This document shows, one piece after another, positions 1-64,000 of a stretch of 64,000 nt of DNA. Origin of the DNA: Sorangium aterium (GTDB taxonomy: Bacteria > Myxococcota_A > Polyangia > Polyangiales > Polyangiaceae); NCBI RefSeq assembly GCF_028368935.1, contig NZ_JAQNDK010000001.1:2232001-2296000 (forward strand), written 5' to 3'. The translations under genes were made by a program, and so were the position numbers. The notes beneath the pieces are model-generated. The model ran no database searches, was not told the origin of the DNA, and saw only the letters and a program-made list of their open reading frames with translations. The stretch's first letter is position 1, and every line of letters begins with the position of its first letter.

Positions 1-467
1 ATGAGCAGGTCGAGCGGCGACGATTCGGCCAGGCTGCCTGCCCGCGCGCGGTCGTGGATGCTCACCCCGAGCGCCCGCACCTTGCCGCTCTCGCGCAGGT
101 GCACGAGCTCGCGCTCGGTCGCGCTCGTCCAGGCAGACCCGACGCCGAGCCAGCCGAGCAGATAGACATCGAGGTGGTCGGTCCCGAGCTCCCGGAGCAG
201 CTTCTCGGCGCCCCGGCGCACGCCCCAGCCGAACCAGCCGGCCTGCGCGAAGCCGACCACCGCCACGCTGTCGCGGCGCCCCTTCAGCGCCTCGCGCAGC
301 GGGTTGCCGAGCCCGCCCGAGCGCATCGTCCAGAGGAAGAGGTTGACGCCCCGGTCCATCGCCGCGCGCACCCCGCCCTCGTCGATGCCGTAGTTCGCCG
401 CGAGCCCGAGCCGGAAGATGCGCTTGCCGCGAAAGGCGGTCGGCGCGCGGTGGAGCCAGTCGTCCAT
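1..467 (-). CDS. Aldo/keto reductase, partial (C-terminus cut by window edge)
   Basis: This is the N-terminal 155 residues of an oxidoreductase of the aldo/keto reductase superfamily, which reduces aldehydes or ketones with NADPH on a TIM barrel. The reading frame is open from the ATG at 467 to the window edge, so the rest lies outside. Visible family features are the early N-Y-G-I-D-E segment followed by A-A-M-D-R-G-V-N, the R-E-L-G-T-D-H-L-D-V-Y-L-L strand-helix unit, and K-V-R-A-L-G-V-S-I-H near the cut. It is divergent from a kinase gene starting at 570, leaving about 100 bp for promoters. Substrate cannot be told. The family assignment is fairly safe; the start is the first ATG that gives the family N-terminus. 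Confidence 0.8.
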   Translation of the reverse strand, partial: MDDWLHRAPTAFRGKRIFRLGLAANYGIDEGGVRAAMDRGVNLFLWTMRSGGLGNPLREALKGRRDSVAVVGFAQAGWFGWGVRRGAEKLLRELGTDHLDVYLLGWLGVGSAWTSATERELVHLRESGKVRALGVSIHDRARAGSLAESSPLDLL

Positions 468-569
468 GGGCCGGATCTTACATCACCTCCGTCGATGTCA
501 CCGGCTCCGGGGCGCCGCACATTCGCCGCCCACGGCCGCCCCGACCTGTGCGAGACTCCCGGGCCACCG

Positions 570-2354
570 ATGGGCCAGGACTCGCCTCCCCGGTGCGCCG
601 GCTGCAGCGCTCCGCTCCCGGAGAACGCCCGCTTCTGCCCCTCGTGCGGCCGGCTCGTCACCGCCCCGGATCCCGGCCCGGCCCTCGCCCCGACGGCGTT
701 CCCCGCGACGCAGCCCGGCGCCGTCGGGCTGCCGCCAACCTCCCTGCCGCTGCCGCCGGTGCGGCTCTTGCCCGGGACGGAGATCAGCGTCTATCGCATC
801 GAGTCGACGCTCGGCGAGGGCGGCATGGGCGTCGTCTACCGCGCTTACGACCGGGCGCGCGAGCGCATCGTGGCCGTCAAATGCCTGCACTCGAACCTCT
901 GCGGCAACCCGGAGATCCGGCGGCGGTTCGCGCGGGAAGCGCGGGTGCTCCGCTCCTGGAGCCACGACAACGTGGTCGCCGTCTACGATTTCGTCGAGCG
1001 CGATCACCTGCTCGCGATCGTCATGGAGTACGTCGACGGGTCGACGCTGGTGCGGCACCTCGAGCGGTGGCGCGGACGCATCCCCTTCCAGGAGATCCGC
1101 GCGCTGTTCGGCGGCGTCCTCGAGGCGATGGACGAGGGGCACCGCATGGGCATCATCCACCGCGACCTCAAGCCCGACAACATCCTCGTCACGACCGGGA
1201 AAGACGGCCTCTCCCCCAAGATCGTCGACTTCGGCATCGCCAAGATCCTGGAGGGGACGACGTACACGCTGAGCGGCGCGTTCCTCGGGACGTGTTGTTA
1301 CATGTCGCCCGAGCAGGTGAAGAGCCCCCACGCCGCGGATCGGCGCTCGGACATCTACTCTCTCGGCGTGACGCTCTACAAGCTGACGACAGGGCAGGTG
1401 CCGTTCGACAGCCCCAACCACTTCGCCGTGATGATGGCCCACGTCGCCGACGCCCCGGCGCCCCCCTCGTCGCTGCGCCCCGACATCCCGCCGGCCCTCG
1501 ACCGGCTCGTGCTCGACGCGCTGTCGAAGGACCCGGCAGGGCGGCCGGCGTCGTGCGCGGAGTTCCGGGCGCGGCTCGACGAGGCGCTCTCGGAGTTCTC
1601 GCCCGCCCCGTCGCGGCCCTCGTCCGATGGGCGCGAGCTCGCGCCGACGGTCCGCGAGAAGACCGGCGAGCAGATGATCCTCGTCCCCGGCGGGCCGTTC
1701 CTGAGCGGGCAGCAGCGCAGGAAGGTCCATGTCGACGCCTTCTACATGGATCGCACGCCGGTCACGAACCGCCAGTTCAAGGCGTTCCTCGACGTGACCG
1801 GGTATCGCCCCGACGACGACGACGCGAGCCGGCTCCTCGCCCATTTCAGGCGCGGCGAGATCCCCGCGGGCCTCGAGGACCACCCGGTGGTGTACGTGTC
1901 GTGGGACGACGCGCGGGCCTACGCCAACTGGGCCGGCAAGCGCCTGCCGACCGAGGCCGAGTGGGAGAAGGCCGCGCGCGGCACCGACGGCCGCAAATAC
2001 CCGTGGGGGCGCGCCGAGCCCGGGCCCACGCGCGCGAACTACGACAACCGCGAGGGCGGGACGGTGCCCGTCGGCTCGCTGCCGGGGGGCGCCTCCCCGT
2101 ATGGCATCCTCGACCTCGCCGGCAACGTGTGGGAGTGGTGCGAGGACTACGACGATCCGCACTTCTACGCGGACGGCCCCTCCCACAACCCGCGCAACAC
2201 GCGGCCTTCGGATCGGCCGCTGCTCGTGATGCGCGGCGGCTCGTGGATGTACGGCGCGCAGTCGCTCCGCACCTGGGCGCGCACGAGCTTCGAGGCGCAC
2301 TACCGCTTCGCCGGCGGCGGCTTCCGGTGCGTGCGAACGGCCTCGGCGAGCTGA
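570..2354 (+). CDS. Ser/Thr protein kinase with N-terminal zinc ribbon and C-terminal FGE-like domain
   Basis: A 594-residue Hanks-type kinase. Cys 9, 12, 23 and 26 form a zinc ribbon (CxxC...CPSCG). After a Pro-rich linker comes the kinase domain (about 75-340) with G-loop GEGGMG at 82-87, Lys104, HRDLKPDN at 197-204, DFG at 220-222 and SPEQ at 246-249, all intact. Residues 366-590 are a formylglycine-generating-enzyme/sulfatase-modifying fold: LPTEAEWEKAARG, LAGNVWEW, and RGGSW...GGFRCV at the end. The paired C-terminal cysteines that bind copper in true FGE are absent (RGGSWMYGAQSLR), so this domain probably binds a ligand or partner. No membrane helix is evident. The ATG at 570 was chosen because translation upstream of it is low-complexity and the zinc ribbon starts just after it. 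A longer in-frame start exists from 54 but overlaps the divergent reductase. Confidence 0.9.
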   Translation: MGQDSPPRCAGCSAPLPENARFCPSCGRLVTAPDPGPALAPTAFPATQPGAVGLPPTSLPLPPVRLLPGTEISVYRIESTLGEGGMGVVYRAYDRARERIVAVKCLHSNLCGNPEIRRRFAREARVLRSWSHDNVVAVYDFVERDHLLAIVMEYVDGSTLVRHLERWRGRIPFQEIRALFGGVLEAMDEGHRMGIIHRDLKPDNILVTTGKDGLSPKIVDFGIAKILEGTTYTLSGAFLGTCCYMSPEQVKSPHAADRRSDIYSLGVTLYKLTTGQVPFDSPNHFAVMMAHVADAPAPPSSLRPDIPPALDRLVLDALSKDPAGRPASCAEFRARLDEALSEFSPAPSRPSSDGRELAPTVREKTGEQMILVPGGPFLSGQQRRKVHVDAFYMDRTPVTNRQFKAFLDVTGYRPDDDDASRLLAHFRRGEIPAGLEDHPVVYVSWDDARAYANWAGKRLPTEAEWEKAARGTDGRKYPWGRAEPGPTRANYDNREGGTVPVGSLPGGASPYGILDLAGNVWEWCEDYDDPHFYADGPSHNPRNTRPSDRPLLVMRGGSWMYGAQSLRTWARTSFEAHYRFAGGGFRCVRTASAS

Positions 2355-2477
2355 GGGCGCGGCGGCTGCTCGGCGCGCGCGCGGCGGCCCGGCGCGCGCT
2401 CGGCTCGTTCGGCGCGGGCGCGCGGCGCACGAGCGCCTGGTCAACCGGCGGCGGCGCGGATAGAACGCCGGGCGCAG

Positions 2478-3320
2478 ATGCAGACGAACAAGGCCAGGGC
2501 GAGCGGCGGCGTCCGCGTGCGGCTGACCGGCGTCCGGCGCGTCTTCCCGGTGCTGGACGACGCGGGCCGCGGGCCGAGGGACGGCGCCCCCGGCGTGATC
2601 GCGATCGACGGCATCGATCTCGACATCGCGCCTGGCGCGTTCGTCGCGCTGCTCGGGCCCTCCGGGTGCGGCAAATCCACCCTGCTGCGGCTCGTCGCCG
2701 GGCTGGACCGCGCCGACAGCGGCGCGGCCATCGTGGAGGCCGAGGAGGCGCAGGGCGGCGGAAGCGGCGCAGGCGGCGCGCGCGCGCCCCTCGCGTACGT
2801 CTTCCAGGACGCCCACCTCCTGCCCTGGCGGAGCGTGCTCGAGAACGCCGCCCTGCCGCTCGAGCTCGCCGGCGCGCCGCTCGACGAGCGCCACGCGGCG
2901 GCGCGGGCCGCGCTCGTCCAGGTCGGCCTGGCCGACGCGGGCGCGCGCTACCCGGCCGAGCTCTCCGGCGGCATGCGCATGCGCGTATCGCTGGCCCGCG
3001 CGCTGGTCACGCGCCCGCGGCTGCTCCTGCTCGACGAGCCGTTCGCCGCGCTCGACGAGCTCACGAGGAGCCGGCTCGACGACGAGCTCCGCGCGCTCTG
3101 GGCCGAGCTCGGCATGACGGTGCTCTTCGTGACCCACTCGATCACCGAGGCCGCCTACCTCGCCGAGCGCGCCGTCGTCCTGTCCCCGCGGCCGGCGCGC
3201 GTCGTCGCCGACCGCACGCTGGCGCTGCCGGACGAGCGGACGGCCGCGCTGCGCACCGAGCCCGCGTTCGCGCGCGAGGTGCGCGCGCTGCAAGAGGCGC
3301 TGGAGAGCGGCGGGGCGTGA
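2478..3320 (+). CDS. ABC transporter ATP-binding protein, NitT/TauT type
   Basis: A 280-residue cytoplasmic ATPase of the nitrate/sulfonate/taurine/thiamine-precursor import class. Walker A is GPSGCGKST at 60-68, the Q-loop reads YVFQDAHLLPWRSV (Gln110), the signature is LSGGM at 162-166, Walker B is LLLLDEP at 182-188 and the switch His is 220. The FQDxxLLPW signature and the C-terminal VLSPRPARV are typical of this class. No permease or binding protein adjoins it; a matching permease and NMT1/THI5-like binding protein lie 33 kb away at 36096-37960 and are the probable partners. A Gly-rich insertion (about 90-103) between strands is unusual. Substrate is not determinable from sequence alone. 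Confidence 0.88.
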   Translation: MQTNKARASGGVRVRLTGVRRVFPVLDDAGRGPRDGAPGVIAIDGIDLDIAPGAFVALLGPSGCGKSTLLRLVAGLDRADSGAAIVEAEEAQGGGSGAGGARAPLAYVFQDAHLLPWRSVLENAALPLELAGAPLDERHAAARAALVQVGLADAGARYPAELSGGMRMRVSLARALVTRPRLLLLDEPFAALDELTRSRLDDELRALWAELGMTVLFVTHSITEAAYLAERAVVLSPRPARVVADRTLALPDERTAALRTEPAFAREVRALQEALESGGA

Positions 3321-3413
3321 GGCAGGGAGGTCCCTCCCGCTCGCCTTTGCCGTCGCGCTCTTTCGGCGGCGCCGCGAGGGTCCTGACGTGCGCTACAGTC
3401 CCTCCTGCCCACC

Positions 3414-3659
3414 ATGGCCAACGCGATCCGCATTCGCACCCAGGTCACCTCCGATATCCTCCACATCCCGGAGCTCTCGGCGCTCGCGGGCAAGAACGTC
3501 GAGGTGATCATCCTCGAGGAGGAGTCGGCCCCGCGCAGGCTCACGCCGCCGACGCGCACGCTCGGGGCGCTCCGAGGCCTGTTCGACGTCCCTGACGATT
3601 TCGACGCTTCCCTGCCCGATGACATGCTGCGCGCCTTCGAGGGAGATGGCGAGACGTGA
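3414..3659 (+). CDS. Type II antitoxin-like protein
   Basis: An 81-residue protein directly upstream of a PIN toxin. The N-terminal half (IRIRTQVTSDILHIPELSAL) predicts short beta strands and a helix followed by a strand VEVIILEEE, as in small antitoxins paired with PIN or RelE toxins. The C-terminal half is acidic and Pro-rich (LFDVPDDFDASLPDDMLRAF), fitting a flexible toxin-wrapping tail. It overlaps the toxin by four bases (GTGA), indicating translational coupling. I do not recognise a named antitoxin family with certainty. Such pairs are usually autoregulated from the promoter just upstream, here the 93 bp after the ABC ATPase gene. Confidence 0.7.
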   Translation: MANAIRIRTQVTSDILHIPELSALAGKNVEVIILEEESAPRRLTPPTRTLGALRGLFDVPDDFDASLPDDMLRAFEGDGET

Positions 3660-4051
3660 AGCTGCTCCTTGACACCCATGTGTGGCTCTGGGCTGTGCTC
3701 ACGCCGGAGCGCATCGCCGCGACGGCCCGTCAGGCCATCGAGGATCCTCACAACACCCTCCTGATCTCCGCCGCGAGCGCCTGGGAGATCGCGGTCAAGC
3801 ACGCGATCGGCAAGCTCCCGCTCCCCGAGAAGCCGGAGCTCCTCGTCCCGCGGGTCATCGCCGCGCTCGAAGCGATCGAGCTCCCCGTGACCTCCCGTCA
3901 CGCGATCTCGTCCGCGGCCTTGCCGTACCATCACCGAGATCCCTTCGATCGCCTCCTCGTGGCACAGGCGCTTTGCGAAGGCGCAGCGCTCGTCACAGTG
4001 GACGAGCTGCTCACTCGCTACGGCGCCACAGTGCTCTGGGCCGGATCGTGA
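3656..4051 (+). CDS. PIN-domain toxin (VapC-like ribonuclease)
   Basis: A 131-residue PIN-domain protein covering the whole family length. It starts with the classic LLLDTHVWLW strand (Asp6) and carries SAASAWEIAVK (Glu44), YHHRDPFDRLLVAQA (Asp95 and Asp98) and LVTVDELLTRYG (Asp116), which supply the acidic metal-binding residues of these endoribonucleases. Known members cleave RNA, often tRNA, when the antitoxin is lost. It begins at a GTG overlapping the antitoxin stop, so the pair is one transcript. All expected acidic residues are present and the frame is intact, so an active toxin is likely. Confidence 0.88.
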   Translation: MKLLLDTHVWLWAVLTPERIAATARQAIEDPHNTLLISAASAWEIAVKHAIGKLPLPEKPELLVPRVIAALEAIELPVTSRHAISSAALPYHHRDPFDRLLVAQALCEGAALVTVDELLTRYGATVLWAGS

Positions 4052-4296
4052 CAGGGCAGCGACGCTGGCGCCGCCAAGTCGAACCGTCGTTCCCGCGCGC
4101 CCGCTGAGCCCGGCCCCTCCCCGGAACGGCCGTCCCCACGGCCCCCAGGGCGGTCCGCGCGCCCATTCCACCGCGCGGCTGCCCTCTGCCGCAAAGCGAC
4201 GTCCATCGTGGCCATCGTGGGCAGAGCTCCCACTCGCCGCACGATCCCGCGCGCGAACGCGCTTCCATGCCGACAGCGCGCTCGTACAATCGCCTC

Positions 4297-7200
4297 ATGC
4301 CCACGTGCCCCCGGCGGTTGCTTCCCCGCGCCCTTCCTTGGTTTTTGTTCGCTGTAGCCGCCTGCGGCGGCGATCCGGATGTCGTGATGCCGCCCGGCGA
4401 TGGCGGCGGGGGCGACGGCGGCGCGAGCAGCAGCTCGAGCGAAGGCGGCGGGTTCGTCGGGTCGATGGCCGCCTCGGGCGGCGCCGGCGGCGGGACTGGC
4501 TGTGAGGGCGTGAGCTGCCGGGCGGACCAGCACTGCGAGGAGGAGGACGGACAAGGCACCTGCGTCAACAACACGTGCGACGACCTCACCTGCGACGCGA
4601 CCGAGGTGTGCGAGACGCCCCCGGATGCAGGGGCGCGCTGCGTCGATATCGCCTGCGAGAGCGACCTCCAGTGCGCCGTCGACCAGTTCTGCAACGGCAC
4701 CATCTGCGTCGTCGACGCCTGCACGGCCGGCGCCCGGACGTGCGACGGCGACAGCCTCCGGCTGTGCGTGTCGAACGGCAGCACGACGAGCGAGCTCTTC
4801 ACGTGCGGCGGAGAGGCCTACTTCGAGAGCACGTGCACCGACGACGGCGCGGGGCACGCCAGCTGCCCCTGCGAGGACGACTGGGACTGCCCGACGTACG
4901 CCGCCTGCGAGGTCGGCTCCTGCGCAGGCACCGGCGCCGCGCCCACGTGCCTCTTGCCGCCGGAGCCGTTCGCGGGCGCCCTGCCGCAGAACGAGATCCA
5001 GTGGGGAGGGCAGGACCGCGCCAACTCCGACGCCGCCAACAGCCCGTTCAAGACCTCGGCGCAGACCGTCATGACGCCGCTCGTCGCCAACCTCGACGAC
5101 GACAACGGCGACGGGCTCATCAACGAGCTCGACTTCCCCGAGATCATCTTCACGACGTTCTGCGGCTCGAATTTCGGCAAGCAGGGCGTCCTCCGGGCGA
5201 TCCACGGCGGCGGGCCCCGCAAGGGAGAGAATTACTTCGCGGTGCTCGGCGCGCAGGTCTGGCACGAAGGCGACCCCATCGACGCGCCCTACGCCTGCGC
5301 CGACGCGACGCTGATGCCGACCGCCGGGCTGGCGGTCGGCGATCTCGACGGCGACGGCGTCCCCGAGATCGTCGCGATCACCGCCGTCGTGACGGGGTCT
5401 GGGGCCACGGAGGTGACGAAGACAGGGCTCCAGATCTTCAGCAACACGGGCGAGACCAAGGTCCTCATGAACGAGATCTGGACGGGCTACAACGAGCCGT
5501 CGCCCGCGCTCGCCAACATCGACGGAGAGGGGCTCCCGGAGATCGTGGTCGGGCCGCACGTGTTCACGCTCAGCGTCGACAAGGACACCCGCGCGCTCTC
5601 GATCGTCGACCACTTCAAGGGCGACAAGGCGCAAGGGATACAGGGGTCACCGACGAACCCGCAGAACCGGCTCGGGCCCATCGCGTGCGTCGCGAACCTC
5701 GACGACGACCCCCGGCTGGAGATCGTCGCGGGCAGCACCGCCTACCGGCTGCCCCGCCCGCCGGCCGGCGTGACGAGCAGGGCCGGGTGCACGCCGCCCT
5801 ACGCCAACGAGGACGCGACGGCGTTCTGCGAGGGGAGGCTCCTCGAGCTCTGGGACGGGCAGATCGTCAACGGCACGGCCCAGATCCCGAACGCGCAGCG
5901 AGACGGCCTCTGCGCCGTGGCCGACATCCTCGGGCGCAACCAGGCCGCCGCGCCCGGGCCGAACAACCCGCTCGATCAGCGCCCGGAGGTGATCCTGTTC
6001 AACAACGGGCACTTCTTCGTGCTCAACGGGCAGAACGGCACCATCCAGCGCCACCAGGTGATGACGGCCGAGGGCACCACCTTCGACGGCGGCGCGCCGA
6101 ACGTGGACGACTTCGACGGCGACGGCTTCCCCGAGGTCGGCACGGCGTTCGGCCTCCGCTACATGATGTTCGATCTCCAGGAGCCGACGGCCGAGTGCCC
6201 GGCGTGGCCCAACGCGTTCACCGACGCGGGGATGGGGCTCCAGGGCAACCCGCCGCGGACCCCGAACGGGAAGGCGTGCACCACCGACGAGGACTGCGGC
6301 GCCCCGGGCGCGGCGACGTGCAACCAGCAGCGGGGCACCTGCGTCTGCTACCACAACGGCTGGCAGCGCTTGACCGAGGACGACTCGAGCCGCACCACCG
6401 GGTCGAGCGTGTTCGACTTCAACGGCGACGGCGCCGCCGAGGTCATCTACAACGACGAGTGCTACTTCCGCATCTACGACGGCGTGACGGCCGACGTCCT
6501 GTTCAAGGAGCACTCGCCGAGCCGCACCCGGTCCGAGTACCCGATCGTCGCCGACGTCGACAACGACGGCAACGCGGAGATCGTGTTCGGCACCTCGAAC
6601 GAGTCCAACCACTGCTCGGAGGGCGCCGACTACAACAACGGCCTCGAGGTCTGGGGCGCGCAGAAGGACCTCTGGGTCTCGGCGCGCCGCATCTGGAACC
6701 AGCACAGCTACCACGTGACGAACGTGCTCGAGAACGGCGGCATCCCCGTGCGGGAGCCCGAGAGCTGGAAGGCGTACGGCGGCCGCGTCTACAACACCTA
6801 CCGCTCGAACCCGCGGTCGTACGGCATCGCGCCGGATCTCGCGCTGAGCGGCATCCAGGTCTCGTCCCCGGACGCGACCTGCGGCGAGCTCACCGACGAG
6901 ATCGCCATCACGGTGCGCGTCGAGAACCTCGGCGATCTCCGCGTGGGCCCTGGCGTCGCCATCAACTTCTACGGCGAGTGGGACACGCCGGACGTCGATG
7001 AGCCGCTCTACGGTGAGGACCTCGCCCCGCTGCAGTTCGTCCTCCAGAGCAGCATCGAGCCGCACAGCTCGCTGCTCCTGACGGTGAGGTACGACGCCGC
7101 GAACAACGCGCAGGGGACGCTGCCCGCCCGCCTGCGCGCGGTCGTCGACGAGGACGCCGTCGAGCGCGAGTGCCACGAGGACAACAACGCGCTCACCGCG

Positions 7201-7578
7201 CCGCTCGACGCCGGCAGCGCGCGCCCGGACCTCCAGATCGAGGTCGGCCGGGTGACCGGCGCGAAGTGCAACAGGAAGCAGGTCGACGTCCCGACGACCG
7301 TCACCAACGCCGGCTCCGCGCCGGCCAGCGACGTGCGGATCCGGTACTACGCGGGCGATCCCGGCCAGGGCGGGACGGTGCTCCACGAGGAGGTCATCCC
7401 GGGGCCGATCGCGCCCGGGGCGAGCGTGGATCTCACCGCCACCATCGAGCAGTTCCCGTCGAATCTGTCGATCCTGATCTACGCCGTCGTCGATCCGGAC
7501 GGGGCGATCGACGAGTGCAACGACGGGAACAACAAGGACGCCGCCTCGGACAAGCTCCTGTGCCCGGAGATCAATTGA
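4297..7578 (+). CDS. Surface lipoprotein with Cys-rich, FG-GAP/VCBS-like and CARDB domains
   Basis: A 1093-residue exported protein. The N-terminus MPTCPRRLLPRALPW...FAVAAC is a lipoprotein signal with the lipobox Cys about 22 residues from this start. A Gly/Ser linker follows, then a Cys-rich stretch resembling EGF-like or dickkopf-like knots. The middle holds at least six FG-GAP/VCBS-like calcium-binding loops, for example VGDLDGDGVPEIV, NVDDFDGDGFPEV, VFDFNGDGAAEVI and VADVDNDGNAEIVFG, suggesting a beta-propeller. The C-terminus has two CARDB adhesion repeats, each ending in an E-C-x-(D/E)-x-N-N type motif. A start at 4267 is possible but the shorter one gives the better signal. Role is probably adhesion or surface recognition; no enzyme motif is seen. 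Confidence 0.82.
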   Translation: MPTCPRRLLPRALPWFLFAVAACGGDPDVVMPPGDGGGGDGGASSSSSEGGGFVGSMAASGGAGGGTGCEGVSCRADQHCEEEDGQGTCVNNTCDDLTCDATEVCETPPDAGARCVDIACESDLQCAVDQFCNGTICVVDACTAGARTCDGDSLRLCVSNGSTTSELFTCGGEAYFESTCTDDGAGHASCPCEDDWDCPTYAACEVGSCAGTGAAPTCLLPPEPFAGALPQNEIQWGGQDRANSDAANSPFKTSAQTVMTPLVANLDDDNGDGLINELDFPEIIFTTFCGSNFGKQGVLRAIHGGGPRKGENYFAVLGAQVWHEGDPIDAPYACADATLMPTAGLAVGDLDGDGVPEIVAITAVVTGSGATEVTKTGLQIFSNTGETKVLMNEIWTGYNEPSPALANIDGEGLPEIVVGPHVFTLSVDKDTRALSIVDHFKGDKAQGIQGSPTNPQNRLGPIACVANLDDDPRLEIVAGSTAYRLPRPPAGVTSRAGCTPPYANEDATAFCEGRLLELWDGQIVNGTAQIPNAQRDGLCAVADILGRNQAAAPGPNNPLDQRPEVILFNNGHFFVLNGQNGTIQRHQVMTAEGTTFDGGAPNVDDFDGDGFPEVGTAFGLRYMMFDLQEPTAECPAWPNAFTDAGMGLQGNPPRTPNGKACTTDEDCGAPGAATCNQQRGTCVCYHNGWQRLTEDDSSRTTGSSVFDFNGDGAAEVIYNDECYFRIYDGVTADVLFKEHSPSRTRSEYPIVADVDNDGNAEIVFGTSNESNHCSEGADYNNGLEVWGAQKDLWVSARRIWNQHSYHVTNVLENGGIPVREPESWKAYGGRVYNTYRSNPRSYGIAPDLALSGIQVSSPDATCGELTDEIAITVRVENLGDLRVGPGVAINFYGEWDTPDVDEPLYGEDLAPLQFVLQSSIEPHSSLLLTVRYDAANNAQGTLPARLRAVVDEDAVERECHEDNNALTAPLDAGSARPDLQIEVGRVTGAKCNRKQVDVPTTVTNAGSAPASDVRIRYYAGDPGQGGTVLHEEVIPGPIAPGASVDLTATIEQFPSNLSILIYAVVDPDGAIDECNDGNNKDAASDKLLCPEIN

Positions 7579-7589
7579 CGCGCCGGCGT

Positions 7590-7617
7590 CCGGCCGGCGG
7601 GCCTCCCCGCCGGCCGG
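7590..7617 (+). terminator. GC-rich hairpin after the FG-GAP gene
   Basis: A perfect 12-bp inverted repeat (arms 7590-7601 and 7606-7617) with a CCTC loop begins 12 bp after the stop codon. There is no T-run, as is common in very GC-rich genomes, so termination is inferred from position and stem strength. Confidence 0.5.
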
Positions 7618-7781
7618 GCGCGCGCCGCGCCGGCGTCGCGCGCCGCGCTGACGCACGAACACAGGCTCCCGCCCGGAGCGCGGTGCTATGCCTGTGCGCC
7701 CCGCCGCGCCGCTGACGGCGCGCCGCCCCGGCGCGCGGAGCCCCGCGCCCCGCGCGCCGCGACCCAAGCCCCCACAGCGCC

Positions 7782-9713
7782 ATGCTCGGAACCTCGAACC
7801 TCGCAAAATCATTCGGTGATCGGACCCTCTTCGAGGGCGTCTCGCTCAAGCTGAACGCCGGGTCCCGCTACGGCCTGGTGGGCGCGAACGGCTCGGGGAA
7901 GACCACCTTCCTGAAGATCGTGGCGGGCGACGAGCCCGCGAGCGACGGGAGCGTCAGCTTCCCGAAGGACGCCCGCGTGGGTGTGCTCCGGCAGGACCGG
8001 TTCCTCAGCGACGACCAGATCATCCTGGATCTCGCGATGATGGGTGATCGCGTCGTGTGGGAGGCGCTCGTCGAGTCGCGGCAGCTCGCGGAGGACGGCG
8101 GCGACGCCGGCCGGGTGGCCGACCTGGAGGATCGCATCCGCGCCCACGACGGGTACACGCTGGAGGCGCGCGCGAGCGCCGTCCTCGAGGGGCTCGGCAT
8201 CCCCGTGGAGGCGCACCGGAGGCCGCTCTCCACGCTCTCGGGCGGCTTCAAGCTGCGCGTGCTGCTCGCGCAGGTGCTCCTCGGCGGCGCGGACGTGCTG
8301 CTGCTCGACGAGCCCACGAACCACCTCGACATCCTCTCCATCCGCTGGCTCGAGAAGTTCCTCGCCGGCTACAAGGGCTGCGCGCTCGTCATCTCCCACG
8401 ACCAGCGCTTCCTCGACAACGTCGCCACGCACATCCTCGACGTCGACTACGAGACCATCACGCTCTACACGGGCAACTACGCCGCGTTCGTCGTCGAAAA
8501 GCAGGCGATCCGCGAGCGCAAGCAGGCCGAGATCGCCCGCGCCGAGAAGATCATCGCGGACAAGCGCGCGTTCGTGGAGCGGTTCGGCGCGAAGGCGACG
8601 AAGGCGCGCCAGGCGCAGAGCCGGCTCAAGCAGATCGAGAAGATCGAGGTCGAGGAGCTCGCCGACACGTCGCGGCGTTCACCGGTGTTCCGGTTCGCGA
8701 TCCAGAGGCCGAGCGGGCGCGACGTGCTCGAGGCGAAGGGGATCTCGAAATCGTACGGCGCGAAGCAGGTGCTGCGCGACGTCTCGCTGTCGGTGCGGCG
8801 GGGCGAGCGGGTCGCGGTGATCGGGCCGAACGGGCTCGGCAAATCGACCCTGCTCAAGATCCTCGTGGGCCGGCTCGCGGCCGACGCCGGCGGCGCGTCG
8901 TGGGGGCACGAGGCCCGCGTCGGCTACTTCGCGCAGGATCACCGCGAGCTGCTCGTCGACGGGTCGATGACGCCGCTCTCCTTCCTGTGGGCGGCGTGCC
9001 CCGACGAGTCGCCGAGCTACGTCCGCGGCCAGCTCGGCAAGGCGCTGTTCTCTGGCAACGACGTCGAGAAGAGCGTGGGCTCGCTCTCCGGCGGCGAGGC
9101 GGCGCGGCTCATCTTCTGCCGGATCATCGTCGAGCGGCCCAACGTGCTCGTGCTCGACGAGCCGACCAACCACCTCGATCTCGAGGCGATCCAGGGGCTC
9201 GTCGAGGGGCTCAAGGCGTTCGAGGGGACGGTGCTCTTCGTCTCGCACGATCGCTATTTCGTGTCCGAGCTGGCGACGCGCATCCTCGAGGTCACGCCGA
9301 GCGGGCCGCGCGATTTCCCAGGCACCTACGAGGAGTACCTGGCCGGCTGCGGCGACGATCACCTCGACGCCGACACGGTGGTGCTCAAGGCGAAGCGCGA
9401 CCACCAGAAGGCGGCCGCGCCGGCCGAGGCGGGCGGCTCCTGGGAGGAGCAGAAGCGGCGTCGCAACCGGCAGAAGGAGCTGCCCGCGCGGCGCGACAAG
9501 GTGCTCGCGTCCATCGAGGCGGCCGAGGCGCGAAAGAAGGCGATCCACGACCTCTACTGCAGCGACGGCTTCTTCGAGCGCACCGGGCAGGCCGAGATCG
9601 CGGCGCTCCAGGCCGAGGACGAGGCGCTCGGGCCGCGCATCGACGCGCTCATGGCGGAGTGGGAGCAGATCGAGCAGGAGATCGCGGAGCTCGGGGCGGT
9701 CCAGGCGCAGTGA
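7782..9713 (+). CDS. ABC-F family ATPase (ribosome-associated type)
   Basis: A 643-residue soluble protein with two ABC ATPase domains and no membrane segment. The first domain has Walker A GANGSGKTT, signature LSGGFKLR and Walker B VLLLDEPTNHLD; the second has GPNGLGKST, LSGGEAARLIF and VLVLDEPTNHLD. Between them lies a charged linker helix region (AEKIIADKRAFVERFGAKAT...QSRLKQIEKIE), the P-site-tRNA-interaction motif of the ABC-F class. The last 90 residues form a coiled coil ending EQIEQEIAELGAVQAQ. Known ABC-F proteins act on stalled or antibiotic-bound ribosomes. It stands alone between a hairpin terminator upstream and the palindrome-rich patch downstream. Confidence 0.93.
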   Translation: MLGTSNLAKSFGDRTLFEGVSLKLNAGSRYGLVGANGSGKTTFLKIVAGDEPASDGSVSFPKDARVGVLRQDRFLSDDQIILDLAMMGDRVVWEALVESRQLAEDGGDAGRVADLEDRIRAHDGYTLEARASAVLEGLGIPVEAHRRPLSTLSGGFKLRVLLAQVLLGGADVLLLDEPTNHLDILSIRWLEKFLAGYKGCALVISHDQRFLDNVATHILDVDYETITLYTGNYAAFVVEKQAIRERKQAEIARAEKIIADKRAFVERFGAKATKARQAQSRLKQIEKIEVEELADTSRRSPVFRFAIQRPSGRDVLEAKGISKSYGAKQVLRDVSLSVRRGERVAVIGPNGLGKSTLLKILVGRLAADAGGASWGHEARVGYFAQDHRELLVDGSMTPLSFLWAACPDESPSYVRGQLGKALFSGNDVEKSVGSLSGGEAARLIFCRIIVERPNVLVLDEPTNHLDLEAIQGLVEGLKAFEGTVLFVSHDRYFVSELATRILEVTPSGPRDFPGTYEEYLAGCGDDHLDADTVVLKAKRDHQKAAAPAEAGGSWEEQKRRRNRQKELPARRDKVLASIEAAEARKKAIHDLYCSDGFFERTGQAEIAALQAEDEALGPRIDALMAEWEQIEQEIAELGAVQAQ

Positions 9714-9731
9714 GGTCCTGCCGGGTTGCCC

Positions 9732-9883
9732 GGCCCCGGGAGAGGGGGTCCGCCGCGCGGCGCGGGGGCCCCGCCGAACTCGCCTGAGACGATGATCCTC
9801 CGGCTTCGCCGGAGGATCATCGTCTCAGGCTCAAACATCGGCCCATCCCCCGCGCCGCGCGGCGGACCCCCTCTCCCGGGGCC
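9732..9883. repeat. Nested palindrome 1 (two perfect inverted repeats)
   Basis: Outer arms 9732-9768 and 9847-9883 are perfect 37-bp inverted repeats. Inside them a second perfect 23-bp stem (9782-9804 with 9808-9830) closes on a TTC triloop. The element lies 18 bp after the ABC-F stop, in the gap between convergent genes. It could be a bidirectional terminator, a REP/MITE-like mobile repeat or a protein-binding site. No open frame or transposase accompanies it. Confidence 0.85.
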
Positions 9884-9915
9884 TACCGGTGCTCTGTTGA
9901 TGACCCGCTCAGCAC

Positions 9916-9979
9916 GCGGCGGCTCCCCTGGGCGACGCGAGCGGCGGCTCCCCTTGGCGACGCGAGCGGCGGCTCACCC
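9916..9979. repeat. 25-bp tandem direct repeat (2.5 copies)
   Basis: Copies at 9916-9940 and 9941-9965 differ at one base, and a 14-base partial third copy (one mismatch) runs to 9979. It links nested palindrome 1 to nested palindrome 2. The copies begin GCGGCGGCTC and end GACGCGA. No function is apparent. Confidence 0.8.
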
Positions 9980-10084
9980 GCACAGGAGACGGGCCCAGAT
10001 CGGCGTTTTCGGCGCGGAAGCGCACTCAAGTGCGCTGAGCACCGAAAACGTCGAGGTGGGCCCGTATCCGAAGCGGGTGAGCCG
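9970..10084. repeat. Nested palindrome 2 (four-tier interrupted hairpin)
   Basis: Four concentric inverted repeats fold into one long hairpin: 9970-9981 with 10073-10084 (12 bp), 9989-9997 with 10057-10065 (9 bp), 10004-10012 with 10042-10050 (9 bp), and 10019-10026 with 10029-10036 (8 bp). The outer arm ends 4 bp from the xylH stop codon at 10089. The tiers are separated by internal loops of similar size on both sides, which looks like a structured RNA or a repeat-family element rather than a simple terminator. Confidence 0.8.
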
Positions 10085-10088
10085 TCGC

Positions 10089-11189
10089 TCAGTGACTTCT
10101 TGTCTTGCGGCTGGCCATGTCGATGCCGACGGCCAGGATGAGGATGATGCCCTTGATGATCGGCTGCCAGAAGCTCTCCGTGTTCATCAGGCTCATGCCG
10201 TTGTCGAGCGAGGCCATGACGAGCGCGCCGAGCAGCGCGCCCCAGATGGTGCCCTGACCGCCGAGGAGCGACGTGCCGCCGATCACGGCGGCCGCGATCG
10301 CGTCGAGCTCCATCATCCGGCCGGCGTCCGAGGTCGCGGAGCCGACGCGGGCGGTGAGCACCACGCCCGCGATGCCCGCCATCACGCCCATCAGCGTGAA
10401 CACGGCGATGAGGTGACGATCGATGCTGATGCCGGAGTAGAAGGCCGCCTCTCGGTTGCCGCCGATCGCGTAGAGGTGCCGCCCGAACGTCGTGTGCTTC
10501 GCGAGCACCGTGAACGCGGTCGCGAGCACGAGCACGACCAGCACGGGGAACGGGACTCCCTCGTAGGAGTTCATCAGGGCGGCGAACGCGACGGAGAACA
10601 CGGCGAGCCCGATCCACGGGTAGCGCGCCGAGCCGGTCGCGCGCGCCGCCTTGTACAGCAGCCCGACGCAGAGGACGCCAGCGCCCGCCCAGCCGAGGGC
10701 GTGCGGCACGTACGCCTGGCCCACGAACAGGTAAGGACGTGCCGGCGAGATGGACACACCGCCCGTCAAGCCGAGCATGGATCCCTGGAAGATGAGCATC
10801 CCGCCGAGCGTGACGATGAAGGGGGGAATCCGCAGCCGCGCCACGAGGGTGCCCTGCACGAAGCCAAGGACGGCCCCGAGCAGGAGCGGCAGGACGAAGG
10901 CGGCCGGCAGCGGCCAGCCGAGGCTCACGTAGATCATCGCCGATGAGGCGCCGAGCAGACCGGCGAGCGCGCCCACCGAGAGATCGATCTGCCCCGAGAC
11001 GATGACCATCACCATGCCGATGGCCAGGATCGAGGTCACCGACATCTGCCGCGCGAGGAGCGTCAGGTTGCGCGGCGTCACGAACGTCCCATCCGTCGTG
11101 ATGGAGAAGGCAATCCAGATCGCGATGAGCGAGCCCACCATCGAGAGGGCGCGCCAGGGGATACGCACGCGAAGCTTGGCCTCGCTCAT
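10089..11189 (-). CDS. xylH: Xylose-type sugar ABC transporter permease
   Basis: A 366-residue inner-membrane permease of the BPD_transp_2 (ribose/xylose) family, with a short cytoplasmic N-terminus and many hydrophobic helices starting at SMVGSLIAIWIAF. Family landmarks are GMVMVIVSGQIDLSVGALAGL near residue 60, PPFIVTLGGMLIFQGS, TTFGRHLYAIGGNREAAFYSGI, and AVIGGTSLLGGQGTIWGALLG near the end. The order and length match XylH. Its ATG overlaps the xylG stop codon by three bases (ATGA at 11186-11189), so the two are translationally coupled. It would form the channel for a sugar imported with the ATPase XylG; the exact sugar is inferred from family similarity. Confidence 0.9.
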   Translation of the reverse strand: MSEAKLRVRIPWRALSMVGSLIAIWIAFSITTDGTFVTPRNLTLLARQMSVTSILAIGMVMVIVSGQIDLSVGALAGLLGASSAMIYVSLGWPLPAAFVLPLLLGAVLGFVQGTLVARLRIPPFIVTLGGMLIFQGSMLGLTGGVSISPARPYLFVGQAYVPHALGWAGAGVLCVGLLYKAARATGSARYPWIGLAVFSVAFAALMNSYEGVPFPVLVVLVLATAFTVLAKHTTFGRHLYAIGGNREAAFYSGISIDRHLIAVFTLMGVMAGIAGVVLTARVGSATSDAGRMMELDAIAAAVIGGTSLLGGQGTIWGALLGALVMASLDNGMSLMNTESFWQPIIKGIILILAVGIDMASRKTRSH

Positions 11190-12709
11190 TCCATCACCTT
11201 CCTCGTTGCAGCAGCCATCACGCGCTCCGCGGTCGCGTCCTTCCGATCGAGGCAGGCCGTCGGCCTGCCCTGGTTGAGGACCAGCACGCGGTGGCTCATG
11301 CCGAGCAGCTCCGGTAGATCGGAGGACACGAGCACCACCGCGAGCCCATCCGAAGCGAGCTTGTGGATGAGCTGGTAGATCTCCGCCTTCGCACCGACGT
11401 CGATTCCCCGGGTCGGCTCGTCGAGCAGCAGCACGCGCGGCCCCGTCATCAGCCATTTGCCGATCACGATCTTCTGCTGGTTGCCGCCCGAGAGCTGGTT
11501 CGCGAGCGCGAGCGGCCCAGACGCCTTGGTCCGGAGCGCCTTCATCTGCTCGACCGCAGTGACCTCCCGATCGGCGTGATCGAGGAAGAGCCCCTTGACG
11601 AACCGCCGCAGGGTCGCGAGCGTGATGTTGTCGAGGAGGGTCGCCTCGAGCACGAGGCCGTAGCGCTTGCGATCCTCGCTGACGAGCGCGATGCCCGCGT
11701 CGATCGCCTGCGCAGGCTCCTTGAACGGCGGCGTCGCGGGCCCGCCTCGGACCGAGATCGCGCCGGTGACGCGGCTCGTTGCAGCGCCAAATATCGTCGA
11801 GAGGAGCGCGGTGCGGCCGGCGCCCATGAGGCCGCCGACGCCCAGCACCTCGCCGGCGCGCACCTCGAAGCTCACGTCGCGCAGCACGTACCGCCCGGGG
11901 TGCCCCGCGTCCTCGACCGACCAGCCCTGGACCGACATCGCGACAGGGCCCTCCGGCGGCGGGGGGCAGGGATAGAGGTTCGTCACCTCGCGGCCGACCA
12001 TGTACGAGATGACGTTGTCGGGCGTGAGCGCGGTCCGCGGCTGGGTCGTGATCGACTTCCCGTCACGGAGGACCGTGATGCGATCGGCGATCTCGAAGAC
12101 CTCCTCGAGCCGGTGGCTGATGTAGATGCAGGAGACGCCGCGGGCGCGCAGGTCGCGGAGCAGGCCGAGCAACGTCCTCACGCCAGACTCGGTGAGCGCC
12201 GCCGTGGGCTCGTCGAGGACGAGGATCTTCGCGTCCTTGAGCAGCGCCTTCGCGATCTCGACCATCTGCTGCTGGCCGATGCCCAGCTCCTTGATCGGGC
12301 GCTCGGGATCGATGTCGAGCCCGACGCGCGCGAGCGCCTCCCGCGCCACGGCCCGCACCGCGTCCCAGTCGATGAGCCCCCCGCGGATGGGCTCGCGCCC
12401 GAGCACGAGGTTCTCGGCGACGGTGAGATCGGGCACGAGCGCGAGCTCCTGCGCGATCAGCGCGATCCGGTGCTCCTCGGCGCTGCGCATGCTGCTGAAC
12501 TGCACGACGCCGCCGTTCAAGCGGATCTCGCCGCCGTAGGTGCCTGCGGGGTAGTAGCCGCAGAGGATCTTGATGAGGGTACTCTTACCCGCGCCGTTCT
12601 CGCCGCAGAGGGCGTGAATCTCGCCTTCCTGGAGGTCGAACGAGACGCCATCGAGGGCTTTCACCCCGGGGAACTGCTTCGTGATCGATGCGAGCTCGAG
12701 GAGAGGCAT
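11186..12709 (-). CDS. xylG: Xylose-type sugar ABC transporter ATP-binding protein
   Basis: A 507-residue ATPase with two ABC domains, the layout of monosaccharide importers (XylG, RbsA, MglA). The N-terminal domain carries GENGAGKST, the signature region LGIGQQQMVEIAKAL and ILVLDEPTAALT. The C-terminal domain has a degenerate Walker A (GGLMGAGRTALLS), VSEDRKRYGLV, LSGGNQQKIVIGKWL and VLLLDEPTRGIDVGAKAEIY, all characteristic. It is the first gene of a two-gene unit with xylH. No periplasmic binding protein gene is adjacent; the next upstream gene encodes a carbohydrate-binding-like lipoprotein instead. The ATG at 12709 gives the family N-terminus MPLLELASITKQFPGVKALD. Confidence 0.92.
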   Translation of the reverse strand: MPLLELASITKQFPGVKALDGVSFDLQEGEIHALCGENGAGKSTLIKILCGYYPAGTYGGEIRLNGGVVQFSSMRSAEEHRIALIAQELALVPDLTVAENLVLGREPIRGGLIDWDAVRAVAREALARVGLDIDPERPIKELGIGQQQMVEIAKALLKDAKILVLDEPTAALTESGVRTLLGLLRDLRARGVSCIYISHRLEEVFEIADRITVLRDGKSITTQPRTALTPDNVISYMVGREVTNLYPCPPPPEGPVAMSVQGWSVEDAGHPGRYVLRDVSFEVRAGEVLGVGGLMGAGRTALLSTIFGAATSRVTGAISVRGGPATPPFKEPAQAIDAGIALVSEDRKRYGLVLEATLLDNITLATLRRFVKGLFLDHADREVTAVEQMKALRTKASGPLALANQLSGGNQQKIVIGKWLMTGPRVLLLDEPTRGIDVGAKAEIYQLIHKLASDGLAVVLVSSDLPELLGMSHRVLVLNQGRPTACLDRKDATAERVMAAATRKVME

Positions 12710-12816
12710 TGTCCTGGGCGCAAGGGGCGTCAGCGCGCGGCCACGTTCGCCTGGGAGGGGCCTGCGATGCAAGCACTTTGTTGGAAGCGCGAAGAGGAGC
12801 TGGGCGCTCGGGTCGC

Positions 12817-12857
12817 CGCGTGACGCGCGACGCGGGTCACGCGGCGCGCGTCACGCG
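12817..12857. promoter_or_regulatory. Inverted repeat with three CGCGTGAC/GTCACGCG sites upstream of xylG
   Basis: Arms 12817-12829 and 12845-12857 pair over 13 bp. The 8-mer GTCACGCG or its complement occurs three times (12817-12824, 12836-12843, 12850-12857). The site lies about 110 bp before the xylG start and 83 bp after the end of the lipoprotein gene, so it may be an operator for xylGH or a terminator for the upstream gene. Confidence 0.45.
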
Positions 12858-12939
12858 TGTTCCCTGGGAAGCGCGGGGGGCGAAGAGTGGATGAGAGCCC
12901 CCGGCGCGAGGGCTCCCGGGGCGGCCCGGGCGAGGGCGC

Positions 12940-13806
12940 TCAGTTGTAGAAGCCGAGGTCGTCGATGTAGAGGTCGAACTTGGGCGCGATGCCGATCTGG
13001 AACTGGATCGCGTAGAGCTTCGTCGCGTCGATCTGGTCGGTGCCCGCCGGATCGCCCCAGCCGCCCTGCTTCAGGTCCGCGAAGGGAATCGTGAACTGCT
13101 GCCACTCCTCGGTGACGGCGAGCGACTTTTGCCACGCGTCGCACTCCGAGCAGGAGCCGCCGGTCGGATCCGTGCCCGGATCGGAGATCAGGACGGTCAC
13201 GCTCGTGCCGGAGCCCGGGCCGAGTTTGGCCCAGAACGTGATTCCGGTGTACGCCGAGGCGTCATAGGCGGCCTTGGCCCCCTCGGGGCTGTTCAGATCG
13301 AAGCCGAAGCCAGCGCCCCACGTCTCGAAGCCCTCTCCCCACGAGCGCGCCGCGTACGTGCTCTGCGAGCGCGCCGGCTCGAGCGCCGTCATCGTGAAAG
13401 GCTCCTCCCCGGTCCCTTCCGGATCGGGCGGCGGCGTCTGCGTGGCCCCCTCTGACCCGTCATTGAAGGTGTACCAGTAACCGACCCGCCCGCCCTTGGC
13501 GAGGATGGCGTTGTCGTTGTCCTCCATGTCATCGATCATCTCGATCGTCTGAGGGCCGGCGCCCGAGCCCGTCGAGGCCGAGGTGCTCGCGGCCGTCGAG
13601 GTCGTGGTGGGATCGGTGGTCCCCGTGCTCGCCGCCGTCGTGGTCGACGGATCCACGCTGCCCGAGGAGGTGGTGCTGCCGGCGCTGCCAGCGCCCCCGC
13701 TCCCGCCGCCGCCACCATCGTCGTCGCCGCCGCACGCCGCGAACGCCGCGACAGCCAGTCCACACACCGTCAAGTTAAAGGCACGCAGGAAAATTCTAGT
13801 CTTCAT
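12940..13806 (-). CDS. Lipoprotein with carbohydrate-binding-like domain
   Basis: A 288-residue exported lipoprotein. The signal MKTRIFLRAFNLTVCGLAVA continues to a lipobox Cys in AAFAACGG, then a low-complexity Gly/Ser/Thr linker to about residue 85. The remaining 200 residues start IDDMEDNDNAI and end FDLYIDDLGFYN, with FGFDLN, YTGITFWAKLG and WQQFTIPFADL between. This is the jelly-roll pattern of CIA30/CBM11-like galactose-binding folds often seen in myxobacterial surface proteins. Position upstream of xylGH suggests a role in sugar capture, but it is not a periplasmic-binding-protein fold. A CxxC (SCSEC) could form a disulfide. Confidence 0.75.
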   Translation of the reverse strand: MKTRIFLRAFNLTVCGLAVAAFAACGGDDDGGGGGSGGAGSAGSTTSSGSVDPSTTTAASTGTTDPTTTSTAASTSASTGSGAGPQTIEMIDDMEDNDNAILAKGGRVGYWYTFNDGSEGATQTPPPDPEGTGEEPFTMTALEPARSQSTYAARSWGEGFETWGAGFGFDLNSPEGAKAAYDASAYTGITFWAKLGPGSGTSVTVLISDPGTDPTGGSCSECDAWQKSLAVTEEWQQFTIPFADLKQGGWGDPAGTDQIDATKLYAIQFQIGIAPKFDLYIDDLGFYN

Positions 13807-14138
13807 ACGTTCATATCTCCGAACCTAGGTTATGCTAATCAGCGCTCGCGCTGGGCCGGACGTCAATTGAATCAAGGAGCGTCCTGGCGCGGCGAGTATC
13901 GCCTGGAAGTTCAGGCCCTGCAACCTTCTTCTTCCTTCTCTGCAATCCGTCTTTCTCTTCGTTCGCCTTCGTTCGCCTTGGAGACGAGGCTCGCGCGAAT
14001 GTCCTTGTTGGGGCCGCTCGCGACGGCGGTGGCACGTTCGAAGCGTCGTTGAGACGTGAGCGCCTGGATCAGCGCGAGTGGCCGCCTGCTTGCAAGGCGC
14101 CTTCGCGGGCTCTCTCGGCGAGGCTCGAAGGAGGAAAG
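13807..14138. other. Divergent intergenic region, lipoprotein / SRPBCC genes
   Basis: About 330 bp without a convincing gene. It must hold promoters for both directions. Visible items are a perfect palindrome near the lipoprotein start (13822-13831) and a pyrimidine-rich stretch around 13925-13980 with a near-tandem TTCGTTCGCC. The composition is lower in GC than neighbouring coding DNA. Confidence 0.6.
13822..13831. promoter_or_regulatory. 10-bp palindrome AACCTAGGTT upstream of lipoprotein gene
   Basis: A perfect AACCTAGGTT palindrome sits 15 bp before the ATG at 13806. It is AT-richer than its surroundings and could be a regulator half-site pair or overlap the promoter. It is close to the start codon, so binding there would block transcription or translation. 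Confidence 0.3.
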
Positions 14139-14870
14139 ATGGCACGGGCGAAGGCTGGCCGGCGAGCGCGCGCCGCGGCGCAGAGGGGCGCGCAGAGCGC
14201 GGACCGGGAGCGGAGCGAAGGCGCGCCCCCGACGGAGCAGGAGAGAGCCCCGCGGAGAGAGCGGCAGAGCGCGGCGGCGCAGCGCGGGAGCTGCGCGCGG
14301 CTGCCGGGGAGGAGGGGAGTCGCGGGGCTGCTCTTGAGCCGGCTGGAGACGGCGGCATACCGCATCTACGAGCGGGTCGCCGGGCTGTCCGAGGAGCGGC
14401 CGGCGCTCGGGGTCGAGATCGCGGCGTCGGCGCTGCGGGCGTTCGGGGCCCGCGCCCCGCGGGTCGTGAGCAGCGTCACGGTGAGCCGCGCGCGGGCGGC
14501 GGTCCTGAACGCGCTGCAGGACGCGGCGGGCGTGAGGCGCCTCCTGCCGAGCATCGGGCGCGTGGAGGCCGGCGCGAAGAGGCAGGCCTCCACGATCCGG
14601 GCGGCCGGCGCGGGTGGCCCGGAGCGCACGCCGGCAGGCGTCGTTTCGCTCGCGACCGCGCCGGGCGACGGGGGCACGGAGATCAAGGTGGTGCTGCCCG
14701 GCGCGCGGCCGAGAGGGCGGCTCGCGCGCGCGGCGGGAGAGCTGCTCGCGGAGCTGCCCAGGCGGCAGCTGCGGGGCGAGCTGCGGCGGCTGAGGCAATG
14801 GATCGAGATCGGCGAGATCCCGACGACGGCGGGGCAGCCGTCCGGCCGGACAGACCGTGAGGGGGAGTGA
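14139..14870 (+). CDS. SRPBCC (START-like) family protein
   Basis: A 243-residue protein. The first 60 residues are Arg/Ala-rich and disordered-looking; the rest carries a hydrophobic helix-like stretch and a partial START/Bet v1-like segment. The C-terminus LRRLRQWIEIGEIPTT followed by G-Q-P-S-G-R is the hallmark of the SRPBCC proteins that are typically encoded next to zinc-dependent alcohol dehydrogenases, as here. A strong ribosome-binding site GGAGG occurs just before the ATG at 14139, which decides the start over an upstream in-frame start at 14049. It ends two bases before the dehydrogenase start, so both form one operon. Biochemical role is unknown; lipid or cofactor binding is the family guess. 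Confidence 0.7.
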   Translation: MARAKAGRRARAAAQRGAQSADRERSEGAPPTEQERAPRRERQSAAAQRGSCARLPGRRGVAGLLLSRLETAAYRIYERVAGLSEERPALGVEIAASALRAFGARAPRVVSSVTVSRARAAVLNALQDAAGVRRLLPSIGRVEAGAKRQASTIRAAGAGGPERTPAGVVSLATAPGDGGTEIKVVLPGARPRGRLARAAGELLAELPRRQLRGELRRLRQWIEIGEIPTTAGQPSGRTDREGE

Positions 14871-14872
14871 CC

Positions 14873-16042
14873 ATGCGCGCGATCTGCTGGAACGGGGTGG
14901 ATGACATCGTCGTGGAGTCGGTGCCCGAGCCGAGGCTCATCAGCCCGCACGACGCCATCGTCCGCGTCTCGCTGTCGTCGGTGTGCGGCTCGGATCTGCA
15001 CCTGCTCCACGGGTACGTCCCGACGATGAAGCAGGGCGACATCCTCGGGCACGAGTTCCTCGGCGAGGTCGTGGAGACCGGCGCGGAGGTGAAGCGGGTC
15101 CAGCGGGGCGATCGCGTCGTCGTGGCGTCGATCATCGGGTGTGGGCGGTGCGCGTATTGCCAGCGCGAGCTGTGGTCGCTCTGCGAGAACTCGAATCCTC
15201 ATCACGTGGTGGCGGACAGGGTGTTCGGGGACACGACAGCCGCGATCTTCGGCTACTCGCACGCCTTCGGGGGCTTCGCGGGGAGCCACGCCGAGTACGT
15301 GCGCGTGCCGTTCGCCGATCACGGCGCGTTCAAGGTCCCCGACGGGGTGCGGGACGAGAGCGCCCTGTTCGCCTCCGACGCGCTCTCGACGGGCTACATG
15401 GCGGCCGAGCTCTGCGACATCCGCCCGGGCCAGGTCGTGGCCGTCTGGGGGTGCGGGGGCGTCGGTCAGATGGCGATCAAGAGCGCCTATCTCCTCGGCG
15501 CCGAGCGCGTCATCGCGATCGACCGGATCGCGGACCGCCTGGCGATGGCGAAGGCGCACGGGGGCGCCGACGCCCTCAACTACGCCGAGGTCGACGTCCA
15601 GGAGGCGCTCCGCGAGATGACGGGAGGGCGCGGCCCCGACGCCTGCATCGACGCGGTGGGCATGGAGGCCGACGGGACGGGCCTGCAGTACGCGGTCGAT
15701 CGGGTGAAGCAGGCGTTCCGGATGCAGAGCGACCGCCCGCTCGTGCTGCGCGAGGCGATGCTGGCGTGCCGCAAGGGCGGCACGGTGTCCATCGTGGGCG
15801 TCTATTCCGGGTTCGCCGACAAGATCCCGCTCGGCGCGCTCATGAACAAGGCGCTCATCGTCAGGACCGGTCAGCAGCACGCACAGCGGTACATCCCGAG
15901 GCTGCTCGATCACATCCAGCGCGGCGACGTCGATCCGTCGTACCTCCTGACGCACCGGATGTGCCTGGATGACGGGCCGCGCGGATACCGCCTGTTCGAG
16001 GCGCGCACGGAGGGGTGCATGCGCGCGGTGTTCGCCCCCTGA
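14873..16042 (+). CDS. Zinc-dependent alcohol dehydrogenase (formaldehyde-dehydrogenase-like)
   Basis: A 389-residue medium-chain dehydrogenase. The catalytic zinc ligands are seen in SSVCGSDLHLLHG and GHEFLGEVV, and the structural zinc Cys cluster in IIGCGRCAYCQRELWSLCEN. The Rossmann nucleotide site is VAVWGCGGVGQMAIKSA. It uses NAD(P) to oxidise an alcohol or an aldehyde adduct; the sequence is of the glutathione-independent formaldehyde dehydrogenase-like branch. A GTG at 14867 is also possible, but GGGGGAG at 14860-14866 is well spaced for the ATG at 14873. It is coupled to the SRPBCC gene upstream and ends 25 bp from a convergent gene. Confidence 0.9.
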   Translation: MRAICWNGVDDIVVESVPEPRLISPHDAIVRVSLSSVCGSDLHLLHGYVPTMKQGDILGHEFLGEVVETGAEVKRVQRGDRVVVASIIGCGRCAYCQRELWSLCENSNPHHVVADRVFGDTTAAIFGYSHAFGGFAGSHAEYVRVPFADHGAFKVPDGVRDESALFASDALSTGYMAAELCDIRPGQVVAVWGCGGVGQMAIKSAYLLGAERVIAIDRIADRLAMAKAHGGADALNYAEVDVQEALREMTGGRGPDACIDAVGMEADGTGLQYAVDRVKQAFRMQSDRPLVLREAMLACRKGGTVSIVGVYSGFADKIPLGALMNKALIVRTGQQHAQRYIPRLLDHIQRGDVDPSYLLTHRMCLDDGPRGYRLFEARTEGCMRAVFAP

Positions 16043-16067
16043 CCCTGGCGAGGCCGCCGCGCGGGAT

Positions 16068-16700
16068 CTAGCGCTCCTGCCCCTCCGCCAGCGTCGCCTG
16101 GATGGCCTGCGCCCGCTTCAGGTGGCTCGCCGCCGTGTCGCGAATGCGCTGGAGCTCCTGCTTCAGCTCCTGGTCTTTCACCCGCGGGATGACCTGCTCG
16201 TCCAGGATCCGCACGGCATAGATGTGCATCCTCACCTGGATGGCCATGTACTCCTGGTCGAACCTCTCGACCGGTTGCGCGCGGAGGTGCGCCGCGATGA
16301 TGGACGAGTGCGCGGCGAGCATGGCGCTCGCCCGCGTCGGCTGTGCCTTGATCCCGAGGCGCCGGAGGTGCGCGCCCAGGTCGTTCTCCGCCTGGGTGTG
16401 GGCCTTGATCATCTCCCGGGCGAAGTCCTTCACCTCGCGCGACCTCGCCAGCTCGATGGCGATCTTCGCCTGGGCGATCTCACCCTGGTTCGCCGCGGAG
16501 ATCACCTTGACGAGGGCGCCGTCCGATACCCGTTTCTCCGCCGGCTGCAACCTCGCCCGTAGCGGCTGCTGCTGCTGGGAGATCTGCGCGCCCTGATGGA
16601 CATGACCTCCCCGCCCACCCGCGTGCGCGGTGCTGCCGATGACGCTCGCGGCGAGCGCGGCGGTGATCGCGACGCGATGCTTGAAATGATGGCGCATCAT
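16068..16700 (-). CDS. DUF4142 domain secreted protein
   Basis: A 210-residue protein with a signal peptide (positively charged MMRHHFKHR, hydrophobic core, STAHA cleavage region) and a helical domain from about residue 55 of the DUF4142 ferritin-like family: LVKVISAANQGEIAQAKIAI, VKDFAREMIKAHTQAENDL, FDQEYMAIQVRMH and a final long helix pair. Family members are periplasmic or outer-membrane-associated four-helix bundles of unknown function. The gene is monocistronic, convergent with the dehydrogenase gene and divergent from the polymerase gene. Confidence 0.85.
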   Translation of the reverse strand: MMRHHFKHRVAITAALAASVIGSTAHAGGRGGHVHQGAQISQQQQPLRARLQPAEKRVSDGALVKVISAANQGEIAQAKIAIELARSREVKDFAREMIKAHTQAENDLGAHLRRLGIKAQPTRASAMLAAHSSIIAAHLRAQPVERFDQEYMAIQVRMHIYAVRILDEQVIPRVKDQELKQELQRIRDTAASHLKRAQAIQATLAEGQER

Positions 16701-17182
16701 GGTGGATTCCCTTCCTGGATTTCCGCGGCGCGCTTCACGGGCCGATCCGTGGATGCCCGCGGCTCACGACGTCTCGAACGTCAAGCAAGCGGCGGACCCG
16801 CTCTCGACGTAACTCTCGACGTAGACCGAGGGACTGCCCTGCTCATGGCGCTGCGCGCGGGCGCGCTCGCGGGGCGATCGCCGCACACCCGGCGAGTCGT
16901 CCGCGCCGTGTCTCGGGATTCCACGTCGAGCCGAGAGGGCCCGTTATCCGCCGTTCAATCGACCGTGCAACCGTACAAAGGAGGTCGCCTCCTCGAAAGG
17001 CGCCCTCTCCGGCGGAGGGCCCGCTCCCTCGGCAATCGCGCTCCTCCGGGAAATCCCCTGCGCCGGGGGCGAGAGGGGCTTGCGGGGAGCCGGTCCCGGT
17101 GGTCAAGTGCAGCGTGGCGCGGCCCCCGGGCCGCCTCGCGCGCTGGCGAAGAGCTCGCCTGGGGGCCTCCGCGAATTCGCAC
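16701..17182. other. Divergent intergenic region, DUF4142 / polymerase genes
   Basis: About 480 bp with no protein I can support. In-frame extension of the polymerase reading frame back to 17099 exists but looks non-homologous. It probably holds the promoters of both flanking genes. I saw no repeat or strong hairpin in it. Confidence 0.5.
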
Positions 17183-19518
17183 ATGCCTGACCGCGGCTTC
17201 ATCCTCACGCCCACGACCCGCGTCGTCGCCGGGTGCCCGGAGATCCACCTCCACGCGGTGATGGAGGACGGCGCGCCGGCGCTCGTCATCGAGGACAGGT
17301 TCAGGCCCTACTTCTTCGTGCGCGCCCGCGACGAGGACGCCGCGCGGCGGCTCGCCGACCGCCGCGTCTCCCCGCAGGCGCTCGAGACGCTCGACGGAGA
17401 GCCGGTCCTGCGCGTCGACGCGGCGCTCCCCCGGGACGTCACGGCGCTGCGCGACAGGCTGGCGGAGGCCGGCGCCGACGCCCTCGAGGCGGACGTGCGC
17501 TTTCCCTACCGCTTTCTCATCGATCGCGGCATCCGCGGGGCGTTCGCGGTCTCCGGGCCTTTCGAGCTCCGCCCGGGCGTCGGGCGCGTGTACCGCAATC
17601 CCACGCTCGTGCCCGCGAGCTTCGTCCCCCGCCTCCGCGTGCTCTCGCTCGATATCGAGACGAGCCTCGACGGCGAGTGCCTCTATGCCATCAGCCTCGC
17701 GGGGGCGGGCGGCGAGCGCTGCCTCCTCGTCCGCGACGAGCCGGTGCCCGGCGGACTCCCCTCCTTCGTCGAGCGCTTCCCTGACGAGCGGACGCTCCTC
17801 GAGCGCTTCCTCGAGCTCGTCGCCCAGGCGGACCCCGACGTCCTCACCGGCTGGAACATCCCGGATTTCGATCTGCCCGCGCTCCAGCGCTATTGCCGGC
17901 GCGCCGGGCTCCCGTGCGCGCTCGGGAGGGGCGATGACGAGATCACGATCCTGCGCGATCCGGGCTTCTCGCGCGAGGCGCGCGCCGTCCTGCCGGGGCG
18001 GGTGGTGCTCGACGGCCTCGCGCTCCTCCGCGGCGCCTTCCTGCGGCTCGACGATTACCGCCTCGAGACCGCCGCCCGGACGATCCTCGGGCGCGGCAAG
18101 CTGTTCGGCCCAGACGACCGGGGCGAGCAGATCGAGGCGTCGTACCGCGACGATCCGGCGCGGCTCGCGGAGTACAACCTCGAGGACGCACGCCTCGTCC
18201 GGGATCTGCTGGAGAAGACGGGGCTCATCGAGCTCTCGGTGCGGAGGAGCCTGCTCACCGGAATGCAGCTCGACCGCGTGGGGGCGCAGATCGCCGCGAT
18301 CGACTCGCTCTACCTGCCGGCGCTCCGCGCCCGCGGCAAGGTCGCGCCCTCGGTATCGAGGGAGGGGCCGGAGGGAGAGGCGGAGATCGCCGGCGGCCTC
18401 GTGCTCGATTCGCTCCCGGGGCTCTACCGCAACATCGTGGTGTACGATTACAAGAGCCTCTATCCGAGCCTCATTCGCACCTTCAACATCGACCCGCTGA
18501 CGTTCGTCGCCGGGGGCGCCGGGCCGCCCGAGGCGCTCATCGTGACGCCGGGCGGCGCGGCCTTCCGGCGCGACGAGCCGGGCATCTTGCCCGAGCTCGT
18601 CGCGCGCCTCTGGGACGAGCGGGCCGAGGCGCGGCGGCAGGCGACGAGCGGGGCGCGATGGCCATCAAGATCCTGATGAACTCGCTCTTCGGCGTGCTCG
18701 GCTCTCCCGCGTCGCGCCTGTTCTCCCCGGAGGTCGCGAACGCGATCACGCGCGCCGGGCAGCACGTCATCCGGCGCACGGCCGAGGCGGTGCGGAGGGC
18801 CGGGCACCGGGTGCTTTACGGAGATACCGACTCTCTCTTCGTCGATATCGGCGAGCCCGACACGACGCGCGCCGTCGCCCGGGCCGAGGAGCTCCGCGAG
18901 GCCATCTCCGGGTCGGTCGCCGCCGAGATCGCGAGGACGTTCGGCTGCGAGAGCCGGCTGGAGCTCGAGTTCGAGAAGGTCTATGCGCGCTTCCTCCTGC
19001 CCGAGCTGCGCGGCGCCGCGCAGGGCAGCAAGAAGCGCTATGCCGGCCTGGTCGCCGGGGAGGGCGGCGACAAGCTCGAGATCGTCGGGCTCGAGGCGGT
19101 CCGGCGCGACGCGAGCGCGGTGGCGCGGCGCTTCCAGCGGGAGCTGCTCGACCTGGTCTTCCACGATCGCCCGGTGGAGGGCTTCGTGCGGAGCTTCGTG
19201 ACGGAGCTCCGCGCGGGGCGGTTCGACGCGGAGCTCGTCTACAAGAAGGCGCTGAGGAAGCCGCTCGGCGCTTACACGAAGACGACGCCGCCGCACGTGA
19301 AGGCGGCCCGCAAGCTGGGCGGGGACGCGGGGAGGATCGTGGCCTATGTGATCACGCGCGCCGGCCCGGAGCCGGCGGGCCAGACGACGGCGCCGCCGGA
19401 CTACGATCATTACGTGTCGCAGCAGCTCAAGCCGATCGCGGACGCGGTGCTGCGGTGGCTGGGCGGGGCCGATTTCGATGAGATGACGGGCGCGCGGCGG
19501 CAGCTCTCGCTGTTCTGA
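17183..19518 (+). pseudogene. polB: DNA polymerase II (family B), interrupted by one -1 frameshift
   Basis: Two abutting frames encode one family B polymerase of about 778 residues, close to E. coli Pol II (783). The first part (17183-18637) has the 3'-5' exonuclease motifs LSLDIET (about 155), GWNIPDFDLP (about 223) and YNLEDARLV (about 331), plus polymerase motif A YDYKSLYPSL (about 421). The frame then has to shift back one base between about 18632 and 18640; the second frame continues AGDERGAMAIKILMNSLFG (motif B), YGDTDSLF (motif C) and TTPPHVKAARKLG. All catalytic residues are intact in both parts and no slippery heptamer is seen, so a one-base deletion or sequence error in a GGC-rich run is likely. 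The family N-terminus fits the ATG at 17183. Confidence 0.85.
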
Positions 19519-19568
19519 CCCGGCGCTGGTCGCGCGAGGCGCATCCGGGGGCGAGCGGCCGCGAGGTC

Positions 19569-19585
19569 CCCGGCGGAGCGCCGGG
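19569..19585. terminator. Short hairpin between convergent polB and pgm
   Basis: A perfect 7-bp stem (19569-19575 with 19579-19585) with a GAG loop lies in the 99-bp gap between two convergent genes, about 50 bp after the polB stop. There is no T-tract. It may act in either direction. Confidence 0.35.
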
Positions 19586-19617
19586 AGATCAGGAGTTCGC
19601 GGGGGCGCCCGGGAAGC

Positions 19618-21264
<1,647 letters not shown>

Positions 21265-21527
21265 GAGCCTCCGCATAGCCGAGCGCGCGGGACGAGCCAA
21301 CCCTTCCACGGGTGCCGCGGGTCCCGGGCACGGCGAATCTGGATTGCCGCTCGCGCTACGCCTGGCCTGCTGGAGCGCGGGCCAACTCGTCGGCGTGGCG
21401 CTCGTGGAGGGGTTCCTGGGGCGCGCGGCCGTCAAGGTGGAGGCCTGAGCGCCGTTCGCCGCCGCCCGCGGGGGCGGGATGGGCGATGGCGAGGAGAGCC
21501 GAACGCCACGCGCTCAGGAGCGGCGGT

Positions 21528-22430
21528 TCACAGCGGCCGCGCCTGCGCCAGCGCCTCGAGCCAGTCCGCGCACGCGCCGTCCTCGGCGGGCGGCTGAGCG
21601 CCCTTGATGAGATACCACGCCTCCCGGTGCTCCACGCGGGCGCCGGGCTCCACGTGCTGCAGCGGGCCGAGCGACTCGACCTCGAGCATGTCCGCGTTCG
21701 TGAACGTCTCGAAGTTGCACCCCATGTCCGGGTACCTGGCGCCCTCGATGAACGGGAACCGCTTCAGGAACACGTTCCCGTGGTTCGCGTACGCCGCGTA
21801 GCCCTGGCTCACGAGCGCACCCACCTTCTGCGGGTCCTTGCCGGCGACCTGCCGCAGGCGGATCACGCGCTTGCCCCATGTCCACCGGGGCTCGGCCATG
21901 TCGGTATACGACCACAGCACGAGCGGCCGCGCCGGCAAGACGCGATCGGGGTGCGGGACGAACGGCGCCTGCGGGAACAGGCACTCGCCGCCGGCCGCCA
22001 TCACGGAGAGCGACCACGGGGCGAACTCGACGGCATAGGCGCTGTGGTTCTCGATCGCATGATCGATGACGAACCTGCCCGCCGCGGCGTCCGCCGCGAT
22101 GCGGACCTCCTTCTGCATTCCGTACCTGTCCGGCGCGGTCCGGAGCACGAGCGCGCCGTTCTCCTCCCGGTGCTCGACCGGATCGTTGTCGGGCTGCAAC
22201 GTCCGCTGCTCGTCCTCGGGGCCGATCCAGAGCCGGTGACCGCCGTAGAACCTGTACTTGGTCCCGCCTGTCGCGCCCATGTCCTCGGGGATCTCGGAGA
22301 GCTCGTTCGGGCCGCCGATGACGCCGTACCGCATGATGCGCGGGCCGATGTCGAGCGTGACGACGAGCTCCGTGTCGCCGCAGACGAGGCGCGCGGCGCG
22401 CTTCCAACCGCCGTAAGGGATGATCTCCAT
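21528..22430 (-). CDS. Aldose-epimerase-like (galactose mutarotase fold) protein
   Basis: A 300-residue protein beginning MEIIPYGGWKRAARL, then VVTLDIGPRIMRYGVI and FYGGHRLWIGPED, a pattern of hypothetical proteins with the beta-sandwich galactose-mutarotase fold. The middle has a run of beta strands (YAVEFAPWSLSVMAAGG) and the end NFETFTNADMLEVESLGPL, which resembles the conserved C-terminal part of these proteins. A longer form from 22511 (MSRAMAWER) is possible; the shorter start matches the usual family N-terminus. Catalytic activity is uncertain. The gene lies downstream of the MpaB-like gene with about 120 bp between. Confidence 0.65.
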   Translation of the reverse strand: MEIIPYGGWKRAARLVCGDTELVVTLDIGPRIMRYGVIGGPNELSEIPEDMGATGGTKYRFYGGHRLWIGPEDEQRTLQPDNDPVEHREENGALVLRTAPDRYGMQKEVRIAADAAAGRFVIDHAIENHSAYAVEFAPWSLSVMAAGGECLFPQAPFVPHPDRVLPARPLVLWSYTDMAEPRWTWGKRVIRLRQVAGKDPQKVGALVSQGYAAYANHGNVFLKRFPFIEGARYPDMGCNFETFTNADMLEVESLGPLQHVEPGARVEHREAWYLIKGAQPPAEDGACADWLEALAQARPL

Positions 22431-22552
22431 GCCGGAGGTCTCGTACCGCAGAACCGGAGGGCGGTTCAACCCCGACTGCCGCGCCCGCTCCCACGCCATC
22501 GCCCTGGACATGCGGCGCCGCAGCCGCCTCGCCCTGCGAGCGGCGCGACCGC

Positions 22553-23740
22553 TCAGGTGCCGCTGCCGGCCAAGCGCTCCGGAGGCGCGAAGTCGGCCGG
22601 GCGGCCGCCGAGGCCCATGGAGATGACGCGCCGCCAGCGGAGGTCGCCGAGATCGAGCGCGAGATCCTGCAGGGGCGGCAGCGCGTGCGCGCGGCTCGAC
22701 GCGGCGGCGACCGCGCGGAGCAGCGGCACGACGAGAGGCGCGCGCAGCCGGGGCACGCCGAGCTGCTCGGCGAGCTCGTCGCCCAGCACGGCCCTGGAGA
22801 GGCTGCAGGAGATGGCCATGAACCGCTCGGCGCTCCGGCGCTCGCCGGCGGTGCGCGCGCTGCGGACCTTGCCGGTGAGCAGCGCGTCCACGAGCATGCG
22901 CGAGTCGTGGTCCGGCGCGCCCTGCGTCGCGAAGATCATCTCGGCCAGCCTTCGCGCCTCGGCGTAGGACCCGGGGATGAGCTCGGGCTCGACGCCGATG
23001 ACGTGGGCCACGTAGCGCCACAGGTGGACGAGGTCCTCCCTCTGGGCGGGCGTGAAGCGGTAGGCGAGCTTGTCGAGGCCGTCGATGACCGCGACCGAGA
23101 AGAGCAGCGCCGTCGCCACCATGTCGTGCTGGTTGATCGGCTCGCCCCAGAGGGCCGTCTGCCACCGGCCGCTCGCGCGGATGAGGCGCCGCACCTGCGC
23201 GTGCATGACGCGCACCTTGACGGTGATCGCGAAGCCCTCGCCGGAGCGGCGCATTCCGTTCGCCTGGCTCACGGCGTAGACGAACCGGCTCGTCTCGGCG
23301 AGGCGGCGCGCGGCCTGCTCGCGGAGCCTCCCCGAGAAGACGAGCGGTTTGTTCCCGCCGGGCGACGCGTACCCGAGGACGAGCGACTGCATCGCGAGCA
23401 GGATCCCTCCGAGGAAGCCCGTGCGCAGGAACGCCGCCCCGCCGCGGTTCACCGCCTCCCAGTCCACCCAGAGGGGCACGTGATCGACCGACGCGAAGAG
23501 CGCCCGCAGCTCGGCCGGCGCCTCTTTCGCCGTGCGGTCATCGTCGATGCCGCGCGCGAGGGCAGCCTCCAGGAGGCGGAAGCCCTGGCCTGAGGGCATC
23601 GACGCGAACACCTCCACGACGGCGTCGGCCGCCGGATCGACGCGGAGCAGGAAGGGCCCCAGGCGATCGAGCTGGTCGCCGAAGCGACGGCGGGCGGCTG
23701 CGGTGTCCTGGAAGCGAGCCGGAATCGTCGCGTTCTCCAT
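22553..23740 (-). CDS. Oxygenase MpaB family (DUF2236) protein
   Basis: A 395-residue helical protein of the DUF2236/MpaB-like family. Typical elements are RLAETSRFVYAVSQANGM, KVRVMHAQVRRLIRA and GEPINQHDMVATALLFSV, containing conserved histidines that in characterised relatives (latex-clearing protein, MpaB) bind heme or contribute to the active site. No signal peptide is obvious; a hydrophobic stretch near FLGGILLAMQSLVLGYAS may contact membrane. Its substrate is unknown. An alternative ATG at 23806 would add 22 residues. Confidence 0.78.
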   Translation of the reverse strand: MENATIPARFQDTAAARRRFGDQLDRLGPFLLRVDPAADAVVEVFASMPSGQGFRLLEAALARGIDDDRTAKEAPAELRALFASVDHVPLWVDWEAVNRGGAAFLRTGFLGGILLAMQSLVLGYASPGGNKPLVFSGRLREQAARRLAETSRFVYAVSQANGMRRSGEGFAITVKVRVMHAQVRRLIRASGRWQTALWGEPINQHDMVATALLFSVAVIDGLDKLAYRFTPAQREDLVHLWRYVAHVIGVEPELIPGSYAEARRLAEMIFATQGAPDHDSRMLVDALLTGKVRSARTAGERRSAERFMAISCSLSRAVLGDELAEQLGVPRLRAPLVVPLLRAVAAASSRAHALPPLQDLALDLGDLRWRRVISMGLGGRPADFAPPERLAGSGT

Positions 23741-23904
23741 GCGCTGGAACAGAATATCCCTTGGCGCACCGGCTGCACTCCGCAAAGGCGACGCCGCGCG
23801 GATCATCACGCCGAGGCGAGCGGCCGAGCGCTCCACCGCGGGGCGTCGCTGCGGCTCAGGGCGCCGCCTTGCGCGACGCCGCGCGCGGACCGGGGCTCCG
23901 CGGA

Positions 23905-24570
23905 TCACCTCGGTGAGATCGTGCGCCCGCGCTGCGCAAGGCAGAACCTGAGCCCCTCCCGCAGGCTGCGCATCGGGTTCAGCTCATCGAACGCGACCCC
24001 GATCGCGACGAGCGTCTCCGCGACATGACCGCCCAGGCCGGTGAGGACGCAGCGCGCGCCGAGGAGCTGCACCGCCTGAGCCAGCTTGATGAGGTGCTGG
24101 GCGGTCATGGAGTCGATGAGCGTGACGCCGGTCAGATCGAGGATCACCCACTCGACGTCACTGTCCTCCGCCACGCGCACGAGGAGCCGCTCGGTCACCT
24201 CGACGGCGCGCACCGAGTCGAACAGCCCGACGAGCGGGAGCGTGAGGATGCCGTGCCAGATATCGATGATCGGCACCGAGAGCTCCCGGATCGCGCACTC
24301 CTGGCGCTGGATGGTGTCGAGCTGATGCTCGAGCTCTCGCTTCGAGGTGGCGAGCGCGGCGAGCGCCTGGCTCTTCTGCTGCGTGGTCACGGAGAGCTCG
24401 GAGAGAAAGACGCGCAGAGCCTCCTCGATCACCCCGAAGGCGTCGTGTTCGACCTCTGCGAGCTGCGTCAACGCGAGCTCGACCTCTCCGGTGGACGCGA
24501 GCGCAACCGCATCGATGACGCGTTGCATCCGGCGTTCCTCGATGGAGATCATGTTCTCGGATTCTTGCAT
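23905..24570 (-). CDS. RsbR-like STAS domain protein
   Basis: A 221-residue cytoplasmic protein: an N-terminal helical region (about 1-95, ending in a coiled-coil-like ATSKRELEHQLDTIQRQE) followed by a STAS domain starting at LSVPIIDIWHGILTLPLVG. The core WVILDLTGVTLIDSMTAQHL and LLGARCVLTGLGGHVAETL matches RsbR-type co-antagonists of stressosome-like switches. The site equivalent to the first RsbR phospho-threonine appears as Ser (IDSMTA) and the second as Thr (VAETL). It shares this C-terminal layout with the PAS-STAS protein at 43949-45253. It probably controls a partner-switching pathway; no RsbS or RsbT partner gene is nearby. Confidence 0.85.
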   Translation of the reverse strand: MQESENMISIEERRMQRVIDAVALASTGEVELALTQLAEVEHDAFGVIEEALRVFLSELSVTTQQKSQALAALATSKRELEHQLDTIQRQECAIRELSVPIIDIWHGILTLPLVGLFDSVRAVEVTERLLVRVAEDSDVEWVILDLTGVTLIDSMTAQHLIKLAQAVQLLGARCVLTGLGGHVAETLVAIGVAFDELNPMRSLREGLRFCLAQRGRTISPR

Positions 24571-24709
24571 GGGCTCCTGGGGGCGCAGCAGGGGTTGACC
24601 GGTGAGGAAGCGGAGTCACCGGGCTCATGCGCCGGGTCGACCTCGCCGGCCGCATGGGAGGACGTGCCCGCGGTGCTCTGGCCTCGTGTACCCGATCGCA
24701 CGGCTCTAC

Positions 24710-24779
24710 CTATCTATCCCCACATCCTACCTCGCGACCGGGCGTGTGAATCGACCTTCGACCAAGATGGGATAGATAG
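24710..24779. promoter_or_regulatory. Spaced 11-bp inverted repeat upstream of the STAS gene
   Basis: CTATCTATCCC at 24710-24720 and its exact complement GGGATAGATAG at 24769-24779 are separated by 48 bp. They sit 140-210 bp before the STAS gene start, in a 294-bp gap after the kinase gene. The motif is AT-rich for this genome, so a regulator-binding pair is plausible. Confidence 0.4.
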
Positions 24780-24864
24780 CCTATCCGCGGCGCGGCTGAA
24801 ATGAGCCTGGCTGGTTGATCCGCGCTTCCGCGCTTCCCCGTCGCCCGCTCTGGCGACCTCGTGT

Positions 24865-26952
24865 TCAATCGACCGAGCGAACGCAACGAAACCCGGTCGA
24901 TACGTCACCTGCCTCACGATCGTACGCCAGCCGGAATGTCGCCTTTGCGGTGCTAGCGGAGAAGTCCCACGATCCACCCCGGAGCACGCCCCTGCTGCCG
25001 GTCGCCGGCACCTGGGGATCTGTCTGGGCGCCTCTGGCGTACACACCCGGATCCCAGCCGTCGGCCACCCATTCCCAGACGTTGCCCGCCATGTCGAGCG
25101 CGCCCGACGGGCTCGCTCCGGCCTTGGCCGAGCCGACCTCCTGGGTGCCCTTGCCGCGCCCGCCGCAGCCCTGCCCAGGAGGCCGAGACACGATCGCGTG
25201 CGCGCACCCTGGCGCCTCGTTGCCCCACGGATACTCGCGGCCGTCGGCGCCGCGGGCGGCGTATTCCCACTCGGCCTCGGTCGGGAGCCGCTTGCCGACG
25301 AAGGCGCAGTACGCGGCCGCCTGCGCCTGGTCGACGCACGAGATCGGGTGTTGCGACTTCGCGGGATCCGCCGCGGTGCAGAGCGCGCCGCGCTGCTCGA
25401 CGTCGGCGTCGGTCGCGCGGGGGCCGTGCAGGCCGCTCGGCGCGCACCGGCCCGCCTCGACGCAGCGCTGGTAGGCGGCGACCGTCACCTCGGTGCGATC
25501 GACGTCGAACGCGCGGGTCAGCGTCACGTCATGGGGCGGGCGCTCGGATTTGCCGCCCTTCTCGCTGCCCATCGTGAAGCGGCCCGCCGGCACCCGGACC
25601 ATGTCGGGCGGGGGCGGCGCCTTCATCTGGGGCGCGGTCAAGCCGCCCAGCACACGCGCCGGCCGCGCATCGTCGGGCGCGCGGTAACGGACGAACGCGA
25701 CGGCGCCTGCGCCGGCCGCGGCGGCCAGCGCGGCCGCCGAGGCGAGCGCGGGCAACAGGCGCCGCCGCGGAGCGGCCCTGGCGGCCTGCGGCGCGGGAGG
25801 GGGCGACGCCGGTTGCGGGGCTGCCAGCGGCGGCGCGCTCGTCGCCAGGCCGCGCATCGTCGTGAGGGACGGCGTGGGCGGCGCGCCGACGGACGTGGGA
25901 AGCCCGCCGGCGGGCGGGCCTGCGGCCACGCGCTCCGTCCCCGCCACGCCCAGCGCCGCTGCGCCGGGCGCTGCGCCCGCAGGCGGGCTGCCCGCCGCGA
26001 GCGCGACAGCGCCGGCGGGCGCGGCCGTCGCCATCGCAGCCTCGAGCGCTCCCCAGAGCTCGCCAGCCGTGCGGTAACGCTCCCGCGGGTCGATGGCGAG
26101 CGCGCGGCGCACCACCGCCTCGACGGCGTCGGGCGCGCTCACGCCCGCGCCCTGCAAGCTCGGGCGGAACGCCGGATCGGTCGCCGCGATGTAGAGCTGC
26201 GTGACGTCGCTCCCGAGGAGGGCGCGGTTGCCCGAGGCGACCTCGATGAGCACGAGGGCGAGCGCGAAGACATCGGTCCACGGCCCGGTCGCGCCGAAGC
26301 GGTGGTGAAACTGCTCCGGCGCGCCGTAATGGACGGTGAAGGCCCGGAGCGCGCTCCCGGTCTCGGCCATCGCCTGCGTCATGCTCGAGAGCTCGCCGAG
26401 CACCTTGGCGATGCCGAAGTCGAGGACCTTCAGCGTGCGCCGGCCGCCGATCTCCGCGAGGAACAGGTTGGCCGGCTTGACGTCGCGGTGGGCGACGCCC
26501 TGCGCGTGCGCGACCTCGAGCGCGTACGCCGCGGGCGCGAGCAGGGCGACCGCCTCGGCGAGCGGGCGCGCCGCATCGCCGCGGGCGCGCCGCTCGGCGA
26601 TCTCGCGGTCGAGCGGCACGCCATGGAGCCACTCGAGCACGAGATACGGCGTCCACTCGCCCGACGGCGAGACCGCGGCGCCGGTGTCGAGGGCCTGCAC
26701 GATGCCGGCGCTCGCGCGGGAGAGGCGGTGGAGGAGCCGCCCCTCGTCGAGGAGCATCCGCTGGAACGACGCGCGCTCCGCCGGGGCCAGCGATCCGAGC
26801 AGCTTCAGGCACTTGACCGCGACCGGCTCGTCGAACCCGAGGTGCTGGCCGCGGTAGACGACGCCGAACCCGCCCTCGCCGACCACGGCGTCGAGCCGGT
26901 ACTTGCCGCCGATCGTCGCGCCCACCCAGCCGAAGGGATCCGAAGGTGCCAT
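24865..26952 (-). CDS. Membrane Ser/Thr protein kinase with extracytoplasmic FGE-like domain
   Basis: A 695-residue protein. The kinase domain (18-300) has GEGGFG at 25-30, Lys47, HRDVKPAN at 155-162, DFG at 178-180 and GAPEQ at 210-214, all intact. An Ala/Pro-rich linker (305-395) leads to a transmembrane helix (about 398-422), preceded by RRR, which places the following domain outside the membrane. Residues 448-693 form an FGE/sulfatase-modifying fold: PAGRFTMGSE, KRLPTEAEWEYAARG, DMAGNVWEW and RGGSW...TGFRCV. The copper-binding Cys pair of true FGE is missing near RGGSW, so it is probably a sensor. Architecture suggests transmembrane signalling to cytoplasmic targets. Confidence 0.9.
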   Translation of the reverse strand: MAPSDPFGWVGATIGGKYRLDAVVGEGGFGVVYRGQHLGFDEPVAVKCLKLLGSLAPAERASFQRMLLDEGRLLHRLSRASAGIVQALDTGAAVSPSGEWTPYLVLEWLHGVPLDREIAERRARGDAARPLAEAVALLAPAAYALEVAHAQGVAHRDVKPANLFLAEIGGRRTLKVLDFGIAKVLGELSSMTQAMAETGSALRAFTVHYGAPEQFHHRFGATGPWTDVFALALVLIEVASGNRALLGSDVTQLYIAATDPAFRPSLQGAGVSAPDAVEAVVRRALAIDPRERYRTAGELWGALEAAMATAAPAGAVALAAGSPPAGAAPGAAALGVAGTERVAAGPPAGGLPTSVGAPPTPSLTTMRGLATSAPPLAAPQPASPPPAPQAARAAPRRRLLPALASAAALAAAAGAGAVAFVRYRAPDDARPARVLGGLTAPQMKAPPPPDMVRVPAGRFTMGSEKGGKSERPPHDVTLTRAFDVDRTEVTVAAYQRCVEAGRCAPSGLHGPRATDADVEQRGALCTAADPAKSQHPISCVDQAQAAAYCAFVGKRLPTEAEWEYAARGADGREYPWGNEAPGCAHAIVSRPPGQGCGGRGKGTQEVGSAKAGASPSGALDMAGNVWEWVADGWDPGVYARGAQTDPQVPATGSRGVLRGGSWDFSASTAKATFRLAYDREAGDVSTGFRCVRSVD

Positions 26953-27088
26953 CTCGCGGCGCGAGTCTACACCGGGCGCCGCGGCCGCGCGGAGCTCGCG
27001 CCGAGATCGGCGCCGAGCGCCCCGACATCGTCTGAGCGTCGGCGCCCGGGAGGATCCGGACGGATCCAGAGCGTGTCTCCCGATCTCC

Positions 27089-28363
27089 TCAGGGCGCCCG
27101 CTCCTCGAACCCGCCCGGCCTCAACGCCCGCTCGAAGAACGCGCACAGCTCCTCGTGCCGCGCGCGCGCGTCCGCGCGGCCTATCTCGATGAGCGCCCCG
27201 GCGAACTCCCCGTCGAACAGCAGGTAAGACAGGAAATCGGCCTCGCGCTGCTCGTCTCCCTCGGCGAGGCGCCGCATCACGCGGCCGAGCACGCTCGTGG
27301 TCCGCGCGCGGAACGCGGGGGAGCGCACGAACTCCGCCGCCAGGCTGCCGATGTCCTTGGAGGCGCGGATGAGCAGCGACCGCATCGGCCGCAGCGCGCG
27401 CCCCGGCGGCAGCCCGAGCTCGTCGTTGAGCTCGCCGACGAAGCTCTCTCCATAGCGCCGCCGCCCCGCCTCCAGGATCCCGTTGATGCTCTCGAGGCGC
27501 GCCAGGTCGTTGTCGATCCGGTCGAGCATCAGCGCGTTCAGCGTCTTGCCGAGCAGGAAGAGGGGCCCGGGGAAGCCCGGCGCGTCGCGGTCGGCCGCGC
27601 TCGACGCGGGCTCGATGTACCGCGGATTGACCACGATCACGCCGTCGGCGCCGAGGCGCCGCGCGGGCGACAGCGGGACGTTCTGGCGCAGCCCGCCGTC
27701 GCAGTAGAGCTCTCCGTCGATGCTCACCGGGCGGAACAGGATGGGGAGCGCGGACGAGGCGAGCGCGTGCTGCGCGCGGATCGCGGTGGCGCGCGGTGAA
27801 ATCGTCGGGTCGTGGCTCCAGGGCGGCAGGCCGGGCTCGCGGCGGTGGACGAAGACGACGGTGCGGCCGCTCTTGACCAGCGTCGTCGACACGGTCAGCG
27901 CCGACAGGAGCCCCCTCTCGAGGTGGCCGTCGATCCGCTCGAAGGGCACGGCCTCCGCGATCTGCCGCTCGAGGCCCGACGTGTCGAGGATCGCGGCGCG
28001 GCCGCTCGAGGGCGCGCTCGCGGCGCCCCCGCGGAGCAGGTCGTGCCCGACCGCCAGCACGCCGCGCACGTCGAGGCGCACGAGGTCGTCGATGCGCAGG
28101 CGCGTCCACACCCCGGCGAGCCGCCGCGCGCGGCTCCGCGCCTCGTCCGCGAACGCGGCGAGCCCACAGACGTTGATGGCGCCGACCGAGGTGCCGCACA
28201 GGATATCGAGCGGCGCCTCGCGGCCGAGATCGCGAGAGACGTCCTCGAGGATGTGCTGCACCACGCCGACCTCGTAAGCGCCGCGGGCGGCGCCGCCGGC
28301 CAGGACGAGCGCGATCTTGGGGGCGCGGCCACTCCGGGTCGAGACGGGCGCCAGGTCAGCCAT
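27089..28363 (-). CDS. Patatin-like phospholipase
   Basis: A 424-residue protein with the patatin catalytic elements in order: the oxyanion Gly-rich loop LAGGAARGAYEVG (about 21-33), the nucleophile elbow CGTSVGAINV (Ser in GxSxG, about residue 57) and the Asp dyad motif YCDGGLRQNVPLSPARR. The C-terminal 150 residues extend beyond the minimal domain and are helical. Family members hydrolyse acyl esters of phospholipids, acting at membranes. No signal peptide is seen. The ATG at 28363 gives the usual short lead before the first strand; a longer in-frame start at 28477 is less likely because it runs through the divergent promoter region for plsY. Confidence 0.9.
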   Translation of the reverse strand: MADLAPVSTRSGRAPKIALVLAGGAARGAYEVGVVQHILEDVSRDLGREAPLDILCGTSVGAINVCGLAAFADEARSRARRLAGVWTRLRIDDLVRLDVRGVLAVGHDLLRGGAASAPSSGRAAILDTSGLERQIAEAVPFERIDGHLERGLLSALTVSTTLVKSGRTVVFVHRREPGLPPWSHDPTISPRATAIRAQHALASSALPILFRPVSIDGELYCDGGLRQNVPLSPARRLGADGVIVVNPRYIEPASSAADRDAPGFPGPLFLLGKTLNALMLDRIDNDLARLESINGILEAGRRRYGESFVGELNDELGLPPGRALRPMRSLLIRASKDIGSLAAEFVRSPAFRARTTSVLGRVMRRLAEGDEQREADFLSYLLFDGEFAGALIEIGRADARARHEELCAFFERALRPGGFEERAP

Positions 28364-28477
28364 CGTCGCAGAATACCATGATCGCCATCGTGACATGGTC
28401 CCGTTGGCGCGCGCTCGACGCGGCGCGCGTGCTACACCCGCCGTGAGCGCGGGCACGGAGGCGCGCGTTGACGGCAA

Positions 28478-29137
28478 ATGACGGCAATCTACCTGGCCCT
28501 TGCCTACCTCCTCGGAGCGATCCCGACAGGCTACCTCTTCGCGCGGTTCGTCAAAGGGGTCGACCTCCGCCAGGTCGGCTCGGGGAACATCGGCGCGACG
28601 AACGTCTTGCGCGCCTTCGGCTGGGGGCCTGGCTTAGCCGTCCTGGCCGCGGACGTGGCGAAGGGCGCGCTCGTCGACGGGCCCCTCGCGTCGTGGCTCT
28701 CCGTCGCGCCGGGCGGGTGGGTCGCCGCGGCGGGCGGCCTCACCGCGGTGCTGGGCCATGACTACACGGTCTTCCTCGGGATGCGGGGCGGCAAGGGCGT
28801 CGCGACCTCCTGCGGCGTCCTGCTCGTGCTGGCGCCGCGATCCACGCTCGCCACGCTGGCGGTCTTCGCGGTCATCGTGCGGGCGACCCGCATGGTCTCG
28901 GCGGGCTCCCTCGCCGGCGCCCTCGCCCTGCCCCTCTTCCTCTGGCTGCTCGGCGAGCGGGCCGCCCCGGCCTTCTGCCTCTCGCTGCTCCTCGCCGGGC
29001 TCGTCTGGCTAAAGCACATCCCGAACATCCGGCGGATGCTCGCGGGCACCGAGAACACGATCTCGTTCGGGAAGCGGCGCGATGAAGAGCGCGACGACGA
29101 GCGCGACGGCGCGCCGCGCGACGACGAGCGCCGCTGA
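28478..29137 (+). CDS. plsY: Glycerol-3-phosphate acyltransferase PlsY
   Basis: A 219-residue inner-membrane enzyme that transfers an acyl group from acyl phosphate to glycerol 3-phosphate, the first step of phospholipid synthesis with PlsX. Several hydrophobic helices are visible from IYLALAYLLGAIPTGYLFA onward. The three conserved PlsY loops are present: GSGNIGATNVLR, GHDYTVFLGMRGGKGVAT and the final KHIPNIRRMLAGTEN. The last 20 residues are an unusual Asp/Glu/Arg-rich tail (RRDEERDDERDGAPRDDERR). It is divergent from the patatin gene, so a phospholipid-making and a phospholipid-cleaving enzyme share an intergenic region. Confidence 0.95.
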   Translation: MTAIYLALAYLLGAIPTGYLFARFVKGVDLRQVGSGNIGATNVLRAFGWGPGLAVLAADVAKGALVDGPLASWLSVAPGGWVAAAGGLTAVLGHDYTVFLGMRGGKGVATSCGVLLVLAPRSTLATLAVFAVIVRATRMVSAGSLAGALALPLFLWLLGERAAPAFCLSLLLAGLVWLKHIPNIRRMLAGTENTISFGKRRDEERDDERDGAPRDDERR

Positions 29138-29176
29138 CGGCCGCGGCGTCGCCCGGCCGCCGAGCGCGGCGCCCGC

Positions 29177-30319
29177 TCACTTGGAGATGGTCTTCGTGAA
29201 GATCACCGCGCCTTGCTTGTCGATGAACTCGAACAGCAGGCTCCTCCCCTCGAACCGCAGGTAGGCGAAGCCCTCGGTCTTGTCCGTGAAGAAGAGCTGC
29301 CCCCGCTCCGTCGGGACCGAGGGGGACACCGGGCGGGTCTTCGAGCCGGCGCCGCTGATGGCAAAATAGGTGCTCGGGCAGCCCTCGTCTCGCCCCTTGT
29401 CGATGAACTCGAGGTTGTGGTCGTGGCCGGCCATATACATGTCGGCCCCGCAGTAGATGGCCTGCTGCATGGCGAACATCCCGCTCATCCCGAGCGACGG
29501 GTTGTCCGAGGCGTGAGCTCCGGACGTGTAGCGGGGGTGATGGCCAAAGACGATCTTCCACGTGGCGTCCGAGGCGGCGACCCGCGCGCTCATGTCGCGC
29601 GCCTGGTCATCGGAGGTGAAGTCGACGGTATCGATCCCGAAGAGATGGACGTCGCCGACGCGAACGTCGTAGTACGAGGCGGGCATGTGCCACTTGGCGG
29701 TCATCCGCATGCCGGGCCCGTCGCCCACGGGCAGCTGCGAGTAGTCGATCTGCGCTTGCCGCACGCCGTTGCTGCTGGGGCCGTGGTCGTGGTTCCCCAG
29801 CACCGCATAGAACGGGAGGCCGTTCAGGCCGGCCCTGTCGTAGGGCTGCTCGAACTTGGGACCCCACTGCGCATCGCCCGTGTCGGCCACGCCGTTATCG
29901 TAGAAATTGTCGCCGTTCATCATCACGGCATGACAGCCCCCGACCTCGATGCACTTCTCGCTCATCCGATCGGCGACCTGGTTCTGCGCGAGGTTTCCCT
30001 CGCCGGTGTCGCCGATAGCGATGATCCTGACGACATCGAGGTGAGAGACGACGGTCCCGATGGCCTGGGCGCCCGCCGCGCCCAAGCTCGGGCCGTGGTC
30101 CGCGGGGATCCCGCCGCTCGGCCCGGCGCCGCTGCTCGCGGCGCCCGTGCTGGTCGGCTCATCACCTGCCCCCGCCAGCGCTCCTGCGCTCGGGATCGGC
30201 ACGCTGTCCGCCACGCCGCAGCCCGCGCCGAAGACGATGGCCGGAGACGCGGAGAGGACGAGGGCAACAAGGGACTTCTTGGAGATCGCGAGAGGACGTG
30301 CTGCGCGGAGAGGCTTCAT
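29177..30319 (-). CDS. Secreted metallophosphoesterase (acid-phosphatase-like)
   Basis: A 380-residue exported calcineurin-like phosphatase resembling tartrate-resistant/purple acid phosphatases. The N-terminus has an Arg/Lys-rich start, hydrophobic core and a Cys (IVFGAGC) that may be a lipobox. Dimetal-site motifs appear in order: IGDTGEGN, MMNGDNFYDNG, VLGNHDHG, VFGHHPRYTSG and MAGHDHNLEF. Likely substrates are phosphomonoesters in the periplasm or outside the cell. It is the last gene of a leftward series below the GH8 gene, but 460 bp separate them, so it may have its own promoter. Confidence 0.88.
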   Translation of the reverse strand: MKPLRAARPLAISKKSLVALVLSASPAIVFGAGCGVADSVPIPSAGALAGAGDEPTSTGAASSGAGPSGGIPADHGPSLGAAGAQAIGTVVSHLDVVRIIAIGDTGEGNLAQNQVADRMSEKCIEVGGCHAVMMNGDNFYDNGVADTGDAQWGPKFEQPYDRAGLNGLPFYAVLGNHDHGPSSNGVRQAQIDYSQLPVGDGPGMRMTAKWHMPASYYDVRVGDVHLFGIDTVDFTSDDQARDMSARVAASDATWKIVFGHHPRYTSGAHASDNPSLGMSGMFAMQQAIYCGADMYMAGHDHNLEFIDKGRDEGCPSTYFAISGAGSKTRPVSPSVPTERGQLFFTDKTEGFAYLRFEGRSLLFEFIDKQGAVIFTKTISK

Positions 30320-30780
30320 CTGCCGCTCATTGTAACCAACGCCGGTCTCCGATGATCACCCGTCCAAAGCTTTGTTCGTCCCGGCGCGCCAGGAAACTCG
30401 AGCACACCAGCTCTTCCACCCAGACCGGACACAGGCATCAACACGGTATCCGCGCCACCGCCCGGCCCCCTCCGACGGTGCCCGTTTTTGCTTGACGTCG
30501 AGGAGGCTCACACATACAGAAATTGAACATCGATTTCAATATCAACAACGAAGCCAACGTGATCCGAGAGACGGCCCCTGCCTCGAGCCTGTACGGATGC
30601 GCCGCGCTCGCCGCTTTCCTCTTGTCCGACGTTCGCCGGGAAGAAGCCTCGTGAGCTCGCGCACACCGCTTTCTGTCGGCCGCCTGCTCCCATCTGAGCT
30701 CTCGTGCCTGCCGGAGCCCGCGTGCGAGGAGGGCTCGCCTCCGCCGCCGACAATCCTCGCGAGCGCGAGCTCGCGCCGGA
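30320..30780. other. Gene-free stretch upstream of the phosphatase gene
   Basis: I find no supportable gene in these 461 bp. The middle (about 30510-30560) is distinctly AT-richer than the surroundings, with short runs such as ATTTCAATATCAACAAC. A promoter for the leftward phosphatase gene is the simplest reading. Confidence 0.5.
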
Positions 30781-32049
30781 TCAGTACACGCGAAACTGCC
30801 CGCTCAGCGTCAGCAGCGAGAGCATGTGGAGCAACCCCGAGAAGTATCGGGTCTCCCCGGTCGCCGGCGGCGTCGTCCACACCGCCGCGATGTAATCGGC
30901 GCGATCTTCGGTCGTCGCGACCAGCCCGGTGACCCCGTTCATGAAGATGAGCGCCGACTCCGGCGTGGCGTTGAGCATCGCGCCGTCGATCTTGAAGACC
31001 GCGCCGTATTTGCCGATGCCCAGCTTCGAGAAGAACCCGAGCAGCCGGTCCGCCTCCTCCACTTGCCACGGGTCGACGCCGAACCAGACGTGGTCGAGCG
31101 CGAGGCTCAGCTGCGTGCGGTAGGCCTCGGAGCCGAAGTAGTCCCAGTTGAGCACCGGCGTGCCGTCGAAGTGGGTGCGCACCGGGATGAGCCCGGTGCT
31201 CGGGTGCGCGGCCTCCTGCCAGTGTGTGCGCGCGCTGCCGGCAGCCTCGGACCAGAAGGGGTCGCGCATGGCCTGCGCCCAGAGGTCGTAATAGGCGGGC
31301 ATCTCGATGGAAGGACGGGTGACGTCCGCCGCCGAGACGTGCGGGTAGTCGTAGACGAGCTTCGTCGTCGAATCGAAGGTGTTCGTCACACCCGAGTCGA
31401 CTCCCCCGTTCAGGGCCTCCTTGTGGCGCATCACCTCGAGCAAGGTGATCGCGTCCAGCCCATAGTCGATGGTCCCGGTGTCGCTCCCCCAGCGGCCGTG
31501 GGCGAAGAACAGCGCCATCGCGATCTGCTGGAGGCCAAAGGGATCGGCGCACAACATCGGGCCTACCGGGGTGTCGCACCACGACATGAGATAGCCCTGG
31601 TTGGGACCGGACGTGGGCTGGAGCGTGGACTTGGCGTATCTCCAGAGCCGGTCGAACTCGTCTCGCTTGTCGAGCTCGACCGTGATGATCATCCCGAGGC
31701 CCATGCCCTCGGAGCGCACGCTATTGTGGTAGTCGTCCCAGATGTAAGCCTGTTCCTTGCCAGGCACCGTGTAGTAGACGGTCTCGTCGCTGGGATCGCC
31801 GTAGAAGAGCTGATTGAAGCTGTCCTCGATCTTGGCCGCGATCTCCTCGTCCGTCTTGCCGAGCACGTCGCGGAACGCGTTGGGGTACTCGGAGGGGCCC
31901 GTCAGCGGGCCCAGCTCATCGCTGCTCATTCGGTCGTAGCCGAGCGAATCCACCGTGGTCATACACCCAGGCAACACACACACCGCCATCCAGGCACCGG
32001 CGACGCCGGAAGCTGCGCGGAACGAACGGAGGAGGGCAGGGCAACGCAT
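30781..32049 (-). CDS. Glycoside hydrolase family 8 lipoprotein (exo-oligoxylanase-like)
   Basis: A 422-residue exported enzyme. The signal ends at a lipobox-like VLPGC. The mature part matches GH8, especially reducing-end xylose-releasing exo-oligoxylanases: YIWDDYHNSVRSEGMGLGM (Glu is the expected general acid), ELDKRDEFDRLWRYAKSTL, DPFGLQQIAMALFFAHGRWG and YGLDAITLLEVMRHKE. The later FGSEAYRTQLSLALDHVWF matches the expected aromatic-rich part. Such enzymes trim xylo-oligosaccharides from the reducing end. The gene follows the membrane TPR gene by 10 bp, so it is probably co-transcribed with the sigma factor gene. Substrate is inferred from family resemblance. Confidence 0.8.
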   Translation of the reverse strand: MRCPALLRSFRAASGVAGAWMAVCVLPGCMTTVDSLGYDRMSSDELGPLTGPSEYPNAFRDVLGKTDEEIAAKIEDSFNQLFYGDPSDETVYYTVPGKEQAYIWDDYHNSVRSEGMGLGMIITVELDKRDEFDRLWRYAKSTLQPTSGPNQGYLMSWCDTPVGPMLCADPFGLQQIAMALFFAHGRWGSDTGTIDYGLDAITLLEVMRHKEALNGGVDSGVTNTFDSTTKLVYDYPHVSAADVTRPSIEMPAYYDLWAQAMRDPFWSEAAGSARTHWQEAAHPSTGLIPVRTHFDGTPVLNWDYFGSEAYRTQLSLALDHVWFGVDPWQVEEADRLLGFFSKLGIGKYGAVFKIDGAMLNATPESALIFMNGVTGLVATTEDRADYIAAVWTTPPATGETRYFSGLLHMLSLLTLSGQFRVY

Positions 32050-32059
32050 GACCCAGAGT

Positions 32060-32839
32060 TCAGTTGTTTACATAGCGCCGTACCCGGGAAGCAAGCACGC
32101 TGTTTGGATGCCGGCGAAGAAATGCCGCGGCGCGCTGCGACGCAGCGTCGGAGCGGCCGCTCTTCGCGAGCGCGTCGATCCGCAGGACCTCGGCCTCGAG
32201 GCTCAGCCGCCCGCGCGGATGCGTCCTGGAGTAGGCGTCCAGGAGCGAGAGCGCGCCTCGCGCGTTCCCGCTCGCGAGCATCGTGCGCGCCGCGTCCAGC
32301 GCGCCGAGCTCTGCCTCCAGGGCGGCGCCCGTACCGGACGGCTTGGGATCGAGCTTCGTGGCCGCAGCGCTGCTGCCACCAGCGAGCGCCGGGGCGATCG
32401 TCTCCTCCGCGACAGCCTCCACCGGCGCCGGCGCCGTGGCGGGCGCCTGCGCAGGCGCCTGGACCGCCGTCTGCGCGACCGGGTCGGCGAGCGCGGCGCC
32501 GAAGCGGTGCGCCGCGGCGACCTCCGACGCGTCTTGCCCGCGCCAGGCGAGGTAGCCCGCCGGGATGCCCGCGAGCATGCCCACCGTCGAGAGCGCGACG
32601 AGGATCTTGGTCCAGCCGAGCTTCACGGCGAGCGACGAAGACGTAGAGGACACCCCTGCCGCGGAGAGCGCCGCAGGCGCCGCCACGCTGGCCGACAGGG
32701 CGGCAGCGCCGGCGAGTCCCAGCGCGGCAAGCGTCTTCGCGCGCGTCTCCGGTGACGTAGAATACGATGCGCCTGCGCTCAGCAGCGCGCGTTCGAGCGG
32801 GTTGTCGCTCTCATCCAGTAGGCGACGTGGTTCCATCAT
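32060..32839 (-). CDS. Single-pass membrane protein with TPR-like C-terminus, sigma-factor partner
   Basis: A 259-residue protein. An N-terminal cytoplasmic segment with a hydrophobic stretch (about 39-62) and a clearer transmembrane helix near 75-98 (ILVALSTVGMLAGIPAGYLAW) lead to an Ala/Pro linker and a helical repeat region (ALDAARTMLASGNARGALSLLDAYSRTHPRG continuing to the end) resembling TPR/YbgF units. Its ATG overlaps the stop of the ECF sigma gene (ATGA at 32836-32839), which points to an anti-sigma or sigma-sensing role, as is common in myxobacteria. No known anti-sigma zinc motif is seen. The hydrolase gene follows closely. Confidence 0.7.
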   Translation of the reverse strand: MMEPRRLLDESDNPLERALLSAGASYSTSPETRAKTLAALGLAGAAALSASVAAPAALSAAGVSSTSSSLAVKLGWTKILVALSTVGMLAGIPAGYLAWRGQDASEVAAAHRFGAALADPVAQTAVQAPAQAPATAPAPVEAVAEETIAPALAGGSSAAATKLDPKPSGTGAALEAELGALDAARTMLASGNARGALSLLDAYSRTHPRGRLSLEAEVLRIDALAKSGRSDAASQRAAAFLRRHPNSVLASRVRRYVNN

Positions 32840-33423
32840 CGTCTCACCTCGCTCGTCGAAACGAGCTCCAGCGCGCGGACGCGCTCACGAAAATCGGCCC
32901 TGGCCCTTCGTAGCCGAGAGGCCACGGTGCCCTGCGGGATCCCCAGCACGCCGGCGATCTCCACCATGCTCATCTCCTCGAACTCGTACAGCACGAACAC
33001 GGTCCGCAGATCTGACTCCATCTGGTCGAGGACCTGATCGAGCATCTGTCGCGCGTGTTTCTGGCTGGTGAGCTGCTCGGGTGTCGCAGCGTCCACAACC
33101 TCCGGCGGCTCGGCCGCGGGGAACTCCCGCCGACGCGCGGCGCTGCGGCGCGCGTGGGCGGCTACGTGAAGCGCGGTCTGGAGAAGAAAGCTCTTCTCGG
33201 CGCCCGGCCGGACGTCGTCCAGCCGCTGCGCGGCCGCGATGAAGGTGCGTTGCACCGCATCGTCGATCTCGGCAGCAGGGGTCCCCGCGTTGCGGAGCAC
33301 CCGCCCGATGAAGTCAAGATGAGCGTCCACCATCCGTCGCAAGCGCGCGTCCCGCTGCTTCACGCTGGCCGCCGGTGGCGCCACGCTCGCCGGCTCGCTG
33401 TCAGGCAAAGCAGACGATGTCAT
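32836..33423 (-). CDS. ECF-type RNA polymerase sigma factor
   Basis: A 195-residue regulator of the sigma-70 ECF group. Region 2 is seen as HLDFIGRVLRNAGTPAAEIDDAVQRTFIAAAQRL and a following basic segment; region 4 as LDQMESDLRTVFVLYEFEEMS, then a helix-turn-helix VEIAGVLGIPQGTVASRLRRAR. The ATG at 33423 gives the shortest sensible start; in-frame starts at 33438 and 33459 exist. It is coupled to the downstream membrane protein gene and is preceded, 198 bp away, by an outer-membrane-like protein gene on the same strand. It probably directs its own operon, though I cannot name its promoter. Confidence 0.88.
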   Translation of the reverse strand: MTSSALPDSEPASVAPPAASVKQRDARLRRMVDAHLDFIGRVLRNAGTPAAEIDDAVQRTFIAAAQRLDDVRPGAEKSFLLQTALHVAAHARRSAARRREFPAAEPPEVVDAATPEQLTSQKHARQMLDQVLDQMESDLRTVFVLYEFEEMSMVEIAGVLGIPQGTVASRLRRARADFRERVRALELVSTSEVRR

Positions 33424-33621
33424 GACGTCGACAACCATACTCACCGCGAGGCGAGGCATGAGACCAGTGAAGAACGGACACTACCGGGAAGCAATGGGCG
33501 ACAGCCAGAGCGGAACATTGTCCTCGGGTCGGGGGGGGCAGCGTGCCTGCGGCCCAGCTTCCGGATGCCGTCCATGGGTCATAATTCCCAGCGCGAGTCG
33601 GAGTGATCACAGAATCCTGGC

Positions 33622-34593
33622 TTAGAAGGTGTGCACGATTCCAACGCCGACGAGCGGCGAGATCGCCGGCGTTTCACCGACGGTCTCTGCAGACCACCCC
33701 AGTGTGAACCGCCGGTGGACGAGCGGCACGGAGGCGCCCACCTCGAGCTCGAGGGCGGTGTCCTCGCCGAGGAGCGCAGCGGCGCGCACGAGGCCTCCGG
33801 CGCTCCACCACGACCGCACAGCGGACTCCGGGTTCGAGATACCCCGCCCCGCCGCCGCGAGCCAGCCGCCGGCGGCGACGACGCAGGGCTCTGCGCTGAC
33901 GATACGGACGAGCTGCCAGCGCAGCGGGCACGCGGAGAGGGCCGCGGCCGCCCACTGGATGAGGGCGCTGTCGCCGCCCGACAGCAGGTCGTTCCGCGCG
34001 TACATCAGCGAGAGACCGAACGACGGGCTCAGCGGGCCCTCGACGTGCGGGGTCACCCGGATACCGAGGGCGCCGCCCAGGCTCACATGAGGTGCGACGA
34101 CCTGGGTCACCAGGGCGTGCGCGCCGAGCGTGAACCTGAGCGGGAACGGCGGCGCCTCTTGCGGGGCGACCGGAGGCGCCTGGGGGACAGCGGGCGGCGG
34201 CGCAGGGGGAGAGAGGGGCTCGGTCACCTCGGCCACCTCGTCGAGCGCGAGCGACGCGGTGAGCGAGAGCGCCTGCACCACAACGTCGCACGACGTGGCA
34301 TCGACGATCCGCGTGTCAGTCTCGCCGCCCGCGTGAACGACGCGCAGCTCGCCGTGGACCCCGGCCCCGCCGCGGCTCAGCCGGACGCGGACACCCCAGC
34401 CGTCCTCGCCGTCGGCCGCGAGGCGCACGCGGTCCGACCGGGCACGGATGCCCTGGTAGAACTGGTCGGCGGTCGCGCAGTCCGCCGGGGCATCGAAGTC
34501 GATGCGAATGGGGATCGGCGCCGGCGCCGCGGTGGCCGATGACCAACCGAGGACGACGAGCTCGATGAGCGAGATGCCGTCACCGGAAGCCAC
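33622..34593 (-). CDS. Putative outer-membrane protein of the sigma-factor cluster
   Basis: A 323-residue protein of no family I recognise. Residues 1-24 look like a weak signal peptide (ending near SSATAAPAP). Residues 25-125 (IRIDFDAPADCATADQFYQGIRARSDRVRLA...) are an alpha/beta periplasmic-like domain. A Pro-rich hinge (PPAPPPAVPQAPPVAPQ) leads to 180 residues of alternating amphipathic strands ending in VGVGIVHTF, with the terminal aromatic typical of outer-membrane beta-barrels. The same layout often accompanies ECF sigma/TPR genes in myxobacteria, from my general knowledge. Function unknown. Confidence 0.65.
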   Translation of the reverse strand: MASGDGISLIELVVLGWSSATAAPAPIPIRIDFDAPADCATADQFYQGIRARSDRVRLAADGEDGWGVRVRLSRGGAGVHGELRVVHAGGETDTRIVDATSCDVVVQALSLTASLALDEVAEVTEPLSPPAPPPAVPQAPPVAPQEAPPFPLRFTLGAHALVTQVVAPHVSLGGALGIRVTPHVEGPLSPSFGLSLMYARNDLLSGGDSALIQWAAAALSACPLRWQLVRIVSAEPCVVAAGGWLAAAGRGISNPESAVRSWWSAGGLVRAAALLGEDTALELEVGASVPLVHRRFTLGWSAETVGETPAISPLVGVGIVHTF

Positions 34594-34748
34594 GGGCCCG
34601 AAGGTGCCACGAACCGTTCGCGAACCGCCAGATGGTCATGCAGCCACCCGATGTGCAACGTGCAAATATCCAGGGTGGTGACGCAGCGCGGCGGCGGTGC
34701 GCACACAGGCGCTGTGAGCTACCTCATCGCGGGAGCGTGGGATCGCGC

Positions 34749-35390
34749 TCACGCTCCTCCGAGGCGAACGAGCACCTCGCGCAGCGATCCGAGCTCCGCG
34801 TCCGCGCCGGTGAAGTCCGACGGCGCGGTGAGCGGCGACGGGACGACCCAGCACGTCAGGCCCGCGGCCTTGGCCGACCGGAGCCCGCGCTCGGAGTCCT
34901 CGATCACGAGGACATCGCGCGCCGCGAGCCCCAGCCGCTCGCAGGCGATCCGGTACGGCTCGGGGTCCGGCTTGGCGCGCGCGTACTGGTCCCGCGTGAG
35001 CGCGAACTCGAACCACCGCAGGAGGCCCGTCGCCGCGTGCGCTCGTTGGAACGGCTCGGGCTTGCTGCTCGTGACGATCGCCATGCGAAAGCGCGCGGCG
35101 AGCTCCGTGACGACCTCGCGCACGCCCGGCAACAGCGTGTCTCCGCCCGCGACGAGCTCGAGGTACCGGCGATCCCTCTCATCGGCCAGCCGCCGCACGG
35201 CCGCCTCGTCGACCCCGCGAGCGCTGGCGAGGTGCCAGGCGCCGCGCGCTTCGACGAGGAACAGCTGGCGATAGTCGCCGATGGTGAGGTCGACGCCGAC
35301 CGACGCGATCGTCTCGCGCGTCGCCTGGAAGTAAAGCCCTTCGGTGTCGACGAGGACTCCATCGTTGTCCCAGAGGATGGCCTTGAACAC
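34749..35390 (-). CDS. HAD-superfamily phosphatase (beta-phosphoglucomutase-like)
   Basis: A 213-residue cytoplasmic hydrolase of the HAD superfamily, subfamily IA. Motif I is ILWDNDGVLVDTEG (nucleophile Asp, with Asn in place of the more common Phe-Asp-Met pattern), motif II is IVTSSKPEPF, motif III Lys lies in RAKPDPEPYRIA and motif IV is VLVIEDSERGLRSAKAAGL. The cap is helical. It would dephosphorylate a sugar or small phosphate ester, or act as a mutase. The start is a GTG at 35390, directly before the first strand; no ATG fits. Confidence 0.88.
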   Translation of the reverse strand: MFKAILWDNDGVLVDTEGLYFQATRETIASVGVDLTIGDYRQLFLVEARGAWHLASARGVDEAAVRRLADERDRRYLELVAGGDTLLPGVREVVTELAARFRMAIVTSSKPEPFQRAHAATGLLRWFEFALTRDQYARAKPDPEPYRIACERLGLAARDVLVIEDSERGLRSAKAAGLTCWVVPSPLTAPSDFTGADAELGSLREVLVRLGGA

Positions 35391-35786
35391 GCCGGGCCTT
35401 CGTAGCGCCGCCCCTCGATGCCGGCAAGCGAGCTCCGCGGCAGCGGACGCTGCGCCTCGGCCCTCGGCGCTCGGAAGGACGCGCCCGCGCGAGCGCGGAT
35501 GCGCGCCGCCGGGCCGTCGCGACTCACGTCGCGGACGCCCGCAGCAGACACCCATCTGCTGCAGGCAGCGAGGGACCCGGCCGAGCGCGTCGGCCGTTTC
35601 CCTGCCGCCCTGCCTGTCGGTGGGAGAGGCAACCCAGAGGCAAACCGACGAGGCGACGAGGCGAGACACGGAGAAGCCGAGACATAAGCGCTCGCGAAGT
35701 ACAAAGTTCGTGACTGCGCCACCAGGGATGGTGCTAGCCTCGGTCAAGGCGGATAACACCAACGCATCCACCGAGGCGGTGCTCCC
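35391..35786. other. Divergent intergenic region, HAD gene / small Lys-rich gene
   Basis: About 400 bp without a supportable gene. It lies between divergent genes, so promoters are expected. Around 35690-35760 the GC content falls relative to flanks. No repeat or hairpin stood out. Confidence 0.5.
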
Positions 35787-35918
35787 ATGGGCGACAAATC
35801 TCCGAAGGCCAAAGAGCGACAGAAGAAGCAGGACACGGCGGAGAAGAACCAGAAGAAGGCAGCCGCGACCGCCAAGGCGTCGCCTGCTCCGGCCGCGCCC
35901 GCCAAGAAGGGCAAGTAG
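35787..35918 (+). CDS. Small Lys/Ala-rich conserved protein (43 aa)
   Basis: A 43-residue open frame that encodes MGDKSPKAKERQKKQ, then a Lys/Gln/Ala-rich helix-like segment and a Pro/Ala tail ending KKGK. The opening MGDKSPK-x-K is shared, to my knowledge, by very small basic proteins seen in many unrelated bacteria. Codon usage fits coding DNA (Lys codons mostly AAG). A purine-rich GAGGCGG lies 8 bp before the ATG. The protein is strongly basic and probably unstructured, so RNA, ribosome or nucleoid contact is one guess. Function unknown. Confidence 0.75.
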   Translation: MGDKSPKAKERQKKQDTAEKNQKKAAATAKASPAPAAPAKKGK

Positions 35919-36095
35919 TCGGACCGAGCGGGGCCGCGCTCGGCGCGGGCCACACCCCCTTTCGACAAGCTCCCCACCTCGCCTCTCCCGGGGCTCGGCG
36001 CGCGGGTCGCTCGGCGCCTAGCCGCGGACGGGCCAGATTTCTTCCACCGCAGCATCTTCCTGGCGCGGCGGCCTCGCGCTAGAGAGGGCCGAGCC

Positions 36096-36878
36096 GTGCG
36101 ACCCACCCCGCTCCAAGCCGTCGCGCCGCCGCTCGCCGCGCTCGTGATCCTGCTCGCGCTCTGGGAGGCGCTCGCCCGAGCGCTCAGCATCCCTGCCTAC
36201 CTCCTGCCGCCCCCCTCGGACGTGGCGCGGGCGGGCGCGGTGGACGCCGGCCCCCTGCTCGCCGGCGCGGTCACGACGGCGAAGGCCGCGCTCGCGGGCT
36301 TCTTCCTCAGCGCCGTGGTCGGCGTGCTCGCCGCCATCGCGCTCGCCTCGTCGCGCCCGCTCGAGCGGGCGCTCTATCCCTATACCGTCTTCCTGCAGAC
36401 CGTCCCGATCGTCGCCATCGCCCCGCTGCTCGTGCTCTGGTGCGGCCCCGGCCTGCGCGCGGTCGCGGTCTCGGCGTTCATCGTCTCCGTGTTCCCGGTC
36501 ATCGCGAACACGCTCACCGGCCTGCGCTCCGTCGAGCCCGCGCTGCGGGATCTCTTCCGGCTCTACGGGGCCGGCCGCTTCGCCACGCTCCGCAAGCTCG
36601 AGCTGCCCTCGGCGCTCCCCCACCTCGTGACGGGGCTCCGCATCGCGGCGGGCCTCGCGGTCATCGGCGCGATCGTCGGGGAGTTCGTCGCCGGCTTCTC
36701 GGAGGACGCCGCCGGCCTGGGCATCCTGGTCCTCTCCGCCTATCGCCAGCTGCGCACGGATCTGCTCTTCGCCGCCGTGCTGCTCGCCTCCGGGCTCGGC
36801 CTCGCGCTCTTCGGCGCCGTCGACCTCGCCGGCAGGCGGCTCTTGCGGCGCTGGCATCCTTCGGAGATCAATCGCTGA
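36096..36878 (+). CDS. ABC transporter permease, NitT/TauT/thiamine-precursor type
   Basis: A 260-residue inner-membrane permease with six predicted helices, starting LQAVAPPLAALVILLALWEAL. The PAYLLPPPSDV segment after helix 1, QTVPIVAIAPLLVLWCGPG, and the coupling loop LFRLYGAGRFATLRKLELPSALPHLVTGLR are typical of the SsuC/TauC/ThiX class. Its stop overlaps the binding-protein start by one base (TGATG), so the two are co-translated. The ATPase needed to energise it is not adjacent; the class-matched ATPase at 2478-3320 is a candidate. Start is a GTG. Confidence 0.88.
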   Translation: MRPTPLQAVAPPLAALVILLALWEALARALSIPAYLLPPPSDVARAGAVDAGPLLAGAVTTAKAALAGFFLSAVVGVLAAIALASSRPLERALYPYTVFLQTVPIVAIAPLLVLWCGPGLRAVAVSAFIVSVFPVIANTLTGLRSVEPALRDLFRLYGAGRFATLRKLELPSALPHLVTGLRIAAGLAVIGAIVGEFVAGFSEDAAGLGILVLSAYRQLRTDLLFAAVLLASGLGLALFGAVDLAGRRLLRRWHPSEINR

Positions 36879-37960
36879 TGCACTCCCCCGACAGCCGCCG
36901 GTTGTTCCTGCAACGCCTCGCCTCCCTGGTCGCCGTCCCCCTCCTCGCCCCCGCCTGCTCGCGCTCGCAATCGCCGGAAGGCGACGGGCGCGCGTCGTCC
37001 GCGTCCCCGCAAGGAAGCGCGCCGGCCACGCCTTCCCAGGGCGCGCCGGCCGCGCCCGCCACGGCTGCCCAGAGCGCGCCGGCCGCGAAGGTGAAGCTCG
37101 CCCTCAACTGGGTCCCGGAGCCCGAGTTCGGCGGGTTCTACGCCGCGCGCGAGTCGGGCGCGTTCGCCAAGGAGGGGCTCGACGTCGAGATCCTCGGCGG
37201 CGGCGCCGGCGTGCCGGTCGTCCAGATGGTGGCCGGCGGGCAGGTGGATTTCGGCATCTCCGGCGCCGACGAGGTGCTCACCGCCCGCGCCCGCGGCGCG
37301 GACGTGCTCCCCCTCCTCGCCGTGTTCCAGACCTCGCCGCAGGCCATCATGACCCACGAGAGCCGCGGCGCGAAGAGCATCGCCGACATCCTCAAGTCGG
37401 GCACGCTCGCGATCGAGCCGGGGCTGCCTTACGCCGCCTACCTCAAGAAGAAGTACGGGTTCGACAAGGTGAAGGTCGTGCCGTACGACGGCGGCGTCGC
37501 CCGCTTCGTCGCCGACAAGGACTTCTCCCAGCAGTGCTTCATCACGGCCGAGCCGATCGCGGCCAAGCGCAAGGGGAGCGACCCCGCCGCGTTCCTGGTG
37601 GCCACCGAGGGGTTCAACCCGTACGTCGTCGTCGTGATCACGCGCGCAGCGCTCTGGAAGGAGAACCCGGAGCGCGTCCGCGCGTTCGTCCGCGCGACGC
37701 GCGAGGGCTGGCGCACCTACCTCCAGGATCCGACGCGGTCCAACGAGATCATGGCCAAGCTCAACACCTCGATGGACGCGGAGACCTTCGTCGCCGCGGC
37801 CGAGGCGCAGCGGCCGCTGATCGAGACCCCCGAGACCAAGGAGAAGGGCCTCGGCGTGATGACCAGCGAACGCTGGGAGACGCTCGCGAAGCAGCTCGTC
37901 GACCTCGGCGTGCTCCAGAAGGCGCCGCCGATCGACGAGGTGCTCGTCGCGATGCGCTGA
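36878..37960 (+). CDS. ABC transporter substrate-binding lipoprotein (NMT1/THI5-like)
   Basis: A 360-residue lipoprotein with Arg-rich start, hydrophobic core and lipobox VPLLAPAC, then an Ala/Pro/Ser linker to about residue 70. The domain begins VKLALNWVPEPEFGGFYAA, with GLDVEILGGGAGVPVVQMVAGGQVDFGISG, followed by LPYAAYLKKKYGF, FNPYVVVVITRAAL and a terminal helix, the pattern of NMT1/THI5-like proteins that bind pyrimidine thiamine precursors or related aromatic or sulfonate ligands. It is translationally coupled to the permease. The ligand is inferred from family, not shown. Confidence 0.88.
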   Translation: MHSPDSRRLFLQRLASLVAVPLLAPACSRSQSPEGDGRASSASPQGSAPATPSQGAPAAPATAAQSAPAAKVKLALNWVPEPEFGGFYAARESGAFAKEGLDVEILGGGAGVPVVQMVAGGQVDFGISGADEVLTARARGADVLPLLAVFQTSPQAIMTHESRGAKSIADILKSGTLAIEPGLPYAAYLKKKYGFDKVKVVPYDGGVARFVADKDFSQQCFITAEPIAAKRKGSDPAAFLVATEGFNPYVVVVITRAALWKENPERVRAFVRATREGWRTYLQDPTRSNEIMAKLNTSMDAETFVAAAEAQRPLIETPETKEKGLGVMTSERWETLAKQLVDLGVLQKAPPIDEVLVAMR

Positions 37961-38088
37961 TCGGCACGACAGGCGCCCCGCGCGCGGCGCGCGGCGCGAG
38001 ATCTCGGCGCGCGACTTCGTCTAGAATGTCGCACGTCGCCGCGCCTCCCGGCGCAGCCGCGCCCCAACGCAAGGGAAGAACGCCCTCC

Positions 38089-39633
38089 ATGGCTTCCACG
38101 CATCGACCTCGGGCCAGCCGGCTCCCGTTCGCCTCGCTGCCCCTCGCGGCGGCGTACGTGCCTGCCGCCGTCGCCATCGCCTTTGCCGCGTGCGGCCCCG
38201 AGTTCACGGCGCGCCCGCCCGACGCGTCGACGAGCTCGAGCACCGGCGGCGGGAGCGGCGGGACCGGCGGGAGCGGCGGCGGGTGTCCTGGAGGCGGCAT
38301 GATCTGCGGCGACGCATGCGTCGACCCGATGACGGACGCGCAGCACTGCGGCACGTGCGACGTCGCCTGCCCGACCTTCGGCGGCGAGCCGACCTGCCTG
38401 GACGGGGTCTGCCAGTCGCCGGCGTGCGAGGAGAACCGCGGCAACTGCGACAAGGACCCCGAGAACGCCTGCGAGGTGGATCTCCTCACGAGCACCGCGC
38501 ATTGCGGCAGGTGCGACAAGCCCTGCGGCGGCCAGTGCGTGCGGGGCGCCTGCGTCGCGCCCACGCACATCGCGGCCGGCACGGATTACACGTGCGCGGT
38601 GCTCAGCGACGGCTCGGTCTGGTGCTGGGGCAAGAACACCTGGGGCAACCTCGGCGACGGCACGCTGCAGCAGGATCGACCGCTCCCCAGGCCGGTCGCG
38701 GGCCTCAGCGGCGCCACCCGGGTCGCGGCGAGCATCTCGCCGGGGCGCGTGCACACCTGCGCGGTGCTCAGCGACGGCTCGGTCTGGTGCTGGGGCGCGG
38801 GCAACAGCGGACAGCTCGGCGACGGCGAGGCGACGAACTCCCCCTCCCCCGTGCGCGCCAAGGAGCTCGCGGGCGCGACCCAGGTCGCCGTCGGTGGGAC
38901 CCATACGTGCGCGGTGACGACGTCGCACGAGCTCTATTGCTGGGGCGAGGGCAGCTCCGGCCAGCTGGGCTATGGCGACGAGGTCGATCGGGTCGAGCCC
39001 ACCGTGATGCTGGACGGCGTGGACTCGGTGAGCGCCGGCCTCTCGCACACCTGCGCGGGCATGGTGGAGCGGATGGGCGAGCGCACGATGAACTGCTGGG
39101 GCCACAACGAGAGCGGCCAGCTAGGCATCGGCAACTTCAACCAGCAGAACACCCCGCAGCCCGTCGCGGGTCTCACCAGCGTCGCGCTCACGGCCGCGGG
39201 CGCCTTGCACACGTGCGCCGCGCCGGCGCGCGGCGTGGCCTCCTGCTGGGGCAAGGGAGAGCAGTACCGCCTCGGGACTGGCGTCGTGAACCCTGAGGCG
39301 ATTCCCCGGAAGATCCCGGACCTCGTGGACGTGACCCGGATCTCGCTCGGCGCGAGGCACTCCGGCGCGGTCCTGGCGGGCGGCGAGGTGCTCATGTGGG
39401 GCGACAACGCGAAGGGGCAGCTCGGCACCGGCACGCAGGATCCGGGGCTCCTTCCGGAGCCGATCGGGCTGACCGACGTGGTCGAGCTGGCCCTCGGCGA
39501 TGACCACAGCTGCGCGCTCAAGCGCACGGGCGAGATGCTCTGCTGGGGTAACAACAGCAACGGCGAGCTGGGCGACGGGACCGTCGAGCCCCGGCTCGTG
39601 CCGACGCGCGTCGTCTGGCCGACGCCGCCGTAA
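38089..39633 (+). CDS. RCC1-repeat surface lipoprotein
   Basis: A 514-residue lipoprotein (lipobox AIAFAAC near residue 33). A short Gly/Ser linker is followed by a Cys-rich segment (CDVACPTFGGEPTCLDGVC, CDKDPENACEVD) typical of Sorangium surface proteins. From about residue 165 there are at least seven RCC1-type beta-propeller blades, each with a CAVLSDGSVWCWGKN-like strand and G-Q-L-G-D-G turn (for example GNLGDGT, GQLGDGE, GQLGYGD, GQLGIGN, GQLGTGT, GELGDGT). A propeller for protein or ligand binding outside the cell is likely. An AAGGGAAG element 12 bp upstream supports the ATG at 38089; a start at 38026 is possible. Confidence 0.83.
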   Translation: MASTHRPRASRLPFASLPLAAAYVPAAVAIAFAACGPEFTARPPDASTSSSTGGGSGGTGGSGGGCPGGGMICGDACVDPMTDAQHCGTCDVACPTFGGEPTCLDGVCQSPACEENRGNCDKDPENACEVDLLTSTAHCGRCDKPCGGQCVRGACVAPTHIAAGTDYTCAVLSDGSVWCWGKNTWGNLGDGTLQQDRPLPRPVAGLSGATRVAASISPGRVHTCAVLSDGSVWCWGAGNSGQLGDGEATNSPSPVRAKELAGATQVAVGGTHTCAVTTSHELYCWGEGSSGQLGYGDEVDRVEPTVMLDGVDSVSAGLSHTCAGMVERMGERTMNCWGHNESGQLGIGNFNQQNTPQPVAGLTSVALTAAGALHTCAAPARGVASCWGKGEQYRLGTGVVNPEAIPRKIPDLVDVTRISLGARHSGAVLAGGEVLMWGDNAKGQLGTGTQDPGLLPEPIGLTDVVELALGDDHSCALKRTGEMLCWGNNSNGELGDGTVEPRLVPTRVVWPTPP

Positions 39634-40160
39634 CGCGACGCCTCGACCGCGGGGACCGCCGACGCACGCGCGGTGAGCCGACTGGGCATCGCCCGACGCG
39701 CCTCAATGGCCTTCGAGAACATCCGGCAGCATTCACCACTACCCGACCAGGACGCGCTCTCCGCCTGTTGCACACATCTGCCGCCAGGGACACCACGTAA
39801 CATGACGTGGCAGACGTGGCAGACGTAGCAGACGTAGCAGACGAGACAGACGTGACGCGCGCCGTGCAGCAAGGGCGCAAGCGCGCAACCACGCGGACAC
39901 ACATGCGAAAACAGACGTGGGCGACGTGGGCGACGCGGGCGACGCGCGCGATGCGAGCGCCGGTCAGCTGGTCAGCCGCCACCCTGATATTTCATGAACC
40001 GGATAATTTCGACTCGACAGCCAATCAACTCAACCGCATATACTCCAGCTATCATGACCGCGTCGTCAGCCTGACGAAGCCAGGCAGTTTGCATTTTGGC
40101 TTCTCGACGCGGCCTATTTCGACAACCCCGGTCCGGCAACCATGGACCCCTGGAGGGCAT
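39634..40160. other. Intergenic stretch with 9-bp tandem repeats
   Basis: About 530 bp between two rightward secreted-protein genes. It contains two groups of 9-bp repeats (39805-39858 and 39915-39959) and, from about 39985 to 40135, a lower-GC stretch that likely holds the promoter of the beta-propeller gene. No coding region is supported. Confidence 0.6.
39805..39959. repeat. Two clusters of 9-bp tandem repeats (ACGTGGCAG / ACGTGGGCG)
   Basis: Cluster 1 at 39805-39858 has six 9-base units: ACGTGGCAG twice, ACGTAGCAG twice, then ACGAGACAG and ACGTGACGC. Cluster 2 at 39915-39959 has five: ACGTGGGCG twice, ACGCGGGCG, ACGCGCGCG and ATGCGAGCG. The gradual unit-to-unit change suggests slipped-strand growth with decay. 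In the gap upstream of a secreted propeller gene they may carry repeated binding sites. Confidence 0.75.
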
Positions 40161-41294
40161 ATGTCGCATTCCGCCACGTCAAAATCATCGCACTCCAACG
40201 GAAAATGGTTGGCCTGCGGCGCGCTGGTGCTCCTCTCCGCCGTGTCGCCGCTGATCCCGGGTCCGGCGCTGGCGCAGGGGGGATGCTACGGCGAGATCAA
40301 GACGTTCGCGACGGTTCCGGCGGCTCCGGGGTTCCCCGAAGGGATCGCGGTCCATGGCAATCGGGTCTACGTCTCCGGTCCAGCGACGTTCGGCACCGCA
40401 GGTCAAGGCCCGTCCAAGATCGCTGTATTCGACAGGGACAGCAAAGTCCAGAAGAATACGATCGTGGTGGCGGGCGAGGCGCTCGGCGCCGAGCATGCCC
40501 TGAGCTGCATCGCCGTCGACGACGACGGCCGCGTCTACGCGCTCAGCACGCAGCTCGGCCTCCTGCGCTTCACGAAGACTGGACACGGATATGTCCAGGA
40601 GGGCTACGGCGATCCGCTGCCGGATCTACCGGCTTGTGGGATGGCCGCGCCGGGACAGGCGTGCTCGCCGACGCCCTTCCCGACGCCGCCGCTACCGAAC
40701 GATATCGCCTTCGACGAGGAGGGTTACGCGTATGTGACCGACTCGCTGCAGGCGACGATCTTCCGCTACGCGCCCGGCGGCGGCGCGCCGGAGATCTGGT
40801 TCCAGAGCACGGCCCTCGTCGGCAGCGGCGACCTGCCGATCGGCGTGAACGGGATCCGGCTCGATCCGGAGCGGGAGCACGTCTATTTCTCTGTGACGTT
40901 CTCCCCGACGGATACGAGCCTGGGATCCATCTACCGGCTCCCCCTCGTCGACGCCCCCGAAGAGGCCGATCTGGAGCTGGTCCACGACTACGATGCTGGC
41001 GAGGCGCCCGACGGGTTCACGTTCGGCAAGTCGGGGAAGCTCTATGTCGCGCTCGCGGCGGCCAACGCGATCTCGGTGCTCGACGAGCACGGGGTCGAAA
41101 AGTCGCGCATCGAGAGCGCACCAGGGGAGGAGATTCCCCTCGACGCCCCCGCCAACGTGGCCTTCAACGACCCGGCGCAGATGCTGCTCATCGTGAATCA
41201 CGCGAGCTTCACAAGGAACCCCGAGCACTTCGGGGTGCTGAGGGTCTGGGTCGGCGACAAGGCCGATCCGCTCGAGAAGCCGTCGCTTCCTTGA
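40161..41294 (+). CDS. Secreted beta-propeller protein (SMP-30/gluconolactonase-like)
   Basis: A 377-residue exported protein. The signal WLACGALVLLSAVSPLIPGPALAQ predicts cleavage after ALA. The mature part holds repeated four-strand blades: GFPEGIAVHGNRVYVSG, CIAVDDDGRVYALST, NDIAFDEEGYAYVTDS, VNGIRLDPEREHVYFSVT, DGFTFGKSGKLYVALA and ANVAFNDPAQMLLIVN, as in SMP-30/gluconolactonase/strictosidine-synthase-like propellers. Metal-binding residues were not verified, so catalytic activity is open. A GGAGG at 40152-40156 supports the ATG at 40161. The gene is convergent with the VWA-protein gene. Confidence 0.8.
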   Translation: MSHSATSKSSHSNGKWLACGALVLLSAVSPLIPGPALAQGGCYGEIKTFATVPAAPGFPEGIAVHGNRVYVSGPATFGTAGQGPSKIAVFDRDSKVQKNTIVVAGEALGAEHALSCIAVDDDGRVYALSTQLGLLRFTKTGHGYVQEGYGDPLPDLPACGMAAPGQACSPTPFPTPPLPNDIAFDEEGYAYVTDSLQATIFRYAPGGGAPEIWFQSTALVGSGDLPIGVNGIRLDPEREHVYFSVTFSPTDTSLGSIYRLPLVDAPEEADLELVHDYDAGEAPDGFTFGKSGKLYVALAAANAISVLDEHGVEKSRIESAPGEEIPLDAPANVAFNDPAQMLLIVNHASFTRNPEHFGVLRVWVGDKADPLEKPSLP

Positions 41295-41327
41295 GACGAG
41301 ACCAGGGCTCCGGACGCCGCCCTCGCC

Positions 41328-43700
41328 TCAGGTGAGGCCCCCGCGCCGGCGCACGATCCAGTGCGCGCCGAGCGCAGCGGCCGCCGCCAGCGTCCAGGCC
41401 CAGGGGGGCAGGAGCGGCGCGACGTGGCGCTCGGCCGCCACCTGGGTCGCCGCAGGCAGCGACAGCGAGCCGGCGCCGGACGGGAGCACCGACGCGCCGC
41501 CCGTCGCGCGGGCGATCGCCTCCAGGCGGGCGACGTCGGGGCGGGGATCGGCCCACTCGTCGCCGCCGCGCTCGCACGCGAAGTCGCGCCGCGTCGTCGC
41601 CCGCTTCTGGTCGCCTCCGTCGCCGGCGGCGCCTTCAGGGACGATCTCCACCGTGGCCGAATACCCCCCGGGCTCGAGGCGACCGGCGGCGAGCTCGACC
41701 GGCTCGCCGCCCTCGCCGATCGGCGCGGTCAACGTCTTCACGACCGCGCCGCTGCCGAGGCGCGCGATGGTCACCCTGGCCTCGCCGCGCTGCCCGGCGA
41801 GGGGGCGCAGCACGAGCGCCGTCTCCTCGCCCGCGAGGCAGCCGCCGCGCGGCTCGATCGCGGCAGGCTCGAAGCGCGGATCGCGCATGAGCCAGCCGAG
41901 CAGGGCGTCCCAGAACGCGCCGTGCGCGCGGCCCGCGGAGCTCGAGGCGAACGCGCTGAAGAGCAGGCGGTGGCTGCCGTCGAGCGTCAGCGCGATCGTC
42001 CGGCCGCTCTCGTGCTCGCCCAGCGAGAGCACCGGCATCGGCGCGCCCGACGCCGTCGTGCGGGTCGGGTGCGTCATCAGCACCGTCGCCCCGGGGAGCG
42101 GATCGCCGACGACGTTGGTCCCCGGCATCTCCGGCATCTCGTCGCCGATCAGCGCGAGCAGCGGCGCGAGCACCGGCGCCGCGCGGCCCGCGGCGGTGAT
42201 GCGCGGCACGAAGGCGCCGAGATCCACCTTGGGCGCGCGGCCGATGTCGAGATCCACCGGCAGGACGCGGGCGAGCCGCGTGCGCGCATAGTTGCCCGAC
42301 ACGAAGGCGTTCGGGCCGCCCACCATGATGAGCCCGCCGCCCTTGTCGACATACTGGGCCAGCGCCGGGAGGTGCTTGGTCAGGCCGTACGGCGCGGCGT
42401 CGAAGTCCTGCAGGACGACCGCATCGAAGCTCGAGAGGTGGACGCTGAAGAGCTCGTCGACCGGGAACGGGATCAGCGCGAGCTCGTCCGACGACGCGTT
42501 CACCTCGTCGCCGGGCGTGCGCAGGATGAAGAAGGCCACGACGTCGACGGAGGCGTCGGCCTTGAGCCACATCCGGAGCGCGCGCACGTCGTACGTCGGC
42601 CGGCCCGCCACGTGGAGCACCCGGATGCGGTCGCGCGCGACGTCCAGCGTGACGTACCGGACGTCGTTCTCGGGGAGCTCGTCGCCGTCCGGCGCCTTGA
42701 TCGACACCTCCAGGATGCGGGTGCCGGCGCGGTCGAGCGTCACGCCGAGCTCGACCGTGCCGACGCCGCCCTCGACGTGCGCCGTGCCCGTGGCGAGGGT
42801 CGTGGGCGCGCCCTGCTCGCGCAGCTCGCGGGCCACGACAGGCACCGCGTCGCACGCGAGGCCGCCGCTGCAGCCGATGTCGATGCGGAGCGAGAGCGGC
42901 TGGTGGGCGACCGCGGCGCCGGAGGTGCGGACCGCGCGGACGCCGGCGTCGCGCACGGACTCGGTCGCCACCGCGACCGTGTGGACCGGGACGTCGAGCC
43001 CCTCCAGCGCGGCCCGCGTCGCCGCGGCGGTGTCGTCCGGACCCGGGCGATCGAGCCGGCCATCGGAGACGACGACGAACGCCGACGGCCGCTCGTCGGC
43101 GGCGCGGGCGAGCGCCTCGAGCGCGGCGCTGAGGTCCGAGCGGCGCTGCGGCCGGCCTCGCGCGGCCGACGCGGACGCAGCGGCCGGCGCCCCGGCGCCC
43201 GCGTTCCTGTCGGGGGTCGCAGCGGCGCCAGCGCTCCCGCCCGGCGCCGGCGCGGCGCTGCCGCCCTCGCCTGCCTGCCCGTCGGCCGGCAGCGGCGCGC
43301 CTTCGCCGAACACGTAGCGGGAGAGCCGGACGTCGGCGCGCTTCCCGAGCTCCTCGAGCGCCCGCGCTGCGCTGTCGCGGCGCGTCCCCGCGACGCCCGG
43401 CAGGTCCATGGATCGGGAGCCGTCGACCAGCACAACGACCTTGGGGCCGACGAGGCTCCCGCGCGACGTGACCGCGACCGGACGGAGGATGGCGGCGAGC
43501 AGGCCGAGCACGGCGAGCGCGCCCGTGAGCGCCGTGCCGAGCGCCGCGCGCGCGGACGGGGCGCCCACCGCCCCGGCGGCGCGGCCGCGCGCGCGGACGA
43601 GCTCGAGCACGAGCAGGCCGAAGCTCAGGGCGGCGACGACGCAGGCGACGGCGACGACCGGCGACGAGAGGTCGCCCGAGGGCGCGAAGCTCCGGGTCAC
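41328..43700 (-). CDS. Membrane protein with VWA-like and GATase1-like domains
   Basis: A 790-residue inner-membrane protein starting at a GTG. Two N-terminal helices (about 12-34 and 55-77) precede a VWA-like domain with the MIDAS motif DGSRSMD and SAFVVVSDGRLD. A long Ala/Gly-rich insertion splits the VWA domain. The region after VRVLHVAGRPTYDVRALRMW looks like the glutamine-amidotransferase-like fold of many such proteins (VDKGGGLIMVGGPNAF). A C-terminal helix (PPWAWTLAAAAALGAHWIV) ends in RRRGG. Relatives occur beside MoxR ATPase and DUF58 genes; those are not in this window. A DUF4159 gene of the same general module lies at 45717-46499. Confidence 0.78.
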   Translation of the reverse strand: MTRSFAPSGDLSSPVVAVACVVAALSFGLLVLELVRARGRAAGAVGAPSARAALGTALTGALAVLGLLAAILRPVAVTSRGSLVGPKVVVLVDGSRSMDLPGVAGTRRDSAARALEELGKRADVRLSRYVFGEGAPLPADGQAGEGGSAAPAPGGSAGAAATPDRNAGAGAPAAASASAARGRPQRRSDLSAALEALARAADERPSAFVVVSDGRLDRPGPDDTAAATRAALEGLDVPVHTVAVATESVRDAGVRAVRTSGAAVAHQPLSLRIDIGCSGGLACDAVPVVARELREQGAPTTLATGTAHVEGGVGTVELGVTLDRAGTRILEVSIKAPDGDELPENDVRYVTLDVARDRIRVLHVAGRPTYDVRALRMWLKADASVDVVAFFILRTPGDEVNASSDELALIPFPVDELFSVHLSSFDAVVLQDFDAAPYGLTKHLPALAQYVDKGGGLIMVGGPNAFVSGNYARTRLARVLPVDLDIGRAPKVDLGAFVPRITAAGRAAPVLAPLLALIGDEMPEMPGTNVVGDPLPGATVLMTHPTRTTASGAPMPVLSLGEHESGRTIALTLDGSHRLLFSAFASSSAGRAHGAFWDALLGWLMRDPRFEPAAIEPRGGCLAGEETALVLRPLAGQRGEARVTIARLGSGAVVKTLTAPIGEGGEPVELAAGRLEPGGYSATVEIVPEGAAGDGGDQKRATTRRDFACERGGDEWADPRPDVARLEAIARATGGASVLPSGAGSLSLPAATQVAAERHVAPLLPPWAWTLAAAAALGAHWIVRRRGGLT

Positions 43701-43819
43701 GGCCGCTCCGGGAGCGAGGGGAGCCCAAGAAGCATGCGAGGAGAGGGAGGCCCGCTCGCCGCGCCGGCGTGGGAGAGCGAACGCGCGGGCTGCGAGTCGA
43801 GGGCGCGTGACACGCGCGG

Positions 43820-43848
43820 AGCCTAGTACATCGGAGCGGGGTGTCCCA
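43820..43848 (-). promoter_or_regulatory. Promoter-like element upstream of the VWA-protein gene
   Basis: On the minus strand TGGGAC (43843-43848) and TAGGCT (43820-43825) are 17 bp apart, fitting a sigma-70-like promoter. The block GATGTACTAGGCTC and the GCTGGGAC before it recur almost identically upstream of the lipoprotein gene at 47330-47359. It lies 120 bp before the VWA start codon. Confidence 0.5.
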
Positions 43849-43948
43849 GCCCGGCGCCGTCACTGCGACCTCTCGGGCGACCTCGAACGACCCGCGAGCC
43901 ACCTTGAAACGCCGGGCACGCCGCGCGTAGGCTCGAAGCCTTGTGACG

Positions 43949-45253
43949 ATGCGCGAAGAGCTGGACGAGGCAGGGCGGCTCAGGGCAGAGAACGCAGAGC
44001 TACGCGCGCGCGTGGAGGCGCTGGAGAAGGCGCTGGCGGAGCGCTCCAACGGTCACGCGCAGAACGGAGCCGCGCCGGCAGGCGCGGAGGCCCTCGATGC
44101 GCTCGAGGGGCTGCCCACGGCGGTGCCGGCGGTGATCCACTGGCGCCTGGACGGCGAGGTGACGTACTGGAACGACAGCGCCGAGCGCCTCTTCGGCTGG
44201 AGCGCGAGCGAGGCCGTCGGCCGCCCGCTGGCCGACCTCGTGGGCGCGGTCCCCGTGTCCGCCGCCGCGGCGCGGGCGTTCAACTTCGCCCGGGAGGAGA
44301 GCCGCTTCGCCGCGACCATGAGCGAGTGCAGGACGAAGGGAGGTCACGCGCTCAGCTGCCGATGGACCTACGCCGTGCTGCGCGACGGCCGAGGCGACGC
44401 GTACGAGCTCGCGGCGCTCGTCGATGACACCAGCGACCGGGAGCGGAGGGAGAAGACGGTGCAGGGGCGGTATCAGCTGCTCCTGCAGCTCGTGGACAAC
44501 GCGCGGAGCTCCATCTTCGTCAAGGACACCGCAGGGCGCTACGTCCTCGCCAACCGTCTGCATGCGCAAATGATGAATAGGCACGTCCTCGAGCTCATCG
44601 GTCGAGATGAGTTCGAGCTCGCCGCCGTGGACCCCGCGGCCAGCGAGATGATCGTGGCGAAGGAGCGCGAGGTGATGACCGGCGGGCAGGTCATGCAGTT
44701 CGAGGAGGTGGTGCCGATAGGCGGCGCTCAACACCACTTCTTCACGGTCAAATTCCCGATCCACGACGAGCGCGGCGCGCCGATCGGCATGGGCGGCATC
44801 GTGACCGAGATCACGTCGCTGAAGCGCGCGGAGGCGGAGCGGGCCGCGCTGCAGGAGGAGATCATCTTCGCGCAGCAGGCCGCCCTCCGGGAGCTGTCCA
44901 CGCCGCTCATCCCGCTCGCCGACCGGGTGGTCGCGATGCCGCTCGTGGGGACGATCGACAGCGGGCGCGCAGAGCAGATCATGGAGACGCTGCTCTCCGG
45001 CATCAGCAGCCAGGGCGCCCACACGGCGATCCTGGACATCACCGGCGTGCGCGCCGTCGACACGCACGTCGCGGACGCGCTGACGCGCACCGCGCGCGCC
45101 GCCCAGCTGCTCGGCACCCGCGTGGTGCTCACCGGCGTCCGCCCGGAGGTGGCGCAGACGCTCGTCACGCTCGGCGTGGATCTCTCCGGGATCACCACGC
45201 TGAGCACGCTGCAGAGCGGCATCGCGCACGCCCTCCGCCACGCCAGACGGTAG
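43949..45253 (+). CDS. PAS-PAS-STAS sensor protein (RsbR-like)
   Basis: A 434-residue cytoplasmic regulator. A coiled coil (about 1-33, LRAENAELRARVEALEKALA) leads into a PAS domain (VIHWRLDGEVTYWNDSAERLFGW), a second PAS domain (LLLQLVDNARSSIFVKDTAGRYVLANR, ending KRAEAERAALQEE) and a C-terminal STAS domain from LSTPLIPLADRVVAMPLVG. The STAS core ILDITGVRAVDTHVADAL and GVRPEVAQTLVTLGVDL keeps the two Thr residues that match RsbR phospho-sites. It resembles the STAS protein at 23905-24570. A GTG at 43943 would add two residues. It is probably part of a stressosome-like partner switch; kinase and phosphatase partners are not adjacent. Confidence 0.88.
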   Translation: MREELDEAGRLRAENAELRARVEALEKALAERSNGHAQNGAAPAGAEALDALEGLPTAVPAVIHWRLDGEVTYWNDSAERLFGWSASEAVGRPLADLVGAVPVSAAAARAFNFAREESRFAATMSECRTKGGHALSCRWTYAVLRDGRGDAYELAALVDDTSDRERREKTVQGRYQLLLQLVDNARSSIFVKDTAGRYVLANRLHAQMMNRHVLELIGRDEFELAAVDPAASEMIVAKEREVMTGGQVMQFEEVVPIGGAQHHFFTVKFPIHDERGAPIGMGGIVTEITSLKRAEAERAALQEEIIFAQQAALRELSTPLIPLADRVVAMPLVGTIDSGRAEQIMETLLSGISSQGAHTAILDITGVRAVDTHVADALTRTARAAQLLGTRVVLTGVRPEVAQTLVTLGVDLSGITTLSTLQSGIAHALRHARR

Positions 45254-45292
45254 CTGAGCGCGCCCGGATACCGGAGCTCCTGGCCGCTCAGC
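45253..45292. terminator. Hairpin overlapping both convergent stop codons
   Basis: Arms GCTGAGCG (45253-45260) and CGCTCAGC (45285-45292) pair perfectly, with a small inner CCGG-ATA-CCGG stem in the loop. The left arm begins in the PAS-STAS stop codon and the right arm contains the stop codon of the convergent gene, so it may serve both as terminator. Confidence 0.5.
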
Positions 45293-45710
45293 CCTCCTGC
45301 GTGAGGTACCGGAGGAGCGCGTCCTCATCGCTCGTGATCAGCCGCTCGATGCCGTCATCCCTCGCGAGGCGCTGGATCTGGAGCGCGCCGATGACGCTCT
45401 GCACGAGCACGCCGACCCTCCGGAAGCCCCGCAGCCAGTGCGGCCGGAAGCGCTTCATCGTCGCCTCGAACGACGGGTCGTTCCTGCCAGGGACGGCGCG
45501 GACATCGATGAAGAGGGCGTGATGGGAGCGGCCCAGCCTGTCGAGGACGCGGATGAGCTCTCCCATCACGGCCTCGATCTCCTCCAGCGAGGCGAACGGC
45601 CTGGAGCTGCGGACGGTCCAGACGACGCGCAGGGACGCGTCGAACAGCACGGTGAAGTGGTCGTCCTGCCAGACCAGCTTCGGAGCAGGGGCGAGGCGAT
45701 CCGACGTCAT
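45288..45710 (-). CDS. Conserved small protein, possible STAS/SpoIIAA-like fold
   Basis: A 140-residue cytoplasmic protein I cannot name. It predicts alternating strands and helices (FTVLFDASLRVVWTVRSSRPF, HHALFIDVRAVPGRND, RVGVLVQSVIGALQIQRLA), consistent with a STAS-like or SpoIIAA-like alpha/beta fold of the kind in small myxobacterial regulators. It follows the DUF4159 gene by 6 bp and so is the last gene of a leftward three-gene group, while its 3' end abuts the PAS-STAS gene. The context suggests a role in regulation, but this is inference. Confidence 0.6.
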   Translation of the reverse strand: MTSDRLAPAPKLVWQDDHFTVLFDASLRVVWTVRSSRPFASLEEIEAVMGELIRVLDRLGRSHHALFIDVRAVPGRNDPSFEATMKRFRPHWLRGFRRVGVLVQSVIGALQIQRLARDDGIERLITSDEDALLRYLTQEG

Positions 45711-45716
45711 CGGGCC

Positions 45717-46499
45717 TCACGGCCGCGAAGGCGCGGAGCGGGGTCGGTTGTCGTCGATGGCGCGGCGGCGCATCAGGAAGGGCGCGTGCACCTGATCGTC
45801 CTTGTAGTTCGAGCAGAGCACGTACATCGCGATGTTCACGGCCAGGCGGAACGCGCGCTCCCGCTGCGCCTCGCCCCCGGGCGTGACCTCGACGCTCGGC
45901 CCCCCGCCCTCCGAGCGCGCCAGGGCGCCGGCGAGGTCGTGGTCGGAGAAGATCACCTGCGGCATGCCGCCGCGCACGATCGCGGAGAGCTTCGGCGGGC
46001 CCTCGACCCGGCCGACGGCGCGCGGGAGGAGATAGAAGGAGCGGAAGACGACGTTCTCCGTGCCGATCGGGATGGGAGAGCCCTCCGGCAGGACGCGGGC
46101 GAGCTCGCGCCGCGCGGCGCGGCCGAACGCGCCGCTCCCCGGGGCGAAGTCGTCGACGAGGAGCACGCCGCCGAGCGCCAGGAAGCGGCGCAAGCCGAAG
46201 ACCTCGCGCTCGGTGAGCGGCGGGAGATCGCCCTCGCCGCCCCAGAACGCGAACGGCTCGGCGAGCAGCGCCGGGTCGTCGGCGCGGACCGTGGTCGGGT
46301 TGCGGCGCGCCGGCGCGCTCGTCCGCCGCTCCAGCTCGAACGACCAGCGCGCGGGGGCGGTGGCGCGCACCCCCTCCCATCGCGCGTCGCCCGTCAGCAG
46401 CGGCCGCGGGTTCCACGCCCCCTCCTCGCCGAAGGCGCGCACGGGGCGCGGCACCGCGAGGAGGAGCAGCGCGGAGACCAGCACCAGCGCCAAGACCAT
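45717..46499 (-). CDS. DUF4159 domain protein
   Basis: About 260 residues with a signal or membrane-anchor helix (LALVLVSALLLLAVPRP) and the DUF4159 core: FGLRRFLALGGVLLVDDFAPG, FRSFYLLPRAVGRV, MPQVIFSDHDLAGALA and the closing RLAVNIAMYVLCSNYKDDQVH. The fold is related to class I glutamine amidotransferases but lacks an obvious catalytic Cys. Relatives are encoded with MoxR ATPases and VWA proteins. The chosen ATG at 46499 gives a short signal; an in-frame ATG at 46652 would overlap the upstream gene by 25 bp and add a basic N-terminus that suits an export signal, so the true start may lie upstream. Confidence 0.75.
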   Translation of the reverse strand: MVLALVLVSALLLLAVPRPVRAFGEEGAWNPRPLLTGDARWEGVRATAPARWSFELERRTSAPARRNPTTVRADDPALLAEPFAFWGGEGDLPPLTEREVFGLRRFLALGGVLLVDDFAPGSGAFGRAARRELARVLPEGSPIPIGTENVVFRSFYLLPRAVGRVEGPPKLSAIVRGGMPQVIFSDHDLAGALARSEGGGPSVEVTPGGEAQRERAFRLAVNIAMYVLCSNYKDDQVHAPFLMRRRAIDDNRPRSAPSRP

Positions 46500-46627
46500 G
46501 AGGCGCCGCGGTCGCGCCGCGGCGAGGCGCAGCGGCCGGGCCGAGGCGGCTGGGCGCGAGGGCGGCAGCGCCACCTCACCGCCCCGGCCGCGCGGCCGGC
46601 GAGCGCCGAGCCGGCCGAGCCATCGCC

Positions 46628-47323
46628 TCAATCGAAGTCCTCGACCCGCCATACGCCCGCCTCGCGCCGGAGCTTCACCTCGTGCCCACCCGGGATCTGC
46701 ACCGTCGCGGAGTCGCCGGCAATCCGGACCTCGAGCCCCTCGGGCTGAGCGAGCCCCTCGACGAGCGAGCGGAGGTCGCTCTCGATGGCGGCGCGCGTGG
46801 CCGGCGTGAGGACGCGCAGCAGGCCGGCGTAGCTGCGGCGCGCGAGGACGCGGCGGAGCTGCTCGAGGGCCTGCTCGGGGGTGCGGCCGCCCGCAGGCAG
46901 CGCGTCGGCGGCCGAGATCCGGAAGGCGCGCTCCCGCTCGTCGAGCTCGAGGGTCGCGATCTCGCCGTCCGGGTAGCGGACGCGGGCGCGGGTCTTGACC
47001 ACGACCCCCGGCGCCGTGACGCTCCGCGCCTGCTCCGCGAGCTCGGCGCGCGCCTCGGCGACGCGCCGCCGCACCTCGTCGCGCGACATCGCGGTGCGGC
47101 TCTTGTCGCTCAGCATGCCGTAGATGGCGTCGGCGTCGCCGCGCGCCGCGGCGTCGGCGTAGACCTGCACCGCCTCCTTGGGGTCGGGGAGCGAGGACGA
47201 CGCGCAGGCGAGGCCGGACAGCGGCAAGAGCGGCAAGAGCGACAGGAGCGGCAGCGGCAGCCGCGGCGATCGAGGCGATCGCGGCAAGAGAAGCGCGAGC
47301 AGCGAGGTGAGGGCGCGCGGCAC
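46628..47323 (-). CDS. Lipoprotein of unknown function upstream of DUF4159 gene
   Basis: A 231-residue protein starting with GTG. A long Leu/Pro-rich signal (LPLLSLLPLLPLSGLAC) ends in a lipobox. Residues 42-70 (DPKEAVQVYADAAARGDADAIYGMLSDKSR) resemble the first helix pair of NTF2-like or Lumazine-binding-like domains, with a second repeat later (QALEQLRRVLARRSYAGLLRVLTP) and GVWRVEDFD as last strand, a typical NTF2-like ending. Two NTF2-like units are therefore plausible. Around 47225-47270 the DNA is made of short CGGCA-rich repeats encoding the signal. It heads a leftward group with the DUF4159 gene. Confidence 0.65.
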   Translation of the reverse strand: MPRALTSLLALLLPRSPRSPRLPLPLLSLLPLLPLSGLACASSSLPDPKEAVQVYADAAARGDADAIYGMLSDKSRTAMSRDEVRRRVAEARAELAEQARSVTAPGVVVKTRARVRYPDGEIATLELDERERAFRISAADALPAGGRTPEQALEQLRRVLARRSYAGLLRVLTPATRAAIESDLRSLVEGLAQPEGLEVRIAGDSATVQIPGGHEVKLRREAGVWRVEDFD

Positions 47324-47329
47324 GGGGCG

Positions 47330-47359
47330 AGCCTAGTACATCAACGGCGGCGCGTCCCA
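47330..47359 (-). promoter_or_regulatory. Promoter-like element at the lipoprotein gene start
   Basis: TGGGAC (47354-47359) and TAGGCT (47330-47335) are 18 bp apart on the minus strand. The -10-like hexamer ends 6 bp before the GTG at 47323, so transcription would begin at or next to the start codon and the mRNA would be leaderless. The element matches the one at 43820-43848. Confidence 0.5.
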
Positions 47360-47466
47360 GCGCCATGGACGAGCGCGGCGGCCGCCGTGAGGGGCCCGGC
47401 CGTGGTAAGCCGGCTCCTTCCGCGCCTCGCCTTCCCGCTCCACGACCCGAACGAAGCCGCCGCCGC

Positions 47467-48930
47467 ATGACCGACGTTGTTGGAAAGCTCTGGGGGTTCT
47501 GCCACACGCTGCGCCACGACGGCATCGACCACGGGGACTACATCGAGCAGATCACCTACCTGCTCTTCCTGAAGATGGCCGCCGAGAGGGGCATCGATCT
47601 CTCGCGCGTCGAGCACAGGACGCCCCGCGGCGAGGTCGATGCGACGGACTGCTCCTGGCCCGCGCTGCGCGCGCGCAGCGGGCAAGCGCTGCTCGACCGC
47701 TACGCCGACGTCCTCCGATCCCTCGACGGAGCCCCGGGCGTCCTCGGGGAGATCTACGCGGGCTCACAGCCGCGCTTCAAGAGCCCCGCGAGCCTCGGGA
47801 AGCTCGTCGACCTCATCGACGAGATCGAGTGGACGCGCCTCGGCGTGGACATCCAGGCCGCGGCGTACGAGGGCCTGCTCGAGAAGGCCGCCGCCGAGGG
47901 AAAGAAGGGCGCGGGGCAGTACTTCACGCCCCGCGCCCTGATCCAGTCGATCGTGCGGTGCATCAGGCCCGATCCGCAGGGGAAGCCGGGCTTCTCCCTC
48001 TGCGACCCGGCGTGCGGCACCGGGGGCTTCCTTGTCGCCGCCTGGGAGTGGATCGAGGCCGAGGCGCGGGGAGCGCTCGACCGGGAGGCGGCGCGCCGGA
48101 TCAAGGCCGGGGCGTTCTTCGGCCAGGAGCTCGTCGCGCGCCCCCGCCGGCTCGCGTTGATGAACCTGGTCCTCCACGGGATCGAGCCGAGGATCACCCT
48201 CGGCGACTCGATCGACGCCCCGCCGCCGGACGAGCGGTTCGACGTGATCCTGACGAACCCGCCGTTCGGCACGAAGGGGGCGCACGAGACGCCGCGCCGC
48301 GAGGATTTTGCGATCGCGACAGCGAACAAGCAGCTCAACTTCATCCAGCACGTGCTGACGATCCTGAGGCCTGGCGGCCGGGCGGCGATGGTCCTGCCGG
48401 ACCATTGCCTGTTCGCCGACCAGGCAGGCGCGGTGCTCGAGATCGTCGCCGGGGGCTGCGACCTCCACACGGTGCTCCGCCTGCCGCACGGGACCTTCAC
48501 GCCGTACAGCGCCGGGGTGAAGGCCAACGTCGTCTTCTTCACGAAGGGCCGGGCGACGGAGAGGGTCTGGATCTACGACGCCAGGACGGGCGTCCCGTCG
48601 ATCACCAAGAAGGGCCGGCCGCTGTCTCCAGCGCACTTCGCGGAGTTCGAGCGGTGCTACGGCGGCGACCCCGACGGGCGCGGGGCGCGCGAGGCGGCGA
48701 GCTCCAGCGAGGGTCGGTTCCGCAGCTTCGAGCTCCGCGAGGTGAAGGAGCGAGAGTTCAAGCTCGACGGGCTGAGGTGGCTCAGGGAGGAGTCGCTCGA
48801 CGAGGCCGGCGAGCCGCCCGAGCCGGAGGAGCTGGCGACCGACGCCCTCCAGGAGCTGGCGGAGGCGGTCGCCGCGCTGAACCGCGTGCTCACGCTGCTC
48901 GAGGGCGGGGCGAAGGCGGCGGAGGCGTGA
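47467..48930 (+). CDS. hsdM: Type I restriction-modification system methyltransferase subunit
   Basis: A 487-residue N6-adenine DNA methyltransferase. The HsdM N-terminal helical domain (LWGFCHTLRHDGIDHGDYIEQITYLLFLKM) is followed by GAGQYFTPRALIQSIV (149-164), the SAM-binding motif LCDPACGTGGFLVAAW (178-193) and the catalytic TNPPFG (263-268). The family C-terminal segment (FKLDGLRWLREESL) is present. With HsdS it methylates adenines at a bipartite target. The GTG start of hsdS overlaps its stop (GTGA). The gene is divergent from the lipoprotein gene. No restriction subunit (hsdR) is seen in the window. Confidence 0.93.
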   Translation: MTDVVGKLWGFCHTLRHDGIDHGDYIEQITYLLFLKMAAERGIDLSRVEHRTPRGEVDATDCSWPALRARSGQALLDRYADVLRSLDGAPGVLGEIYAGSQPRFKSPASLGKLVDLIDEIEWTRLGVDIQAAAYEGLLEKAAAEGKKGAGQYFTPRALIQSIVRCIRPDPQGKPGFSLCDPACGTGGFLVAAWEWIEAEARGALDREAARRIKAGAFFGQELVARPRRLALMNLVLHGIEPRITLGDSIDAPPPDERFDVILTNPPFGTKGAHETPRREDFAIATANKQLNFIQHVLTILRPGGRAAMVLPDHCLFADQAGAVLEIVAGGCDLHTVLRLPHGTFTPYSAGVKANVVFFTKGRATERVWIYDARTGVPSITKKGRPLSPAHFAEFERCYGGDPDGRGAREAASSSEGRFRSFELREVKEREFKLDGLRWLREESLDEAGEPPEPEELATDALQELAEAVAALNRVLTLLEGGAKAAEA

Positions 48931-50258
48931 GCGGGCCGCTGCCCGAGGGATGGACCGAGACGACGCTCGCGTCGCTCTGCTCGCACCGGAGCGGGAGCTC
49001 GAAGCTCATCAAGGGGAAGCTCCACGCCGAGCAGCGGCCAGGGCGCTACCAGGGGTTCAGCGCCGCCGGCCCCGACGTGTGGTGCGACGGCTGGGAGCAC
49101 GAGGGCGCTGCGATCGTCGTCTCCGCCGTGGGGACGCGGTGCGGGAAGGCGTTCAAGGCGCGCGGGCGGTGGTCGGCGATCGCCAACACCCACGTGGTCT
49201 GGCCGGATGAGCGGGCCATCGACGTCGACTACCTGTTCCTCCACCTCAACGACGAGGGATTCTGGGCGAAGGGCGGCTCCGCGCAGCCGTTCGTCAAGGT
49301 GCGCGAGACGTTCGAGCGGCCCTTCTCTCTGCCTCCCCTCCCCGAGCAGCGCCGCATCGTCGCGAAGGCCGAGGCGCTGCTCGGCGAGGTGGACGCGGCG
49401 AAGACCCGGCTGGCGAGGTCGTCGCTGCTCCTCCGGCGGCTCCGGCAGGCCGTGCTGGCGGCGGCGTGCTCGGGGAGGCTCACCGAGGACCTGCGCGCGC
49501 CGGGCGCCGCTGCGCCGGCCGAGGGACCGGCGGAGCCCCTGCCACGCTGCTCGACGTTGGCGCCGGCCGCGCCCGGGACGAGCAGCGACGGGCCGGGGCG
49601 TCCCCTGCCGCCGTCCTGGGTCCTCTGCCCGTTCGGCTCCCTGGTGGACAACCACGATGGCCGACGCGTCCCCGTGAGCTCCGCGGTTCGAGAGAGGCGC
49701 CGGGGGCCCTATCCGTATTACGGCGCGTCGGGGATCATCGACTCGATCGATGGCTACCTGTTCGACGGCGATTACCTGCTGATCGCCGAGGACGGCGCGA
49801 ACCTCCTGTCGAGGAACACCCGGGTGGCGTTCGCCGCGAGCGGGAGGTTCTGGGTGAACAACCATGCTCATGTGGTCCAGCCGAAGGCCGGCGTGGTCCT
49901 CGGGTACCTCGAGCTCTTGCTGAACTCGCTCGACCTGCAGCACCACGTGACCGGCTCGGCGCAGCCGAAGCTCACGCAGGCGGCGCTCAACGGCATCCCC
50001 GTCCCGGTGCCGCCGTCGGAGGAGCAGGCGGAGATCGTCCGCCGCGCACAGGCGCTCTTCGCGCTCGCCAGCGAGGTCGAGGAGCGCGTGGCCCGCGCCG
50101 CGGCCCGGGCCGACAGGCTACCGCACACGATCCTCGCCAGGGCGTTCTCCGGAGAGCTCGTCCCCACCGAGGCGGCGCTGGCCCGCGCGGAGGGGCGGGG
50201 CTACGAGCCGGCGGAGGCGCTGCTGCGCCGCATCCGGCGCAACGGGGTGAGCGGCTAG
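48927..50258 (+). CDS. hsdS: Type I restriction-modification system specificity subunit
   Basis: A 443-residue DNA-recognition subunit with two target-recognition domains, each followed by a helical conserved region. The first half begins LPEGWTETTLASLCSHRSG and its helix contains PLPEQRRIVAKAEALLGEVDAA and AACSGRLTEDL. The second half begins LPPSWVLCPFGSLVDNHDG, contains PYPYYGASGIIDSIDGYLF, and its helix has EEQAEIVRRAQALFALASEVE and ARAFSGELVPTEA. The circular permutation-like symmetry and length are normal for HsdS. It is coupled to hsdM and intact. The target sequence cannot be read from the protein. Confidence 0.92.
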   Translation: MSGPLPEGWTETTLASLCSHRSGSSKLIKGKLHAEQRPGRYQGFSAAGPDVWCDGWEHEGAAIVVSAVGTRCGKAFKARGRWSAIANTHVVWPDERAIDVDYLFLHLNDEGFWAKGGSAQPFVKVRETFERPFSLPPLPEQRRIVAKAEALLGEVDAAKTRLARSSLLLRRLRQAVLAAACSGRLTEDLRAPGAAAPAEGPAEPLPRCSTLAPAAPGTSSDGPGRPLPPSWVLCPFGSLVDNHDGRRVPVSSAVRERRRGPYPYYGASGIIDSIDGYLFDGDYLLIAEDGANLLSRNTRVAFAASGRFWVNNHAHVVQPKAGVVLGYLELLLNSLDLQHHVTGSAQPKLTQAALNGIPVPVPPSEEQAEIVRRAQALFALASEVEERVARAAARADRLPHTILARAFSGELVPTEAALARAEGRGYEPAEALLRRIRRNGVSG

Positions 50259-50479
50259 CTCTCGGTTTGATCGACATCGAACTTCATCGATCCTCTCGCT
50301 TCCTCGGCCCCCGCACGCGTCCACCACCGTCCCTCCACGGTAGCTCCTCCCGCTTCTGGAATCGCCACGGGTCGCCTTCCGTTATCCTCAGCACGCCTCA
50401 TCGGATCACCTTCGCCCACGGCTCCACGCCGTCATCGCGGGTCCGATCCGATGAAGCGCATGATCCCGAGGAGGTGCTC

Positions 50480-51892
50480 ATGAAGGTGCGGATTGTCGTG
50501 AGTTACGTCCCCCGCTATCGCCGGGGCCACCGCTTCCACTTCGTCCCGCCCGTCACCGGGATTCACCTCGCGGCGATCACCCCGCCTGAGCACGAGGTCG
50601 AGCTCTTCCACGAGCAGGTGCGCCCCGTCCCCGTCGACGCCTCGCCGGACGTTGTCGCGCTCTCGTTCTTCTCCGGCTTCGCGCGCCGCGCCTACGCGCT
50701 CGCCGATCGCTACCGCGCCCTCGGCGTGCGCGTCGTCGCCGGCGGGCCGCATGTCTCGTACTGGATCGAGGAGGCGCTCGAGCACGTCGACGTGGTGGTC
50801 ACCGGGGAGGCCGAGGCGGTCTGGCCCTCCGTCCTGCGCGATCTCGCGCGAGGCACGCAGCGGCGCGTCTATCGCGGCGAGCCGACCTCGCTCGCCGGGC
50901 TGCCGACCCCTCGCTACGATCTGCTCGAAGAGCGCTTCCTCGTCCCCCGCGTGCTCCAGGCGACGCGCGGGTGCCCGTTCACCTGCAGCTTCTGCACGGT
51001 GCCGGACCTCAACCCCGGCTTCCGCGTGCGCCCCATCGACGAGGTGATCCGCGACATCGCCACCACCCATTTCCCCCGCTTCTGGCAGGAGAAGGTCGCG
51101 TGGTTCTGGGACGACAACCTGCTCGTCCAGCGCCGCTGGGCCAAGGAGCTCCTGCGGGAGCTCGCCGGGCTCGATCGCTGGTGGCTCACGCAGGCATCCA
51201 TCGATATCGTCAAGGACCGGGAGCTCCTCGACGCGATGGAGCGGTCCGGCTGTATCGGCATCTTCCTCGGCATCGAGAGCCTCGACGAGGCCGATCTCAA
51301 GAGCGTCGACAAGCGCCAGAACCGCGCGCGCGAGTACCGCGACGCCATCCGCAAGCTGCACGATCGCGGGATCTGCGTGATGGCAGGCTTCATCTCGGGC
51401 TTCGACGATCAGACGCCGGAGGTCATCGCCTCCACGGCCGATCGGCTGAACGAGATCGGCGTCGACGTCCCGTTCCTGAGCATCCTCACGCCGTTCCGGG
51501 GCACGCCGCTGTACGACGAGCACCGGCGAGACGGGCGCATCCTGGAAGAGCGCGACTGGCCCCATTACAGCGGCTATGGGGTCGCCTTCCGGCCGGCGCG
51601 CATGTCCCCCGAGCAGCTCCTGGCCGCCCACCGCCAGATGTGGAATCGCGCCTTCGCCCCGGCGGCGGTGCTGGAGCGCCTCGCGCGCGGCGCGCGGTCG
51701 CTGAGCCGCGGCGCCATGATGCTGTCGGCGGCGATGAACGGCTTTTACGGCCTGAAGCAGATCACCGGCAACGAGCCGGCCGCGCCGCCGCTCGAGCCGA
51801 AAGGGACGATCCGGCACCCCGCGCCCGGGGACGCCCCGGCCCGGCTCTCGCGCCTCGGCCTGAAGCGGGACGGCGTCGGGATCTCTCAGTGA
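50480..51892 (+). CDS. B12-binding-domain radical SAM protein
   Basis: A 470-residue enzyme. The N-terminal part (about 1-135) is a cobalamin-binding-like Rossmann fold (VALSFFSGFARRAYALADRYR, VRVVAGGPHVSYWIEEALE, VDVVVTGEAEAVWPSVL). The radical SAM core has the Fe-S motif CPFTCSFC, a GxIxGxE-like GIFLGIES and the GFISGFDDQT segment. The terminal 100 residues are helical with basic patches. Such enzymes catalyse radical methylations, hopanoid modifications or rearrangements; the reaction is not apparent. A strong AGGAGG 6 bp upstream supports the ATG at 50480. It stands alone 221 bp after hsdS. Confidence 0.88.
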   Translation: MKVRIVVSYVPRYRRGHRFHFVPPVTGIHLAAITPPEHEVELFHEQVRPVPVDASPDVVALSFFSGFARRAYALADRYRALGVRVVAGGPHVSYWIEEALEHVDVVVTGEAEAVWPSVLRDLARGTQRRVYRGEPTSLAGLPTPRYDLLEERFLVPRVLQATRGCPFTCSFCTVPDLNPGFRVRPIDEVIRDIATTHFPRFWQEKVAWFWDDNLLVQRRWAKELLRELAGLDRWWLTQASIDIVKDRELLDAMERSGCIGIFLGIESLDEADLKSVDKRQNRAREYRDAIRKLHDRGICVMAGFISGFDDQTPEVIASTADRLNEIGVDVPFLSILTPFRGTPLYDEHRRDGRILEERDWPHYSGYGVAFRPARMSPEQLLAAHRQMWNRAFAPAAVLERLARGARSLSRGAMMLSAAMNGFYGLKQITGNEPAAPPLEPKGTIRHPAPGDAPARLSRLGLKRDGVGISQ

Positions 51893-52293
51893 TCACCGGT
51901 CCACGTACACAGCGAGCGTCGATGATCTCGACGGTCACCACGCCGTTGTCCCTGACGTCGCGACCTCTGCTCATCCCCTGCTCGAGCCCACAGGACGCCC
52001 TGCACGCAGCGCATCCGGCGGCTCGCGGGGGCCCTGGCCCGCCAGGTCAAGGCCGCTTGACAAGCATGCTGAGCGGACTAGACCCAGGCGCTCGTGCGCG
52101 AAGGTAGTTTCATGAAGGCGAGGAGCAAATCGATGTCATGAGACATTGTGCTTCCGACGTGCTTCGTGCCCGACGGTCTGGCTGGCACCTCGGAGCAGCA
52201 GCGCCGGTGCAGGCGCGCCGCGGGTGGAGCCTGCCCCGACGCTGAAGATCTGCGCCTCGCGTCCGATGATCTCAGCAACTGGGGGGATGGGAC
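51893..52293. other. Intergenic stretch upstream of the protease gene
   Basis: About 400 bp without a supportable gene. It presumably contains the terminator of the radical SAM gene and the promoter of the protease gene. A purine run GGGGGGATGGG just before 52294 serves as ribosome-binding site for the protease. No repeat was noticed. Confidence 0.5.
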
Positions 52294-53217
52294 ATGACGA
52301 CGATCGAGAAGCTGGTTCCAGGCCGCTTGCTGGCCGCTGCCGTGGCCCTGGCCGTGAGCCTGCGCGCCGCGCCTGCGCGTGCGATCACCGGGAATTACAA
52401 ACCCGACCCGGTACACACCTACGTGGGCCTCGTCGAGTTTTACAATCAGGACGGCGTGCCTTCGTTTCAATGTTCGGGCAGTCTGCTGTCGCCGCGCATC
52501 TTCCTGACGGCTGGGCACTGCACGAACGACGCGTTCAATTGGTCTTACGCGCGAGTCTACTTTCATCAGTTCGCGGCCACGAGCTTCGACCCGGCGACGC
52601 AAATGGACCCCGTGACGGGCTATCCTACCGGATGCGTCGGAGACGACCCGTACTGTGTCACCGGCCACACGCTGTACGACTTCGGCTTCGTCGGCTTCCC
52701 CGGCTTCATCCCGAACACCCACGACGCGGGGATCGTCGTGCTCGACGAACCGGCTTCGTTCCCCACAAATTTCCCGAGCCTGGCCGCCCCCGGCACGCTG
52801 GATCAGCTCGCGACGCGGCGGGGGACCCAGGACACCACGTTCGTCGCGAGCGGTTACGGGGTATCGGACAACTGGCCTCCTGACAGACCGGTGGTGTGGT
52901 TCGGCCAGCGATTGATGGCCACCACGAAGCTGCAGAACCTGAGGAACGTATTCACGGACGGCTACAACTTCCAGGTCTCGATGTCTCCGGGAAACGATCG
53001 GGGCGGGCTCTGCATCGGCGATTCAGGCGGACCCGTGCTCTGGGATGACAGCGACATCATCGCCGGCCTCGTCAGCTTCGGAAAACACCGGCAGTGCCTC
53101 GGCAACGGGTTCGCGTTCCGGGTCGATCAGCAGGAGCTGCTCGACTGGATCCTCGAGATAGCCGCGACGGTGGGTGAAGACGACCTGATCTCGGTCGTGC
53201 CGATCCCGGCCGGCTGA
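52294..53217 (+). CDS. Secreted trypsin-like serine protease
   Basis: A 307-residue S1-family protease with a signal peptide (LLAAAVALAVSLRAAPARA). The catalytic triad motifs are LTAGHC (His), HDAGIVVL (Asp) and CIGDSGGPVLW (Ser), and Cys pairs suit disulfides, including FQCSGSLL and HC at the His loop. The residue six before the catalytic Ser is Gly (GGLCIGDSGG) rather than Asp, so trypsin-type Arg/Lys specificity is not assured. No pro-domain longer than a few residues is evident. It is likely released outside the cell for predation or nutrient digestion. Confidence 0.9.
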   Translation: MTTIEKLVPGRLLAAAVALAVSLRAAPARAITGNYKPDPVHTYVGLVEFYNQDGVPSFQCSGSLLSPRIFLTAGHCTNDAFNWSYARVYFHQFAATSFDPATQMDPVTGYPTGCVGDDPYCVTGHTLYDFGFVGFPGFIPNTHDAGIVVLDEPASFPTNFPSLAAPGTLDQLATRRGTQDTTFVASGYGVSDNWPPDRPVVWFGQRLMATTKLQNLRNVFTDGYNFQVSMSPGNDRGGLCIGDSGGPVLWDDSDIIAGLVSFGKHRQCLGNGFAFRVDQQELLDWILEIAATVGEDDLISVVPIPAG

Positions 53218-53425
53218 CTCCATGGCGAGCCACGACATGGCAGGGCGATCAGGGCAAGTTTGGAGGGTGGCGGTCATGAGCGCTGGCGTCCACGAACATG
53301 CGATTGCTACGACTGTAACAGACATGAAAGGCTCGCGTGTCGCGTGCCTCCAGCCACGGCGCCAGGTCGAAGCAGCCATACAGTCACTTGACGCCGAGGG
53401 CGCGAGAGGGTGATGCTCCGCCGCC

Positions 53426-53983
53426 ATGGCGGGCTGGAAGCAGGTGAACGCGTGCCTGGCGATGGGGCTGGTCGGGCTCGCGGCTGCAGCGGCAGGCGGA
53501 TGTACCGCGCTGGCGGGGCTGGACGAAAGCTACCATCTGGTGGACGGGAGCGGAGGCGGCGGCGCCTCGGGCGGCAGCTCGACGGGAGGCGAGGCCGGCG
53601 GCGCCTCGGGCGGCAGCTCGACGGGAGGCGAGGCCGGCGGCGCCTCGGGCGACAGTTCGACGGGAGGCGAGGCCGGCGGCGGCGATGTCGGCGCCGCGGG
53701 CGGAGCCGGTGGCAGCGTCGAGTGCGCGACCTGCTCGTTGCCCCCTTACGACACCGACGATCCGGCCGACCTGTGCGAGGCGTCGGCCGAGATTTACGAG
53801 GGGCTCATGGACTGTCTCTGCGCTGCCTGCGGCCTGGTGGAGGAGTTGCCCTGCTATGGTGCGTGCGGCGCCGGCGAGGCGCGGAGCGCCGAGTGCAACG
53901 ACTGCCTCGTCTCTGTGGCCGCCGAGGTGGAGGGCGAGTGCGAGCCGGAGGTCGCGGCGTGCGAGTTCGATACGGGCGAGTGA
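53426..53983 (+). CDS. Small lipoprotein with Gly/Ser/Thr repeat linker and Cys-rich end
   Basis: A 185-residue lipoprotein. The signal ends at a lipobox (AAAAGGC). Residues 45-83 are three copies of a 13-residue repeat GGASGGSSTGGEA, encoded by a 39-bp DNA repeat. The C-terminal 85 residues have eleven cysteines in a pattern including CATC, CLCAAC, CYGAC and CNDC, so several disulfides are expected. Homology is not recognised; similar short Cys-rich lipoproteins with Gly/Ser linkers are common in Sorangium. It may be a surface or binding module. Confidence 0.7.
   Translation: MAGWKQVNACLAMGLVGLAAAAAGGCTALAGLDESYHLVDGSGGGGASGGSSTGGEAGGASGGSSTGGEAGGASGDSSTGGEAGGGDVGAAGGAGGSVECATCSLPPYDTDDPADLCEASAEIYEGLMDCLCAACGLVEELPCYGACGAGEARSAECNDCLVSVAAEVEGECEPEVAACEFDTGE
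53558..53674 (+). repeat. 39-bp in-frame tandem repeat, three copies
   Basis: Copies at 53558-53596, 53597-53635 and 53636-53674 encode GGASGGSSTGGEA, the third with two base changes (Gly to Asp and one silent). Near-identity at the DNA level suggests recent expansion, so copy number may vary between strains. Confidence 0.85.
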
Positions 53984-54010
53984 GCTCGGCCCCCGGGTAT
54001 CAGCGCTCGC

Positions 54011-55201
54011 TCAGCAGGGCGTGAACATCTCGGCGCCGAGATAGGTGTTCGTGAACTGGCTGTTGACCGGATTGCCCAGGTAGTCGTAGCACTGCACGTT
54101 CACCTGGGTGTCCGAGCCGACGCCGGTCCAGTACGAGACCTTGCAGTACTGGTTGCCATAGCCGTACGCCGTGACCATCGCGGTCGAGTTGTACGACAGC
54201 ATGTTCGGGTACCGGACGAAATGCGACCCGACGGGCGCGTTGTGCCCCGCGCTGATGCCCGGGCCGAAGTAGCAAGGATGCAGCGTGTTGTACAGACGCG
54301 TGTAGCTCGCGGGCGGGGTGTACGACGACGACACCGGGTCGCTCGCCCACGCGAAGCCGCCCACGCGGCCGGTGCTCGGCAGGCCGAGGTGATAGCTGAG
54401 GCTGAACAGGCTGTCGGCCGACGCGCCCGCCGCGCCCCAGCAGCCCACGTCGATGAGGGTGTCGGCGCCGCTCTGGGTCCAGCCCGAGACGTTGCAGTAC
54501 TCCATCCCGCCGCCGTACGCGGTGACATGCACGGTGCTGCCGGTGGCGGACATGCCCGGGACGCGGACGGTGTATCGGCCGGTGTTCACGCGGGTGATGG
54601 TGCTGTACTGGCTGCCGCTCGTGTACTGGTACGTCGTCGAGGGCGTGTACGGCGCGTTGAGCGAGGCAGACGTCTGGTCGTTCCACAGGTACGCGCCGCC
54701 ATAGCTGTTGTTCTCGCGCGAATAGAGGGCGACGAAATACGTGTTCACCGGAGCGCCGCCCACGGTGTGGCAGCGGACGTTCACGCGGAGCGTGGTGGCG
54801 AGGGCGCCGGTGCCCCACGAAGCCACCTTGCAGCGGTCGCTGCCGCTGCCGTAGCTCGCGACCTGCACGTTGCCGCCGGCGCCGGCGAGGTTCGGAAAAT
54901 CGACGTAATAGACGCCCGTGCCCGTGTTGGTGATCGTGTTGGTGCCGCCGGCCGAGTTGTACGAGTACGAGGCGTTGGCGTTGATGGTGCCCACGCTGGT
55001 CAGGGTCGACCATACCCATCCGAAGCCCTGCGTGGACGAGCTGGAGAGCATGGCCTCCTCGGCGCTGCCGGTGTCCTCTTCGGAGAGCGCCGCGGCCTCG
55101 GGATCCTGCATATCGGCGACGCAGCCAGCCGCGACCGTGGCGGCGAGCGAGGCGAAGGACGACACGAGTACAGCGAAGATGCCATTCTTGAGCATCGACA
55201 T
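54011..55201 (-). CDS. Secreted lipoprotein with three internal repeats of about 110 residues
   Basis: A 396-residue protein; the signal ends at a lipobox-like VAAGC (Cys27) and an acidic linker follows. Three homologous repeats, about 58-167, 168-268 and 281-393, each contain a TG-x-Y-x-V-x-x-P strand (VYYVDFPNLA, RYTVRVPGMS, HFVRYPNMLS), a VQVASYG/VHVTAYG/MVTAYGYG strand, then CKVASWG/CNVSGW/CKVSYW and a (V/D)V-x-C ending (NVRC, DVGC, NVQC). The pattern is beta-rich with one conserved Cys pair per repeat. I do not recognise the family; a multi-blade or Ig-like extracellular binding protein is plausible. Confidence 0.75.
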   Translation of the reverse strand: MSMLKNGIFAVLVSSFASLAATVAAGCVADMQDPEAAALSEEDTGSAEEAMLSSSSTQGFGWVWSTLTSVGTINANASYSYNSAGGTNTITNTGTGVYYVDFPNLAGAGGNVQVASYGSGSDRCKVASWGTGALATTLRVNVRCHTVGGAPVNTYFVALYSRENNSYGGAYLWNDQTSASLNAPYTPSTTYQYTSGSQYSTITRVNTGRYTVRVPGMSATGSTVHVTAYGGGMEYCNVSGWTQSGADTLIDVGCWGAAGASADSLFSLSYHLGLPSTGRVGGFAWASDPVSSSYTPPASYTRLYNTLHPCYFGPGISAGHNAPVGSHFVRYPNMLSYNSTAMVTAYGYGNQYCKVSYWTGVGSDTQVNVQCYDYLGNPVNSQFTNTYLGAEMFTPC

Positions 55202-55599
55202 GGGGAGACCTCTCGGGGTGAAATAGGGACTGGGGTGCGCGCCCTCTCTCGCGGTGCGCAGCTTCGTGGCGACGCGGGGCTCATTGCAGCGCGCGGGCCA
55301 GACGCCGGGCGCGCGAGCTGCTGCGGGTTTCCGGGGGTTCTCGCGAGGAGGGCGGGGCCGACGGTGGTCTTGGCGTCACACGCGGCGGCGGGACTGTCGC
55401 CTGGCAGAGGACAAGGGCGGCGCGGCCCCGCAGCCCATCACGACCATCGCGCCGCCCGGCGCAGCGGCGCGCATGATCTCGCGAAGACCCCGGCTCAGCC
55501 TGCGGGAAGCCCCGCGCCTCCGCCCCTGGCCGCCCCTACGCCCGAGCGTATCACCTCATGGCTTGTGGCGCGGCGACCGCGCGGGCATGAAGCCCGCTC
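55202..55599. other. Divergent intergenic region, three-repeat lipoprotein / 485-aa lipoprotein
   Basis: About 400 bp with no convincing gene. A GAGAGG lies before the leftward start at 55201. Promoters for both directions are expected. No strong palindrome was found by eye. Confidence 0.45.
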
Positions 55600-57057
55600 A
55601 TGCCCCTCCGAGAGCTCCTTCCCATCGTCCTCCTCGGCGCAGGAGTCGCGCTCGGGGCGGGGAGCGCGGCCTGCGCCGCACGACAAGGCTCGACCGGCGC
55701 GAGCTCGTCGAGCGCCGCCGCGCAGCCGGCGCGGCCGAGCGCACCGGCGAGCGCCTCCGCGGCGGCGCCGGCGCAACCGGCGGCGAGCGACCCGGCCGCG
55801 CCCGGAGGAGCCGCGCCCGAGCCGTCGCCCCCGTCGGCCGAGCAGATCGCGCGCCTCCCGCCGGGCGCCGCGATCTACGCCTCGCTTCGCAACAGCGCCA
55901 TCGACGTTGCCGTCCAGTACGTGCCCCAGATCGCCGAGGTCCTGATCGAGGCGAACCGCGCGCTCGGCAGCCAGGATCCGCCGGACGTGACGCTCGCGAA
56001 GGCCGGCATCGATCCGCGCAGGCCGATCCTGGGCGCCGTGGTGCCGGCGTCCGAGAAGAGCGCGCGCGCGGTCGTCGACGCCATGGCCAAGGGGGCCTCC
56101 GGCAAGGCGCTCGAGAAGGTCGTCCGCGGGCACGCGGCGGACGCGACGCGGGTGCGGCTCCTCGTCCCGCTCGTGAGCGGGGCGGACCCGCGGCGCGCCC
56201 TGGCGACCGTGGTCGACGTCCTTACGGGCGGCGCCCCGCTGGACGCGTGCCCGGGGGCAGCGCGCTGCGCTGGCTTCGGCGCCCGGGCGCCGCTCGGCGT
56301 GGCGCAAGGCGGGATCGCCGCCGTCGCGGTCTACGCGGACGGCGCCGACCTCCGGCTCGACGTCGTCATGCCGCTCTTCGGGTCCGGCAGCGATCCGGCC
56401 GCCCTGAAGGAGCTCGTCGCGTTCAGCGAAGAGGTCGGGGGCCCGGAGGGCCGGTGCTCCAGGTTCGACGCGAGCCCCGTCGTGTCGGTGTGCATCGATC
56501 CCGACCGGATGGGCGAGCTGGGCGCGACGGACGGCTACGGCAAGATCACGAGGGCGCTCTCCGGAGGCCACGTCGATCCGAAGGCGATCCCGGGGATCGC
56601 CGCCCAGGGCTTCGCCGAGGCCCGGCAGAACCTCTGGCTCGCCGCGCCGGCGCGCAGGCTCGCCAGCGACGGCACCCTCGGGGTCACCGTGCAGGGCAAG
56701 CGGGGCCGCTTCGTCGCGTCGTGGGCCCTGACGGACGCCTCGCGCGCCGGCGTCGAGAGGGCGTTCGCCGCCGAGCGATGCGCCGTCGGCGACGCGGCGG
56801 TCACGGAGCTCTTGCCGGCGCTCCGCGCGGCGGTCGGCGAGCCGGGGAAGGGCTTCGACGACCCGAAGAAGGTCGTCACCGCGTTCGAGGAGGCAGGCTG
56901 GTCTGCCTACCTGATCGCCGCCGCCGGCACATGGCCAAACCTGCTCGGCGTGATCGCGGGCGTGCTCGAGCGGGGCCCCGGGACCGACCCCGACTACCAT
57001 GTGTGCGCCCGATACGATGACGGGCGGCTCGTCCTCGTGTCCGAGATCCGGAGATGA
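55600..57057 (+). CDS. Putative lipoprotein of unknown function (485 aa)
   Basis: The N-terminus LRELLPIVLLGAGVALGAGS ends in a lipobox-like SAAC. A Ser/Ala/Pro linker to about residue 80 precedes a globular part starting IARLPPGAAIYASLRNSA, which has the rhythm of alternating helices and strands (LVPLVSGADPRRALATVVDVL, AAVAVYADGADLRLDVVMPLFG). These features resemble DUF3352-like proteins, but the match is weak. Few cysteines in the middle (CPGAARC, CSRF, SVCIDPDR) suggest exported folding. It is upstream of the P450 gene with 67 bp between, and may be co-transcribed with it. Confidence 0.6.
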   Translation: MPLRELLPIVLLGAGVALGAGSAACAARQGSTGASSSSAAAQPARPSAPASASAAAPAQPAASDPAAPGGAAPEPSPPSAEQIARLPPGAAIYASLRNSAIDVAVQYVPQIAEVLIEANRALGSQDPPDVTLAKAGIDPRRPILGAVVPASEKSARAVVDAMAKGASGKALEKVVRGHAADATRVRLLVPLVSGADPRRALATVVDVLTGGAPLDACPGAARCAGFGARAPLGVAQGGIAAVAVYADGADLRLDVVMPLFGSGSDPAALKELVAFSEEVGGPEGRCSRFDASPVVSVCIDPDRMGELGATDGYGKITRALSGGHVDPKAIPGIAAQGFAEARQNLWLAAPARRLASDGTLGVTVQGKRGRFVASWALTDASRAGVERAFAAERCAVGDAAVTELLPALRAAVGEPGKGFDDPKKVVTAFEEAGWSAYLIAAAGTWPNLLGVIAGVLERGPGTDPDYHVCARYDDGRLVLVSEIRR

Positions 57058-57124
57058 CAGCGCGCCTCTCGCCGGGCGCCCAGGCCGCGCCGGCGCGATG
57101 GTACAAGAGGAGTACGCACCCGCC

Positions 57125-58501
57125 ATGAGCACCGCCCTCCCCGCTTCCTTCGCCGATCTCCCGCTCCTGCGGGGCCGCAATCCCCTCGCCCGCCGCATCG
57201 AGACCCGGCATGGCTTCCCCATCCTCCCCGGCCGCTTCCCGGTCGTGGGCCACCTGCCGGCGATGGCCGTCGACGAGCTCGACCTGCTCCGCGAGGGCCA
57301 GCGCCGCTTCGGCTCCCTCTTCTTCTGGGCCCCTGGCGTCGATGCATGGCAGCTCATCTACGCGTCGAACGAGGCCTTCTCGCTCTTCAAGAGCAAGGCC
57401 GTCGACTCCTCGTACCTGACCGAGCGCGGCGTCGGTCACATCTTCGGTCAGACGCTGATGGCTCACGACGGCGCCTCGCACCGCCGCCTCCGCACCGCGA
57501 TGAACGGGCCCTTCTCGCCGAAGGGCCTCGACGCCGCGGAGGTCGGCGCGATCGTCGCGACCAGCGTCGAGCGCAAGGTCCGCTCGTGGCTCGGCCGGCG
57601 TGACGTCCCGCTGCTGCGCGAGACCCGCGAGCTGGCCCTGGAGGTGATGTTCAAGATCACCGGCGTCGAGGACGACGAGCTCCCCGAGTGGCGCCACCAT
57701 TACGAGGATCTGATGCTCGTGGTGTTCAGCCTGCCCGACGTGCCGGGCTCGCCGCGGCGCCGCGGCCTCCGCGCCCGCGCCTGGCTCGACGAGCGCATCG
57801 GCCGGATCCTCGCCGGCGTGCGCGCCCGCGGCGACGCGAAGGGCCTCCTGCCCGCGCTGCTCGCGGCCCGCGACGAGGACGGCGAGCCGCTCTCGGAGCA
57901 GGATCTCGTGGGCAACCTCCGCCTGCTCCTCCTCGCCGGCCACGAGACATCGGCCTCGGTCATGGCCTGGTGCGTCGCCCACCTCGCCGAGAGCCCCGCG
58001 GTCTGGCGCGCGCTCCGCGAGGAGGCGTCGAGCGCGCCGGATCTCCCGCGCTCGCCCGCGGATCTCCGCCGCTTCCCCTACGCCGAGGCCGTGTTCCGCG
58101 AGGCGCTCCGCCTCCACCCGCCGGTGGCGCACGACGCCCGCCGCGCCATCGCCGATTTCGAGATCGAGGGCCGCGCCGTCGCCGCAGGGACCCACGTGGC
58201 GATCCCGCTGGTCCTGCTCTCGCGCGATCCCGAGCTCTACCCGGATCCGGACAGCTACCGCCCCGAGCGCTGGCTCGGCCGCAAGGAGGCGCTCTCGCCG
58301 CTCGAGATCGCCCAGTTCGGCGGCGGCGCGCACTTCTGCCTCGGCTATCACCTCGCCTGGATGGAAATCGTCCAGTTCCTCGTCGCGCTCGGGCGGAACC
58401 TCCCGGCCTCGGGCCCGAGGCTCCAGAATGGATTCCCCGCCTCGCGCTACCTCCCGGTGCTCCGCCCCGCGGGGGGCACGCGCGTCCGATTCGACGGCTG
58501 A
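57125..58501 (+). CDS. Cytochrome P450
   Basis: A 458-residue soluble heme monooxygenase. The I-helix oxygen-binding motif is LLAGHETSASV, the K-helix ExxR is in VFREALRLHPP, the PERF-like motif appears as YRPERWLGR, and the heme-Cys loop is FGGGAHFCLGYHLAW. The Cys ligand is intact. It oxidises a small molecule using redox partners that are not encoded nearby. No membrane anchor is seen. Start at 57125 matches the family N-terminus; an ATG at 57098 with another nine residues is possible and is nearer to an upstream purine run. Family number cannot be assigned by eye. Confidence 0.95.
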   Translation: MSTALPASFADLPLLRGRNPLARRIETRHGFPILPGRFPVVGHLPAMAVDELDLLREGQRRFGSLFFWAPGVDAWQLIYASNEAFSLFKSKAVDSSYLTERGVGHIFGQTLMAHDGASHRRLRTAMNGPFSPKGLDAAEVGAIVATSVERKVRSWLGRRDVPLLRETRELALEVMFKITGVEDDELPEWRHHYEDLMLVVFSLPDVPGSPRRRGLRARAWLDERIGRILAGVRARGDAKGLLPALLAARDEDGEPLSEQDLVGNLRLLLLAGHETSASVMAWCVAHLAESPAVWRALREEASSAPDLPRSPADLRRFPYAEAVFREALRLHPPVAHDARRAIADFEIEGRAVAAGTHVAIPLVLLSRDPELYPDPDSYRPERWLGRKEALSPLEIAQFGGGAHFCLGYHLAWMEIVQFLVALGRNLPASGPRLQNGFPASRYLPVLRPAGGTRVRFDG

Positions 58502-58551
58502 GGCGCCGCGTCCGGCGACATCATGAATGGCCACGGTGCGTGGCGCGCCTC

Positions 58552-60243
58552 TCAATCCGCTCCGGCGAGCAACCGCTCGATCTCGCGCATCGTCTCGACG
58601 TCATCGCCGACCATCGCCTTCATCGACCGGATCCTGCGGCACACGATCTCAGCGATCTTGTCTTCAACGGTATCGTCGGCATACGCCCAGTAGACCTGCG
58701 CAAAGCGTCCATCGCGGTGACAGCGGCCCTCGATCTGCGCCATCTGGATCGCCGACCACCGCAGATCGTGGATCACCTCCGAGCGCGGCACCTCGTTGTG
58801 CTCGCCCTGGTGGAGCGAGATCCCCTCTTCCACGGTGAAGAGCACCACGCGCGGCTCGCCGCGCTGGAAGCGGAGGCGCTCTGCCTCCTTCTCGCCGGCC
58901 GGCAGCGCGCCGTGGATCAGCGCGCACGGGACGCGCTCCCGGGCCAGCGCGGCCTCCACGGCCTCGAGCGTCTCCATGAAGGCGATGGAAACCGCGACCT
59001 GATGCCCGTTGTCGAGCAGCTCACGCACCAGCTCCACGGTGCCGGCCACGCGGATGAGCGAGCTCTTCTGTCGCAGGCGCAGCGTCGCGGCGAGCGCCGA
59101 CCTCGGGTTCGCGCCCTTTGGCAGGAGGTCCATCTCCCGGCGGAACGCGGTCCACGCCTGCGCGTAGAGCTCGCGCGCGGAGGCGTCGAGCTCGAGCGGG
59201 GTGAGGATGCGGTTGATCGCGGGCCAGCCGGCCACGTCCTCCGGGCGACGCCGCATCCCGACCGCGGGACGGCCGTCGAACAGGAGGGCACGCACCTTCT
59301 CGCAGTCCGCCGGATCGCCGCGCCAGTCCCACCTGCCGAACGCGCCGCGCGCAACCCCGAGCCCCTGGCCTTCGCACCACTGCTCGAAGTCCTTCAGATC
59401 CGCGGAGCGGCTCCCGGTCGCGCTCGCCAGGAGCGGCGCGAGATACGACAGCTCCAGCGGGTTCTGCCCGGCGGTGGCCGAGAGCCACAGCACGAACCGT
59501 GCGCGTGCGTTGAGCTTGACCGCGAGCTTGGAGCGCGCCGCCGCCGGGTTCTTGCAGCGGTGGCTCTCGTCCCAGATCACCACGTCGAACTCCGCGGCGC
59601 TGCCGGCGCGCGCAAGGCCCTTCTTCGATCGGATCCTTCGCCGCGCCTCCGGGGTCACCTCGAAGAGCTTGCCCAGCCGATCATAGTTGATGATCACGAT
59701 CTCTTTGCCTGCGTCGCCCATGGCCTGAACCGTGCGGCGCCAGTGCGCGACGACGGCGAGCGGGCAGACGATCAGCACCGTGGTGACGTCCGGCATTTCG
59801 AGGACCGCTGCCCAGGCGGTGATCGTCTTGCCGAGGCCGACGTCGTCGGCGAGGAGGAACCCGGCGCGCCTGGCGGCCTTCGCGGCGGCGATGGCCCGCA
59901 CGCCGTCCAGCTGGTGCGGGCGGAGGACCATCGCCCCGGCGGGGGCGGCCGGCGCGGGCGCGGGGTCGTCGTTGAGCTCGTGCTCGACGCGTCGCTCCCA
60001 CGAGTACGGCGCGGCGCGGAACGGCGCGAGGGCCGGCGGGAGCGTCTCTGCGCGAACGACGAACACGCCGTGCTCCGCGTCCCAGCGCGCGCCGCTCGCG
60101 GACGCGACCGCGCGCATCGCGAACGGGACGTCGAGCACATGGGCTCGCTCCGGCGCCGCACGCGGAGCGGGAGCCGCCGGAGCAGCCGCTGTGGAAGCTC
60201 TACGCGGGGCCGACACCGTTCGCTTGGCTCGCATCGTCGTCAT
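58552..60243 (-). CDS. SNF2-like DEAD/DEAH-box helicase with DUF5710-like N-terminus
   Basis: A 563-residue ATPase of superfamily 2. A small N-terminal domain has LDVPFAMRAVASASGARWD, resembling DUF5710 domains of helicase or primase-like proteins. The helicase core shows RPHQLDGVRA (Q-like), the Walker A ADDVGLGKTITAW, the DExx box VVIWDESHRCKN, motif III LWLSATAG and motif VI QIEGRCHRDGR, all intact. The C-terminal lobe has LIHGALPAGEKEAERLRFQ. It would translocate on nucleic acid using ATP. Its context (convergent with P450) gives no partner. An ATG at 60234 is an alternative start. Confidence 0.87.
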   Translation of the reverse strand: MTTMRAKRTVSAPRRASTAAAPAAPAPRAAPERAHVLDVPFAMRAVASASGARWDAEHGVFVVRAETLPPALAPFRAAPYSWERRVEHELNDDPAPAPAAPAGAMVLRPHQLDGVRAIAAAKAARRAGFLLADDVGLGKTITAWAAVLEMPDVTTVLIVCPLAVVAHWRRTVQAMGDAGKEIVIINYDRLGKLFEVTPEARRRIRSKKGLARAGSAAEFDVVIWDESHRCKNPAAARSKLAVKLNARARFVLWLSATAGQNPLELSYLAPLLASATGSRSADLKDFEQWCEGQGLGVARGAFGRWDWRGDPADCEKVRALLFDGRPAVGMRRRPEDVAGWPAINRILTPLELDASARELYAQAWTAFRREMDLLPKGANPRSALAATLRLRQKSSLIRVAGTVELVRELLDNGHQVAVSIAFMETLEAVEAALARERVPCALIHGALPAGEKEAERLRFQRGEPRVVLFTVEEGISLHQGEHNEVPRSEVIHDLRWSAIQMAQIEGRCHRDGRFAQVYWAYADDTVEDKIAEIVCRRIRSMKAMVGDDVETMREIERLLAGAD

Positions 60244-60443
60244 GACGACCCTGATACCAGCGCGGACGCGCGCCCGCGCAGAAAGCAGCCATGATGTCGC
60301 GATCGGGCCGTACGACGCGCCGGGCACACTGCGCTGGAGCTCGCTCGCGGGCAGCCGGGGAGACCAGATCCCGTGTTGCGCAACGATCGATAAGGAGCAG
60401 CTCCGAGCGGTAGGGGCTCGAAGCAAGACCTCTCACGGTCGAG

Positions 60444-61076
60444 CTAGAAGACGCCGCGCATGGCGGCGCCGAGGTGCAGGATCTGGAGCGGCGTGTCCGA
60501 GGGCGTGCGGAGGGGGCGCAGCTGGTATTCGAGGACCAGCGCAGGCTGCGCGTCCTCCTCGGGGAAGAGCACGAAATCGAGGCCAGCGCCCGCGTAGAGG
60601 TCGGCGCGGAGCGCGCCTCGCTCGCCGCCGACCTCACCGCCCAGGCTCAGAAAGGGATCGATCCGCTCGTAGGCCGTCATCTCGGCGAGGGCGAGCGGCC
60701 GAAACTGGCCGCCGAGCGCGAGCACGCCGCCGTCACGCCCCTCCACCTGCTCATAGCGGATCGCGCCGGCGAGCCCGATTCCGCGCACGCTCATCGAGGC
60801 GCGCAGGCTCACCCCGCCCGGCTCCGCCCAGTCGCCGATCGCGCCCGCGGCGCCTATCTGGGCCTGGCCCCAGAAGCGGAGCTCATTGAGCGCCTCGACG
60901 ACGGCGGAGCCCAGGCCGGTGAACGCGGGCGCCGAGTCCGAGGCGCTGGCGGCGGCCGGAGACAGGAGCGCGGCGGCCACGGTCGCGGCGCCGAGGGCGC
61001 GCCCCGCGGGCGAGCGCGCGCGGAGGAGGGCGCGGAGGAGGACCTCGTCCAGGGCGGGCGGCGCGGCGGCGCTCAT
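60444..61076 (-). CDS. Putative outer-membrane protein (210 aa)
   Basis: Residues 1-45 hold a basic stretch and a hydrophobic segment (AATVAAALLSPAAASASDS) that may be a signal. The rest is a series of amphipathic strands (RFWGQAQIGAAGAIGDWA, VSLRASMSVRGIGLAGAIRYE, ALRADLYAGAGLDFVLFPE, ALVLEYQLRPLRT), ending LGAAMRGVF with a terminal Phe typical of outer-membrane barrels. No named family is recognised. The gene is in the same direction as the helicase gene but separated by 200 bp. Confidence 0.6.
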   Translation of the reverse strand: MSAAAPPALDEVLLRALLRARSPAGRALGAATVAAALLSPAAASASDSAPAFTGLGSAVVEALNELRFWGQAQIGAAGAIGDWAEPGGVSLRASMSVRGIGLAGAIRYEQVEGRDGGVLALGGQFRPLALAEMTAYERIDPFLSLGGEVGGERGALRADLYAGAGLDFVLFPEEDAQPALVLEYQLRPLRTPSDTPLQILHLGAAMRGVF

Positions 61077-61242
61077 CGCGCGAGCCTATCACCCCTCGCG
61101 TGGGCGCCTGAAGGAGCCCTGCCGTTACGGCGGCAACGCCTCGTGGAGCCCCGTTCCCTGGAGAGACGCCCCTTCGGCGACAGCGCCGCGCCGGCTGCTC
61201 GGGCCGCCGGCGGTGCTCCTGGTGGACGGGCGTCGCCGCGCC

Positions 61243-62118
61243 TCAGAGCCCGCAGCTCGGATAAAGGTTGAAGGCGCCGTCCGCGGTGAGCTTCGACGAG
61301 ATCGACTCCGGGTACGACACACCGTCCGCGTGGCACGTCGCATAACCGGCGGCGTTCGTCGTGCAGTCCGTCTCGTTCGGGAGCGAGCCCTTGCACGGTC
61401 CGAGGAGGGTGAGCTTGCACGTCGGCGACGAGTCGCAGATGCGCAGCTTCGCGAACTGGCTCCACACATTGCCGCACGCGAGCTGCGCGCCTTCATCCGC
61501 GCAGGCATAAGCGACTTCCTGGCCCGGGACGAAGATGTTGCCGAACATGGTCGCGTCCGGGAACGTGTACTGCGCCGGGTTCATCCACGGCGCGTCCGCG
61601 AGGCCCGGATGCTGGCCCACCATGCGAATCGGCACCTCCTCCAGGAAGCCGTTCAAGGTCTGGAGGATACACGCCGTCACCCAGCGCTGCGGGGACGTGG
61701 CGGTCATGGCCTGGCTCCGCCACGGGGCCGCGAGGCCGAGCGCCCCCTGGTACACGTAGGAGGACGCGCCCACCACCCCCTTCACCGTCATGTCCGGGCG
61801 GAGCGCGCAGCCCACGACATAGTGGAGGAGCTTGCGGCCCTGCGCTGTCTCCAGGAGCGGCGTGTTCACCAGCTTGCCAGCGCCGTCCGCGAGCGGCGCC
61901 ATGGCGAGCCGCTGGAGCATCTGTATCGTCCGCGGCTCCCAGAGGAACTTCGGATCGTCGCCGTTGGGAAAGACATACGCCTGCTCGACCGACGCCACAT
62001 CGCCCTCGGCAGCGATGTCCTCCTCGTTGCCGTCGGCCGGCACCGGCGTCACCACACATCCAAGCGCGAACAGGCACGTACCGAGCAGCGCAGTCACCGG
62101 GGTTCCCAAGCTCGACAT
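61243..62118 (-). CDS. Lipoprotein of unknown function (291 aa)
   Basis: The signal ends in a lipobox (LLGTCLFALGC). An acidic spacer precedes a globular part with KLLHYVVGCALRPDMTVK, LGLAAPWRSQAMTATSPQRWVTACILQTLNGF, NIFVPGQEVAYACADEG and a Cys-rich end (RICDSSPTCKLTLLGPC, TDCTTNAAGYATC). I do not recognise the family; similar Cys-rich lipoproteins occur in Sorangium genomes. An AT-rich stretch at 62220-62260 lies about 100 bp upstream and probably holds its promoter. Confidence 0.65.
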   Translation of the reverse strand: MSSLGTPVTALLGTCLFALGCVVTPVPADGNEEDIAAEGDVASVEQAYVFPNGDDPKFLWEPRTIQMLQRLAMAPLADGAGKLVNTPLLETAQGRKLLHYVVGCALRPDMTVKGVVGASSYVYQGALGLAAPWRSQAMTATSPQRWVTACILQTLNGFLEEVPIRMVGQHPGLADAPWMNPAQYTFPDATMFGNIFVPGQEVAYACADEGAQLACGNVWSQFAKLRICDSSPTCKLTLLGPCKGSLPNETDCTTNAAGYATCHADGVSYPESISSKLTADGAFNLYPSCGL

Positions 62119-62219
62119 GATTCTCTCCTGAGGCGACGCCGTGCGGCGCGTCCTGACCGGCTACTTCCAGCTTTCGTGCCAGGCGGCCGACCCCCTCCCG
62201 CGCGGGAAGCCGACGTGCG

Positions 62220-62260
62220 TTTTTTTGACAAAACATCAACAACATCAAATATTTACAATC
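62220..62260 (-). promoter_or_regulatory. AT-rich island upstream of the 291-aa lipoprotein gene
   Basis: A 41-bp stretch with a T7 run, GACAAAACATC and TTTACAATC is strikingly AT-rich in a GC-rich window. It sits about 100 bp before the leftward start at 62118 and after the end of the TPR gene. Precise -35/-10 boxes are not clear. Confidence 0.35.
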
Positions 62261-62313
62261 TGGCCCCGGCGCGAGGGCGGGCGCCCGGGGGCGTCGGATG
62301 GAGGCTCCGCCCC

Positions 62314-64000
62314 TCACCCGCTGGTGCCCGGAGCCGCCATCCGATCCAGCTGAGCCGCGAGCCGCGCCAGCCGCGCGCGGAAGCCCGGCGCCTCGTCGAG
62401 CTGCGCTGTCGCTTCCTGGAGAGCACAGGCGGCCTCCCGCGGCCGCCCGCCGGCGATCGCCATCTCGGCGCGCATCGAGAGCAGCTCGACGAGCTCGATC
62501 GCCAGGAGACCGCCCCGGCACCGCGACAGCACGTCCTCCCACGGATCGGCGCTCGCGGACGGCTCGCGGGCGCGGAGGCCCTGCTCGCAGAGCGCCAGGT
62601 GGACCGCGCGGTAGAACGCCCACAGCGAGGGCGCCGAGGGGTCGGGCGGGCAGCTCCGCTCGATCCACGAGAGGTGGCGGCTCGCGTCGTCGTGGCAGCG
62701 CCTCGAGACGAGGATGCGCGCAAGGAGCAGGGAGCACTCGGGCGCGGCGTGCTCGAAGAACCGCCGCTCGAGCACGTGCGCGCGGCGGGCCAGCTCCAGC
62801 GCCTCGTCCCCGTGGTCGCTGGCGTGGAGCAGCTCCGCCGCGTTCAGCGTGACGTGGCGCTCCAGGACGGGGTTTCCGAGCTCGCGCGCCAGCGCGATGG
62901 CGTGGCGCATGTCGGCCATGGCGAGGTCGAGCTCGCGCCGCATTGCCCGCAGCGGGATGCGGCACGTGCAGGCGGCGCAGAGGTGAGGCCAGTCCTCGGC
63001 GGACGACGCCAGGGCGAACGTCTCGTCGAAGCGGGCGTTCGAGAGGTCGAGCTCTCCCAGCCACATCAAGGCGGGCGACAGGAGGAGGAGCGCGACGATC
63101 CTGGTCCCATAATCGCCCTCGGCCTCCGCGCTGGCGGCGCCTCGCGTGAGGAGCTCGACGGCCTCGGCGACCCGGCCACGCCGGAAGCAGGAGCGCCCCT
63201 CGGCGACGAGCACGCGGCCCTCGAGCGCGCGCGCGCCGAGCCGGTTGACGAGCGCGCGCACGCCGAGCCGGTTGACGAGCGCGCGCGCCTCCTCGACGCG
63301 CTCGGCCGAGCGCTCGAACTCGCCCGCCCAGTCGAGCGCGGCCGCCTCCTCGAGCAGCACGTCTGCGAGGGAGGCGTCGTCGCCGAGCTCCACGGCGAGC
63401 GCCCGCGCGGCCGCGAGGTCGTCCGTGGCCTCGCGCGTCCGGTCGACGCGGTAGCGGCTCTTGCCCCGCCCCGCCAGCGCGCGCGCTCGCCGGCGCGCGT
63501 CGTCGGCCGCCGCGAACGAGAGCGCCGCCGTGTAGTGCCGGTCCGCCTCGACGTGGCGGTGCCGCGCGAACGCGAGATCGGCCAGCGTGAGGCACGCGTC
63601 CGCCGCCGCCTCCCGCGCCCCGCACCCGCCGGCGTGCCGCGCGAGCGGCGCCAGGAGCTCCGGGCGAGGCCCCTCCGCCTCCACCCTGGCCGTGAAGTAG
63701 GCGAGCGCGCGCAGGTGGATCTGCGCGCGCTCCGCCGGGTCGAGCAGCTCGACCACCGCGTCCCGGAAGACGGCGCTCTGGAACGAGTACCGCTCGCCCG
63801 CGCCGCGCTCCAGGATCGTTTGCTCGACGAGGGCGCTCAGGCCGTAGCCCGCGTCGATGGGCGTGCCGGCGTCCCCCGCCCGGGCGATCGAGTCGAGGAT
63901 CTGCTCGAGCTCCGAGCGGGCGAACGAGTCGCCGAGCACCGCGCAGAGCCGGACGCACGCCGCGAGCTCCGGCGAGAGCGCGTCGAGCCGCCGCTCCGCG
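62314..64000 (-). CDS. C-terminal part of large ATPase/TPR-type regulator, partial
   Basis: At least 562 residues, cut at the N-terminus by the window edge. The visible start (AERRLDALSPELAACVRLCAVLGDSFA) and EQTILERGAGERYSFQSAVFRDAVVELLDPAERAQIH resemble the winged-helix end of predicted ATPase modules in multidomain Ser/Thr kinase-ATPase-TPR proteins or LuxR-type MalT-like regulators. The rest is a helical TPR-like superhelix (AFARHRHVEADRHYTAALSFA; EATDDLAAARALAVELGDDASL; LDLAMADMRHAIALARELGNP). A kinase domain may lie outside the window. The stop is at 62314. A 27-bp in-frame duplication occurs around 63235-63288. Confidence 0.65.
   Translation of the reverse strand, partial: AERRLDALSPELAACVRLCAVLGDSFARSELEQILDSIARAGDAGTPIDAGYGLSALVEQTILERGAGERYSFQSAVFRDAVVELLDPAERAQIHLRALAYFTARVEAEGPRPELLAPLARHAGGCGAREAAADACLTLADLAFARHRHVEADRHYTAALSFAAADDARRRARALAGRGKSRYRVDRTREATDDLAAARALAVELGDDASLADVLLEEAAALDWAGEFERSAERVEEARALVNRLGVRALVNRLGARALEGRVLVAEGRSCFRRGRVAEAVELLTRGAASAEAEGDYGTRIVALLLLSPALMWLGELDLSNARFDETFALASSAEDWPHLCAACTCRIPLRAMRRELDLAMADMRHAIALARELGNPVLERHVTLNAAELLHASDHGDEALELARRAHVLERRFFEHAAPECSLLLARILVSRRCHDDASRHLSWIERSCPPDPSAPSLWAFYRAVHLALCEQGLRAREPSASADPWEDVLSRCRGGLLAIELVELLSMRAEMAIAGGRPREAACALQEATAQLDEAPGFRARLARLAAQLDRMAAPGTSG
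63235..63288. repeat. 27-bp in-frame direct duplication in the TPR gene
   Basis: Starting at 63235 and 63262 the same 25-base core recurs, giving RALVNRLGV then RALVNRLGA in the encoded protein. It is a small, recent-looking tandem duplication that lengthens one helix by nine residues. Confidence 0.7.

Follow-up and report, generated by a model that had tools for sequence, protein, structure and literature searches.

A Sorangium-specific family of giant, recently mobile palindromes with conserved loops and freely varying stems

The hairpin-forming MITEs of bacteria (YPAL, RU/ERIC, Correia) are non-coding, dispersed elements of 100-170 bp that often lie near stop codons. Their sequences are conserved among copies, and some of the families leave target duplications. 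Most GTAG REPs are found downstream of coding regions and in spaces where the neighbouring genes are convergent or co-directional (PMC3733652). GTAG is the tag that RAYT transposases recognize; the enzymes act on one folded strand, and those of E. coli require mismatches in the stem (PMC8266576). Separately, it has long been asked how the two arms of a long hairpin stay matched, given that single mutations should break pairs first. We describe here a family of long palindromes in Sorangium that touches on each of these systems.

The palindrome and its family

We analysed a 64-kb stretch of the Sorangium aterium genome (the window) in which an earlier note, made from the letters alone, had pointed out a large nested palindrome between convergent genes. 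The description proved exact: the palindrome occupies the spacer between an ABC-F-type ATPase gene on the + strand (7782-9713, stop codon at 9711-9713) and a convergent permease gene on the - strand (stop near 10089), its outer arms (9732-9768 and 9847-9883, + strand) are perfect reverse complements of 37 bp, and its inner hairpin (9782-9804 and 9808-9830, + strand) is a perfect 23-bp stem closed by the 3-base loop TTC (9805-9807). The sequences of both stems differ from copy to copy. Between them lies a conserved internal loop with a left side of CCCCGCCGAACTC (9769-9781) and a right side of TCAAACATCGGCCCAT (9831-9846), in which GCCGA (9773-9777) pairs with TCGGC (9838-9842); once this small helix is counted, the arms reach 46 nt at 91%. 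The hairpin starts 18 nt after the ATPase stop codon, which is overlapped by the 20-nt 5' lead (9712-9731, + strand, GAGGTCCTGCCGGGTTGCCC). Conservation of the lead is weak, the consensus GAGGTCTTGCCGAGCTGCCC being recognizable on visual inspection in about 40% of copies. At the other end, CTAC on the + strand (9883-9886) forms a foot that reads GTAG on the - strand, 5' of the hairpin, and is followed by the tail CGGTGCTCTG (9887-9896, + strand).

This palindrome and a neighbour at 9964-10090 are the standout inverted repeats of the whole window, the other pairs listed being shorter and 71-86% complementary. The neighbour is a second, unrelated palindromic repeat; it belongs to a MITE-like family of 127 bp that occurs in this genome about 40 times at 91-97% identity. 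With arms that are just 83% complementary, it shows a pattern opposite to that of the palindrome studied here. A short tandem array with a 25-bp unit (GCGGCGGCTCCCCTGGGCGACGCGA) runs between the two palindromes at 9916-9978.

Searching the entire genome at the DNA level gave many loci that match the palindrome at 68-84% identity. The same approach located the element in all five other Sorangium genomes and gave at most tiny partial matches in relatives outside the genus. Using a covariance model of the element core built from 44 copies, and removing opposite-strand matches of one place, we counted 22 distinct copies in this S. aterium genome and 21, 22 and 18 in the other complete Sorangium genomes (G004, G003 and G001, respectively), with fewer in two fragmented assemblies. 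Across 183 genomes of the order, the model found essentially no copies outside Sorangium, the one marginal match having an E value of 8e-4. A scan of species genomes for the exact right-loop motif found it in Sorangium cellulosum records only. The earlier note had allowed for an unusual terminator present in a single copy, a reading that the 22 distinct copies in the same genome rule out.

Intact copies fold into hairpins of ~150-170 bp that share one design. The outer stem (about 36-48 bp; 37 bp here) and the inner stem (about 16-28 bp) are variable in sequence, and between them is a conserved asymmetric internal loop (left side CCGAACTCG, right side CTCARACATCGG) whose two sides are joined by a helix of 4-5 bp. 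The copies also have feet in common (GCCCGGCC ... GGCCTAC), beyond which the terminal arms are not shared. The CTAC/GTAG foot, with GTAG on the - strand, is present in 48 of the 61 copies, and pairing begins with its last G. A search of this genome for short versions carrying these feet found none. No Rfam family reached its gathering score, and the sub-threshold matches were of the microRNA type only, as is typical of any long hairpin.

Some loci depart from the common design. At five of them (L010, L014, L020, L057 and L058), extra tandem half-elements, each made of one arm, left or right, and its foot, adjoin full copies, which suggests slippage or partial copying. At three orthologues, in other species, of another site (L137, L138 and L140, orthologous to L019), the hairpins are short and have similar feet, and two other genomes hold the full element there; the short forms probably arose by deletion of the centre.

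Mobility and placement behind stop codons

Two pairs of copies at unrelated loci (L075/L076 in G004; L056/L064 in G003) each match at 98% identity, which stops near the feet. For 12 copies of this genome we located the orthologous upstream genes in other Sorangium genomes, and most of those sites are without the element. At the L075 site it is absent in four genomes, three of which have a much shorter spacer, and the filled site has additional bases flanking the element on both sides. Both the nearly identical pairs and the sites that lack the element show that it is dispersed and recently mobile. Neither comparison revealed a precise target motif.

The earlier note had proposed a REP/MITE-like repeat family whose further copies might carry target-site duplications. 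The dispersed family stands, with its many copies, its presence in every Sorangium genome and its recent mobility. The classical MITE is not supported: we saw no target-site duplication at the near-identical copies or in comparisons with empty sites, including the L075 site. A MITE moved by a DDE transposase, with terminal inverted repeats and a target-site duplication, is disfavoured and very improbable. It would suit an element that is short, non-coding, palindromic, dispersed and mobile, and a separate MITE-like family adjoins the copy studied here, but the arms provide no terminal inverted repeats common to the copies past the feet, and the duplications are missing.

Placement relative to genes is strongly directional. 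In 45 of the 48 cases that a codon-model call of the flanks resolved with confidence, the element and its upstream gene share a strand, and the upstream genes mostly end 0-120 nt ahead of it; downstream, 21 genes are convergent and 8 co-oriented (n = 29). Family-wide, T makes up 27% of the ten bases past CTAC against 12-16% from 20 nt on, so enriched a tail resembling that of a weak terminator. A simple terminator scan called no U-tract terminator at the element, which has some features of an intrinsic terminator, namely a G+C-rich hairpin past a stop codon and T enrichment, but no T tract. Serving, or being tolerated, as a 3' terminator hairpin is our best reading of this position.

Very large hairpins of different sequence also stand past stop codons at orthologous sites in other Sorangium genomes (L143, L134, L095 and L128), the one at L095 including a ACCACAGAG-type repeat. 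Sorangium seems rich in giant 3'-end hairpins.

Matching of the arms and the folded strand

The stems of the 61 copies contain over 3,400 Watson-Crick pairs and are nearly free in sequence, many pair columns holding all four Watson-Crick pairs with scarcely any wobble intermediate. Column 40/74 of the inner stem is one such case (GC 16, CG 13, UA 11, AU 4), with no one-sided change. Covariation in the inner stem far exceeds that of shuffles and slid controls. At one orthologous site (G000 L012 and G004 L067), the gene flank is 96% identical and the stems differ by seven compensated changes plus one single change that repairs a C.A mismatch. Near-identical sister copies have single differences only. 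Further, terminal loops are found in both orientations (TTC/GAA, TCC/GGA and AGA/TCT), and the base of the inner stem exists in left/right mismatched, left/left and right/right forms. The same footprint is described for replication template switching (PMC8794818, PMC8604942), which probably acts on the Sorangium stems as well.

Mismatches confined to one arm are markedly asymmetric on the + strand: the 61 copies have 43 A.C and 2 G.T, counts in which the mismatch cells share ancestry, and the A.C mismatches are scattered over about ten stem positions. Since A.C on the + strand is a G.T wobble on the - strand, this indicates the latter as the strand that folds. At the base of the inner stem (columns 30-32), asymmetric copies have T.G or G.T positions of the G.U type on the + strand, so the 43:2 count holds for the remaining parts of the stems. 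Some of the mismatches recur at 9-10 bp from the loop, and these may reflect conservation instead of separate events. The - strand fold is the more stable in 57 of 61 copies with RNA parameters and in 59 of 61 with DNA parameters, and on this strand both sides of the internal loop form a tandem GA that adjoins the inner stem. From the mismatch asymmetry, the evidence points to the - strand as the single folding strand, the signal being alike for RNA and single-stranded DNA.

These stem data bear on three other accounts. If the element were a + strand 3'-UTR RNA, a terminator or stabilizer of the mRNA 3' end with stems maintained by ordinary compensatory selection, its same-strand position past stop codons and its T-enriched tail would be explained. 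We consider this unlikely: selection on RNA tolerates G.U, yet G.U is the rare class in the + strand stems (2 against 43 A.C), and the columns move among all four Watson-Crick types without wobble intermediates. Strand-biased mutation could instead yield the excess of A.C over G.T with no special folded strand, and loop positions likewise vary mainly between A and G on the + strand. The flanks, however, are not G-depleted, and their composition gives no hint of so large a strand bias in mutation. C to T bias linked to transcription or replication, moreover, should favour the opposite mismatch type for a co-oriented gene, and we give this account little credence.

The third account, a structured non-coding RNA transcribed from the - strand and spread as a repeat, would accommodate the wobble asymmetry, the better - strand fold, the tolerance of G.U and the conserved loop with its tandem GA. 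With a convergent downstream gene in 21 of 29 cases, transcription of the - strand is common. Such an RNA is nonetheless improbable, given that the region beyond the foot has no conserved promoter-like sequence, that 8 of 29 cases are without a gene reading in from the - strand side, that no Rfam family matches, and that the tight spacing is to the other, upstream gene. The + strand is favoured by the same-strand placement and the T-rich tail, the - strand by the wobble signal; we infer that the two can be joined in a single account.

RAYT-like genes, a proposed mechanism and comparison with known systems

The REP-associated transposase model NF047646 gave 4-10 matches per genome in all six genomes, at 42-67 bits and all under the curated cut-off of 80. 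An absence of RAYT genes, read first from the lack of any Pfam Y1_Tnp match over the cut-off in the Sorangium genomes, was overturned by this more specific model. One RAYT-like unit is present twice in this genome (L224 1264-2494 and L230 1265-2494), the two copies being 98% identical over about 1.23 kb with unrelated flanks; thus, RAYT-like units move in this genome. The left end of the unit is a strong hairpin in L224, and the same end has diverged in L230. The covariance model gave no significant match to the element beside the RAYT-like genes at 20 loci, so a link between the two is conjectural.

The explanation that we favour, at somewhat better than even chances, is a non-autonomous, genus-specific mobile palindrome, a giant REP-like element that folds as single-stranded DNA, has its arms matched by template switching and takes on a 3' hairpin role. 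It comprises three steps, given here in order of falling confidence. In the first, template switching during replication would copy one arm from the other, keeping the arms identical at the DNA level and also flipping the small terminal loop. In the second, the - strand, with its GTAG foot at the 5' side, its tolerance of G.T and its tandem GA, would be the one whose folding counts; it would most likely fold as single-stranded DNA and be recognized in trans by a RAYT-like HUH transposase. In the third, the + strand hairpin with its T-enriched tail would end or protect the transcript of the upstream gene, so that insertions at that place and in that orientation persist. A bolder and rather doubtful extension is that these giant nested palindromes with a GTAG foot form a new class, moving as folded single-stranded DNA, with only the loop and feet constrained and a stem of ~60 bp continually rewritten by template switching.

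With ~20 copies per genome in several genomes, all four Watson-Crick pairs and almost no wobble, template switching can be traced copy by copy, and the Sorangium family lends itself to testing how perfect hairpins are maintained in bacteria. REP-like movement would, if the mobility model is true, extend far past the usual 20-40 bp.

The family is real, recently mobile and specific to Sorangium. It behaves most like a REP yet lacks two defining REP features, the size and the association with a RAYT gene, and is a member of neither the REP nor the MITE families. Like GTAG REPs and REPINs, it has a strand-specific fold and, on one of its strands, GTAG at the 5' side of the hairpin (PMC3733652, PMC8266576; for RAYT, or TnpA-REP, systems see also PMC2817692 and PMC3116915). 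It shares with GTAG REPs an intergenic position 3' of coding regions with convergent or co-directional neighbours (PMC3733652), and with REPs that have RAYTs the presence of RAYT-like genes in the genomes and a lack of visible target duplication. It differs in its length (~150-170 bp against 20-40 bp), its copy number (~20 against the usual over 100), its nested two-stem fold with a conserved internal loop and hypervariable stems, the pairing of the last G of GTAG and the absence of a RAYT gene beside its copies. Its likeness to YPAL, RU/ERIC and Correia lies in size, non-coding nature, dispersal and folding of the entire element; unlike theirs, its arms vary freely and conservation is limited to the loop and feet. 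The Sorangium element resembles template-switch (quasipalindrome) hairpins (PMC8794818, PMC8604942) in its multi-base compensated changes, perfect arms and spacer inversion, and is set apart from them as a multi-copy mobile family with ~60 bp of stem in each copy.
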